This document shows, one piece after another, positions 1 through 64,000 of a stretch of DNA of 64,000 bases. The stretch lies in NCBI RefSeq assembly GCF_032854445.1, contig NC_088301.1, positions 22,313,808-22,377,807 on the forward strand, written 5' to 3'. A program made the translations under genes and the position numbers. Source of the stretch: Liolophura sinensis. Its lineage: Eukaryota > Mollusca > Polyplacophora > Chitonida > Chitonidae. Numbering within the stretch: the first letter of the stretch is position 1; every line of letters starts with the position of its first letter. The notes under the pieces were generated by a model. That model ran no database searches and was not told the origin of the DNA. It was given only the letters and a program-made list of their open reading frames with translations.

Positions 1-259
1 TTCAGCTGTTTTCTTGTGGTTATACGTTTAGTTGCTGTCATATTTGTAATCCTTCTAATAATTTAAGACTATTAATGTAGAACAATTATTATATTAAATG
101 AATCATGCATTGTTTCTTTTTGGATGTTGAAACTGTGAGAGAGAGGAAACTTTGACATTTAATTTTTTCAGAGTACAATCTGGATGAGTATATGGTACAT
201 TGTTTATGTGTTCGGAAACTGGCTGCAAATTACCTGTGTATGCGTTAATTGTCACTCTT
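1..259. other. AT-rich non-coding DNA
   Basis: No exon, RNA gene or recognisable mobile element is visible. The stretch leads into the 43-bp array that starts near 260. Confidence 0.5.
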
Positions 260-735
260 TGGGGCTGAATATTGAGTTTGAGATGCAGTGTTACTCCATG
301 GAGTGGAATATTGACTTTGAGATACACTATTACTCGATGCAGGTGTCTAAATATCGAGTATGAGATGCACTGTTACTCTATGGAGCTCTGTGAATATTGA
401 GTATAAGATGCACTGTTACTCTATGGAGCTCTGTGAATATTGAGTATGAGATGCACCCTTACTCTCTGGAGCCATATGAATATTGAGTATGAGATGTAGT
501 GTTACTCTATAGAGCTTTTTAAATATTGAGTATGAGATGCACTTTTACTCTATGGAGCTCTGTGAACATTATGAAATCAACTGTTATTCTGTGGAACTCT
601 GTGAATATTGAGTATGAGATGGACTGTTAATCTGTGGAGCTCTGTGAATATTGAGTATGAGATGCACCGTTGCTCTATGGAGCTCTGTGACTATGAGATG
701 TATGAAATGCACTGTTACTCTGTGGTGAGAAGTAA
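260..735. repeat. 43-bp minisatellite, about 11 degenerate copies
   Basis: Direct repeats of about 43 bp, each with the landmarks TGTTACTCTATGGAGCTCTG and TGAATATTGAGTATGAGATG. Copies are imperfect: some have internal deletions (near 565 and 690). No gene is seen beside it. A short reading frame on the minus strand overlapping the left edge (103-327) looks fortuitous. Confidence 0.85.
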
Positions 736-1551
736 TATGTCTGGGAAGTTATCTGTTTGAATCCTTTTTGCCTTTCGTTTGCGTTGGACAGTTGTTAATG
801 GGAACCTGTGTCTTCCAGTTAAACTTTGGGTGTGACTTACTGGATCAGTTTTCTCTAAATTCTGGAGTGTGTTACTTACTGGATCAGTTTTGTCTGAATG
901 AGAGGTGGTTATGCGTGGAAATTATACGAGATAAGAATCATGGCTATGTATACCAGAGCGGCAGTCCATAATTCATGGTTCTCAGCTATTGTCCGCAGAG
1001 AAACTTCGCTCCAAAATATAGGGGATCTCTGTTTGTCCTGGTCTAATGCTGAACTCATGAACAATTTTGTCTGATCAATACAGGCTGGGTCAACAGTTCA
1101 CGGCGTTCTCTGATCGAGGAATCGACGCAACGTGAGACGAATAGGAAAAAAATGCCTGTGGCGGTCTGGATTCGCAGTTCTGGCAAATTGCCACGCGCAT
1201 GTAAGACGTCATTGTTGACCCAATTCTGTATCTGATACAAACGTGTTTCAAATATATGTGTGTCCATAAGGAACGCCTGCGTTTTATGCCGGTTCATCCA
1301 TCCCACACCAAGTTTGTTGAATGCTGTACATTTAGCATCAGACATGTCCAGTTTGAAGCAGGGGTGCAACAGTAGAAAAAGCAACAACAACAAAGACATG
1401 AATAGTCATGAGTTGTCACAAAAATTCATGAATGCCTTTTCGCTTTGAGAACCTATATCAGTTCGTGTACATGTATGAACCATGTTGTTAGTATTTTGAC
1501 GTATTCATTGCATGAGGTGTTTCTTCATTATTCTATGCTGATGGTGACACA
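736..1551. other. Non-coding stretch with one orphan reading frame
   Basis: The only notable item is a 114-codon frame on the minus strand (1055-1399). It opens with a leucine-rich run produced by a CAA/GTT trinucleotide tract, then gives a non-repetitive peptide containing AFNKLGVGWMNRHKTQAFL. I do not recognise it and see no splice sites or promoter supporting a gene. Confidence 0.3.
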
Positions 1552-1777
1552 TCTGGACCCATGATCACGAACCGATCTTAGACGTGAGTCAAAATTTAAA
1601 AGCATTTGAAAATTCTTATTTCTGATGTAACCAGGTCAAAATGTTGATTGATAACGTAAATTCTGGGTAAGTTATTGTACAACAAATTTCCAGCTAAAAT
1701 AATACAAAGGAATACACCAGGTTTAATGATTAATATTTTGACTAAAATCCGAGATCGCTTCGTGATTCCAGGGCCAG
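1552..1777. mobile_element. MITE-like element, copy 1 (terminal inverted repeats)
   Basis: The left end contains ATGATCACGAACCGATCTTA and the right end reads, on the opposite strand, as AATCACGAAGCGATCTCGGA, giving imperfect inverted termini of about 30 bp around an AT-rich core of about 160 bp. A second copy is at 3034-3262. There is no coding capacity, so this is a non-autonomous DNA transposon. The superfamily is not determined and no clear target duplication was found. Confidence 0.75.
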
Positions 1778-3033
1778 AGCTTCATTGGTTAATGATGCAA
1801 TACTGGTGAAGTGGAAGTTATTGTCTGATTTGGTTTTGAAAAGTCATGAATTTTTGTTTAATAAATCCGTTGCAACCCTATTGACATAAATTGATGGTGC
1901 ATAGACGTACTGTACACGTGACAGTAAAGTTTGATTAACGAAATACAACATCATACTTTGTTTGTACCCCCCCCCCCCTCCACAGTCCTGACGTTAGAAC
2001 TATCAATATATGCTGTAACTTTACCGTTATCTAATAATGTGTAGAACGGCCCTGGGGGAACATTCCTAACATTACGTATCACACTTGGGGCAGATCCAAA
2101 CACAGGTACATAAGCAATGCAGGTGTAGTGTAAACCTGCAGTGAAGCTGTGTCTCTTAGCTCAGCGTTGTGAAGTGAAAACCAGTTGTGCCACTCAAGGT
2201 CATGTGCTATTATTAGAGGCCTTGTGCAATAAAATAGGTTCAAATTGGCCAGATGTCATTAGTGTCGGTTAAAGCGCAAAGAATTTATCATGGAACTGAA
2301 ACATGCCCGTTCCAGTCTTTTCACCAACGTTTTTTGTTTCATCTCGTATTAAATAGGTGTGACTTCTTTTGTGACGTAGAATTTGAGATTAAAATATTTC
2401 ATTTCATGAAATGGGAGGATTGCATTATCAGTGTTCGTGTATATTAGGCTTTGGACATGTAGGTAATTTTTGTAAAACAACATGAAACTACGTATTTTTG
2501 AAGCGTATTCATGACACTTATAGCTTGCCAAGTGAAGCCAACTGGTGTTGAGACGCAACATTTATGTCTCGTACGAATTTTATACGCATTAAAAATTGTT
2601 TCATCTACAGTGCTTCCAAACTCTGTGATAAGTAAGGACATGTATTTGTAACTAGCTCTCAGGGAAGCTATATTATGTCGTCGTTGTTGTTGTTCAAAAT
2701 TCGAAAGATTATATGCTTGCAAATATTGAAATTCCTTTAACAGGTTGAGAGGGAACCACCTCTGAAAGGCGTGAGGAGACGAGTCTTATTTTGGAGGAAT
2801 TGCTTTGGAGTTGATTCTTACAAACTTAAACCAAATATTATATGCAAGTCATCTGCACATTATTACAAACTCTCGCTATTAAAGGCTATGTAGCCACATA
2901 GTAAACCTTTTATTTAATGTTTCTGTTCAATCCTAGTAAAGAGGCATTTGTTTTGAGGAGTTTTCAAGGTAAGTGTCGTTATATGCATGATGTAGATCAC
3001 CAGATATACCAGAGCTACATATTTTCATATTAT
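1778..3033. other. Non-coding spacer with a poly-C tract
   Basis: No supported exon. A run of C sits near 1967-1979. Small reading frames at 2253-2722 are short and lack homology that I recognise. Confidence 0.4.
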
Positions 3034-3262
3034 CCCTAGACTCGGGATCACGAGGCGATCTTAGACTTAAGTCAAAATTTCAACCATTAAAATTGGTGTC
3101 TTTTGAATTTTCCGTTGATTTAGCTGGAATTTGTTGTACAATAAATTACCCAGAATTCATACTGTCAGGCAGTATTTTGCCCTTGTTACGTAAGAAATAA
3201 CGATTTTAAAGTGATTTGAAATTTCGGCTTAGATCTAAGATTGCTTCGTGATCCTGGGGCCT
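3034..3262. mobile_element. MITE-like element, copy 2
   Basis: Same family as 1552-1777. The left end has GGATCACGAGGCGATCTTAG; the right end reads on the opposite strand as GGATCACGAAGCAATCTTAG. The similarity between the ends continues about 35 bp inward. The core of about 160 bp is AT-rich and non-coding. Finding two copies within 1.5 kb supports a mobile family rather than a chance palindrome. Confidence 0.78.
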
Positions 3263-3359
3263 GTACACTTAATTTAAAAAGGCAGAAGAAATTGTCCGAA
3301 CTTTTGTATTTAACAGGTCATGTGTATTGTAAAGTGGACTTGAATACTCGCCTAAACCG

Positions 3360-3850
3360 TTTTACAACACCTGTTATTAATAGTGACACCCATGTCATTT
3401 ACTGTGACACAATTATCACTGACACTTGACACCTGTAATAGCACTGAGTGTTGCACCGACATCAGTGATTGTGTTACCGTAAAAACAGACACTGACACCT
3501 GTGCCATTTAGTGTTACATTGGGTTTTCATCAGTTGCCCTATCTACAGTATATATAGTATTGACTATGGCGTTGGTATTATTGATTGTGTTACGTTAAAT
3601 ACACACACTGACACCTGTGCCATTTAGTGTTACACTGCTTTATCATCAGTTGCCATGTTTATATATAGTGTTGACTGGGGTGTTGGTATCATTAATTGTG
3701 TTACCTTAAATACACACTCTTATGCCTATAAATGTACAGACTCTGATGCATGTGTTATTTAGTACATAGATGTTACATCGATGTATCATTGATTTCGTCA
3801 TGTATATATGGTATAGGCTGTGACGCTACCATCATTGTTTGTAACTCAAT
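3360..3850. repeat. Degenerate tandem repeat, period about 116-130 bp
   Basis: The phrase ACTGACACCTGTGCCATTTA recurs at about 3491 and 3607, with decayed relatives upstream (about 3375) and downstream (about 3735). Each is followed by a TATATATAGT-like patch and ATTGTGTTAC. Three to four units, diverged, non-coding. Confidence 0.65.
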
Positions 3851-4590
3851 TTAACAACCATATGCTGTCGTATTCCTTGCCTATGTGTTTATGGCCCTGT
3901 ATATGTATACCTGTACGTAACATCACCAGTTTGTGTATATAGCCATTTCAGGGGCAGCGTGAAGGTGGAGTCTATATCACCGGAGATTAACGCGTTAGTC
4001 AATCGTCGGTTACATTCAACGTGCACTGTATTAGAGACCTCCTAAACAGGATGTGTTTAACTTGGCATATATACACATATTTAGTACATGTATAATACGT
4101 ACAATATAATATAATACGTACATGCAGTAAACGATCGTGTATGTTATTTATGGATTGTTTGTTACTTCATGGGGCTGATGTTATTGACACTGTTTGTTAT
4201 GTTTTCTTTGCTGTTTTCGAATTTTACGATAACAAATAGTATTAACACGTAGGTGGTCATGCGTGCCTATACGATGGAAAACGTTTGGACCACTCGTACA
4301 ATTAGGGCTAACAGGCATGTTGCAATTTTGCAGATTTTTGCTAATTACTTTTGTAGTCATGGAATGTTTTTTTCTATGGAGTTTGTACCCTTCTGAACTG
4401 TATAAAGATGCAAATATAATTTAAAAAACAAGATGGGAGTTTTTACTTAATTTGCTTTCTGCATCGTGTTACATTGTAATTATACGGTCTATGCATAAGC
4501 CATTTGATCTATGTCAAATCCAGCTGAGGTTAAATTGATGGATATAGGTTCTTCGGAAAGATTAACTGTGTTATTGTATACTGTGTGATG
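3851..4590. other. Non-coding spacer
   Basis: AT-rich sequence without supported genes or repeats. Only scattered short reading frames are present. Confidence 0.4.
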
Positions 4591-4591
4591 C

Positions 4592-4775
4592 GATCGTTGT
4601 GAGTCCAGCTGATACTGGGTCGCTCTCCGGTCGTATACATGGGAGGTCTATCGGCAGCTTTCAGATGGTCATGAGTTTCCTCCGGGCAGAACACCATATA
4701 CTGCAGTCCGCCGTCGTATATAAGTGACATACTCTTGAATACGGCGTAAAACTGCAACGAAAGAAAGAAATATTT
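4592..4775 (+). mobile_element. SINE family 1, diverged 5'-truncated copy
   Basis: The B-box-side region (GTGAGTCCAGCTGATACTGG) is followed by the family body (GATGGTCATGAGTTTCCTCC) and by the tail TCTTGAATACGGCGTAAAAC. It lacks the tRNA-like 5' end. The apparent 95-codon frame on the opposite strand is a by-product of this element. Confidence 0.75.
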
Positions 4776-5252
4776 AAATGTATGTGCTGTATATAGCTGG
4801 AACAGCATATCGAACACACCAGAGATGCCCTGTATACACCCTATAGATACCCAGTCATGCTAACACAGGGCTGTCCATGCAGCTTGTTACACAGAACCAG
4901 ACCTTTTGCTGAATTTCATGCGATTCAGTACTAACCTGGCCAATTTAGAAGGCTTTAGCCAGACCCGACATGGAATTAGGGGCTTGAACATTCTTGCAGG
5001 ACCAAGTCGTTACTTCAATGTCGCGTAAGATTCATGACGGCGTTTATATACGGTACAGGTATATGTATGTCACCATAGCAAACCAACCAATGTTCCGACT
5101 GGTTTTAAATTATCGTTGCACGGCCAAGTACACTAAATGTCTTCTGTCACAAGCATTTGATCTGTGATATCGCCGAATCGTTCGAAAAGGAGGTTTGTTG
5201 CGGAATTAGCAAGGTGCCGATGCGGTTTCCAGTAGGTTTGCACAGGTTAAAT

Positions 5253-7215
5253 TTCCTCCACCTATAAACCTCGGATGAGGCAGATGAGGTTTCCACCAGG
5301 CTCTGATGTCTTTGCCCATAAACCTGGGGATAAGGTTTTGGCCAGAATCTGGTATGTTTCGTCCACTCATTAACCTGACCAAACCTGATGGTGCAGATGG
5401 GAAACCCTCCACCCATAAAACTGACCGAACCAGGTTCGGTTGGGAAATCCTCCACCCATAAAAATGACCAAACCAGGTTCGACTGGGAAATCCTCCGCCC
5501 ATAAAAATGACCAAACCATGTGCGGATGGGAAATCCTCCACCCATAAACCTGACCAAACCGAGGTGCCGTTGGGAAATCCTCCACCCATAAAACTGACCA
5601 AACCAGGTGCGGATGGGAAATCCTCCACCCATAAACCTGACCAAACCGAGGTGCGGGTGGGAAATCCTCCACCCATAAACCTGACCAAACCAGATGCGGA
5701 TGGGAAATCCTCCACCCGTCAGCCTGACCAAACCATTTGCGGATGGGAAATTCTCCACCCATTAACCTGACCCAACCGAGGTGCGGACGGGAAATCCTCC
5801 ACCCATAAACCAGACCAAACCAGGTGCAGTTGGGAAATACTTCACCCGTTAACTTGACCAAACCAGGTGCGGATGGGAAATTCTCCACCCATAAACCTGA
5901 CCAAACCAGGTGCGGATGGGAAATCCACCACCCATAAACCTGACCAAACCAGGTGCGGATGGGAAATCCTCCACCCGTCGGCCTGACCAAACCATTTGCG
6001 GATGGGAAATTCTCCACCCATGAACCTGACCAAACCGAGGTGCGGATGGGAAATTCTCCTCCCATAAACCTGACCAAACCGAGGTGCGGATGGGAAATCC
6101 TCCACCCATAAACCTGACCAAACCGAGGTGCGGATGGGAAATCCTCCATCCATAAACCTGACCAAACCAGGTGCGGATGGGAAATCCTCCACCCGTTAAC
6201 CTGACCAAACCATTTGCGGATGGGAAATTCTCCACCCATAAACCTGACCAAACCGAGGTGCGGATGGGAAATTCTCCACCCATAAACCTGACCAAACCGA
6301 GGTGCGGATGGGAAATTCTCCACCCATAAACCTGACCAAACCGAGGTGCGGATGGGAAATTCTCCACTCATAAACCTGACCAAACCATTTGCGGGTGGCA
6401 AATCCTCCACATGTTAACCTGACCAAACCAGGTGCGGATGGGAAATCCTCCACCCATAAATCTGACCAAACCATTTGCGGGTGGCAAATCCTCCACATGT
6501 TAACCTGACCAAACCAGATGCGGATGGGAAATCCTCCACCCGTCGGCCTGACCAAACCATTTGCGGATGGGAAATTCTCCACCCATAAACCTGACCAAAC
6601 CGAGGTGCAGATGGGAAATCCTCCACCCATAAACCTGACCAAACCATTTGCGGGTGGGAAATCCTCCACACGTTAACCTGACCAAACCAGATGCGGATGA
6701 GAAATCCTCCACCCATAAACCTGACCAAACCATTTGCGGATGGGAAATTCTCCACCCATAAACCTGACCAAACAGAGGTGCGGATGGAGTTTTGACCGGG
6801 TTCCCAAAATTTTCTTCCACCTATAAACCTGACCATCCCAGGTGTAGACCAGGTTTTCATACACTCATAAACCTGACCATCCCAGGTGTGGACCAGGTTT
6901 TCCTCCTCGCATAAGCCTGACCATTCAAGGTGTGGATGAGGTTTTCCTCCACCCATTAACCTGACCATCCCAGGTGTGGGTGAGGTTTTCCTCCACCCAT
7001 AAACCTGACCATCCCAGGTGTAAATGAGGTTTCCCTCCACCCGTAAACCTGACCATCCCAGGTGTGGGTGAGGTTTTCCTCCACCCATAAACGTGATCAT
7101 TCAAGGTTTGGATGAGGTTTTCCTCCACCCATAAACCTGATCATCCCAGTTGTGGATGAGGTTTTCTCCACCCATAAATCTGACTATCCCTGGTGCAGAT
7201 AAGGTATTCACCGGG
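5253..7215. repeat. Large 43/44-bp minisatellite, about 44 copies in two blocks
   Basis: The core of each unit is CCTCCACCCATAAACCTGAC. The left block (about 5395-6785) has ACCAAACC followed by AGGTGCGGATGGGAAATCCT or by ATTTGCGGATGGGAAATTCT. The right block (about 6815-7215) has ACCATCCCAGGTGTGGATGA. A non-repeat interruption lies at about 6786-6815. Units of 43 and 44 bp are mixed, so no frame is preserved, yet the minus strand of the consensus has no stop in any frame. That explains the many overlapping long frames there (up to 346 codons), which I do not regard as genes. Confidence 0.9.
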
Positions 7216-9849
<2,634 letters not shown>

Positions 9850-12800
9850 TTATCTTAAATGCAAGTTCTGGCTCGTTAAAATCGCAACCAGAGCTGCTGT
9901 TATACCGTCTAGGCACACCCTCTGCTCCGGGTTCTCAGCAAGAGCTGCCGCCGCCACATGCTCAAGTCCTGGCACACCTGATACTGTGGCAATATCCAGC
10001 AACAAGATGCCAAGACCCCAAATGTCTGAGAGGAATGACGTTGGGGCACCATGTTTTACTTCTGGGGCGATATGTCGGAGAGGTCGGAGTTCTTCTGCCG
10101 TGAAGTCATAGGAGATTCCTTGGCGAAATGTGGAAATGCCTAGGTCTATGAACTTAACGGCAGGTTGGCTTGAAATGTCCACCAATATATTATTTTCTTT
10201 GAGATCGTTGAAAATTACTTGCATTTCGTGTATCTTTCGAAGGCCCTTCGCCAGCTGAACACAAATATTCATCCAGTCGACTGGCTCAAGATAATAACTA
10301 GCCCCATGCATTATGTCAGCCAATGTTGTACCTCTGGCAAACAGTTCGGACACGAGGCAAATGGCCTGGCTGTCTTCGTCGTTCACAAAACCATAAAATT
10401 TGGGAAACACACCAGTTTTCTGCAGAAACTCCATCATCTTCCCCTCTCTGATGACTGCGTCACGGTTTTCCCATAAGTACCTCTTTACAGCTACCTCTAA
10501 AACCGGGCCAGCTGGGGATCTGTAAAACGCCGCCTCTACAGTGCCAAATGACCCGGATCCAAGGATCCACTTTGAGCCGTCATCCCGGAGCTGCTCTTCA
10601 ATGTCATCATTCCCTATGAGGGGTACCTCATTATTGGGAACCTGGTAGCCATCAGCGTCTTGGTAGAATCCTGGCTGGAAACATTCCACAGTAAAACCAC
10701 CAACTGCTCCACCTTCCGCTGCTGACCCTTCAGTTTGACATTCGTTGGTTGTGGTACGGCTCTCACACCCTTCCTGACTTGGCTGCCTGTTGGCTGGACA
10801 GAACTTTACTTCTTGCACATCCACCCATCCATCCTCAATATCGGCAGCTTCTGGTGTGTGTTGTGCATCCCAAAAATCTTCCACGTGCATTAAAGTCGGT
10901 GCGGCGTCATCTGATGCGACCATATTGCTATTGCATGAGTTGCTTCCCTTTCTTTCTTCATTATTCACAAAGGTGAACGATTCCAAGGAAAAATTCTTTG
11001 TCCCTTCGGCGAATCCAGAACCTTGGGCACTGCAGGAAGCAGATCCTCTCGCACTGTCTTTTACCTGCTGCAGAACCTGATTTAGGTGGACTGCAAAGCT
11101 GTTAACATGTTGCTGCAAGTCTCTGGGATGACTTTCAGAATTCTCACTCGGCCTGGGAGCTAATTCGCAGGTTTGACTAAAGTCAATGGCTTCATCCCAG
11201 TCAAAATCGTACCTGATACAGTCTTTGTCACCATCACTTTTAACCCCACCTCGTAAATACAAGGCATGACCCATTCGGTCAGGAATATCGTGATTTAGAA
11301 GAGCAAACCCTGGGATGCTGAGTGACTCGGTTAGCCTGTATGTGCCGGGTAAAGGTATGTCTCTGTGACTATTGAAACTTTCTCCCTCTTCCGACTTTTC
11401 TGCGTTCACTTGCTGGTTGGACATTTCAGGTTCTCCACACCCCTCCATTGCCTCCTCGATTTCACCCCAGATGTCCAATGACCCCGCGCCGTAAACTAAT
11501 GTGACCGACTGTGCGTGGCTAACCTTTGAATCGTCCTGGTTGTCGGAGATAGTGCTTGCTTGTGATCTGAGCGAATCAGTTGGAAGGATGACCGGGCCAC
11601 ATTGATTGCTGCGCTGATCAGGAATGTGCGGTCGTGTTGTTTGACCCGATGAACATTCTCGCCAAAACGATCCAATGTCTGCCAGAGTGTTAAAATAACT
11701 ACTAGGCAAACCATCCATGCCATTAGCAATATTTGAGTCGGGAATGTTGCCTGTATGCAAGTCCGGCGGTATTTGTTGGACACACTGGCTGCTGACTGGG
11801 AGGCCGCTGTGTGCAGAGTGCTCGAAATTCTTTGCACTTTCTTCATCTTTCTCTTGCTGACGAGGGTTTCGCGTATTTGACAACACTCCAGTCAGGCTTA
11901 AGACACATCCGGGGTCCTTGTTTCTAGTGGCAGCTTCACACCTTTGCCTAACCATAGATCCAGATGAATCCTGGTCACGGCGGCCTTCTGGCTTCCGTCC
12001 ATCTTCACCCAAAATATCTTCAACCCTTGTGCTGCAAAAGCTTGGTAAGCTTACAAGTGGTTGCACTTTGTAGTCGTCTTCTTGTTGAAGGTCTTCTTGA
12101 TAGATTAGTCCAGTATCGCTCTGAGACATTCCAAGAGCGGAGAATGTACCAGCCACCTGTTGTGATGCTGGGGCGTTTGGAGATTTACTACTGGATGTTG
12201 ATTCCTGGGTCTCATGGACTGAGGGTGCCATTTCATCAGATGCAGCACTATGGGAAGGATGAGACTCGGATTCAGGTTCTGGAGGACTTTCCTTGTATGT
12301 GTCCTCCATTATGTCCAAAAACTGTCGGACTTTATCTTCGACGTCGATGAATTTGTCCAGTTTAAGAACTTTACTGTCATTATGGATAAATTTCTGGACA
12401 AGACACACAATTTCTTCACGCAAGTTAGCTGGGCTAGTATCCTCCGTCTGACATTGCTCTTCGGTTTGTGTAAGCCTAGTTACGGAGACAACCTCGTATT
12501 GGGTGCCCTGGGTCTTGGTTTCATGGACAGCCTGTGTACCACTATTTTTTGTTACTACAGCAGCTTGACTTGCAGAGTTGACCATGTCCGCCATGACCTG
12601 CACCCCAGCAGATTGTACTGATGGACCAGCCTGTGTTGACGCGCTGACCATTTCGTGTGCGCACTGAATCCCCAGTGACTTTGTCTGGTGGGTGGCTTGG
12701 ATCGCCAGTTCCCTTGTCTTCAAGTCGTGTTGTGTGCCGGTGGAAGTCAGTGGCAGTCCGGCTTGAGTGGACGATGTTGCTGTTTGGAGAATGTGCGTAC

Positions 12801-15800
12801 TAGACGCTGTTGTGTGTTTCATAACACTCACTGGGCAATAATGTGGAGTCGAGTCTACATCAACCGTCTCGTACTGGGTAGCACAATCTACGGTGTTTAC
12901 TGTGAAGTCCTTCTTAACTGTTGTTGGGCGCACCCGGCACGTCGGTGCGGCCGAGAAGTCATCAACGGATTGGTCGGATTGTGGACAATGGAGTTCATCT
13001 GTGGATGTTGACGAAGAACTCATGCGCGCCAAAGTGCTTGGATGGTCATCATCTGAAGAGTAACATTTAGCTTTCATCGTGGTAGACCTACGGGCTACGG
13101 GCGAGGACTTGGTTGGGACCGGGGTCTCTTCCGCCGTCATAAACTGTGGAAGGCATATGTTCCGGTAAGATTCACTCAGAACTTTATTCATGGTGGCATT
13201 AGGCTGTTGGGTTGTCCTAGTGATGCCACTGGAAGACGAAGAACTCCTTGAGCAGCACAATGCTGATGGGCATAGGTCGAATGACCTCTCAGCAAAACGC
13301 CTGGCTACGTTTCGTAGCCTAGGGAGCCAACCATGTTTCAGGACCTCCTGTAACAGAAATAAATTACACCATCTAGTCCACAGGGTTAGGGGCATTGTTC
13401 TTTATATGATGATAACACAGCATTTTGAGTATGTCTAGACCAGTTGTGACATATAAATTGCAATTAACATTACTGCATTTTCTTTTTACCTCGTAAGAGG
13501 GAAGGTCTGTCAGCTACCTGCGGATGGTCGTGGGTTTCCCCAAGGCTCTGCCCGGTTTCCTCCCACCATAATGCTGGCCGCAGTCGTAAAAGTGAAATAT
13601 TCTTGAGAACGGCATAAAACACCAATCGATTAAATAAATAAATCTTTTTACCTAATTCTGCCTAAGCCATGGAGCTAGAGGGCGTGTAAATTGCTACCAT
13701 GTATGGTTTTACATGAACAGTTAGAATAATACCCTGACCCTCCTAAACTGATAGGAGGCCTTGTTTCACCGTTTACGTGTGGCCATTTGCCAGCTATCCT
13801 ACTGTCGCCGCTGCTCTGGCTTTACTCTCTATGCTGTACGTGTTTAATTATATTACTTACGTTTTGTACTGAATTGATTAAATTAAGTAGATGAAAAGTG
13901 AAAAGGAGGGTGATTGGTGGAATTATTGGAGTGTTTGTATGCCTTTTTTTGTCAAACCAGTATTCATATCTCATCTGTTTTCTTATAAGTAGTATCAAAT
14001 AATAATTTAAATTTGCTTATAAATGTGCAAATACCAAAAAGAGAAGAAACACTTGACAATTTACAGGCGCATTAGAAATACAATCTTTCCATTTTATAGC
14101 CAATTTTTGGATAGTAACAAACTTAACTTGCATCCATGCCAGTAAATGCATTAATTAATTTTTGTAAATTTAATGCCTAACTATTTGAAATAGTTAGAAA
14201 CTACTTAGACACACTTCCTGCACAGAAGCAAAGATAAATGCATTGGTAAACATTGTTGTTTAAGCGGTTGTTCAAGACTGATCTACTCTTTTCGTCTACC
14301 ATTTCCAATGTAGACAGAAGCATTATAAGTAGTTTTGTGGTGATATTTTACATCAAATGGGATGAGCCTGTCAGTTGGGCGAGTTGTAGTCAGGCATTAT
14401 GGAAATGAGTATATAGATGTGTATTGGCTGAGATCAGACAGATTAATTATTGATGTTTGCTGTTACAGTGCAAAACGTATGAATATTTGCAGGAGGTATT
14501 GCCTTCAGCATTTTTTTTTTTTTTGAGATAAACTTCCATGATTGGTTCAACAATATGTGTTCACCAGTTACATGGGTTCCATTCTGCAGGACGGAATGAG
14601 GATTTATAAGTATATAACTTTGTTAACCATGAAAATAAAAAAAATAAAAAACCCATCAATATGGATTTGATCCCTAACTAAAAAATTGTGTGGATATAAT
14701 GATGTTAAAGGGAAATTGTGCAATGTTATATTTCCTGGATGTTTAAACCGACAGGATACATGAGGAGAATGCTACACAAACAAATCCAGGATTTATAAAC
14801 GGCTAGTAATGTATATGAGTATACTTAAGTTTACCAACTCATACCTATGTTTGACAATTTCTGGTTATATTATTATATCCTTTTAAATGAGTATTTTTCT
14901 TTAAATTCAGAACCTGCATCAAACTGTGGAAGTTTAATTTAATGTACTTATTAGACATTCAACTCCAAAGCGTTTTTATATTGTTTACACAATGCATAAA
15001 TGTCCATATGAGTTACTCTCCACCCCACCCACCCCCCTCCCCAAAATAAAACTGAAGAACAAAATAAACAAAACAAAAACAGAGCAGACCATATGAGAAC
15101 GGAAGGAGGGGGATAACTCTATCGATAGCCCTATACATTATGGCACCTCCCCCTCCCCCAACACAAACACACCCACCGAAAAAAAATCTCCGAAAAGGGG
15201 AAGTGAATAATTTTCAATTGCTCCGAACCTACTGCTGATGGAAATTCAAAGTATTCATAAAACATAATGCATCACGAATAGTATGTAGATATATACCGGT
15301 ATTCAGAAAAAAATATGTATCAGTTCATAACTTTTCTGGAACAGTTTTAGGTCGTTGAAAGAATATACCAACGTCCATGCACAATATGTCCATGTATATG
15401 CTAAGCATTGAAAATACCAATGGAATCCGCAACTCTTGTGAACAACAACATGCCAAGATCACGGTTAACATTTACTAAATAATATCGTAATATACATTCA
15501 TCGAAAGCGTGCGGCTCGACCTTAATCTAGGACACATCTCTATGGCAAATGACGTCACGGTGACGAATGCGCGAGGCTTGAAGAGTGGGAGGAGCGGTGA
15601 ATTCAAAAACACTCTGAATGAGAGTAGCCAGATTAAGCGTTAAAACTTCACAACTGAAGTCTTTCAGTGTCCTGACCGATAATCGTCGGGTTATGAAAAT
15701 ACAGCAGCATAATGTCTGCGATATTTAAAAGGTATGGTCTTTGGTTTCTTCTGGGACTCTGGGACTGTGTCATGGTGGATGATGCAAGGCTGACTTATGT

Positions 15801-16830
15801 ACCTCGGTGATGTCATAGTGGGACCAATTACCGTGAATAGGATATGTCAGAAGATAGAGTAATTTACGGATTATGTAGGCCTGCATCAAGTGCATGATCC
15901 AGATCTATGTGTCTGTGGTAATCCTCACATATGGAAATCTAACGTAAGTATTTAGAAATTTAATTTCGTTGAAGGAAAATCTGCTGATTACAAATGCTAC
16001 TGGATGTGTAGCACATGAAGTGTACTGTAGAAGACATTAGAATTAGTATAGTGTTTACTTTTTCTGCATTACTGATAAAGATGGGATTTTATTCAACCGC
16101 TTTATACACTGACATAAAATAAATCTATCGCAAACTCCTTCAATCTCTTATTCACTGACTCTGTCTTACTCACTCTAACACGTCTCAGGCTTAGTTTCTT
16201 TGTGTTTTTATCTGCATTACCGTCATTATGCGTTCAACAGCAATCAAATGAGTATGCCGTTCAAACTTTTTATTTCACCTGACGTTTACTGAAAGTCTGA
16301 ATACGATTAAGTAGACTGCGGTGTACATACTGTACATTAAGGCACTTTCGACTAGTTCTTGCCAATACATCTGTAATACAATTCTTTCTCTTCAACCTCC
16401 CACACTATCTTTCCTCTGGCGTTAATACAACAAACATAATCTATTGTGATGAGGGTCTGTGGTGACACAAATAACAAAGAAGAAGATTTTTTTTTATTGT
16501 GAAGCAACGTCACAATCTTTGGTGGTCACAATAAACAACCACGTTATTCTATTGTGACGCAATTATTTCTATGTGTTGTACCATACACAACGATGATAAG
16601 CATGAGATGAGAACTATATAAAAGACAATGCAGATTTCTGTTGTAACACAACGTCACAATGTTCGATGATCACGATAAACGAACGCTTTATGGTACATCA
16701 AAATTATAAGGACGATGATTCATATAACTAGAATGGTCTACCTAAGACAAACTATAAACTATGAAGGTCTTGTAGGACTACATGTACTTACTCGACTGAG
16801 GCCTCTGTGGAGCTGTACGTCTTGCTCCAT
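9850..16830 (-). CDS. Large protein with C-terminal protein kinase domain and TQ-ladder
   Basis: Two coding exons are inferred: 16830-16792 (13 codons starting MEQDVQLHRGLSR, donor GTAAGT) joined in phase 0 to 13347-9850 (acceptor TTCTGTTACAG), for 1178 residues. The start is favoured because an in-frame TGA lies upstream with no other ATG between. The kinase spans about residues 940-1175: glycine loop LGSGSFGTV, lysine in VAVKRY (about 968), catalytic loop FNDLKENN (Asp about 1061, Asn about 1066), IDLG in place of DFG (about 1081), then APE and DIWGLG. All catalytic residues are present, so activity is plausible although HRD reads FND. Residues about 205-305 hold ten 11-residue TQ repeats. 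The rest is Ser/Thr-rich and probably disordered. I do not recognise an orthologue; the kinase looks lineage-expanded. Intron 1 is 3.4 kb. Confidence 0.85.
12439..12773 (-). other. Coding 33-bp repeats: 11-residue TQ-ladder in the kinase protein
   Basis: Reading the minus strand, a Q recurs every 11 residues ten times: STQAG, GTQHD, AIQAT, GIQCA, STQAG, GVQVM, ASQAA, GTQAV, GTQYE, LTQTE, followed by CQTED. The linkers vary, so period and core are conserved more than the DNA. GTQ/GIQ/TQT cores spaced at short regular intervals resemble multivalent dynein light chain LC8 binding regions (known in ASCIZ and Nup159). That function is inference only. Confidence 0.8.
13436..13850 (+). repeat. Dispersed repeat R3 interrupted by a SINE
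   Basis: Sequence on either side of a SINE insertion (13495-13648), with landmarks AATTGCAATTAACATTACTG, TTACCTAATTCTGCCTAAGC and GTGTGGCCATTTGCCAGCTA, recurs at 22070-22270, partly at 19795-19915, and inverted at 32640-32845 and 50780-50915. No inverted termini or coding capacity were seen, so the family is unclassified. It lies in intron 1 of the kinase gene. Confidence 0.65.
13495..13648 (+). mobile_element. SINE family 1, 5'-truncated, in kinase intron 1
   Basis: Carries the body GGGAAGGTCTGTCAGCTACC, CTCCCACCATAATGCTGGCC and the tail TCTTGAGAACGGCATAAAAC, ending in an AAATAAATAAAT tract. The tRNA-like head is missing. It is inserted within the R3 repeat. Confidence 0.85.
13851..16791. 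other. Remainder of kinase-gene intron 1
   Basis: Non-coding. A full palindromic CRE (TGACGTCA) is at 15550-15557, unproven as a regulatory site. Two related blocks of about 60 bp begin near 16497 and 16638; both contain ACGTCACAAT and GATCACGATAAAC/GGTCACAATAAAC and are rich in TTGTGAC/GTCACAA palindromes. Nothing else was recognised. Confidence 0.45.
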
Positions 16831-16947
16831 TATCCTGGGATAGTCCGTATAACCATCTTTTGATCGCGTTGCGATATATCATTCGTCATCATCTGTTCCG
16901 TGGAAAGAATTGACGTTGTCTAGAAAACGTCACGTAAACAGACGCGC

Positions 16948-16955
16948 TTATATAC
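16948..16955 (-). promoter_or_regulatory. Probable TATA box of the kinase gene
   Basis: On the minus strand the sequence GGGGTATATAAGCGCG lies 118 bp upstream of the chosen ATG (16830), giving a predicted transcription start near 16920 and a 5' UTR of about 90 bp. Just downstream, still on the minus strand, lies TTTACGTGACGTTTTC, a CRE-like half site. Based on sequence resemblance and position only. Confidence 0.55.
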
Positions 16956-19202
16956 CCCAGGGTTGTCCCATTGTCATCGCTAGGGAGGCGTGTCAGCATA
17001 TCGGCTAAGTTTACTCCGATATGAAGATGCTTAACGTAGCTACATTTTATTACCTACTTTTTTGTTGATGTTTTTAACTCATTTGGTAGGAATCCCCTTC
17101 TAATAACCGAAGAAAAACAAAATTTAATCGAAATGCAACTGAATGTTCCTCCTTAGGTCTACAATGGACTCCACCGCATGACATCACAAACAGCTGACGC
17201 TTCGGAAACCGCTGTTTGAGTCCAATAAAATGCCTCGGCATATTTCGTCACTGTTACACGTCATAATGCTTGTGACGACAAAATGGCGTGAAACATTTTA
17301 TCGAGATTTTCAGAATACTGCACCGACACGCCTTTTGTTTTTCATTAATAAAGGCTCACGTGATTTTAAATTATTGCAGAAACATACTATATATAGTAAT
17401 CAATAACTTACAGATCACCTTGTTACTGCAATAGTATCAGATACTTATAGAATATAACAGAAATACTGCTGGAAGACAATGCTTTTGGCTATTTTTGAAA
17501 GGATTTTTTAGTGAAAACTGAAAATTGAAGACCTCATATCCCTTTATTTCGCAGTATTTTATGCGTATTATGCGGCAAATTGGGTCAATCATAAAATATT
17601 CTATATACTATTAAATATAAAAGAGTGTTCTGTGAGTACTAGGGATGCATTTAATAATAAATAGGCCTGTATAATGAACAAAAAAATGGAACCCTGTACG
17701 CTGTTTAACCTACTTACATGTTGGCCTACTATAAATGCATGTAGTTTAATTTTCAAGGTTTGAAAATGATCGATTACTGAATTATAAAGCATACAGTTCT
17801 CTGTGCTATCTCATACATAGTGCAGGTGTTTCAGGGATTTGTCATTATTTGGTGTTTGCTGACCTCTATACCACTGAATGAAGAGGCTTTAAAATAAAAG
17901 ACAACAAAAAATATAACCAAAATTATGTCAAAAGAGGGGTCCATACAGACCTAATCGGGCATAGGCATTATTATTACGAGCTTGGTAACCCTATAAAGCA
18001 GGGTGTATACTTTCGTATAGCTAATTAACAAAATGACTATCCACAGAAATAAAGGAGAAAAAAAACAAACAAACAAACAAAAAAACAAAACAGATTACAT
18101 GTATTTCACACTTTTAATTACATTTAAATTCCATTATATTTTTGTGATAAACAGAAATGATTAAGTGCTGTATTCAATGTTTTATAGTAACGACATAAAT
18201 ATAACTCCGTCAGCATGATTTTAAATGATAAGTTTCAATACAATTATAAGCTGGAAATTATGTAAAAATCAGTTAACTGTAAACCAAGCACAACCAGTTG
18301 TAAGAAAATAAAGATCACCCTTTTAAAACTAAAAAAATAAAAGAAACTGCCGCATAACAGCTAAATTATTATATATCTACCTCCATGCATGGGTGTTCAG
18401 TATGTACAATTTGTACCCAATACATTCAAAACAGGAATTATCATACACATACAAAAACTCAAAGTCTGAACATGCAAATGAACTCAATCATACAGTATTT
18501 ATCACTTTCTCAATTAAGCCAGACCCCTATAAACACACGGGTGACATAAATTCAAGAAATAATCCACAAACTAATTTTCAAATAAATAGCTTCCCAAAAT
18601 CTGGAGAAATTCTAAGAGCACAAGTTAGCAGATCATTTGATGAACTGATAATGCTGTCCAGGTTAAAATTTTTTGCAATGCCACATTAACTCTAACCAGA
18701 TTAGATCATTTATATTTCCGCTTTTCCTTCTATGCTAGGTTCTCAACTGGTGAGAGCCATGGTGGACAATAACCTGTTTGATGAAACCTGTTATATGTTT
18801 GAAGAGAAAACAATCGTTTGTAGCCATAGTGTCACGTGACTCTGGCTCACAAAGCCTAATGGCGACTCAGGTCCCAGCTGGTTCCATCATTGGTCTTTTG
18901 CAGTGCATGGGAATTATGTTACTATTGCAAATGGGGGAACGAACAACAGGCTACAAAGTTTTGGTCCAAAGCGTGAACGGTTCCGCAAACGTTCCCTCTA
19001 ACACATACGCTGATACGATATCAGTAAGCATGAAAATAAACATGGAAGGGGAAAATGCATTAAAATGTAAACGTCATATTTCGTATTTTACAGCGCGCGG
19101 GTTTCTGTTTCTTGCACTTGAATTCTCGAAGACGAAGAATATGAACAGCAAATGATAAGGCACAGTCACACACTATATTAGCAATGAACAGGTGATAGGA
19201 AA
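16956..19202. other. Intergenic region between kinase promoter and CHID1 3' end
   Basis: AT-rich. Reading frames at 18393-18689 and 18778-19155 on the plus strand are non-repetitive but unrecognised and lack splice or promoter support. The latter abuts the CHID1 3' end and probably covers its 3' UTR in antisense. The two minus-strand genes lie in tandem: CHID1 ends about 2.2 kb upstream of the kinase promoter. Confidence 0.4.
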
Positions 19203-22200
19203 TTAGAACAAGTCATAGAAATAGTCCAGTCCTTGTCCGAGTTCCCAGATGGAAATGCCGGTATTGAGCTCTTGTGCCAGCCCCAGTCTCTGCTGTATGG
19301 AGTACAGAGTGGGGTAATACACTTTGTGGTTGCCGTCATTCGCTCTGTAACAGAATTACATACACTGTATCACACACTGAACATCAGAAGAAAAAAAATC
19401 CGAACAGAAAGACTAAAAACTGAAGCTACCACACGCTGGTCCACTTCGACAGAATGGAGTATCCTAGTGATTAACATGCACTTTTGTGGACGAAATTTTA
19501 GGTCAATTAGGGTAAGTCGATTTTAACGATCATTTAGGGAATGCAATGTCTGCATCAATTAGGATAAATCTGCTGGTGGACTAATGTTGATAACTAATGT
19601 CAACTAATGTTGACTATTGTTTTACTGGCATTTAGAAGTTGGCACGGAAGTACACTAGACAAGGCATTACTTATGAATTTACAACTTCTTGGTTTATTGT
19701 CACGACGTTTCGATGCAAATATTAGCATCGCTGTCAAGTGAATGATTGACTAGTAATGTTGACTATTGTTTTAATGTTATTGTATGTTAAATGTGATGAC
19801 AAAACAGGTGAGGTAAATTGACAAGTGTATTCAACGGTTACGTGAGACCATTTGCCAATTATAACCCTGTTGTCGCCGCTCTGGTTTTACTATCTAAACT
19901 GTATTAAATTGTCTTTTTTTTATATACACACACCAAACGAAAGAAATACAGACCATAACTTCGACGCCAAAAGGCACAATGTCCTTCTTGTGTTATGTCA
20001 CATTCATTGCATAAGATAAGTTTCATTTTAGCATTAGATTTGTTGACAATCAAGGCATGCAATTATTATAATGACTGCTAATGTCGCGGTACTGCTGAGA
20101 TACCTCTGACACTAGTTGGGTAAAACTTGATCACTTTGATTAAAGCCCAGGTAAAGTCTGGCACAAAAAAATCAAACATGGGGTATAAAATTGCTACCAG
20201 TGAATGTAAAACAACTGCTAAATGTTTAAAACTTACTCTGAATATACACACTGGAATTTATGCATTTATAAAATACGCATTCCATAGTTCAACAACAACT
20301 TGAATACAGGTGACACTTACTTGTATTCAATCACATGCTCCGCCTCGTTTTCGTTCCAGGTGAATTTGGGCTTGTGTCGTTTGAGAATTTCAATGTACCT
20401 GATAACGAAATAAAGATTCTGAGAGCATAAAGTTCAAAATGAAATAAGAGATGTATATTTCAATTTTTATGATATATGAGGGTTACATGAAAATACCAAA
20501 ACAGGAAATTTTTGTATATGTATGTACATTTTTACTGTTTACTGCAGTCTAAATTAATACAACATTTTCTGACAGGTCGTGATGTGTACTACCATGACTG
20601 TTAAACGCTGGTGCATATGCAAGGTTACATATGGGGGTTACATGAAAATACCAAAACAGGAAATTTTTGTATATGTATACATTTTTACTGTTTACTGCAG
20701 TCTAAATTAATACAACATTTTCTGACAGGTCGTGATGTGTACTACCATGACTGTTAAACGCTGGAGCATATGCAAGGTTACATATGGGGGTTACATGAAA
20801 ATACCAAAACAGGAAATTTTTGTATATGTATGTACATTTTTACTGTTTACTGCAGGCTAAATTAATACAACATTTTCTGACAGGTCGTGATGTGTACTAC
20901 CATGACTGTTTAACGCTGGAGCATATGCAAGGTTACATATGGGGGTTACACGAAAATACCAAAACAGGAAATTTTTGTATATGTATGTACATTTTTACTG
21001 TTTACTGGAGGCTAAATTAATACAACATTTTCTGACAGGTCGTGATGTGTACTACCATGACTGTTTAACGCTGGAGCATATGCAAGGTTACATATGGGGG
21101 TTACATGAAAATACCAAAACAGGAAATTTTTGTATATGTATGTACATTTTTACTGTTTACTGGAGGCTAAATTAATACAACATTTTCTGACAGGTCGTGA
21201 TGTGTACTACCATGACTGTTAAACGCTGGAGCATATGCAAGGTTACATATGGGGGTTACATGAAAATACCAAAACAGGAAATTTTTGTATATGTATGTAC
21301 ATTTTTACTGTTTACTGCAGGCTAAATTAATACAACATTTTCTGACAGGTCGTGATGTGTACTACCATGACTGTTTAACGCTGGAGCATATGCAAGGTTA
21401 CATATGGGGGTTACATGAAAATACCAAAACAGGAAATTTTTGTATATGTATGTACATTTTTACTGTTTACTGCAGTCTAAATTAATACAACATTTTCTGA
21501 CAGGTCGTGATGTGTACTACCATGACTGTTTAACGCTGGAGCATATGCAAGGTGGCGAGTTTTCATCCAAACTGTGCCGTTTCTATCCACCAGAATTCTG
21601 TGGGTGGAAATCTATCCTTTTTTTTAAAAAAAAAATCAGGTTGTAGAAAAAATATGATATATGAAATTAAAACCGGATGCGGAGATTCAATGCGATTTAT
21701 GTACATGGATATATATGGTAGGTTCATAATTACATTGCCCTTCCACGCAACTTACAGGGAATGAGACCTGCACTGAGGTCATCTGTAACAGAAAATAAAA
21801 CTCACTGATGAGACACAATCGGTCCTCCACCTCCTGGGTAAAAGTCATTCCCATAAAAGTTCAACCCTAACAATAGTTTCTGTCTCTCTGGTGCCCGATC
21901 GTCCGGTACTAGGTTCTCCACACAACGTCTTACCCAGTCGATAGGGCTGTTTGGACCAGGGCTATGTAATGTAAATGTAAATGTTAAATGTGATGGCAAC
22001 ACAGAATCGCAGCCAAAGTGCCACGTGACTTTAGGCTCATGAAACTTGTTCGAAGATAAAACGATCAAGTCATTCTAAATCAGTGACGTCTAATACACTC
22101 CAATTAACATCACTGTGTTTGTTTTACCTAATTTTGCTGAAGCCACGGTGCTACGAGACTTTAATGAAATTAAATGAAAAGTTATACTAAAACCCTAACT

Positions 22201-25200
22201 CAGGTGAACTGACAGGAGGCCAGATTTGACCGAATACGTGTGACCATTTGCCAACTTGTAACACTCTTACGTATAGCTTTTTCTCCCCAGGCTGTAGTCT
22301 TTTGTATTATAACACAATATAGTTAATGCCTTTAATATTTCATCGTAGCACATACGTGGACACAAGTATACTGAACTTTTACATATGCCTCAGCATATAC
22401 AAGTATAGGTCTTCCATGGTTAGTTAAGAAATTTATGACCTTAAATTCTGAAGTGGTGGTAAGTTGCACTTCAGATTCAAGGGCTCACGTTACAAAAATC
22501 AGCAAGCGTTCGAATTACCAAATCTCAGAAGTTTACTCAGATTTTCTTACACGAAATCATCTCTGCACGAAACTGATCAAAGCCTCAAACATCATGAAAA
22601 AAAAAGTTCTTACCTGTTTGGATTGGAATAGTCATACGTCATTAGACTGAAACCGTCAATGACTGTTGATAAAGCGTCGAAGTCAGACTTCTGAAACATT
22701 CCCTGGACGTTGCTGTAACATAGAATACATCAATGTATGCCCTGAATTTAGCAATGGGTTTATATATATTCCACGTTCCTTCAATACCAACGCAGCTTGG
22801 ATCAGGAATGTCTCGTTCGAAGTGCCCGTTCACTTAACGACTGCTGCATTTGCCCAATGGTTGCGGCTTCTTCGAAGAGGTAGTCGCGCCTTTTGACCAA
22901 TCACATGCGAATGTGAAAAAGTAGGTGGAATTCGATGTTTTCTCCTTGAAATCTTTCTCCGTTGTTTTTTTTAACGCAGGTTGTCTATATATAGCAGTGG
23001 TTTGGTACAGTGAAGATATAATAGACCAAATCCACTGCTATGCATGGTAAACAATGTATGGAGATAAAACATTTCCGTTACCTTGAAGTAGTTAAAAAGT
23101 GAACCAAGAACCATTTGCTGAATATTTCGGTGGATGGGAAACGTTATCCTGATCCGACGAACATTCTCTAAACATGCCAATAGATTTACCATCTCAATTA
23201 TCTCTCCATACAAAGCGACTGCGATATCAAATTGACGACAACCTACGGAGGGTCGTGGGTTTCCCCCGGGCTCTGCCCGGTTTCCTCCCACCATAATGCT
23301 GATCGCCGTGGTATAAGTGACATACTTTTGAGAACACCGTGAAACACCAATGAAATAAATAACCAAATCAAACTGATGACACATGCAGAAACCCCATTGT
23401 GATTTACATTTTCATTCTTGCACTGGTGTCTCCATATATACGCTTCTACAGGTGGTTCTGTCAGAGATTTGTCGCCCCATGTAAACTCAGGAGCAAGTCT
23501 ATAGCCAATAAGATTATACATGATAACGGCTTACCCTTTATATAAAGGAGGAGGTATCACCAGGATAAGGGTCTTCTTCTTGGCGTGGAAGCTTTCTGCC
23601 ATGTGTTCCAGGAAATGCACAAGTTCTCTGTTAGGGGATTTTAAACGGGACAAACACAAATTCATTCACTGTAAATGTATATTTATACTATTTACATTGC
23701 CACCTTGCATCTTGTTGAATTTCCTTTTTCTATATACCCTGGTTTATATATACATAGTACTTATTATAACGCGTGTGTATTAAGTATATTTATTTATTTA
23801 TTTGATTGGTGTTTTACGCCGTACTCAAGAATATTTCACTTATACGACGGCGGCCAGCATTATGGTGGGTGGAAACCGGGCACAGCCCGGGGGAAACCCA
23901 CGGCCATCCGCAGGTTGCTGGCAGACCTTCCCACGTACGGCCGGAGAGGAAGCCAGCATTAGCTGGACTTGAACTCACAGCGACCGCATTGGTGAGAGAC
24001 TCCTGGGTCATTACGCTGCGCTAGCGCGATAACCAACTGAGCCACGGAGGCCCCCTGCATTAAGTATAAAGTGCACAGATAATTCAACCTATAGACAATT
24101 ATACATATACATGCACATCACAGACCATACGGTACCTTTTCGCCTGGCCTCCGAGCTGTGACCAGATTTCTATGACCGCACCGCCAAACTTTTGTTCCTA
24201 CAAAAAACATGTCTACGTCAGTTTAAAGGACAGACGTTTCTTGAAGCGTATTTATTGTGAAGTAGCCTTTAGTCAAGTGCACTTCATGTCTCTAAAACAT
24301 GACTCACGAGGGGGCCTCCGCGGTTCAGTTGGTTAGCGCGCTAGCGCAGCGTAATGCCTCAGAAGCCTCTCACCAATGCGGTCGCTTTGAGTTCGAGTCC
24401 AGCTCATGCTAGCTTCTCCGGCCGTATGTGGGAAGGTCTGTCAACAACCTGCGGATGGTCGTGGGTTTCCTCCATCACGTCTTCACAAACCTGTATAGAG
24501 TTAATCATGGTGTCTATACAGTCCTCCATCACGTCTTCACTGACCTGTATAGAGTTAACCATGGTGTCTATACAGTCATACATCACGTCTTCACTCGCCT
24601 GTGTGGAGTTAACCATGGTGTCTATACAGTCATACATCACGTCTTAACCTGTATGGAGTTAATCACGGTGTCTATACAGTCCTCCATCACGTCTTCACTG
24701 AGCTGTATGGAGTAAATCATGGTGTCTATACAGTCCTCCACCACGCCTTCACTGACCTGTATAGAGTTAACCATGGTGTCTATACAGTCCTCCATCACGT
24801 CTTCACTCACCTGTGTGGAGTTAACCATGGTGTCTATACAGTCCTCCATCACGTCTTCACTCACCTGTGTGGAGTTAACCATGGTGTCTATACAGTCCTC
24901 CATCACGTCTTCACTCACCTGTGTGGAGTTAACCATGGTGTCTATACAGTCCTCCATCACGATTTCACTAATCTGTATGAAGTTAATCAAGGTGTCTATT
25001 CAGTCCTCCATCACATCTTCACTCACCTGTGTGGAGTTAACCATGGTGTCTATACAGGCACCCATCACGTTTTCACTGACCTGTGTGAAATTAACCATGG
25101 TGTCTATACAGGCAGCCATCACGCTTTCACTAATCTGTATGAAGTTAACCATGGCGTCTATACAGTCCTCCATCACATCTTTACTGACCTGTATGAAGTT

Positions 25201-28200
25201 AACCATGGCGTCTATACAGTCCTCCATCACGTCTTTACTCACCTGTATAGAGTTAACCATGGTGTCTGTACAGTCCTCCATCACGTCTTCACTGACCTGT
25301 GTGAAGTTAACCATTGTGTCTATACAGTCCTCCATCACGTCTTCACTCACCTGTATGAAGTTAACCATGGTGTCTACAGGGCCCCATCATGTCTTCACTG
25401 ACCTGTAGGGAGTTAACCAAGGTGTTTATACGGTCCTCCAACGCATCTTCACTTACCTGTATGAAGTTAACCATGGTGTCTACACAGTCCTCCATCAAGT
25501 CTTCATTAGTAAACACAGCTTTGTAATCTGCCCCTGTCCACCCATCAAACAAAATCCGAGGAACTGTCAACAAAGAGTTTGGCAGATTGTCGATTACTGA
25601 AATGAATTTTTCGCGCCTGGCGGATAAGTATATTCACCATATTGCAGATGGTAGTTTTTCTTCAAGACCAGAAGCAAAGAAAAACCTCGTCTGTCAGTCT
25701 CGAGAACTGGTACGTACAGGACCTGATAGTATTTTAACACAGTTTTGAGCACAAAAAAAACCTAAAGCGGTTAAGTGCACGTACAGTGTATGTGGTAATT
25801 ATTTGCTCTGGAATGTTTTGAAATACAAACCGGTACATAAACTTCATTCAAGTCCAGGTTATGCCGGCTTTCTGTCTGCACTGGAAGGTCTGTCAGCAAC
25901 ATGCAGATGGCCGTGGGTTTCCTCCAATAATAATGCTGACCACATTGGTACAAGTGAATAATGCTGCGTTCGGTACCACGCCCACGAGACGTATGTTCGA
26001 GTTCACGACATTTGAATCCGCTTCTTTGGCGGATCGTAGATACCACTTATGGACTCGAAAGTTATCTGAAGGATCCAGTTTGTAACCTTCACCTAGGAAA
26101 GTTTCGCAAGGATGCATGAAAAGTACACTAAGATGTCGGCTAACAATTTATAAATCTTCTCATGCCGTAAAACAACAACAGCAAACAAACTACTCGTTGC
26201 AGGCAAAACAGTAGCATGAACTGCCTACGCAGTTGCCATCTTGTTTCGTAGGCACGCCTGGCGAAACTGTCCCAATGATTTGACCAAATTAACGACATGG
26301 ATGATGTTTACGAGGGTTTGAGTCGGGCGTAAACTTATAAACTACATGGATCGATGTAATTATACTTGCCGATCTTGGTGTTCCTTTTGGAAGTGACGTC
26401 TGCAATCCACCCTGTGTACAAGAAAAGGCATAATACCAACTGCTATTACTATGACAGCTTACAATTACATGACAAGCCTTAAATCTGGAACATGCATTTA
26501 TCAAAACGAGCTACGCGCCATAATGCGAATGATGTTCTTACTGACGATAATCACGAACTAAACCTAACTGAGGATGCCCAAATAGAATGGATTGATGGGC
26601 TTTATATCTTGGGAACAACAGCCTTAAGCTTGTCCAGAATCTATATAGATAAGCGCAGATTGGGCGATAAAGTCCATCTCAGTGTGTTCCATCGATCACA
26701 CTCATATAACAAAATAAGATTATTAAAGTGAATATAAACATAGGTAAGATATAGGACACAGTTATCACAGAAAAATATGTAAAGAATTCTACAAAATTTT
26801 GAAAATCGAGAAGAAGTTTAGCATTTGGGACACGCCACTGACGAACAATTCACTCCTAGTAACCATGTTGAAGAAGCCCCTATGAACTTTGCCAATCACT
26901 AGCGCTCAGAGCGTAACGTGGCTGTCACGTCAAAAAACCTATTAGCTCTCGATTGTCAGTGTGGTTTCTTATAGTGGATAGACAAATACTGATGCAACAA
27001 CTGGACTTTGCGGTTAATTTAAGTGTTACACTGATGAATTTTTAGCCACACATTTATGAACAGGGAACTGAGGATGGCTGCCCGAGTCACAATGCGTAGC
27101 CTACATGTTGGGCTGGATAATACAGTAACTTGTCAGGGTGTGCCAATTCGGTCAATGAACCTCAAAGGGAAAGCCAACGATTGTCAGGTGGATGTACATG
27201 TAGCTGCATAGACAGTTTCCTTGTATAAAATAATGTTTACAATCAGAAATTATATTGCAAACGAGATTTACCAGAATCAATTTCACTTTTTATCTGGATG
27301 GGTTATTGCTGGAAGGCCAGATTCTCAATGGAATGGAAAATCAACACGAGTTCTGTCCACATATTCAAAAACGGGAGCACAACGGATTAGTGCTGTACCG
27401 TCCGTTCGGTAAGATTAAAAATCATGGTATTATGACTGCATGGCTAGAAATTTTATTCTTATTTATTCTGGATGCCAATAGCCGTCCATTTAGTATCGTC
27501 ATTTTCAGTTTGTTTGTTTTTTTTGTTTTTTTTTGGGGGGGGGGGGGTTCTGTTCATTTTCAAAGAAGCGCAATTTTGGACACTGAGTCATTTTAAGGAC
27601 ATATGGGAGGGGGATTCTTGTAGATGCATGTATAAACATCGATGATACGGCACACAAAAAAACATTTCAGATGTTGACATTCGTCTTAACTCGATCTTTG
27701 AAATGCGTATGAAGGTATATATGAATAAAGTTCTGGGCGTGTCACCTCTGTCAATGTCGTGGCCGCCTTGCATGACGAAAGCTCCCCCTGGCATCCTCTT
27801 AATCTGCAGCCACACCGGAGAGACGTAGGTGAACTTGGCACCGAACAGTTTGGCCACATCATATCCGTGATTATTCCACTGGAAACAGTATCATGCAATA
27901 TCATCAAGGACACGCTGAACGTAAAATCATTAATACACACGACGTGGGGAGACCCGGAATCAAACACGTGGAACTTGCTGGTCCCGTGTCCGTGTAATGT
28001 GGCTGGGTGAGGTGTCATGGGTGAGGTGTCATGTCTGGTGTCTCCGACATAATGCTTCAATGGCGACAGTGCTTTGGCGGCATTAACGTCGTACTTAACA
28101 ATTTTCCAGGCATATGACGACGAAGGAGTCTTTAGAGTGCATGCACGTGGTATGTGCCTTCTTGTTGCAGGACGGATTTCCACCACTCTTATATCTAGTG

Positions 28201-31200
28201 CTGTTTCACTAAAACGACTTACCGAAGGCAAGTAAGCCGACCCGCCCGAGCCATTATACTGGTACGGGTCAACCAGTCGTTGACCCATACACCCTTGAAG
28301 GAGAAAACATAAAAATGATGCCAAAATCAGATGAAAGAGCGTCAAAACTTATTTGCAAATATGATCTTGAATACTTTTTTTTTCAAGAGAAAAGGGTATT
28401 TGAAAATATTTTTGTATGATGGGTATTTGGGACCAACTTTTGGTATTTATCTTTGTTGCATAATAAGCTTTTAAATAGGGATGCGCTGCTTGTCTAATAA
28501 ATTCATTTGAATGTAAATTTGTTGTTTATATCGAAACAAATGCATTTAACCTAAACTGAGGTTGAGGTTTTATGAACATATTAAAAACATAAATATGATC
28601 GTAAATGAGGTTTAATACATTTGTTAGCTGAAAAAAAGAAAAACAAATTCTAGTGCAAAAATATTTATTAAACCTGTGTTACATCATTATGACATTATTA
28701 AACAAAGACTATAAATACCAACAGGTGGTACCAAATACCCACCATACAAAAATTATTTTCAAGTGTCTCTTTCTCCTTAAGGAAAAATCGGAAAAAATAA
28801 TGACGACCACATTCAAAAATAACTTTTCGCACTCTTTCATCTGATCTTTGTCATTTTTATGTTTTCTCCACCTTTAATGCTTAATGTCAGGGGAGGAAGG
28901 TGCAGGTTCCTCTCTAAGGTTATAGGTGTGACCCAACCGAGGATTGGTCATAACCGAGCCATCGGGTCCGGGTCCTGTCACAAGAAGACACAGTATATCT
29001 ACACACATCTAATGACTCCCCGTAATCATACTACTGAAAAGTTGCTAAGTAACACGTAAATCTCAAGCATACATGCGTACACTATTATCGAAACAACATT
29101 TTTGGTACGCTTTTAATGTTAAGATACGAAATATTTCTAATAACCACTGATCAAGATAGATAGATAACTGTAGGTCTGCGTGTACATCTACATGTAAGCC
29201 AGAATTTAAACCTTTAATTTAAAATAATTGGCTGATTGGAATACCAAACTTATCTAATTAATACAATATCATACAATATATTTTGTAAATGCACTAACTT
29301 TATTTTTATTCAATCAACGCTAGTTAAAGGACAAGACAGCACCTGATTAAAACATATTTCCATCGAAAGCAGAAAAATAAAAAAAATAAAAGAATCAAGC
29401 TTTCTAAAAAGTATCATACTTTATAATTTTACTGAGATTTCACCGAATACCACTCAGAACAAAATGACAACACTGCACAAATGACTGGTCGATGCAACCA
29501 TCTTCGCAGGTTGCTGACAGACCTTCCCACTTACGGCCGGAGAGGAAGCCAGCATGAGCTGGACTTGAGCTCACAGCGACCGCATTGGTGACAGGCTCCT
29601 GGGTCATTACGCTGCGCTAGCGCGCTAACCGACTGAGCCACGGAGGCCCCCTTATCCAATCAAATACGTGGCTATCAGATTGCACGGCCTAAGCTATGAC
29701 GTAGCCTTTAACCACCCACTCTATGAAGTGACAATATGACAACACAGAATTACTGCATAATACATAATGTTTAGAATGCTTACATCGAATTAGTTAGGTG
29801 TAGCCGAAGTGCCATTTTACAAAGTGTTGTGTTTATTTAATTTATTTATTTGATAGGTGTTTTACGCCGTACTCTAGAATATTTAACTTATACGACGGCG
29901 GCCGGCATTGTTGTGGTAGGAAACCGGCCAGAGCCCGGAGGAAACCCACGACCATCCACAGGTTGCTGGCAGACTTTCCGACATACGGCCATAGAGGAAG
30001 CCAGCATAAGCTCGACTTACAGCGACCGGATTGGTCAGATGTAAAATCAGCTGATTTACAAGCTGTGTGAGATTCAACTGAGGAATCACAAGTTATGCCA
30101 CACAATAACATACCATCTCGGCCCAAACCGCATTCATCCGCCTAAATACAGTTTTTTTGTCCTTCATTTTCGCATTTAGTCAGCAGTTTCTAAATTACAA
30201 ATATCGAAGTCAGTGCAAAATTCATTAGGGATGCCAAAGATTTGTGAGAATGAGAAGACGGCATCTCGTCGGGCAACGCTTGAAATTAATTCTTATGATA
30301 TAATTTTTTTTCTCTGAATTTATTACAACTGTAGAATTTAATTTTGCTCCCTCGTCTATGTCGCAAACAAAGGATTTTTTTTCTGTTTTCTTTTATAAAA
30401 TACAATGAATTTCTTGAAACGCCGTCTACAAATTGAGGTGAACATCCGAGATAACTAGGTCAGCACTGCTTTCATTTTAGAAGTCACAACTTTAAAACTG
30501 AAGCATAAAATCAAGCCACAGTCGAATGTCTAGATCAGTCTCAGTGGTGCTTAAATTTATTTCCATTTGTTTCAGAATTGAGCATGCATCTAGTTATACC
30601 ACAATCTTATTTGTAAACATTTAACTGGGATCAAAATCATCAGCACAACCCTTCTGGAGGCTACGAGCTGAACCAGGAATACTCGGAAAGCAGGAATAAA
30701 GCCGTGCATCTGCAGCTAGGCTATTTAAACAGGGTCGCTGAAGTTCTTTGTAAATGAGATACTAAGCCTACTGTATCAACAGTTCAAACAGTGGGCCGTA
30801 CGTGGGAAGGTCTGCCAGCAAACTGCGGATGGTCGTGAGTTTTCCTGCCCGGTTCTATCCCACCATAATGCTGGCCGCCGTCGTATAAGTGAAATATTCT
30901 TGCCTACGGCCTAAAACACCAATGAAATAAATAAATAAATAAATAAAGTAGTGGGAGGAATATTCTTCCAGTATGTCCAGTTTCCTAGATCCTATGTCCA
31001 GTTTCCTAGAAAACTATATTTATCACTTTGGCCTTCATCGCCGAAGGCCACAACCTTTATCGCCCATAGGCTACTGATTAGACTATTATACCAAATATAC
31101 CTTCGACATTAGAGAGCTAAACGTGGTGTCATCTTGCTCTCGATAATGGAAACGAGCTGAAGCTGTTTGAAGACGAAGTTTCACTAAAGTTTTACTGAGT

Positions 31201-33472
31201 TAAAAAAAGTCTAAAAAAAAAAAAATTTAATGCCGGTTCAGGATACTATGAATGGTTGTCTTTCAGTGGACATAAACATTAGTCAGGTGCTGTCTTTCAC
31301 TCTAAAATTAAATATATACCGAATTGACGCTGATTGGATGTCAGTGGAGATAGGCTTCTTGGGTTAACTCTGCCACTTTAGTCACGCATAATCTCTTGGC
31401 GATCTTTTCAGCCAATCAGCTATGTCCCTTTCAGTGAAACTATCCAACGAACTGAATATGGTCTAACGACACAGTCGAATTTAAGGAGGGTATTTTTGCT
31501 ATTGTTGTTGTCGTATATCCTCACCGGTGTGACGTAACCCAGAACGTCTCCCCCAAACCTCTTCTGCTCCCTCTCGGTCTCACAGAAAGCCGTGTGCTGT
31601 TTTAAGATTTCCTGAGCCCTGGTCGTCGCTGACACCAGCCCGCGGTCAACGGCGTTCTTCTCCACCTGCTAATTATTCACAATTCACCGTTTTATTCGTC
31701 ATCATCATTATTATTTCTTGATTTGTCTGACTAAGTGTTTTGGGTTTTTTTAAAAAGTCAAATGGGTACTTTCATTCGGTTCCAAGCTGATCTGACGATT
31801 GTTCTCTTGCAATGAATGAGTAGGTCTATCTTGAAACCAGTTTACTCATTGGGTGCGCTTGCGCAAAGCGATCGTAGGCTAAATAGGGCCTGCTCTGAAT
31901 TACTTCTATTGCCATACGACAGCGACGATCAAGTAACGCTATGCCCGGTTTCCTCTCACCATAATGCTGGCTGTCGTCGTGTTAGTGAAATATTCTCGCG
32001 CACGGCGTAAAACACCAATCAAATGAATAAGTAAATAAATAAATGACGTAACGCGAGATTAATTGTTGACGCGTGAATCTACTCGAAGTAGTAAAGTAGC
32101 AAAGGCGCGCATGAACAACAGACTACACACTTTACTTTAGGCGGGGAAAAGTTCCCTATGATATGAGAGCGAATGAGAAAACCGGACTGTCACTAAACTT
32201 TAGAGGGCAACTTGTGATAGAGGAGCGATTTCGTGAACTGATGAAAAGGTAGAAATTCCTCTGGCACCCATGACCCATAATGAGGCAGACCATGAAAATG
32301 CCAGGTGAAAGTGAATGGAATGATATATTACTGGCCCACAGCGGTGTTAGCTGTCCTCTCTGAATGTTCTGTGCTGTGAAATCGATGTGATGTGAATCGC
32401 TCAAAGCCATAGCACCTTCTTCATCAATAAAAGTGCTTCGTGGAAGTCAATGAAATGGTCTATTACTGTGAAAGGGAAATCATCGTGCCTTGTAATGTTT
32501 CTCTCATGGAAAACTTTGATTTCGACATGGGAGGCTGCATATTTGCCAAAAGGGGGTAGGTCCGGATGCTAAAGAAGAGATGTTAATATCAGTAAAAACG
32601 TACAGCACAGAGTAGGCAGCGATGATAGTGTGACAGCTGTGAAAAGGTCGCAAATAACCGGTAAAATACGGCCTCTTGTCAAATCTTGTCAGTCAGGGTT
32701 TTATTCTAACTGTTCATGGAAGTGTATAAATAGTATCAATTTACACCTCCCCTAACAGCATGGCTTAATCAGAATTAGGTAAATAGCACGCACTGATGTT
32801 AATTGCAATCTATCAGACATCACTGGTCTACAATTACTCCAAATATTTTTTCACATTTTTTACACAGGGTCGAATTTTTTACCATTATTAATGATATGTG
32901 AACGGATAATACTCAAAAATAACCACACAGAGTAATAATATTTCATTATTAATATTATAATCACTGAATTCCTGGTTCCTGAATTTCAGCGTTCTTGGTT
33001 CTGTCCCTCTTTTCTGTAGGCGAAGACAGTTCGACAGCACATAGTAATTCTGCCCTTATAAAAATTCCTGTAACAGAACTTCAGCACACGTATACATGTG
33101 TATTTGTGGTGGACAAAAACTTCATGTTGTTGAAGGAAGGAAGGCCACACCATTACCATTGGTGTTTTACGCCGTACTCAAGAATATTTCACTTATACGA
33201 CGGCTGCCAGCATTATGGTGGATGGAAACCGGGCAGAGCCCGGGGGAAACCCACGACCATCCGCAGGTTGCTACAGACCTTCCCACGTACCATAATATTT
33301 ATATGGAAGACCTTTCAAAATATTAATCTAGATGTAGATATGGTACCTTTTTCTTCGTCTTGCTTGAACTGCTTGTTTTGGAGAGGGTAGAGTCAGTCTG
33401 TATAAAGAGTAAGAAGGTGAGGACAATCTGAAACCATATTCTCCAGCCCGAGTCCGGTATCACGACCTTCAT
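19203..33472 (-). CDS. CHID1: Chitinase domain-containing protein 1 (GH18, SI-CLP), complete 11-exon gene
   Basis: Coding exons on the minus strand: 33472-33347, 31665-31525, 27878-27746, 26411-26370, 25563-25457, 24197-24136, 23627-23535, 22712-22614, 21961-21806, 20398-20321, 19344-19203. Phases agree at every junction and give 392 residues; human CHID1 has 393. A hydrophobic signal sequence (about residues 8-28) ends before [10 protein letters not shown]. Diagnostic blocks: [61 protein letters not shown], and the C-terminus [20 protein letters not shown]1 is a secreted/lysosomal lectin-like GH18 protein that binds saccharides. The catalytic strand reads FGGAVIEIW: the Glu position is kept but the preceding Asp is Gly, so hydrolysis is doubtful. 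Intron 4 has a GC donor. A 5' UTR acceptor (TTGTACAG) just before the ATG suggests a further upstream exon. Confidence 0.95.
19795..19915 (+). repeat. Dispersed repeat R3, partial copy
   Basis: Contains GTGAGACCATTTGCCAATTA and TGTTGTCGCCGCTCTGGTTT, matching the right part of the R3 copy at 13436-13850. It lies in CHID1 intron 10. Confidence 0.5.
20480..21553. repeat. 155-bp satellite, seven tandem copies in CHID1 intron 9
   Basis: Seven nearly identical units, with starts at about 20480, 20635, 20788, 20943, 21098, 21253 and 21408. Landmarks are GGGTTACATGAAAATACCAA, CATTTTCTGACAGGTCGTGA and CTGGAGCATATGCAAGGTTA. The second unit is 153 bp; the others are 155 bp. The array fills most of the 1.4-kb intron 9. 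It is followed by an imperfect palindrome (21586-21608, CCACCAGAATTCTGTGGGTGG). Tandem cores of similar size occur in bivalve pearl/Helentron-like elements, a possible but unproven identity. Confidence 0.95.
21554..21805. other. 3' flank of the satellite in intron 9
   Basis: Includes the palindrome at 21586-21608 and a T/A run at 21618-21635. It is possibly the terminal segment of the element that carries the 155-bp core. No exon is seen before the donor of CHID1 exon 9. Confidence 0.4.
22070..22270 (+). repeat. Dispersed repeat R3, copy
   Basis: Contains AATTAACATCACTGTGTTTG, TTTACCTAATTTTGCTGAAG and CGTGTGACCATTTGCCAACT, in the same order as 13436-13850 but without a SINE insertion. It lies in CHID1 intron 8. 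Confidence 0.65.
23228..23372 (+). mobile_element. SINE family 1, 5'-truncated, antisense in CHID1 intron 7
   Basis: Body GAGGGTCGTGGGTTTCCCCC and CTCCCACCATAATGCTGATC, tail TTTTGAGAACACCGTGAAAC, then AAATAAATAACC. Orientation is opposite to the CHID1 gene. Confidence 0.8.
23789..24058 (-). mobile_element. SINE family 1, full-length copy with target duplication
   Basis: A complete tRNA-derived SINE reading on the minus strand: head GGGGGCCTCCGTGGCTCAGT (A box), B-box region with GAGTTCAAGTCCAGCT, body, and tail GGCGTAAAACACCAATCAAA plus AAATAAATAAATA. It is flanked by the direct repeat ATTAAGTATA at 23779-23788 and 24059-24068, which is the target-site duplication and fixes both ends. It sits in CHID1 intron 6 in the gene's own orientation. 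This is the reference copy for the family here. Confidence 0.95.
24311..24472 (+). mobile_element. SINE family 1, 5' half, truncated against the 54-bp array
   Basis: Has the tRNA-like head (GGGGGCCTCCGCGGTTCAGT), B box (GAGTTCGAGTCCAGCTCATG) and body up to CGTGGGTTTCCTCC, where it passes directly into the CHID1-derived array. The missing 3' half suggests a rearrangement joined them. Confidence 0.85.
24473..25456 (-). repeat. 54-bp array made of the CHID1 exon 5 end plus its 5' splice site
   Basis: On the minus strand each unit runs GTGAGTGAAGACGTGATGGA, GGACTGTATAGACACCATGG, TTAACTCCACACAG. This is the last 54 bp of exon 5 (with ACTAATGAAGAC where the repeat has GTGAGTGAAGAC). About 18 copies follow the authentic exon. 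By my reading six carry a perfect CAG|GTGAGT, about six carry CAG|GTCAGT, one a GC donor (CAG|GCGAGT), and the rest are damaged (AG|AT, AG|CT, GTTAAG, GTTTGT). One unit (near 25375) is 2 bp short, which breaks the otherwise open frame. Overlapping long frames on both strands are by-products of the 54-bp period. Confidence 0.93.
25865..25962 (+). mobile_element. SINE family 1 fragment in CHID1 intron 4
   Basis: GGAAGGTCTGTCAGCAACAT, GATGGCCGTGGGTTTCCTCC and ATAATGCTGACCACATTGGT match the SINE body. Head and tail are missing. Confidence 0.65.
26412..27745. other. CHID1 intron 3
   Basis: No repeats of known family were recognised. There is a T/G-rich homopolymer stretch at about 27508-27547 (poly-T followed by poly-G). 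Short reading frames at 26492-27596 are unsupported. Confidence 0.4.
28065..28290 (-). mobile_element. SINE family 2, diverged copy in CHID1 intron 2
   Basis: The antisense counterpart of the complete family 2 copy at 40592-40929. Shared landmarks on the minus strand include GCTCGGGCGGGTCGGCTTAC and GGAAATCCGTCCTGCAACAA. It produces a 219-codon minus-strand frame (27686-28345) that is not a gene. Confidence 0.75.
28291..29323. other. CHID1 intron 2, unassigned part
   Basis: AT-rich. At about 28985-29075 there is a weak relative of the SINE family 2 tail (CTACTGAAAAGTTGCTAAGT). Nothing else is recognised. Confidence 0.35.
29500..29652 (-). mobile_element. SINE family 1, 5' half, nested in the TIR element
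   Basis: Minus-strand head GGGGGCCTCCGTGGCTCAGT, then GAGCTCAAGTCCAGCTCATG and the body to GTCAGCAACCTGCGAAG. The 3' half is absent. Confidence 0.85.
29832..30030 (-). mobile_element. SINE family 1, nested in the TIR element
   Basis: The tail side GGTGTTTTACGCCGTACTCT is at the left, then ACGACGGCGGCCGGCATTGT, and the tRNA-related part is at the right end. It interrupts the TIR element between blocks that are contiguous at about 43480-43510. Confidence 0.85.
30790..30952 (+). mobile_element. SINE family 1, 5'-truncated, nested in the TIR element
   Basis: GGCCGTACGTGGGAAGGTCT through CCATAATGCTGGCCGCCGTC to the tail GCCTAAAACACCAATGAAAT and (AAAT)n. It interrupts the block that ends AGTTCAAACAGTGG and resumes AGTAGTGGGAGGAATATTCT. 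Confidence 0.88.
31938..32044 (+). mobile_element. SINE family 1, 3' end only, in CHID1 intron 1
   Basis: TGCCCGGTTTCCTCTCACCA, then the tail GCGTAAAACACCAATCAAAT and AAATAAATAAAT. Confidence 0.85.
32640..32845 (-). repeat. Dispersed repeat R3, inverted copy
   Basis: On the minus strand it carries ATTGCAATTAACATCAGTGC, TTTACCTAATTCTGATTAAG and CATGAACAGTTAGAATAAAA in the order of the 13436-13850 copy. It lies in CHID1 intron 1. Confidence 0.65.
33155..33292 (-). mobile_element. SINE family 1, truncated, just inside CHID1 intron 1
   Basis: ATTGGTGTTTTACGCCGTAC, the body GGAAACCGGGCAGAGCCCGG and CCATCCGCAGGTTGCTACAG. The head is missing. Its end lies about 55 bp from the donor of the first coding exon. 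Confidence 0.88.
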
Positions 33473-35172
33473 GCTGCCACCTGTACAACAACAACGGAGC
33501 ATTGTATTCGCGAATCAAAAGCCATTGTCCAGTCCTTTGCATGTACGTGTTTGTATAGCTCGTGATGTTAATAGATTCATGTGTATCACATATAACATTA
33601 GAGTGGATATAGGTACAAAAAGATGTGAATCTAAGGCCCCGATTAATGCTCCTGCGAACATTTCTTACATAATTGTTCTTATTTATACTGAGCACAAAAA
33701 TATTCATATATAATGTCACGCTAATTACAGGAGAGAAAACACCCGTGGGCGTGCATATACCTACGTTCTGAGACTAACCATTCTTGAACGGGCTTTGGTA
33801 CTGAAATGCGACTTTTGATATACTAGGCCTATATAATGAACGAATTGGTCCCTCAGAGAATGATGTGTTGGATCCAACTTTCAAGCCATAATTGGTGAGT
33901 TTTTGCTGAGTGAGAATAATATTGTATTTATTTCACTTCAGTGGGACATAGGCTACTTCTATGCCCTATTCTGACGCATTTCATAAAGCCATGAAAATAA
34001 ACCCGAAACCTTCGTGCCCCAGCGGAAGACGCAATTTCGTGCCTGAGATGGCAGGCCTCTTAACAAGAGGTAGGTCTTCGGTTATCTTCGGTACGAGTCT
34101 TACCGAAGGCCACAGCCGAGCCAAGACCGAAAAGGGTCTGGAGTTAAGCTAGCGACCCTACTGACCAAGGGTGGCAAGGCCAACAAGAGCCCGCGAGTTA
34201 GCTACACTGCCTAACCTTGGGTTATTTGTTCGTAAAGGCTATAACGGTGTTAAGACGTGTACTGGTACGTTATCAAGGCATGCGTTGTCCACATTCAGGC
34301 ACGTGTACCCTATACAGATCTTGGCGTAACCCGTTATCATCATCATGGTGTGATGGCACACAGGCTTGACGTGACGTGTAACAAGTATCAAAATCTTTAC
34401 CTAATGACAGTTATTCATACAAGCGATCTAGGAAGACTGCGTCGTCGGCCACATCACAAAAAGGGTTATCACTGATACGCGCCTCGACAGGATTAACTCC
34501 GCCACGTGCAATTTTAATACCCCTCAAAACATGATCTTAAACTTGCCCCCGGATCTTATGAAACCCCACAGCATTTAGCAAACTGACTCTTTGATACCTT
34601 TTGCTTGTTTTACTTGCACACATGCACAGCTTTGTATTGAAAAATAAACACATCGAAAACAGAGGATGCTACTAGAGATATTTCTTGTCACGGCGCGTAT
34701 GGAAATGCAGGTTACTTAAAATTTTGTATGGAACAGTGTGGACGGAATGGTATAGATGAATTCTGACGCTAAAAATGGCTATTACCCGTCTCTTCACGAC
34801 CCCTTTCCAAATAAAAAGACGAAAAAGAAGGAAATTAAAATACAATACCCCCAGTCTTATAAAAGGTTAAGTTGTCTGATATTTAAAAAATTTAAATGGA
34901 GAACAAGTTAAATTAATTATTGACACTTATCAATATATTTGCGTCTTGAATTAATATGGTTTCGAGGTTTAACTATTTACAGTCTTATGGCACTTAATCA
35001 GTTGATGGCTTCAAACGTCATAACTTGAGTTCTTGTCGCAGTAACCATATTTCTCCTTCCATTAAACTCTGTATCCTTTACCACAGATCCGTAGATCCAT
35101 TTTCGGTTTTATTTGCTGGGTTTGGAATTTTTATCGCCTGCTGAATACAACAACAACATTAACAAAACAGAC
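33473..35172. other. Head-to-head intergenic region of CHID1 and PPP1R8
   Basis: The two ATGs are 1.7 kb apart and divergent, so this segment should contain both promoters and 5' UTRs. I found no TATA box or CpG-rich core I would defend. Reading frames at 33393-33719 and 33961-34475 are unsupported. Confidence 0.45.
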
Positions 35173-38100
35173 ATGTCTCAACCGCTTGTTAATAATTTTG
35201 AGATTCCCTCGTGGTAAGTGAAAGTAACTGAGATGAAATCTAGGTTGCCGCCTGTCGCTATATTTACGTATGAAGAAATGTTTTCGTCCATACTGTTTAA
35301 TCTTATCGCTAAAGCCAGGTAAAGGTGCTCAAGTAAAACGACATGCACTGTCTCGCTGTCTTGTAACTTGAGTTCCCCACACGGTCATAATTTACAAACC
35401 CACAGACAGTGTTGACACATTGTGTTGTTGTATCTTGCTGTTGCATAGGATCTGATTGATCAGTTGAGTTTCTATTAACTGCACACTATTGCTATTATGC
35501 TTCCATAAGTAATGTGATTGTATATACGTTTTGAACCAAGGAATTAAATATGTAGAGAGGAAACAACAACAACGCCCCTAAATAGCTAGTTTTACTCTTA
35601 TGCCTGAGTGACTGTTGTCATACCAAAGACTTCTAAAGTGGTACTTGTTGCTGCCTGACTTGGCACTCAGCACAGGGAGGCTAGAGCAAAGAGACAAAAC
35701 TTTTTGACCTCTGTTTGGGACTGTTTGGGATGTCACATCTGATGTCTTTGGCACGATACAAGATCTTACAAGATACAAGATTGCAAGATCTTATCTTCAC
35801 AAAAATAAAAGGGCTAGTGTGCCTAGTTTTGAATTACTTGTTATTTATTTAGAATAAAGTGATCTGCTATCAAATGGTCAAAAGCCTTGTGTGATCATGC
35901 TACGATGTTATAGCATTTGTGACATTGCATGCGTAAGAGTTATGCACACCTATGAATACATGTGTCTCAGTTTTATACTGGTCTGCATAAAGGAGACAAC
36001 ATCGTGATATGCATTTAGATCTGGACAGGTTTATTTTATATTCACAGGAAAAAAATGGTTGAGCCAATGAGAATGTACACTTCAGTACTCTTGAGTGTTG
36101 AATGTGATTTATTACTAAAATGATATTTGTGTTTTATGTCCTCAGGGCTGGGAAACCCCCAGCAGGTCTTCATTTAGATGTGCTCAAGGATGGCAAAATG
36201 ATTCAGGTAGGAGCACAACTTACAGATCTGTTGTTTATATCTACATCATATCACACAGGGTCATGTGTGAGGTCATGTTACAAACCAGAAAAACATGCAT
36301 TAATCATAACAATGATGAGTTGCATGTTACTGGTCGTGACTGCAAGAGAGTTGCTTCCCTTTGTATGTCTACATCAGTGCACATATTTGTTTTGGTCACT
36401 GAGGTTGAAAGCTGATGTACTTGACACTTAACAGCCACTTGTATTTCGGTTTTAAAATACAATACAGTAGAAGATATACATGATTTTAATGCAATTGCTT
36501 CTTAACATTGAGATTTGTCCACTGTCTTTCAAGTTTTAAGTTTTAATAGATTACTGCATTTCACCTAGTTTAGCATTTTTCAGGTGACTTGATTCTGACT
36601 GATTCATCCAACTGATAAGGCCACTGAAGTATTTGTAAAGTTTGATTAATTTCTTGTGAGAATAATTTTTGATGTAACGCACAAGAACAGAGTTGGGATT
36701 TCATGATTTGCCAGGGTTAACCAGGTACCGGTTAATCACGGAGCAATCAGCTGTTGAGACTCCTGACATACAAGATGTGCTACAGTAATATCTGAGCCTC
36801 ATTTCTATCGGCATCCAGGCACAAGAGAACTGGTTGTTATTGATGGGCTGGACATATTCTGTTGTCACAAACCAGAAACCTGCATTACCCATGGTAAACT
36901 GTGATAATTTGGTTGTTACTTGTCCTTTAATAGTTGTTTTGGTCAGCAAAATAGTTACTTCCCAGTTAGTATGCCTGTTATAAGTGATCAGTTTTTGTAC
37001 ACCCTGTCGTTATCTAAAATTCCAGTTGAGTTATTTCCCTTTTCACAAGCTGACAATGGACGCGAAAAAATGTACACCCAGATGTAGTTGTTACAACTTT
37101 GTCTGATTAGTTGCAGGTGTGATTGTGTGCTTTATTTTTAGTTAGCACAGAATGGGGCCTTTGAGATGGATAGTGTGCCAGCACAGTGCATTGACCCAGG
37201 GGCGTCTCACCAATATGGTCACTGTGAGTTCAAGTCCAGCTCATGCTAGCTTTCTGTCTGGACATTCGTGGGAAGATCTGTCAGCAACCTTCAGAGGGTC
37301 GTGGGTTTCTGCCGGGCTTTGCCAGCTTTCCTCCCACCATAATGCTGGCCACTGTCGTATGAGTGAAATATTCTTGAGTACGGAGTAAAACAATAAGTTA
37401 GCATAGCAACAGGTGAAAAGCACGTGTATGCTTATTAATATTTTATGCATGAATTTTGGCCTGCAGAAAGTTTTATAGTCTTCAAAGCGAAGTTATTATC
37501 CTTCCACCGTATAAATGCTGGTCATCGTCATGTGTGAAAAATTCTTGGGCAAGGCGTAAAACATCGTTCAAATAAAGAAATATAGTTAATCTTTATAGGG
37601 TTTTCTCAAGTTGAATTCTGATTAATTTGAATTTTAACAAGTACATGTACGAGTAACATGTATTTCAGTTTTAAAATACAAAATAGTATTTTAATACAAT
37701 TGCTTGTTTAATAACAATGTGAGTTGTCCATTTTCTTGAATTTTGTTGAAGTCTGCCCCTGGCAATATAAAGCCGAAATAATACCAGATCAGATCTTCTG
37801 CTGTTCATGGTGGATGATGGTTAATAATACTGCGGGTAGTGCACATGAACAGAGTTGGGATGTTATGATTTGCCAGGGTAAGCCTGGTACTAATTAATCA
37901 GGGAGCAATCATCATTTGGGACTCCTGACATACAACACGTGCTACAGTAATATCTGAGCCTCATTTCCGTCAGCCACCAGACATAAGAGAACAGGTTGTT
38001 ATTGATGGACTGGACATTCTGTTCTGTCACAGACCAGAATAACCTGCATTAAACATACTCTCTATAAACTTGGTTGTTACTAGTCCTTTAATATATGTGT

Positions 38101-41100
38101 TGGTCTGCAACAGAGTTACTTCCCTTACTTTCCCTCTAAATAAATTTTCTCACATTCCAGTTATCATTTCCCTTTTCAGAAATTGATGATTGACGAGAAA
38201 AAATGTTACTTCTTCGGCCGCAACAAAATCATGTGTGACTTTGTGATTGATCACGCATCCTGTTCACGTGTTCACGCAGCATTAGTGTGGCATAAACACC
38301 TGTCAAGACCATTCATCATAGACCTGGGCAGCAGTAAGTAATTGTACTATTACACACATGGTTTACTGCACAGTGAAGTTTGACATGTAGTTGTTAATAA
38401 TAAAGAAATCAAGGCATGTCAGTGTAAATGTCAAATGTATTTATCATTTGATAAAGATCAAAAACTTGAGTAATATTTGAAATTTTGAGATACCTTGACA
38501 AGTTCATTAATATCGTTGAATCCATGTATGAATTTAAATCTGAAGCAGTATGTAGTTATAATTATCGCTTGAGTTAAAGGGTGAAAGATAACACATGACA
38601 AAGGGTCAAGGTCATTCACAAAGATCAAAGATATATGATCTCAAAATAAAAATCATGACCTCAAATTCTGTCCAGGTCATCACAAAGATGACTATGAATC
38701 ATGCAAATATTCATTATTTCAGACTCACAAATGATTGTTTTATTGTAATTTATACACTTTCGTGTTGTGTTACTATGGTTTTAATTGAAATTTTGTGTAT
38801 TTTACCCCTTTAAATCACATCGGATGACCTCAGTTTTGTCGAAGGCATAAGTCTGAAGAGCTCAAAATATCAAAGATTTTGCCCCCTGAATGATAAGCAC
38901 AGTGTTGAGTGGCTTAACCCTTTTTACCCATCACTTGCTGGCCAAATTCTCTGAAGGATTATACCATGAGGCAACTGGTCCTTCATCATTTTAATGCATT
39001 GCATGTTGGAATAGAGCTCCTGCTGCATCTTTTAAAGGATAGATGCAAAGAAACTCTAAAACAAAGATTATGGTTTCAAAGGAAATAAAGAAGGATATGA
39101 AAATAATATGAAGAAAAAAGTTCTTTGTTTTATATACCATAATTAACATTTCCATGACTAGCAGTGGTGGAAAATGACAACTTCTTATGTGGAAAATGTA
39201 AATGCAACCATATCCAAATATTCCTGTGGAGCACTATACTTGTAGTTATCATATTTATTGACAGTTTTTGTGTGAAAAGTGTGAAATTAGGTGCAGATTA
39301 AGCAGTATAATTTCCTCAAAATCCTGATTTTCAACTTTTTATGAAGTGAATTTTGTTGAAAAAAAGTGTATGAAGAAACAGACTAATACGCCCAATGCAA
39401 ACATAAAGCAGAGAAAGTTCACATGAGACAAACAAGGTTGTTCATTGGTTCAGTCAGCCAAACTCTCTGCACATGATTGGCCCCTGACCAATCAGATTGC
39501 AGGTTATGGCTAGTTCTGATGTGGCTTTAAGTCAGTAGATTTGTCAGGTACCTGATATTGGGCACACCATTTTCCTGCACTCATAAACCTGACCACCAAT
39601 CTAACATACTGTAATTATTCAATCTTTTCGCATGTTTGCAAGGGTTTTTTTTCAGATATATTCTGTTGGTATTATTTTGTGTAGACTGATAAAATTATAC
39701 TTTTTGCGAAGCCCTGAAATTGGTGAATCCAACCAATGCAATTTTTGTCTCCAAAAATGTGCATAAATTGCACTGAAAGTACAGAGCATAATCCACAGAT
39801 TTTGGGCTTGTGGGCAAATTTTAGTGCAAAACGGCATATTTTGTGAAAAAGGATATGCAGAAAGCTGTGATTTTTGTGTGTACTTTCCAGTTAACTAGTA
39901 CTGTAACCTCCATGTCTTTAATACCTTGAATTGAAACGTTTAAATGCATATTTAAGTTATTTTAAACTAAATTCAAGAAAAACAGATCTTCACCTCTCAA
40001 ATTATACGTTACCAGCAGTGTTAAAACAGTATAAGACAAGTGTGCGTATCTGAAAGTATTTACATTCCGGAAATCAGTTCCAAATTGGGACATTTGTGCC
40101 TGGAAATTGGGAAACAGACAATTGGGAATGAGGTGAAATATCAGTCCCTGGACACAAGGTAGATTGTGCAGTGCTTTAATAACAAATGGCATTTAATTCC
40201 AATAAAATAAAGTGATAATTAAAATAGCCATATTGCAACCGTAAAGCACTGAGAGAAAAGATACTGAAATGCAGCATGTGTGCATTTGTTTTCCAGCTCA
40301 CGGCACTCACATTGGTCACATCCGATTGGAAAGTCGTAAACCTCAGCAGGTCCCCATTGACAGTGAAATACATTTTGGTGCATCCACGCGCATTTACATC
40401 ATCCGTGAGCGACCTCAGTCTCTCTCTGGTTCACTTGCTGAAGAGAAGGAGAGGAAAGGCGAAGAGATCGACCGCAAGCTGTTGGGCTTACCCGATACAG
40501 AACCAGAACTTGATGTAAGTAGACGTGCACAGTCACGGAGTAGTAGTTGGGTATGGTGTATGCGTAGTCAGAGGTCCTGCTTTGCAGTAAGCACCGGGCC
40601 GGATGGCACAGTTGGTAGAGCGCCCGCTTCGGGAGCAGTAGATCCGGGATTAATCCTGGGTCGTGTCACACCTAAGACTTTAAAAGAGGAAGTTGTAATT
40701 TCCTCACTTGGCGTTCGGCGTGAAGGGGATAGGGGATATGGCTCGGGCGGGGCGGCTTACTTACCTTTGGTAAGTCATCTCAGTGAAGCAGCACTAGATA
40801 AAAGAGCGATGGAAATCCGTCCTGCAACAAGGAGGCACATTACGTGCATTCTAAGGATTCCTTTGTCGTCATGACTGAAAAATTGTTGAGCACCACGTTA
40901 AACCCCAAGAACTCACTCACTTACTCGGTCAGTAAGTAAGTTTGACAACTGACACTCATTCTTTTAGTAATCGCAAAATCTGTGGAGAGAAAAAATTTGA
41001 GCAGTTAAAGCATAAAACAGCTTGATTTGTTTCATCTTTTTATGACGTGTTTAAAAAATTTGGCTGGGTTTATTCTGTTGATCTTGTAGGAAAATAAAAC

Positions 41101-44100
41101 CAGTTATATCAACTTTCATTTTTATTTACAAATTGCTTTTTTCATATCAGGCCCAAGCTATGTACCTCTCTTGCATTTATAGACATATCATGAATACATG
41201 CCAGATATACATATGCTTTGTGATCTTTTGTCATACTGCAACTTAATAATTTTTTAATATTGTGCCATTTTTGGAGTGCTCTGTATGGAAAAGCAAGTCT
41301 GTATAAAGCTTTGTAGTATTTATTTATGTCTTTGATTGGCGCACCCTTCATTGGGTACCTGACAGCAGTTAGAGTTGGATTGTTGGGTTGGAGTCTGTTG
41401 TGACCCAGAAGGTATCAGTTACGCCACATCTATACTTTCTACCCGAATAATTCATTTCAAGGTCAAATCGGCGAAAACCTTATGTGACATCACTGTCCCT
41501 ATTTTGGTTAGAGAAGGTCACCATAGAACAAAATATTCAAATGCATTTTACCAGGTTAAGCAAAAAGTGTAAAAAAAAAAATAAATAAATAAGTCCAGCT
41601 GTTTTCCTGGACAGTTTTTAATGGTCTATTATCTGATACATACTTCATTTTAAGGTTTTCTTTACCTGTAAGTTTGAAGTAGAAGGCTGTAGTTTTGTGA
41701 TTTGAGGGTCTTGTTCCTCACAAGAAGTGAAGTAACCAGGAATTGATTCCACAAAGCCTTTTCAGGCCTAAGTCAGTATTTGAAATATGATTTTAAAGCT
41801 TATTTTTAGGTTTTATAAACTCAAAATTTGGCCTACTAATCAGTGTTATCTTAAATCAAATGTATCCAAACTTCATCTTTCAGTGCCAGTACCAAAAACT
41901 GGAAAAAGTAAATTTTGAAGTCAGAAATGCCTTTGTTGTATCGGCCCAGGTGAGGTATTGAAGCCATACCACAACCATGCTGTGCCAGCTAATACTGAGT
42001 TTTTATTTTCAGCAACATTCTTTTCTTTTCATGTGTGAATATAGTATGAACACATCTAGTGAAGGTTGGCCACCAATAAATACTTCAGTGATTGAGACTT
42101 GTATTTCAGAATCTGACAGAGTTTAACACAGCACACAATCGTAGAGTTGCCTCCCTTGTGGAGCTGGCAGACGTCTCAACGCCAGGTCCACTGAAGAGAA
42201 AACGGAGAAATAGTCACGTGTCGTTTAACGATGAGGAGGAGGTGATTAATCCAGGTGAGCGTGGTGTAACCATGTCATGTGATTTGTCATGTGACATCTG
42301 GACTTCCTCCTGTTTAGTTAAAATACTTTGGTATATGTGTATGAGCCAATGATTTTGTGATCATGATTTCTGAAAAGAAGAAATCAATACCTTACAGAAT
42401 TCACTTTAAGCAACACCAATTTTATTTGATGTTTTTTGGGGGATTCAACTCTGAAAATCCAAAAATGCAATAAAAATAAAGCTGAAAATTCACCCTTTTA
42501 TTTTGTCCGATCTTGAAGCTTTCATGGGTTCTTCAATAGTTCTTCAAGACTGATCATGTTAATATAATCTTCAACCAGAAACCTGGACCAGGGATGGTCC
42601 AGAGTGCCTGCAAATTACAGGATTTTCAAGTTTTATTTCTATTTTGAGACCTCCTTCTGACATTCAAAAAGTTGTATTTTGCCCATAAAAAAAAGCAATT
42701 GAAATTGGTCTGGCCATATGACTATGATCATGAGATAACTTTTGAGTTTTGTTTTTTTTACACCTTCAGTTTTTCATTTTTTTCTTGACCTGTTTATCTT
42801 CAATGAAACATTGTTCATGTCATGATTTTTACAGAGGATATTGACCCATCCATTGGTCGCTTCAGAAATCTTGTTCAGACAACAGTTATTCCTACAAAGG
42901 TAAGTTGATGAGGAATTGTTGTAACAGTCAGTTATTCTAATGGATATTATTGGAACAAACAGTACTCCTACAAAGGTAAGCTGGTATGGAATTATTGTAA
43001 CGTGCAAGCAGTTACTCTTACAAAGTGAAGTTTATGTGGAACGGTTAAATAAACAAGCAGTTTTGTTCCTACAAAGGTCAGTTGAATCATTGTGGAACTA
43101 TTGTAACAAACAAACTGTTGTTCTTTAGACAAGACGGTACCTGGCTAAAAACATATTTGAATCGAAAGCAGGATACTCAAGCTTTTTAAAACCTATCATG
43201 TTATTATTTTAATAAGATTTCACTTGTGGAACATGTGGAACAAAATGACAGTGCTGCACAAATGGCTGGTATGAGTCGCGGCAGCCATCTTGAGAATTTT
43301 ATCCAATCAAACATGTTGCTGTCAGATTACGTGACCTAAACTGTGAAGTAGCCTTTACCCATTCACTTATTGAAGTGACATATGATAACACACAACCACT
43401 GAATAAGACATCATTTTGGGATCATTTACAATGATTTAGTTTCATGCAACCGAAGGGCCATTTCACAAAGTGTTTTAGAGCAGGTCAGTATCATTTAGAT
43501 TTATGGACCATCACAGTTGTAAAATCAGATGATTTAAAAGCCGTGTAATATTCAACCACAACTAAGTCAGCACTGCTTTCATCTTTAAGCCACGGTTGCA
43601 AAGTTGAAGCATAAAATCCATCAACAGTCGAATGCCCAGATCAGTGGTGTTTAGGTTTGTTTCGATTTGTTTCAGATTTAAGGATGAATCTAGTTGTGCA
43701 ACAGTCCTGTTGTGCAAGTAAATTTTGTAAAGATTTATTACGGGTCAAAATCATCAGCATAATCCCTCTGGAGGCTATGACCTGAACCAGGAATACCCAT
43801 TCCGTGCATCTGTAGCTAGGCTATTTAAAAGAAGTGGCTGGAGTTCCTTGTAAATGATAGAGTAGGACTTCTGTATCAACAGTTCAAGCAGTGGAAGAAA
43901 TATTCTTCCAGTATATCCAATTTCCTAGAAAACGCTAAAGTCCACAACCTTTATCAGCCACAGGCTACTGATTAGACTATAATACAAAAAGTACCTTCCT
44001 CGTCAGAGAGCTAGAGTAAACGTGACGTCATCTTGCTCTTGATAATGAAGACGTGCTAAAGATTTGTGAAGACGGAATTTCACTGAACTTTTACTTAGTT

Positions 44101-45280
44101 TAAAAAGATCTAAAAAAAATATTTAATGCTGGTTAGAGGTAGTTTGATTGGTAGTCTTTCAGTGGACTAAGACATTAGTCAGGTGCTGTCTTCCACTTTA
44201 ATACAAAGGTATTTAAATATGATATGGAATTATTGTAACAAAGGTAACTTCCTGCAAAGGTAAATTGACGTGGAACTATTGTAACATGCAAGTGATATTC
44301 CTACAAAGGTGGGTTGAGGTGGGTCACAGACAAACAGTTATTTTTTAATACAAATGTATTTAAATATGATATGGAATTATTGTAACAAAGAGTTATTCCT
44401 ACAAAGGTGAGTTCATGTGGAACTATTTTGACAGGCAAACAATTATTTTTAAAGAGGGTAAGATTATGTGGAAGTATTTTAATCAATAGCAGTTGTTTCT
44501 ATAAAGTGTAAGTTGATATGGAACTGTTGTAACTGACAACAATTCTGCTTTGTTCATACAGAAGTAATTTGGTGTGGACTATTTAACTTACAATTGATGT
44601 CATCTGGATGTAGCATTATACTGAGCACGTTATTGTTTAGTACCAAATTTTTAATATATACAGAAATATGGGAGGAACATGCTGTAAGGAATGCATGTGA
44701 TGTTAACAGGGTTTAAAGATTGTGAAACTGTCTTCTAGCCCTCATTCTAAAGTTCAAATCCAGCTATTGTTTGTTTGGCTCCTGCTTTAGGTCAAGAGGT
44801 TTTACAGCTACCTGGCAAGGTTCGTTTGCCTGCCCATAAACCTAATTGTTGTAATATAAAGTAAACATTTTTGTATATTAAATGTATAACATGCTATTGA
44901 CACCAATCAAATGAATATTTATATTGATTTTTTTTTCTTTATTACAGAGGCCGAAAATAGAACATGGTATTCCCTCAGCTTCCATGACGGACAATATTAC
45001 CAAAAGACTGCAAAGTTTTTCTTACGCACAAGGTTTATATGGGGACCTACCCACAGCAGCAGGCACCAACCCTGTCCCGGCCCACAGTATCGCCTCCAAA
45101 CTGGGCCTCCCTGTGCCCAATCTAGCCCCCAGTCTGGAAGAGGAGACGGTGATCCCGACAGCCAATCAAAACATACCGGTCAGGTTCACAGTGGAAGAGG
45201 GTCAACGGGAGCCCAAGAAAAAGAAATATGCCAAAGAAGCCTGGCCAGGAAAGAAACCCACTCCATCGTTCTTGGTGTGA
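35173..45280 (+). CDS. PPP1R8: Nuclear inhibitor of protein phosphatase 1 (NIPP1), complete 7-exon gene
   Basis: Coding exons 35173-35213, 36146-36206, 38180-38333, 40297-40514, 42110-42254, 42835-42899 and 44948-45280 join in frame to 338 residues (human 351). The Trp codon in SWAGKPPAG is split between exons 1 and 2, which confirms the small first exon. The FHA domain (about 25-130) keeps FFGRN (47-48 = GR), SCSRVH (63-66) and THGTHIGHIR. NLTEFNTAHN follows, then the PP1-docking region: the RVxF-like site is HVSF (194-197), with Arg replaced by His, then INPEDIDPSIGRFRNLVQT. The C-terminus KKKKYAKEAWPGKKPTPS is nearly identical to vertebrates. NIPP1 binds PP1 and, through FHA, phosphorylated CDC5L, SF3B1 and MELK in nuclear speckles. 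All introns seen are GT-AG. Confidence 0.97.
36440..38200 (+). repeat. Tandem duplication in NIPP1 intron 2 with a ghost copy of exon 3
   Basis: A segment of about 600 bp at 36440-37075 is repeated at about 37665-38208 (for example CTACAGTAATATCTGAGCCT at about 36781 and 37941). The right-hand copy runs into the real acceptor and exon 3 (TTTTCAG then AAATTGATGATTGACGAGAA). The left-hand copy has a decayed version at 37041-37075 (TTTTCACAAGCTGACAATGG), where the acceptor AG has been lost and the exon frame is damaged. SINE family 1 sequence lies between the copies. Confidence 0.85.
37195..37395 (+). mobile_element. SINE family 1 in NIPP1 intron 2
   Basis: GTGAGTTCAAGTCCAGCTCA, the body GAGGGTCGTGGGTTTCTGCC and the tail TCTTGAGTACGGAGTAAAAC. 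A further fragment of about 80 bp of the same 3' end lies at 37500-37580. Confidence 0.85.
38334..40296. other. NIPP1 intron 3
   Basis: No intact element was recognised. A patch at 39548-39605 (TTTTCCTGCACTCATAAACC) resembles the core of the 44-bp minisatellite at 5253-7215, with relatives at 44805-44860 and 46437-46500. Confidence 0.4.
40592..40929 (+). mobile_element. SINE family 2, full-length copy with target duplication
   Basis: A second tRNA-derived SINE: head GGATGGCACAGTTGGTAGAG (A box) and GTAGATCCGGGATTAATCC (B box), then a body unrelated to family 1 and the 3' end GTTAAACCCCAAGAACTCAC. It is flanked by CAGTAAG at 40585-40591 and 40930-40936. It lies in NIPP1 intron 4. It creates an artificial extension of the exon 4 reading frame (40269-40874). 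Confidence 0.9.
41735..41950. mobile_element. MITE-like element in NIPP1 intron 4
   Basis: The left end GATTCCACAAAGCCTTTTCA and the right end, read in reverse (GATACAACAAAGGCATTTCT), form imperfect inverted termini around a core of about 150 bp. It is similar in size and organisation to the elements at 1552 and 3034, but the termini differ, so it is a separate, possibly related family. Confidence 0.6.
42900..44585 (+). repeat. About 50-bp array made of the NIPP1 exon 6 end plus its 5' splice site
   Basis: The exon end GTTATTCCTACAAAG and intron start GTAAGTTGATGTGGAACTAT recur about ten times in intron 6, before and after an inserted TIR element (43125-44201). Donor-like junctions after (A)CAAAG or a variant occur at 42976 (GTAAGC), 43077 (GTCAGT), 44209 (GTATTT), 44244 (GTAACT), 44260 (GTAAAT), 44309 (GTGGGT), 44407 (GTGAGT), 44458 (GTAAGA) and 44508 (GTAAGT). 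Copies are more diverged than in the CHID1 array, and the period varies between about 46 and 76 bp. Confidence 0.85.
43125..44201 (+). mobile_element. Non-autonomous TIR element, copy 2, in NIPP1 intron 6
   Basis: Uninterrupted copy of the 29324-31306 element, about 1.08 kb. The right end read in reverse is TTAAAGTGGAAGACAGCACC, nearly the same as the left end of copy 1 (TTAAAGGACAAGACAGCACC); its own left end is more decayed (TTTAGACAAGACGGTACCTG). It is inserted into the exon-6-derived array, so it is younger than the start of that array. Contains TGACGTCA near 44023. No coding capacity. Confidence 0.8.
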
Positions 45281-47220
45281 ATTTTTTCAGAGCCCTGTTG
45301 TTTTATTATCATTGACTGTGCAAGAAGCGTATTCGTCATTGTCACTTACAGTGCATTTTGAAAACCAGGTACTCAGACAGACACAATCCAAGCTGATCCA
45401 AGCATTTTCCAGTGACATGAACTATAGATTTGTAACGTACTGTCATGGACTCAGTACATGCTCTTGTCAGCTGTTTTATCATTGCTGATTCTGCTTCACC
45501 TCCGTATGTGTCTCCTTTCGTTTGTGAATCTTTGTTGTGGAACAATTTGCATGTTGGCATGTCAATATTATTTTATGGAAGTATCATTATCCATCATTCA
45601 TATCATCAAGTCACAATATTTTTACCTAAAATTTGCCGAAAACGTTGGGAACTTCGACTGGTTTGTAGCGTACCTTGTTAACTGGGTGGTAAGGGACCCT
45701 GCTCACTGGGTGGTAGGAGAGCTTGGCTGGTTGGTAGGATAGCCCAGTGGTAGGGGGGCATTGTCTGGATTGCGTAGGACTTCGTCTGGATTGTATGGGA
45801 CCCTGCTATCTGAGACTATAACCCTGTTGACTGGGTGGTAGGGGATCTTGTTGACTAGGTGTTAGGGCGCCCTGTCATTGGATTGTAGGGGACCTTGTAC
45901 CTCTGAGGTCGGTTCACGATGTTCCCAGCTTAGCTTCTACATTAACCGCTCTGCACCATTACAGTTACTAACCTGGAACTCGGTCCTGTCTTCAAAGTGC
46001 CAACGCTGTACGCCACAAAAAGAGGTGTCCCGTGATCTTAAAGTAATTGTGAATTCATATCACCTCATTATGGGGGGAATGATAAAGGTCATAACATCGC
46101 AAATAACACAAATGTAACCGACGCACCCACTTGGACAGCATCCGAAATTCCATTTTCATAAAAATGCAAAAATTCTCAAATTGAAAATGGCGGTTAGCGC
46201 AGTTTGGCTTGCCGCCGATGTAACAGATACGTCTTTATTATTCATTGTTTATTATTGACTAGGTGATATGAAGTAAGAATTACTGAAAGATTACAGGAAA
46301 CATGTTTTTGTAGCGTAGAGCTTTGACATTTTGAGGACAGCACACGCGAAAGGTCCGAGTTCCAGGTTAGTAAATGGAAAGGTACAGATCTGTGTTTTTA
46401 TAAGTTAAGATGGAAGAATGAAACAGATATGAGATCTAGGTACCTTGATGATTGGTGGTAGGGGAATTTTGTTTGCCCACACTTAAACCTAACCACCATC
46501 ATTTTCCGCAATAGGGTGTACAACACTCATAAAAAAAAAATAATTACAGTGGTACATGTACATGTGAACGTACACGTTAGACAAACTGGATGCTGTTCAT
46601 ACCATCGGTTGAATTCATTTACATTGAAACATATTTTCCGGATTGCAAGCTTACATTGCAAAGTGTAAGAGGAAGTTGATGTATGGGTATATGTGTGATT
46701 GCATGGCTGTGTTGTCAGACCTGTTAGGAGTCATTTATGAAACCGAGGCTTGCATAATCACCAGCTGTCATTAACATCCCGGCTTATTTTCTAATAGGTA
46801 TGCATGTATCATTTGTATGTACACATCAAAAACCACCATGCTGGCTAATTCTTTGTTCAGTTTTATGCTCGTGAAGAATTTTTTATCTGTTGCATATAAA
46901 TATGTACTGTAGTAGAAAACTATAAAAAGTTCTCTTTTTATAACACACAATTAAGCGCACTAGTCTGCCCCTTTCTTGAACTAAAGTTCGTCTTCAGCCT
47001 TCTTACTGCCAGAGTCTGCTTAGATACGCATAAATAATAATCTGGCACAGACTCTTCAGCGTCAGTGCTTACATGAGGATACTCTTGTACAAGGGGTTTG
47101 TAGGTATCTCTGTTCTCACAGCATGTACTTGGCATTGGAGAAATCAACTCTGGCGATGCTCTTGCCGTTTGTACAGCCTGTCTTTTGTTAAAGGCCACGT
47201 GCCTGTCACCAATATCTGTA
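45281..47220. other. NIPP1 3' UTR and downstream intergenic DNA
   Basis: At 45676-45900 there is a degenerate G-rich direct repeat (units of about 27 bp based on CTGGGTGGTAGGGGACC). A relative of the 44-bp minisatellite core lies at 46437-46500. No convincing polyadenylation signal was chosen. Reading frames are short and unsupported. Confidence 0.45.
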
Positions 47221-47224
47221 TGTC

Positions 47225-47372
47225 ACATGTGGGTAAGTTTGTCAGTAACTTGCCAAAGGACAGTGGTGTACGTAGGGCACTCAGGTTTCCACCACCTATG
47301 AAAATGAGCGCCGTCATATATTTAAGTACAAAAATTCTTGAATGTGGAGTTAAACAACAATCAGATAGATAA
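47225..47372 (+). mobile_element. SINE family 1, diverged copy
   Basis: Follows the family order (GTCAGTAACTTGCCAAAGGA, then CACTCAGGTTTCCACCACCT) and ends with TTCTTGAATGTGGAGTTAAA. The head is missing. Confidence 0.6.
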
Positions 47373-47559
47373 ATAAGTATACGAGGATAAACACTTGACG
47401 TTTATATAAATAAATATGCCATGAAGCAGTAATGTGGTCGCTTTGTTAAGGAGTTTGCCTTTCATGTCGGGACGTATGTTCAGTTCCATCGTTGAACAGG
47501 GAATTTTCATCATGTTTTTGCTTCCATTGTTCTGGAAATCTTGGTCACACAAAGGTCAT

Positions 47560-47715
47560 ATCCGCTTCGGGAACGGTAGATCCAGGGTCAATCCTGGATC
47601 GAGCCACACCTAAGACTTTAAAAGAGGAAGTTTCCGCAATTGGAGGCTATCGCGTAAGGGAAAAATTCTTGAATATGGCGGAAACTAACAATCAATGAAA
47701 TAAATTTATAAATCT
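47560..47715 (+). mobile_element. Chimeric SINE: family 2 head joined to family 1 tail
   Basis: Begins with the family 2 head region (CCGCTTCGGGAACGGTAGAT, AGGGTCAATCCTGGATC, CACCTAAGACTTTAAAAGAG) and ends with a family 1 tail (AATTCTTGAATATGGCGGAA, then CAATGAAATAAAT). It is either a recombinant SINE or two overlapping insertions. Confidence 0.65.
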
Positions 47716-48084
47716 AATAGGCCAGATGGGGTCAAATATCGGACTGAACTGGCCGTTACATTAAACTTTCCTCCACGTAGGCGTATACTCAACCATCTGG
47801 GTTCGGGTGTTCCAAAATCTATTGGCTCAAACCTGTAATAAATCATATACGGTTTAGATTTAGCGAAAGCCAGCTACCAGTGCAGATGTACAAATGCTAA
47901 GAATTGCAGCAGCTCATTCGGCTTATTCTTTATAAGCTCTGACACAAATAGTTTTGGATTATGCTCAAAACTGAAGAAACTTTTGAACTCGGCCTGGACC
48001 GAACAAAGAAAAGTTTTTAAAAAAAGTAAATTTAGAACGAGTGAATGAGATGCGATCCTGTTTTGCTAGTAAATAGGGTCGACC

Positions 48085-48215
48085 AGTGTGTCATTCTGGT
48101 CTCAACCGATTTGTAACCAGCGCCAGTGAGGTCGCAAACTCGAATCCAGTTCCCGCCAGTGCTGGCCACCATCATACAAGTAAAATATTCTTCTTGAGTA
48201 CGACGTAAAACACAA
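48085..48215 (+). mobile_element. SINE family 1, diverged copy
   Basis: GCAAACTCGAATCCAGTTCC (B-box side), GTGCTGGCCACCATCATACA and the tail CTTGAGTACGACGTAAAACA. The middle of the element is deleted. Confidence 0.65.
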
Positions 48216-48959
48216 TAAGAGAAATTTAGCCGGGATAGGAGTGGGTCACATATAGTGGAGGGTTCTGCTAGACTTCGAAACAAAGACTTCCATAAGAGCA
48301 TTTGGATCTTGATTGCACATGGACTAAAAATTCACTGAAAAAAATCCCAGAATACATTTACAAGTTGATTATACATAAGTATGTTTGTCGGGTTATTATC
48401 TAATGAAATGGGGAGAAATAATGAAAAATGTTAACTGACCAAGAACAACTTTTTCAAAAGAAAAAAGCCTTTGAACATAACTGTTTGGGTCACTAGTATC
48501 TGTCGACTAAAACAATGTTGGTTATCGGTACTTGTGTGACCAAACTTTTCTCGGCCAGCATGTCCACTAAACTTTAAGCTTGAGAAAGATATTTCTGCAT
48601 GATCATGTACTCGTATATATACACGCCTTCACGTTGAACACACTGTTTTTATAGGGGAATATATAGCCCTGTGGCCTACAGCCAGCCTTTTGACTTACCC
48701 CCACAGTCATTGCGCTTTTGACCTTTGTTCCGTTTTAACCATAGCTATTGTCATACGGTATCTAGTAACGAAATGCATTGAACACATAGACACATAACTA
48801 TTATATGTATATAGGTTGGATTATATACTACTGCTCCCCAAACAGATTTAACAGATAGAATTTCATCACTAATTCTTTCGGTGTTCAATAAAAACGGTCA
48901 CCGGAGGCACGAATCCTTCTTCAGTTCCACTGCGTACAAGAGTTGAAATTCATGGGACG

Positions 48960-49575
48960 TTTCAATGTTCACTGAGTTGCTTGAATTTCTCATTAATAAC
49001 ATCTATGTGATATTCGGGGAAACCATATATCAAAAGTGCATAGGTATTCCGATGGGTACAAATTGTGCCCCCCTTTTGGCCGACCTACACCTGTTCTCAT
49101 ATGAATAAGACTATATGCAGAAGATATAAAAGAGTGATCATCAGCAGGCCCGATCTTTTACATTCATTAAACGGTATATTGATGATCTGATGGCTTTAAA
49201 CAATCCATATATAGCAAAGGTTGTGACAGATATTTACCCACCTTAGCTGGATTTAAATGAAACCACAAACTCTTCAGATGGTACATCTTATCTGGACATA
49301 CATTTGTACAGACCAAAACGGTTTCCTTACTTGGACAACCGAAGGTTCCTGTATATGGCTTGTACATGTCTCGCCTTGTAACGTTTGTTAAATTCTGCGT
49401 GTTGTGTAACGAGTTCAATCAACGTCACAAGTTATTACTGCAAAAACTAGTGTGTCTATGTTATTCCATCAAACGCCTTCACTCCAAGTTTCTTAAGTTT
49501 TACAATGGGTATAATTCTCTTGTAAATAAATATGCACAGAGCGCTCAGAATCTCTGGCTTCATGATTGTGTCTAG
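48960..49575 (+). pseudogene. Decayed reverse transcriptase of a GIPMG-type retroelement
   Basis: One frame reads FGETIYQKCIGIPMGTNCAP and LLADLHLFSYE before a stop; later pieces in other frames give RYIDDL (the YxDD catalytic box) at about 49171, SYLDIHLY, and a C-terminal part (49360-49575) with LVTFVKFCVLCNEFNQRHK and FLKFYNGYNSLVNKYA. The order matches the animal retroelement RT family marked by GIPMGTNCAPLLADL, which I believe to be Penelope-like, although the clade is uncertain. Several stops and frameshifts make it a relic. No endonuclease or termini were found. Confidence 0.75.
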
Positions 49576-50044
49576 TTCAGCTTAACCCGGTGCTATATAT
49601 TTATCGTACAGTATATTCATCGTACTGAATTAGATCGTCACGCTGGATATATGAATAGCTGCAATCAAAGCGCAACTGAGATACATATTTTGTTATCGAC
49701 AGTTGATATTCTAGCATGGTACACGATTTGAATGCTGATTTCATTCCGTCGGCTAGAACATACTTTGAGTCTTTCCAACATCACTGAAAACTGTGGACTG
49801 CTTCTCTTTGCATGATCCGTCTTATTTTGGTGCTTTATATACCTTATTATTTCTTTGTTGGTTTGTGTTATACGTCGTTTTGGGAACTGGTCTTGCGATT
49901 ATTAACCTGGCATTGGTTGACGGCTGGTATACGAATGTCTGTTTCGACACATAGATTCATAAAATATATATACATTTTATAGATTAATGTCACTTAACTC
50001 CAACATGCAGTCCTTCCTCCTAATTTAGAATAAAAAAAAACAAA

Positions 50045-50205
50045 ATGCGCACAAGAGAAAGTTGAGCAGTAACTTGCCGAATGTAGATGGTTTACTCCGG
50101 GAACACCGATTTCCTCCACCCGTAAAACAGCATGTCCTTCCTCGTATAAGTGAAAAAATATTTGAGTCTGCATGGTGTTAAACATCCGCCAATCAAGCAC
50201 TCAGT
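50045..50205 (+). mobile_element. SINE family 1, strongly diverged copy
   Basis: AGTAACTTGCCGAATGTAGA, TTTCCTCCACCCGTAAAACA and CTCGTATAAGTGAAAAAATA follow the body-to-tail order of the family. Confidence 0.5.
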
Positions 50206-50779
50206 CAGGAATAACAATTTGTGTGACAAAGTTCAATCAATCACTCAGTCAGGAATAACAATTTGTGTGGTAAAGGTCGTGTTCAGATCTCGCGTGTGAG
50301 GAGAGTATCGACCTATGCTGGCGTGCTGCCCAGGACAGAGCTGGCCCTCGATCACTGATAAAACTCGCCCTTTGGCCATTCACACTTTTATGATCGGAGG
50401 ATCTATGCCCTCGGATGGACGGTGATAATGAACATTAATTCACCAGAGTGCTGGTAGTTCTGACTCAGAGGCCACAATCAGATGACTTCGATGTAAACAG
50501 AACACAACACCAGCGCTTGCACAACGTGTAACGCGACCACAGTCTAGCGGCTAACTGTATTAACGTCAAGCCAGTGGACAATAGTCTTCGTTGGAAACAG
50601 ATTTTGGAAATGTTTGCTTTGACCAGTAATAATTACTTTAACAAATGGCCGTCCCGGTGATGTCTGCATTGGAGAATTAGTCGTTATCAAAGACCAAGTT
50701 GAATTGGTTTGTCGCGCAGGCTTACAGCGAGGACTTATATGTGCGTTCCACTCTGGATGACGTTCAAACTTGGTATCAC

Positions 50780-50915
50780 GCGGCTTAAAACAACTTTCAC
50801 ATTATACTATCAACTTATACGCCCCTAGCACAATGGCTTAAGAAGAATTACGTTTAAAAAAACGCAGTGATGTTATTTGGCATTTTCAGACTTTATGTAC
50901 TGGTCAGGAATTAAT
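50780..50915 (-). repeat. Dispersed repeat R3, partial inverted copy
   Basis: Minus strand contains AATAACATCACTGCGTTTTT, TAATTCTTCTTAAGCCATTG and TGCTAGGGGCGTATAAGTTG, in the order seen at 13436 and 22070. Confidence 0.5.
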
Positions 50916-51042
50916 CAACATACTGAGTTATCACATTTCATAAAGAATCCAAAACCAATAAAATAGGATCAGGCCTTGGTTTCGACATTAGAAATTCGTA
51001 ATTTTGACTTTCTTATGTCGACATCTCCACTTTCCACTATTT

Positions 51043-51108
51043 ATCTATTTATTTGATTGGTGTTTTACGCCGTACTCAGGAATATTTCAATTATATGACG
51101 TCGGCTCT
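51043..51108 (-). mobile_element. SINE family 1, 3' tail fragment
   Basis: ATTTATTTGATTGGTGTTTT then ACGCCGTACTCAGGAATATT. Only about 65 bp of the 3' end is present. Confidence 0.8.
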
Positions 51109-51394
51109 AAATGATACGTCTAAATTCCTTTGCATTAAGGTCTACCACATCCGATAATGACGATGTATGAGCTACGTATGATATTCTTTATCTGGGGTAG
51201 AGCTGTGTTCTTCTCTTTCTGTTAGAAGAGCGTTTAGTTATTTTATCTATGAGTAGGCCAACACTAAACCAATACTTATAATAATCTTTCGGATTTCCTA
51301 GGCGTTACACTCAAATAAAACCACTGTAATCTGTGTTGCATATACATGTACAAAGTCAGTTTACCCATCAAGTCACAGCTTACAAGAGACAAAA

Positions 51395-51660
51395 GGGGGC
51401 CTCCGTGGCCGAGGTGGTTAGCATGACAGTGCGGCGCAATGATCCACGAACCTCTCACCAATGGGATCGTTGTGAGTTTCAGCTCATGTTGGCTTCCTCT
51501 TCGGCCGTACATGACAAGGTCTACTAGAAAGCTAAGGATGGTCGTGGGTTTCCCCCAGCCTCTGCCTGGTTTTCTCCCACCATAATGCTGGCCGCCGTTG
51601 TATAAGTGAAATATTACTGAGTACCGCTTAAAACACCAATCAAATAAATAAATAAAAAAA
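51395..51660 (+). mobile_element. SINE family 1, near full-length copy
   Basis: Head GGGGGCCTCCGTGGCCGAGG, B-box region, body CATAATGCTGGCCGCCGTTG and tail CTTAAAACACCAATCAAATA with (AAAT)n. Similar flanks (ACAAGAGACAAA on the left, ACAAGAAAACAAA on the right) are a likely imperfect target duplication. Confidence 0.9.
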
Positions 51661-53372
51661 TACAAGAAAACAAAGCTGAAATTTCGAGAGAAAAATCGAA
51701 ATATCGATGGACATAAGGAATTTGAAATATCGACATACCTAAATTGAAATTTGGGGAAAAAATGTAGAAATTTTGGCATCCCACCACCCATAATTTTTTT
51801 CACAATGACACCGGTACCCATTGACATTAACCAGCCTGCAAATGGTTGCGCCCCTGTTTATCTCGCCGATGATATACAACCCATCTCTTCCCCACCCCGA
51901 CTCCCCTACATGCGTTAGTTTGGGAATTTATTTATTACATCGAGATTTTCATTGCAAACATTAATTGTAACTACTGTTGCTTTTTTGTTTTCCTCAAATT
52001 GTCATAAACATGCAGTCATACTAAAACCGGTTAAGGCGTTGAACAACAATCATATAAATAAATACAGGATTAGAGCTGACACCGAGATATAACGTTGTCA
52101 CATGACCGTGTATGCGTAACTGTCACTGTAATATACATATATATAGAGAGAGGCGGTGGCGGTTAACACTAAAATGTCGCTGTCAGCACTCCTGTGGGTT
52201 TTATCGCTGAAAAATGGAAGTGGGGCATAATTATGTTGTGCTATTTTAGTGACTGCATGGCCTTCCAGTATACTATTAGACCGATCCCTCAAGATCTGGT
52301 AACGTTTAATCTTTTTGATGATAATGGAACAGCCATACGCACAACTATAGCCACAGCCCTCACATTTAATATACGACTGCAGCTCCGACGAGGCTCAGTG
52401 ATATGTTGTAAATTATTCACTATTGCCGACTATGGCATGCACTCATTTCTGGCACTAAAACACGGGTTTTATTTGTTGTTATTTTAAAAGCCGCAAACCA
52501 GAGCCCCACGTGTAATGTTCTATCGCACCTTGAGTTATTAAGTCTGTATATATCGCCGGTTATATATTGCTCCTGGCATATATCCCGCGAGACTTCGCGT
52601 GATGTGAGCAGATGATAATCGAAGTCCATCTATACGAATGCTGTCCATAAGTTCACACAGAGCGGGAGCTAAACAAATAAATATACTATACTATACATAA
52701 CATATAATTTGTGGAAATGGATTGATTCCATGGCAGCATATAACTCCTTAAAGTGAGTAGACTATGCACAGTTTCTGTCCGGTTTCCAACAAAATATCTC
52801 GGTAATCTCGTCATAATCTCATAACGACGTTACATTCTCGTCTGTGTCTCTATCAAGTCTAATCAAGCGTTGGTTACGTCGTTCACCTGGTACTTACAGA
52901 GTCTGTTCGTATCCGCGGTAAAAACGACGATAAGTGGACGACGGCTTCAATACATTGGACTTCCGTTGGAACCCACCAATTCATATGGCCCGTGAGTCAT
53001 GACATAACTGGAAAAAATAAGTATGGAGGTAAGTAATAATCTTAAAGGAAAATGGATAAATAATGAAATAAATGAATAAATAAATTAGTACTGACTGTCA
53101 TAAAACGTCCTACTTGTACCCGAGACAGAATGTCTAATCGTGGTACACGCTTCAAATTACCAGACTTCAAAATCGTCATTATTTGTATCCCTTTTCGCTC
53201 GATGTGTGGGACAAGTACAGATAAGCCTGATGTCAGTATACTGTGACTTGATGGGCCCCCATGTCTGCTGTATCCGGCATGGAATTCCTGGAAAGCAGTG
53301 TAATAAACATATCGGCGTTGAGTTGTCGTGAAACGACCGAAAAATTTTGGACCGACGCATGTTATCGCTGCT
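51661..53372. other. Intergenic, no supported gene
   Basis: Only short reading frames (the longest about 97 codons at 52194-52487) without recognisable domains or splice support. Confidence 0.4.
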
Positions 53373-53515
53373 TTGGTTCACCTCATAAACTGTGTCATGT
53401 TTCTGTTGTCACTGCATTGGTTCACCTCACACACAGTGCCATGTTTCTGCTGTCACTGCATTGGTTCACCGCACACAACATGTCATTGTTTCTGTTGTCA
53501 CTGATTTGGCTTCTT
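53373..53515. repeat. 44-bp tandem repeat, three copies
   Basis: TTGGTTCACCTCACACACAG with ATGTTTCTGCTGTCACTGCA recurs at 53373, 53417 and 53461 with an exact 44-bp period, then fades at 53505. Confidence 0.8.
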
Positions 53516-54310
53516 TGTTTCTGTTGTTTTCTTTTGTATTTTGGTTTATCGCTTTCACGTTTCTGTACATCGAGCTAGCTCGCCGGCAAATATTAAGGAC
53601 ACAGCGCTCTGGGACGTTGTTAAGTTTCTACGTTTTTATTGTTGGTAGTGTTGAAACATTGATTTATGTGGATAGTTGGTCGCCATTTGTCCTTGGTAAA
53701 GCTTGCTCACAATGATCCATGTGGCGCACTGTCTGATTCTCTGAAACACGTGGTTGTGGTATTTATTTGCTGTGAAGTGTAAGGCCTCGAAAACTTATGT
53801 TAGTGCCTTTCACAATTCTGCTGATTGATAACCTGGGTGCTCAGTGTTTGCACAGTTGCCATGGTTACTATGAAATTCTGACGCCGCTAAAGGTGGTGTG
53901 GAAAATACGACAGATCGAAGTTTATTTTCGAGAAAACTGCAAGGTTCTAGCCCATAGAGAATGAAAACAAAGGAAAAAGGCGGCACAGAAGTGCGATGCA
54001 GACTTGTTAAAGGTAGCAGAGCAGAGGAGATTGTGAAACATCAAAGTCTAATGCATTCAACTATCGACCTGAGAGAAAGACATTGCAGTATTATTAAATC
54101 AAGTGTGCTCAGTAGTTACGTTGAACATACGGGATACTGTATGTCAATGTCGAGTATGCAATGATGTCAAACTGAACCGAAAGGACTACACTGTAAAGAC
54201 AAAATCAAAGTTGACCGACTTGCTGGACTTTGGGGAAAGAAATACTGCACAAATATGTCGACTGTAGTCAAATTTAGGACTGCACAGAAAGAACCGCAGT
54301 ATAAAACATA
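53516..54310. other. Intergenic DNA upstream of the 51-bp array
   Basis: No supported gene. No clear promoter is seen for the open frame that begins at 54311. Confidence 0.4.
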
Positions 54311-56188
54311 ATGAGTTATTCGACTGAAAGGAACGGGCTTAACGAAATGGGGTACGATCAATTGTTAGACTTAACAGCAGGGAATATTGTGCCCAAAATG
54401 GGGTACGATCAATTGTTAGACTTAACAGCAGGGAATATTGTGCCCAAAATGGGGTACGATCAATTGTTAGACTTAACAGCAGGGAATATTGTGCCCAAAA
54501 TGAGGTACGATCAATTGTTAGACTTAACAGCAGGGAATATTGTGCCCAAAATGGGGTACGATCAATTGTTAGACTTAACAGCAGGGAATATTGTACGCAA
54601 AATGGGGTACGATCAATTGTTGGACTTAACAGCAGGGAATATTGTACCCAAAATGGGGTACGATCAATTGTTAGACTTAAAAGCAGGGAATATTGTGCCC
54701 AAAATGGGGTACGATCAATTGTTGGACTTAACAGCAGGGAATATTGTGCCCAAAATGGGGTACGATCAATTGTTAGACTTAACAGCAGGGAATATTGTGC
54801 CCAAAATGGGGTACGATCAATTGTTAGACTTAACAGCAGGGAATATTGTACCCAAAATGGGGTACGATCAATTGTTAGACTTAACAGCAGGGAATATTGT
54901 ACCCAAAATGGGGTACGATCAATTGTTAGACTTAACAGCAGGGAATATTGTACCCAAAATGGGGTACGATCAATTGTTGGACTTAACAGCAGGGAATATT
55001 GTACCCAAAATGGGGTACGATCAATTGTTAGACTTAACAGCAGGGAATATTGTACCCAAAATGGGGTACGATCAATTGTTAGACTTAACAGCAGGGAATA
55101 TTGTACCCAAAATGGGGTACGATCAATTGTTGGACTTAACGGCAGGGAATATTGTACCCAAAATGGGGTACGATCAATTGTTAGACTTAACAGCAGGGAA
55201 TATTGTACGCAAAATGGGGTACGATCAATTGTTAGACTTAACAGCAGGGAATATTGTACCCAAAATGGGGTACGATCAATTGTTAGACTTAACAGCAGGG
55301 AATATTGTGCCCAAAATGGGGTACGATCAATTGTTGGACTTAACAGCAGGGAATATTGTGCCCAAAATGGGGTACGATCAATTGTTAGACTTAACAGCAG
55401 GGAATATTGTGCCCAAAATGGGGTACGATCAATTGTTAGACTTAACAGCAGGGAATATTGTACCCAAAATGGGGTACGATCAATTGTTAGACTTAACAGC
55501 AGGGAATATTGTACCCAAAATGGGGTACGATCAATTGTTAGACTTAACAGCAGGGAATATTGTACCCAAAATGGGGTACGATCAATTGTTAGACTTAACA
55601 GCAGGGAATATTGTACCCAAAATGGGGTACGATCAATTGTTAGACTTAACAGCAGGGAATATTGTACCCAAAATGGGGTACGATCAATTGTTGGACTTAA
55701 CAGCAGGGAATATTGTGCCCAAAATGGGGTACGATCAATTGTTAGACTTAACAGCAGGGAATATTGTGCCCAAAATGGGGTACGATCAATTGTTAGACTT
55801 AACAGCAGGGAATATTGTGCCCAAAATGAGGTACGATCAATTGTTAGACTTAACAGCAGGGAATATTGTGCCCAAAATGGGGTACGATCAATTGTTGGAC
55901 TTAACAGCAGGGAATATTGTGCCCAAAATGGGGTACGATCAATTGTTAGACTTAGCAGCAGGGAATATTGTGCCCAAAATGGGGTACGATCAATTGTTAG
56001 ACTTAACAGCAGGGAATATTGTACCCAAAATGGGGTACGATCAATTGTTAGACTCAGCAGCAGGGAATATTGTACCCAAAATGGGGTACGATCAATTGTT
56101 GGACTTAACAGCAGGGAATATTGTACCCAAAATGGGGTACGATCAATTGTTGGACTTAATTGCAGGAAACAGTGTTTACAACTTTTGA
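54311..56188 (+). CDS. Tentative repeat-protein ORF made of 17-residue units
   Basis: Starts with ATG and 12 unique residues, then 36 units of 17 residues with the last one altered (ending GNSVYNF) before TGA. There is no signal peptide, membrane segment or known domain. For coding: the two common variants (GTG/GTA and TTA/TTG) are synonymous in this frame but change residues on the minus strand. Against: no promoter or introns seen, the period alone guarantees an open frame, and the diverged flanking units at 56191-56510 have a 52-bp period with stops. It could equally be a non-coding minisatellite. Confidence 0.2.
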   Translation: MSYSTERNGLNEMGYDQLLDLTAGNIVPKMGYDQLLDLTAGNIVPKMGYDQLLDLTAGNIVPKMRYDQLLDLTAGNIVPKMGYDQLLDLTAGNIVRKMGYDQLLDLTAGNIVPKMGYDQLLDLKAGNIVPKMGYDQLLDLTAGNIVPKMGYDQLLDLTAGNIVPKMGYDQLLDLTAGNIVPKMGYDQLLDLTAGNIVPKMGYDQLLDLTAGNIVPKMGYDQLLDLTAGNIVPKMGYDQLLDLTAGNIVPKMGYDQLLDLTAGNIVPKMGYDQLLDLTAGNIVPKMGYDQLLDLTAGNIVRKMGYDQLLDLTAGNIVPKMGYDQLLDLTAGNIVPKMGYDQLLDLTAGNIVPKMGYDQLLDLTAGNIVPKMGYDQLLDLTAGNIVPKMGYDQLLDLTAGNIVPKMGYDQLLDLTAGNIVPKMGYDQLLDLTAGNIVPKMGYDQLLDLTAGNIVPKMGYDQLLDLTAGNIVPKMGYDQLLDLTAGNIVPKMGYDQLLDLTAGNIVPKMRYDQLLDLTAGNIVPKMGYDQLLDLTAGNIVPKMGYDQLLDLAAGNIVPKMGYDQLLDLTAGNIVPKMGYDQLLDSAAGNIVPKMGYDQLLDLTAGNIVPKMGYDQLLDLIAGNSVYNF

Positions 56189-56190
56189 GT
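54347..56190. repeat. 51-bp minisatellite, 36 copies, highly homogeneous
   Basis: The unit is built of ATGGGGTACGATCAATTGTT, AGACTTAACAGCAGGGAATA and TTGTGCCCAAA, strictly 51 bp throughout. The two frequent variants are GTG/GTA and TTA/TTG; rare ones are GGG to AGG (copies 4 and 30) and CCC to CGC (copies 5 and 17). The period is a multiple of three, so both strands stay open: plus strand 54311-56188 (625 codons, 17-residue unit MGYDQLLDLTAGNIVPK) and minus strand 54339-56198 (619 codons). The plus frame has a short non-repeat lead (MSYSTERNGLNE). I treat it as a repeat first and a gene only tentatively. Confidence 0.97.
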
Positions 56191-56510
56191 ATGACCAATT
56201 GTATAACTTAAGGACAGGGAATCCTGTACACAAAAATCGAGTAGAGCCAATTGTCGGGCTTAACGACAGGGAATCCTGTACACAAAAATCGAGTAGAACC
56301 AATTGTCGGGCTTAATCACAGGGCATCCTGTACACAAAAATCGAGTAAGGCTGATTATGAGGATTAACGACGGGGAATCCTGTACACGGAAATCGAGTAG
56401 GGCCAATTATCGGGATTAACGACAATGGATATTTCACACATAATTCGAGAATGACAAACTGTCGGACATTAAGGCCGGGAATGCTGTACACGTAATGTCA
56501 AGTGTATGTA
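56191..56510. repeat. Diverged flank of the 51-bp array (52-bp period)
   Basis: Older-looking units with GAGTAGAGCCAATTGTCGGG, CTTAACGACAGGGAATCCTG and TACACAAAAATC recur about six times. They share CAATTG, CTTAA and CAGGGAAT with the homogeneous array but are 52 bp long, so no frame is kept. Confidence 0.85.
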
Positions 56511-56848
56511 CACAGCTGCTCCGCAGAACGGATTACTGTATCCCAATAATGAAAACATACTGAGTTGTTCCCCTCAGAGAGAATCTGTATGATTGGCTTA
56601 TTGTGGAACAGTGGCAACATATCGAAAGATTTATTTTTTCATTTTCTGCTGAAGATTAAAGAAATGCAACTTGTGGTCGCACCTCGCTCCATACTACTCA
56701 CAGCGGGCTTTTCCGCGACTGTAGTTTTCGGACACACTTCCACACAGTCTTAAAATTGGGGTAACCGTCAGCACTATTTGCGAATGCCACTTGTTAAATG
56801 TTGATTAAGTTGGTCAGCAGTATCACTGTAGTGATGGGGAATGTTATA
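56511..56848. other. Spacer between array and LINE
   Basis: No feature recognised. The LINE's 5' truncation point probably lies near 56850. Confidence 0.35.
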
Positions 56849-58429
56849 TTGCTGCCAGTGGGAAAAACGTGTCAAACGACGTTGAAAAGGCGTATGGTAC
56901 AGAATCACGTCTCAGTTGTATACAGACCTGTGAAGATGAGATTAAACATTTCCTTGAGACTCTGAATACACGAAAAGCCTCAGGTACTGATGGTATAAAC
57001 AACTTGATGCTTAAAAATTCTGCTGATTGTACTGCGGCTTCCCTAAGGAATCTTTTTAATTATTCTTTCAGACAGCTGTCTTCCCAGCAGCATATAAGCT
57101 CTCTCAAGTCTGCCCTGTGTTTAAAAAAGGAGATAGACATGACGTTTCTAATTATCGACCACTGTTCCTTCAACTCTCTCTTTCTAAGGTCTTGGAGAAG
57201 GTCGTGTATAAACATCTGTATGAGTATTGTATGTCATATAATCTTATACCACAGGACTCTGGATTTAAACGGGGGGATTCGACTGTATGCCAGTATACAA
57301 AAATTGTTCATGACATATGCAGAAGTCTTGACAATGAAAATGACACCTGTTTACTACTTTTAGATGTCAGTAAGGCATTTGATAAAGTCTGGCATGATGG
57401 CATCCTGTTTAAGTTTGAGCAGCTAGGTATTGAAGATCCTCTACTTGCGTGGTTAAAAGATTATTTGTTGACAGAAAAATTAAGGTTTGCCTTAACGGCA
57501 CAGAGTCGACGACTTGTCCCATATATGCTGGTGTCCCACAAGGCTCTGTATTGGGCCCTCTTCTCTTTTTAATTTTTGTTAATGATATTGATATGAATAT
57601 TGAATGTAATATTAACATATTAGCAGATGACACATCCATGTCTGAAGAAATTTTAGACTTAGCAACATCTGAGGCTAAACTTAATCGTGATCTTGAACGT
57701 CTATCCAGCTGGGCTAGTCAATGGCTTGTGTCATTTAATGCTACCAAAACTCTTTATCTCCTAATATCATTGAAAAATAATCACTCACCTCCGAGATTGT
57801 ATTTAGATGTGAAGAGCGTTCCGTCCCATAAACATCTCGGAATTATTCTGCAACACAATGGTAAATGGAATGAGCATGTAAGAGCTTTAGTTAAGAAAAG
57901 TAATATGAAATTGAGTATGATTAGTCGGGCCAGGCGAAAACTTACTATAAAGTATGTGACCACTCTGTACTTTGGCTTGATCAGGTCATCTATTGAATAT
58001 GGAGACTTTCTATTTGACAACTGTAGCGTTTCAATATCCAACTCATTGGAAAATGTCCAACGCCGAGCAGCATTGTTATGAACAGGGGGCCTACGTCGAA
58101 CTTCATATAAATCTCTTTTAAATGAACTAAAACCCTTATACAGCGTAGATCCAAGCGCATTCTGTTTTTTTCATAAAATCATCAAAGGGCTCTCTCCTCC
58201 ATGCCTAAAAACCTTACTAACACAAAGGTATAACAGCGAAACAAATGCCTACATTCTTAGAATTAGACACCACTTTCGATTATTTAAATACCGAACTCAG
58301 ATTTTCTCTTCTTCCTTCTTTCCCAAGACTACCAAAGAATGGAATTCATTGCCTATTCATATTCAAAACTCTTCATTGGAAACAGTTAAGAACTTTTTGT
58401 ACTCTCAAACGGTATTAACCGTGATCTAA
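56849..58429 (+). pseudogene. 5'-truncated, frameshifted non-LTR retrotransposon (reverse transcriptase)
   Basis: RT blocks in order: RKASGTDGI (about 56970), then, after a 1-base frameshift near 57067, FKKGDRHDVSNYRP, LDVSKAFDKVWHDGIL (about 57360); after a second frameshift near 57475, AGVPQGSVLGPLLFL (about 57525) and LADDTS (the catalytic box, about 57620), then the thumb region WLVSFNATKT and RSSIEYGDFLF. An in-frame TGA at 58079 is followed by an open tail to TAA at 58427-58429 with the WNSLP motif. The clade resembles Jockey/CR1-type elements. There is no endonuclease domain, and it is inactive. No target duplication was identified. Confidence 0.9.
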
Positions 58430-59510
58430 CATCTATAACAAGTATAATGCATCTGACACCTTTCCCTCTGTGGAATGAGAATGGGACTGAGTGCTCTTCA
58501 CGGTGACCTCTTTAAATATAACATTATCGAGGATCAGTCATGTATGTGAAAATGCATATCATTATTTCCTTGACTACCCTGCCACTCATAGAAAGCACAT
58601 GCTAAAATGCATCTTTAGAATTATATCTCCTGGAGTTCACCGTTCTGTATTTTTGACTAGTTGTTCTAAACACATTTATACTATACTCTTATTTGGTTCA
58701 CTTGAACTAAGCACGAATAATAATCAATTGATCTTAAAATCTGTACATAATTTTATAATCTTGTCCAATAGATTCACCATCCAAACCCAGCATTAATCCT
58801 CAATAAACGAATGAAGAATTACAATTACAATTATATCTCGCTCGCAGATAGAAAGGCATCAGTCGCCGACAAACTGAATGTTCTCAAACTGTTAAGTGGG
58901 AACACATATCCGTTTGTTACCATAAAAATTCAGCCTACCCTATTTCTTCGGCTTTGTCGCATGTTCACCAGATTCTGTTGTAAGCCTTTTTTGAGTGTAT
59001 TTCTCTGTTTAAACAGAAAGAAGATATATTTTGTTGTGAAGCCATGATCTTGGCAAACACGCATGAGATACATTATCACCAAAGTGTAAAAATTGTCTTT
59101 AAAGTTACCGTTAAAATGCGATAAGGTTGAAGAAACAGGGCATTTTATCTGCCTTCCAGAATGGTCGATGCGCTAATCCATCAGTCGTCGACTAGTCAGC
59201 CCACATGTAAGTCTTGGAGTGAGGGGAAGAAGGTAAAAATGGTGACCGTTGGTTTCGCACGGAACCGTGTAGTCAGAGAGTCACACCATGTTTAAGTGCA
59301 AATGGAATACGGCAAATGCCCGCAAGCAGTGGTACAACGTGGAGGCAATGAGTGTAAGATAATGTCGTTTCTAGCACTGTGTCATGCATCCGTGTACGAC
59401 ACATGTTTAATTCAAAAGAACGCTGTTTATGTATAGTAGCGGTTTCAGGGCATATCACATTGTCTGATCCAGTTGCCTACTACTGGCGCGACCCATTAAG
59501 TGAGCGCGCG
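58430..59510. other. LINE 3' flank and region upstream of the Kv gene
   Basis: May include LINE 3' UTR. Reading frames at 58491-59047 and 59273-59458 are short, AT-rich and unsupported. Confidence 0.4.
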
Positions 59511-59515
59511 GAAGA

Positions 59516-59550
59516 GGGGCGGAGGGAAAAACAGGTGGGAATCAATAAAA
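59516..59550 (+). promoter_or_regulatory. Possible core promoter of the Kv channel gene
   Basis: A GC box (GGGGCGGAGGG, 59516-59526) is followed by AATCAATAAAAGC (about 59540-59552), a weak TATA-like element about 50 bp upstream of the ATG. That leaves a very short 5' UTR if used, so the true start site may be farther upstream. Confidence 0.3.
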
Positions 59551-59598
59551 GCTGAGTGAAGTCCTCCGCAAGCTTAGTCGCCTAGAGAAACGGCCAGC

Positions 59599-62349
59599 AT
59601 GACGGCCACGCCGGATCGGCCGCAAAGACAGCCGATGGACTCCATAGACGAAAGACTTATCCTAAACGTGGGAGGGGTCCGTCACGAGACGCACGTGTCC
59701 ACGTTACGCAACGTTCCCAGCACACGCCTTTCGCGCCTCTCCGAGACACACGTGCAGTCGCGCCAACAAGAGGAGTACTTCTTTGATCGCCACCCAGCCG
59801 TCTTTAACTCCGTCATCGACTTCTACCGAACAGGTGAGTTGTTCGAATGAGAATGGTTATCTGTAAGACACAGGCATTGAAATGGTTACATGCAAATCAT
59901 GGTTACCTGTAAAACACCGTCAACGTACTATCTGCAACCATGTTTGTGTTTGAGGAACGATTTTTAGTAATAATATTTGTGTTCAATGATCAGCGTCTTT
60001 TTTTATAATCTCAGAAAGTGCCGACATTATCTGTGTTTGGACAAAACCGTATGTGGAAGAATGCATTTTTGTGTTTTGGCGTTACTGCGTTACTGGAATC
60101 AAGCGGTTTTGCCTTGACGATAGAATATTCTATGGAAATAAGTCGCTTACAATATATACACCTCAGATGAAGAGCATGCAGCTTGGCAGGACAGCCTACC
60201 ACTGGTTATATCTGGCCACAGATTATTGGTGGAATATCACGTAACAGATCATTTTGGTAAAACGCCAGTAAAACGCAGGCCAATATGCATGTGCCTGTTT
60301 ACAACAGCCAGCGTACAGCTGTAACGGTTGTCGATCGAACGGTGGATATTTGGGGAATTATTGGCCAAAATAACTAGCACCTTAATTTCATAATCATAAA
60401 CCATGATGTGGTTTTAATTGTGACATCTAATGTCAATGGGAAAACCTCCTGTCTAGGCCCATCTGTTAGTATTAGACTGTCATTTATTGGAAATATCTTA
60501 AATGTATGTATGTAGGCCGACACCAACTTTTTGTGATCGTTAATCAAAGCTAGTGTGTAGGAGCAACATCTTAAAACCACGGACCTATATATTAACTTCA
60601 CTTCAACGGACCGACTTTCGCTGACCTCAAATGCGTCCAGTGACTGAGCCGGATGCCAGTTCATGTCTAACAGAGATGCTATCTGATGTTCGTGGAATGC
60701 TGCTGCGCTGATTGTGGGCGTAATATTTAATTGAGGCGTTTCAAACACTCAGCAAGGCACACTTAATTATTAAAGGTTCTGCCTCACTGATCGTTACCCA
60801 TGGACTGATCACAGAGAAAAATCTGCATTCGTCTTTTTTTTTATATATATATATAGCCATCAATACGAACTCGGGAGTACAACTATATTACCCAACAGCT
60901 TAGACGCATAAGTTTATATAGCACAACCTGTGTATATGGCTAATTATTTTGCAAATGTGTACATAACTAAACTGTTTAAAAGAACATTCACATACATTTA
61001 TTTCCATTTGCAGAGTTTAAGAGTGACAAACTCACATTTTACATCTCAATTGAGGTGTGCTCCAAACGTTTAATCTATAATATTGAGAGGATACACCGCA
61101 TATTTATCGTAAAAATCCATACTCACTAATCGAATCGGTATATACCGCTCAAATATCCAGAAGAGATACTTCAAAACTGAAGACTCGAGCATGTACTATT
61201 TACAGTGTTAAAATGATTCCAAGTTTTGAACAACTTATATAATGCGACTCACGATATGACTTTTAGGAACTTTAAAACTGACTTTGACGAAGCTGGTATT
61301 TTGTGAAAGGTAATTTTTTGTGTCATCTTAAATCAGTAAGAAATATTCGATTAGATTTGCGCTGATGGCTTATGTCCATGCCCAGCACTTCCGGTATAGT
61401 CTCTTTAAGACTGATGCGTGTTGTGTTCACGTAGGAACGTTGAAACTGAGTGATGTGTGTCAGTTGGCAGTGTCAGTAGGATAATACAACCTGTTTATTT
61501 TTGTACACCAATATTTTGTTAGGTAAAGAAAATGTCGAACAATCAGTTTTTAGTCTTTTGGGTGAAAAACACCAAAAAATGTTTCAGCTTCTTGTATCAT
61601 ACTATTGTAGCTGGCATATTCAGTGAGAAGTCATACGCCTAATAGCTCAACCTCACGGTGTTATCATCATGCTCTAATAAGTCGATTGTTCGGCGATCAA
61701 TAATTCTGATCGAATTCATTTTGTTGCGGGGATTTGAATTACTTAGGATGATCAGTTACCATATTTCCACAGCGGTCTTGATCAGCCAATGAGGGCTTTG
61801 TCAATATCCTGGAATTACTTAACCCGCCATTATAACATCAGACTCAGTCGTACGCAACTCTCTTTAAGCTTCGAGTTCAGTCATCGAACTGGGAACAAAA
61901 CCGCATTATGGACCGAGATGGGTCGAACATAAACTGCCGTTGTAACGACTTACATAACGGTAAATAGACATGGAGCTCCGAATGATCAGAAAAGAGTTCA
62001 TCTAGTTTGAACTGAGACCCATAATTTCTAGTTGGAATAAATTGGAGGAATAAATGTTTGCTGATGTTAGATTGTCCTTCTAGGTGAACTGCATGTACCG
62101 CTGGACGTTTGCGGGGCGGTGGTCAAAAGGGAACTGGACTTTTGGCAAATTGATGAGTTTCAAATCCGAGCGTGTTGCTGGCGCCATTACCGCGTGTACA
62201 TCGACAACCAGCGCATACTGGAGGCGTACAACACGAACCTGGGCATCGAACACGACGACTGCAGCTTGGACGACCTGACCGGCTGGAAGAGGTTCCAGAT
62301 GAAAGTGTGGATCCTCCTGGATCACCCGCGCTCCTCTCGTGCCGCCATG
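59599..62349 (+). CDS. Voltage-gated potassium channel, Kv3/Shaw type, T1 domain (5' part of gene)
   Basis: Two exons: 59599-59833 (donor GTGAGT) and 62084-62349 (acceptor TTCTAG, donor GTGAGC), joined through a split Gly codon; 166 residues, then the gene leaves the window. The start ATG gives [10 protein letters not shown]; a second ATG (59635) is possible. The T1 tetramerisation domain shows [35 protein letters not shown] and [20 protein letters not shown]. The zinc site HX5CX20CC is intact, which excludes the Shaker class, and CCWRHYR with SSRAA before S1 is typical of Kv3/Shaw. T1 sits on the cytoplasmic face and sets subunit matching. S1-S6, pore and C-terminus are not present, so channel type beyond this is inferred. 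Confidence 0.92.
59834..62083. other. Kv gene intron 1
   Basis: AT-rich and non-coding. Short (AT)n stretch at 60842-60855. No mobile element recognised. Confidence 0.5.
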
Positions 62350-63768
62350 GTGAGCTCAGATTTTGACATAACTGTTTATAACTATAGGTTTTGTCTAGTA
62401 AATGCTAAAGTGAGCGCACGGATCATGGATAGTATTAATGGCCAGTTCATCAAGAGCGAAACTTCGGCGGAGAATATCGTAGAGTGTTTTAGCTTATATC
62501 GAGAGAAACGTGCCAGGAAAAGCTATAGCTTATTGTATCAGCCAGCAGAAAACGAACCATCTGCATTTGATAAAGCAGATATTTGCAATATTCATGAAAT
62601 CAATCTACACTCAATCTCAGTATCAATAGTTAATAACTCCTTCGGCGGCGGCAGTGAGTTGGCAGATATACAAAGCCAACAGTTTTTTGGGCAAGTCTCC
62701 TTTTCAAACTAACATTTGATGTCAGGTGAGCTGGTTAAACAATGGAGGTATTCGGGAGTTTGCTGAATTGATCATTATTCCCTTGCAATGTGGGAGTAAT
62801 ATCTTTTAGTTTGCTCACAAAACGTCTCGTAGACTGGAAATGAACAATGGGTTACAAAGCTTGAACCTGATCTACTCTACACAAGAAAGGTTCTTCATTA
62901 CCATGTTAAGCAACTTAGGCCTAAGTCTTTACTTTCTCATTAATTTTTAAAATAAAGTACATGTAAGTCTTTACTACCTCGTTAATTTTTTAATGTAAGG
63001 TAGATTCGGGAAATTCAAAACCTAATTAATTACACAGCCCAGCTACCCGTTAATAAGGCTTAGCAAATAATTATTATAATCGTATTATTGAATTGAACCA
63101 TCGGACCAAGAACTCAGCATCAAGCTGATTTTCACAATTTAGGTTTATAGCCAAATAAGTCACCATTACATGAACCAGCGGAGTTATATTGTATATGGCC
63201 ATTGAATTTCGCTAAACGCTATAATGTGCGGTGCTATGGGTTATGTCAATCGAAACATGGATAGGGCAAGCTTTTCGCATGACGGTCAATTATGTTGCGC
63301 CCGCGGCGACGTCACGTGGGACAAAATGAGCAATCACGAGATGGTACTGTGGGTTAACACACAACACTCTCAAAGCCGGTAATGGATTATATGTTATTGT
63401 CATATAGCAAATTACACCTGTCCAGGGCATGAACCGACCGCGTGTAAGCTCAGCTTTCGTGTCACACCGACTCTTGAAGCTGATACATCACAGGGGTATT
63501 ATAGCATGTACACTAAAAATATGATACAGGGCAACTCTCGTGGGGTTGATAGAGAATAACGCGTGGCAGTGCGTCCCCTCCACGAACACGAAGGCCTTGT
63601 GGACATAAATATAATCACGTGGAGTAAGCCAAAAATGTAGGTTCCCAATGCTCCAAACAAAAGATCGTTCATCAAATCGAAATAAAGTGGGTTATCCAGT
63701 TAGACGCACATACAGGACTGCGGTAAACGTTGATATCGGGGTCCATTATTCAGAATCATATGGGCATT
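62350..63768. other. Start of Kv intron 2 and beyond
   Basis: The exon 2 frame stays open for 120 further codons past the donor (to a TAA at 62710-62712) with a non-repetitive, hydrophilic sequence. This is either chance or a retained-intron isoform. No S1 exon is seen up to 63768. Confidence 0.4.
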
Positions 63769-64000
63769 TAAGTCAGGCTGTACAAGTTCAGTGGTATTGA
63801 GTCCTAGGAATAGCTAAGTCAGGCTGTATACGTTCAGTGGTATTGGTGCATAGGAACAGCTAAGTTAGACTGTATACGTTCAATGGTATTGGTGCCTAGG
63901 AAGAGTTAAGTCAGACTGTACATGTTCTATGGTATTAGGGCCTAGGAACAAGGAACAACTAAGTCAGGCTGTATACGTTCAGTGGTATTGGTGCCTAGGA
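63769..64000. repeat. 46-bp tandem repeat running off the window
   Basis: Units contain TAAGTCAGGCTGTATACGTT and CAGTGGTATTGGTGCCTAGG; starts at 63769, 63815, 63861, 63907 and 63960. The fourth unit carries a 7-bp insertion. The array continues past the right edge. Confidence 0.9.

Follow-up and report, generated by a model that had tools for sequence, protein, structure and literature searches.

How does a conserved gene fare when the end of one of its exons, splice donor included, is repeated many times over in the intron that follows? The question is raised by CHID1 of the chiton Liolophura sinensis, which is read from the minus strand of the 64,000-nucleotide stretch of DNA analysed here (the window, in whose numbering all positions are given). 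The original prediction described the intron as an array of copied 5' splice sites facing the spliceosome with many equivalent donors. We think it probable that this minisatellite is a neutral expansion born at the boundary of exon 5 and intron 5, and that it belongs to a class that recurs in the genome.

Exon 5 (25457..25563, minus strand) alone matches PDB entry 3bxw with E=0.0039, and its start at 25563 is putatively placed from an acceptor-like ...TTGACAG|TTCC. Its real donor is CAG|GTAAGT, intron 5 beginning at 25456. When exon 5 is joined directly to exon 6 (24136..24197, minus strand), in phase 0, the product aligns without gaps to residues 143-200 of 3bxw (E=2e-9), so that exon 5 does belong to CHID1, as had been proposed, and splicing from the first donor leaves the match with human CHID1 free of gaps across the join. 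Tandem Repeats Finder (TRF) reports a single array at 24468-25505, with a period of 54, 19.3 copies and 87% matches. With unit boundaries set by wrap-around alignment, the final 49 bases of exon 5 (25505-25457) form the first copy and are identical to the unit at 46 of 49 bases (94%). They are followed on the minus strand by 18 full intronic units (24491..25456), sixteen of 54 bp, unit 2 of 52 bp after a 2-bp deletion and unit 16 (24648-24599) of 50 bp after a 4-bp deletion, units 11 and 12 being identical, and by a partial last unit of 23 bp (24468..24490) that starts with GTTTGT. The claim that the exon end and its donor had been copied about 18 times within the intron is thereby borne out.

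CAG is kept at all 19 junctions, and the hexamer behind it is GTAAGT once (the real donor), GTGAGT six times, GTCAGT six times, ATTAGT twice, and CTCAGT, GTTAAG, GCGAGT and GTTTGT once each, so that the predicted counts of six CAG|GTGAGT and six CAG|GTCAGT decoys are recovered at the aligned junctions. One of the three hexamers GTAAGT, GTGAGT and GTCAGT is thus found at 13 of 19 junctions, the exon being the first copy of a minisatellite with multiple donors; the initial GT has been lost in three of the 18 intronic units and is GC in one more. A 14-base donor probe, allowed up to two mismatches, has 16 sites in the whole window, every one of them the real donor or within the array; in 100 shuffles the mean is 0.89 sites. 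Beyond the CHID1 locus, the genome gave no further match to the unit or to CHID1, the search counts being lower bounds.

The acceptor of intron 5 (24198; ...TTTTTTGTAG) is no repeat unit and lies beyond both the array and a tRNA-derived SINE-like repeat (24331..24472, plus strand), which was named and bounded by eye and is truncated at the array end; ARAGORN finds no tRNA gene in the whole window, and Rfam at gathering thresholds has no match between 18000 and 34000. The position of the acceptor bears on the possibility that intron 5 itself arose when an exon segment carrying AGGT was duplicated in tandem (Rogers model). The units do carry AG|GT, and PMC4974935 cites introns of fission yeast that extend over several 24-bp AGGT duplicates, but such an origin would leave duplicates at both ends of the intron, and here only the donor end is a copy. 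Since the acceptor is outside the array, the repeats occupy the donor end of an intron that has an acceptor of its own, and we give intron birth very little credence.

Can the decoys compete with the real donor? The predicted U1 duplex energies are -11.6 kcal/mol for the real GTAAGT, -11.7 for GTGAGT and -7.5 for GTCAGT, so that the equality ascribed to the decoys holds for the six GTGAGT copies and fails for the weaker GTCAGT. The first two decoy junctions (25349..25404, minus strand) have different consequences: an exon end at 25403 (GTCAGT) would add exactly 18 residues in frame, repeating the last 18 codons of the exon, and an end at 25351 (GTGAGT) would shift the frame and reach a stop. 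As anticipated, the first decoy is the only one in frame and the 2-bp deletion in unit 2 shifts the frame for later donors, and all remaining 17 junctions, taken as exon ends, reach a stop in this unit, among them three successive perfect CAG|GTGAGT decoys (24800..24921, minus strand; exon ends 24919, 24865 and 24811). The 50-bp unit 16 brings the frame count back, but past the stop. RNA structure was also considered as a means of hiding the decoys and was set aside, as any preference that it predicts for the real donor is weak at best: the unpaired probability of its GU is 0.46 versus 0.13-0.44 for the six GTGAGT decoys, and in whole-site accessibility it overlaps with them.

These properties could be those of a regulated ladder of donors, yielding a CHID1 lengthened by 18 residues, or nonsense transcripts through which the CHID1 level is tuned, in the manner of human IFI6, where, according to the accessible part of a citing paper, two repeat units further downstream serve isoforms as donors. 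Six decoys equal the real donor in predicted U1 pairing and the first one keeps the frame, but the sole in-frame decoy is a weak GTCAGT, the other 17 junctions lead to a stop and selection on donor or frame is not seen; we therefore regard regulation as unlikely. Somewhat more doubtful still is that splicing corrects itself, a wrongly kept segment being removed in a second step that restores the correct mRNA, which would make the array resemble a chain of recursive splice points. Because the unit begins with GT and ends in TTAAC...CAG, a wrongly kept segment is indeed an intron-like GT-AG stretch; CAG stands at 19 of 19 junctions, TTAAC shortly before it at 17 of 19, and a join to an intact unit boundary restores CAG|GT. 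Nevertheless, pyrimidines make up a moderate fraction of the bases ahead of the unit CAGs (0.53-0.71; the exon 6 acceptor has 0.59 with a run of six T), and a single unit of 54 nt is close to the smallest size of animal introns.

The changes that have accumulated between the CHID1 units look neutral. In the 16 of 18 units that are free of gaps, 19 synonymous, 47 nonsynonymous and 2 stop changes are found versus 20.0, 45.9 and 2.1 expected, and they are distributed over the codon positions as 24/21/23. The donor motif is not significantly more conserved than other positions of the unit (permutation p=0.14), ranking 13 of 54 windows. Selection on donors within arrays in general was likewise rejected, since the motif is the most conserved window in none of 16 scored arrays (CHID1 and 15 of the 17 arrays sampled in C1, described below), with ranks from 8 of 47 to below all windows. 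The same pattern, together with the 2-bp and 4-bp deletions, speaks against the units being, or formerly having been, translated as extra helices in a long exon or in 54-nt cassette exons, a reading to which we accord almost no probability: although 15 of 18 units are open 54-nt segments of 18 codons, this openness is explained by descent from a coding segment, and seven of nine units measured at other exon ends are not multiples of three.

The neutral expansion that we favour could have started from a TGAAGA direct repeat, present in the exon and again just after the donor, 54 bp apart, which plausibly allowed duplication of the boundary segment. The microhomology originally invoked, TGAAGAC, was one base too long, as the repeat has 6 bp and not 7 and its first intronic copy reads TGAAGAT. 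Unequal exchange or slippage would then have multiplied the duplicated segment, and the copies would have drifted neutrally in intron 5. The protein would need only the 5'-most donor, which adjoins the conserved exon, and the downstream decoys are most likely ignored or give transcripts that are destroyed; use of the 5'-most donor would be the reason why expansions of the array are tolerated.

Is CHID1 then a single case? Arrays were sought genome-wide as three CAGGTRAGT motifs at steps of 39-69 bp, and this search yielded 1234 triple matches for the donor; with a one-base control (CAGGARAGT) it gave 140, with the motif reversed 289 and with an acceptor motif 162. A sample of 22 donor arrays was inspected, comprising 17 from C1 and a second set of five plus-strand picks; one array (L047) was chosen also for its coding-looking unit. 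In ten of the 22, an exon showing homology to database entries continues into the array, and in these, as in CHID1, a conserved exon's final tens of bases and its donor constitute the unit of an array lying downstream on the sense strand. The genes include OGDH, a choline transporter, RPC1, an ABCC transporter and a UDP-glucuronosyltransferase, with others; a BMS1-type ribosome factor and a GH31 enzyme are also among the genes with exon-end arrays. The exon and the unit have 21-49 bases in common at 79-100% identity at seven of the ten loci and 32 and 28 bases, at 97% and 89%, at two further loci; at the tenth (L051) the match was made by eye. In the C1 sample, the arrays contain 4 to 68 perfect CAGGTRAGT motifs. 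Nine measured units are 48, 40, 52, 44, 52, 64, 59, 39 and 67 bp long, lengths with which decoy use would often break the protein, and at two of seven loci searched (OGDH and BMS1) residues expected of the following exon occur beyond the array. The exon's own donor is off consensus in RPC1 (GTAAAT), ABCC (GTTAGT) and the GH31 enzyme (GTATGT), with array copies on consensus, which makes position and strength separable in these three genes.

In the remaining 12 of the 22 sampled arrays an exon was not confirmed. Three (L035, L030 and L047) are exon-like by eye, and the homology search gave them no support; the exon-like frame of L035 ends upstream, with only two bases in common with the unit at its donor, and another frame of L030 has a sub-threshold match to DUF4547 alone (0.061). 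No exon was recognised in nine (L026, L027, L029, L031, L032, L036, L037, L042 and L049), the one frame compared with Pfam among them, from L026, having no match.

It is quite possible, if somewhat short of an even chance, that this recurrence simply reflects a minisatellite-dense genome in which some arrays fall at exon ends by chance, donors favouring neither their birth nor their survival. The window alone has 28 TRF rows, or about ten arrays by hand count, and one of four CAGGARAGT control arrays that were fetched is exon-derived, adjoining an SRCR domain exon. As a share of single motifs, triples amount to 6.2% for the donor versus 3.8% for the reversed motif, a small excess. On the other side, the one-base control has about half as many single motifs as the donor (11062 versus 19904) and far fewer than half its triples, and the acceptor motif is of similar abundance (20947) but gives only the 162 triples reported above. 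Among the matches listed for the first 19 Mb of C1, where arrays were counted by hand and tested against genome-wide single-motif counts that include copies inside arrays, there are 17 donor arrays versus 8 in the pooled controls (p=4e-4; taken singly, p=0.015 for the one-base control and p=2e-4 for the acceptor), but the difference from the reversed motif is not significant (p=0.27). The reversed motif is not an entirely clean control: an array that it picks up (C1:92.96 Mb) reads ACAGGTGAGTGGAC; this array lies outside the 19 Mb and so does not explain the p value.

Four of about 25 acceptor arrays among the matches listed were fetched. In three, no phase stays open for more than about 20 codons after the last matching acceptor, and the fourth (L045) has a phase that runs through more copies of the repeat for 73 codons without a stop; these reading phases weakly suggest that acceptor arrays are not exon-derived. 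We take the CHID1 array to be one of a recurrent class of tandem arrays in this genome, probably seeded at exon 3' ends and carrying the donor in their unit. Tentatively, we propose that such a class exists genome-wide in this animal lineage. The spliceosome might commit itself to the 5'-most donor at the moment this site emerges, whatever the strength of later copies, and donors, but not acceptors, could then be multiplied without restraint; the donor/acceptor asymmetry of the arrays may be the mark that this rule has left on dozens to hundreds of genes. Should tandem duplication prove tolerable for donors and not for acceptors, a new view of the limits on intron evolution would follow. How the spliceosome selects a single 5' splice site from several equal ones is not settled, and most work on the matter has used a few engineered donors; ladders of donors built by evolution behind conserved genes such as OGDH, the BMS1-type factor and RPC1 of RNA polymerase III offer natural tests of it.

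Several known systems can be compared with these arrays. Recursive splice sites, or ratchet points, of long animal introns consist of an acceptor-like end followed by a donor (CAG|GTRAGT), and the CHID1 units similarly have an acceptor-like end directly before the donor; unlike ratchet points, they seem to lack a clear polypyrimidine tract and arise many times over from coding sequence. In AGGT intron gain, as far as the accessible sources describe it, tandem duplication of an AG|GT segment likewise makes new splice signals, but the CHID1 duplication added donors to an intron and not an intron to an exon. The accessible text of PMC2812944 reports internal tandem repeats altering human genes in segmental duplications, which resemble the present arrays as exon-intron boundary minisatellites able to change gene structure; they concern recently duplicated human genes, whereas here donor-side intronic arrays lie in conserved genes, CHID1 having been found at one place. 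A search of the open-licence PMC full text gave no earlier description of splice-donor minisatellites as a genome-wide class. The original statement that no minisatellite built from a splice donor had been described does not hold, as a minisatellite with multiple splice donors is known from human IFI6 (6-16/G1P3) (Turri, Cuin and Porter, 1995). In CHID1, too, one gene is given several donors, here predicted ones, by a minisatellite; judging from the accessible part of that literature, CHID1 differs from IFI6 in its 54-bp unit with about 49 bp of coding exon, in that every decoy except one disrupts the frame or reaches a stop, and in that unrelated genes of a single genome share the arrangement. 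With a donor-supplying minisatellite thus already on record, it is the recurrence at the exon ends of other genes that extends what is known.

The window lies on contig C7 of the 609-Mb genome, whose genes mark it as an animal's, and on the minus strand of the window the real donor, CAG|GTAAGT, closes CHID1 exon 5 at 25457. Directly behind the exon, down to 24468, intron 5 carries an array of 18 full units and a 23-bp stub, with a nominal unit of 54 bp that starts like an intron and ends like an exon (GTGAGTGAAGAC...TTAACTCCATACAG). The exon's final 49 bases also form a copy of the unit, at 94% identity, which bears out the origin of the array from exon 5 put forward in the original prediction. 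CAG is present at all 19 junctions, and the tally of the hexamers behind it reproduces the predicted six GTGAGT and six GTCAGT; the real donor supplies the single GTAAGT, and among the other six the GT start is lost in three (ATTAGT twice, CTCAGT once), is GC in one and stands in poor context in two (GTTAAG, GTTTGT). Units 11 and 12 are exactly alike and other pairs differ at up to 17 positions, a pattern of identity that would fit recent local turnover.

Exon 5 (25457-25563) alone matches human CHID1 (PDB 3bxw) with E=0.0039; joined at the first donor to exon 6 (24197-24136, minus strand), it aligns without gaps to 3bxw residues 143-200 with E=2e-9. A search of the genome for further CHID1 found no second place beyond this locus. 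Translation upheld the claim that the first decoy, the next donor after the real one, is in frame and inserts 18 residues; the other 17 array junctions, taken as exon ends, lead to a stop in unit 2. With pseudouridines treated as U, the real donor is predicted to pair with the U1 5' end at -11.6 kcal/mol; GTGAGT comes out at -11.7 and GTCAGT at -7.5. The decoys were said to equal the real donor; this holds for the six GTGAGT copies and fails for the weaker GTCAGT, so that six decoys, not twelve, match it, and the sole decoy in frame with CHID1 is, by predicted pairing, a weak donor. Predicted local folding would give the real donor at most a weak preference: its GU is unpaired with a probability of 0.46, that of the GTGAGT decoys with 0.13-0.44, but the accessibilities of the nine-base sites overlap.

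The first duplication could have been seeded by a 6-bp identity between AATGAAGAC in exon 5 and AGTGAAGAT at the intron start, 54 bp apart. At its far end (24468-24480) the array meets a plus-strand SINE-like repeat, by its look presumably tRNA-derived, which is cut short at GGAGGAAACC. Six of the seven other matches to this stretch in the window continue into a common tail, and the seventh, at 25922 in intron 4, which precedes exon 5 by about 360 bp and has the same orientation, has an altered one; a second rearrangement therefore bounds the array. The window also holds two other large, highly uniform minisatellites, at 20474-21553 (155 bp x 7, 98%; by eye within the CHID1 gene region) and 54345-56166 (51 bp x 36, 97%), and a 1183-residue open frame (9850-13401, minus strand) whose end looks protein kinase-like by eye.

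The CHID1 array behaves as neutral intron sequence, because its substitutions lie near the random expectation and the conservation of its donor motif does not significantly exceed that of positions drawn at random (p=0.14). In the 16 gapless units of the 18, the 68 differences from the consensus comprise 19 synonymous, 47 nonsynonymous and 2 stop changes, where the same mutation types randomly placed would give 20.0, 45.9 and 2.1, and they are spread 24/21/23 over the codon positions. Open 18-codon segments persist in 15/18 units because the units descend from a coding segment.

Genome-wide, a pattern of three perfect CAGGTRAGT motifs at 39-69 bp steps has 1234 matches (504 + 730), overlapping matches inside one array being counted separately. 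At the same spacing the one-base control CAGGARAGT gives 140 triples (102 for its reverse), the reversed donor TGARTGGAC 289 and the acceptor motif TTTTYNCAGG 162 (39 for its reverse); a donor with only A at +3 gives 382 vs 176 for its reverse. Single motifs number 19904 for the donor, 11062 for the one-base control, 7580 for the reversed donor and 20947 for the acceptor, hence 6.20, 1.27, 3.81 and 0.77 triples per 100 singles, respectively. A hand count of distinct arrays that covered the first 19 Mb of C1, another contig, yielded 17 donor, 2 one-base, 4 reversed and 2 acceptor arrays, an excess of donor arrays over the pooled controls (p=4e-4), the acceptor (p=2e-4) and the one-base control (p=0.015), which is not significant against the reversed motif alone (p=0.27). 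One reversed-motif array, at C1:92.96 Mb and outside the counted 19 Mb, reads ACAGGTGAGTGGAC and so counts as a donor array too. Loss may be quicker for acceptor motifs that contain long T runs, which would depress their count. As the 17 arrays are those among the matches listed, about 1/12 of all matches, a very rough guess would put donor arrays at some 200 genome-wide.

Our sample of 22 donor arrays covers one end of a single contig and five sites picked by hand: all 17 C1 arrays among the matches listed, and five from further on chosen for the plus strand, L047 additionally for its coding-looking unit. In 10/22 an open frame with database homology reaches the array, and the homology extends to the donor or stops one or two residues short of it. 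These exons encode an SNF2 domain (L028; 9e-6, 21 exon bases common with the unit), an iron-only hydrogenase domain (L033; 2e-12, 35), 2-oxoglutarate dehydrogenase (OGDH; L034; 9e-20, 49), RNA polymerase III RPC1 (L038; 3e-7, 28), an ABCC transporter (L039; 9e-16, 44), a high-affinity choline transporter (L040; 1e-13, 37), a Tsr1/BMS1 C-terminal domain (L041; 5e-11, 42), glycoside hydrolase 31 (GH31; L048; 2e-12, 32), UDP-glucuronosyltransferase (L050; 6e-21, 28) and FAA hydrolase (L051; 2e-4, 2 bits below the Pfam cut-off, unit match by eye); exon and unit are 79-100% identical in the first seven. Putative names for array genes, judged from their sequences, include BTAF1, CIAO3, BMS1, TBK1 and fumarylacetoacetase. 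Expected next-exon residues were located behind the array in 2/7 loci (OGDH, BMS1), the stretches available behind most arrays being short. L030, L035 and L047 look exon-like by eye and had no match in the homology search, L047 sharing 63 bases with its unit and L035 just 2 at its donor; in the remaining 9/22 no exon was recognised. Exon-end array birth is broader than perfect donors, as one of four CAGGARAGT control arrays also abuts an exon, of an SRCR domain (4e-13), and some or all of the exon-end arrays may reflect how dense this genome is in minisatellites. The control array concerned (L054:640-900), picked for CAGGAAAGT, begins at the end of this scavenger-receptor exon. In the GH31 locus (L048:1106-1301) 39-bp units maintain an open frame across the portion of the array covered, and this array could add 13 residues per unit to the protein.

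Most likely, tandem arrays are born at exon ends as they are elsewhere, perhaps via short direct repeats. Where the duplicated piece covers the donor, new copies would land in the intron and leave the old donor unmoved, and if the donor that emerges first is the one used, donor arrays would be harmless and free to grow; acceptor copies would lie ahead of the true site, where they could be chosen before it. Such a rule, which we infer from protein continuity and not from RNA, would explain why the copies drift neutrally and why acceptor arrays are scarce. The exon's own donor is off-consensus compared with the array copies in RPC1 (GTAAAT), ABCC (GTTAGT), GH31 (GTATGT) and L047 (GTAAAT), and in the first three this would speak for position rather than strength, provided that the first donor is used there.

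A search of open-licence PMC full text returned no account of a genome-wide set of arrays built from exon ends. Human IFI6 is reported to have a minisatellite that offers it several splice donors (Turri, Cuin and Porter, 1995), whereas the original prediction knew of no class of minisatellite of this kind. Tandem repeats that alter human exon-intron boundaries have likewise been described (PMC2812944), and tandem duplication of AGGT is an established model for the source of introns, with a multi-copy case in fission yeast (PMC4974935).
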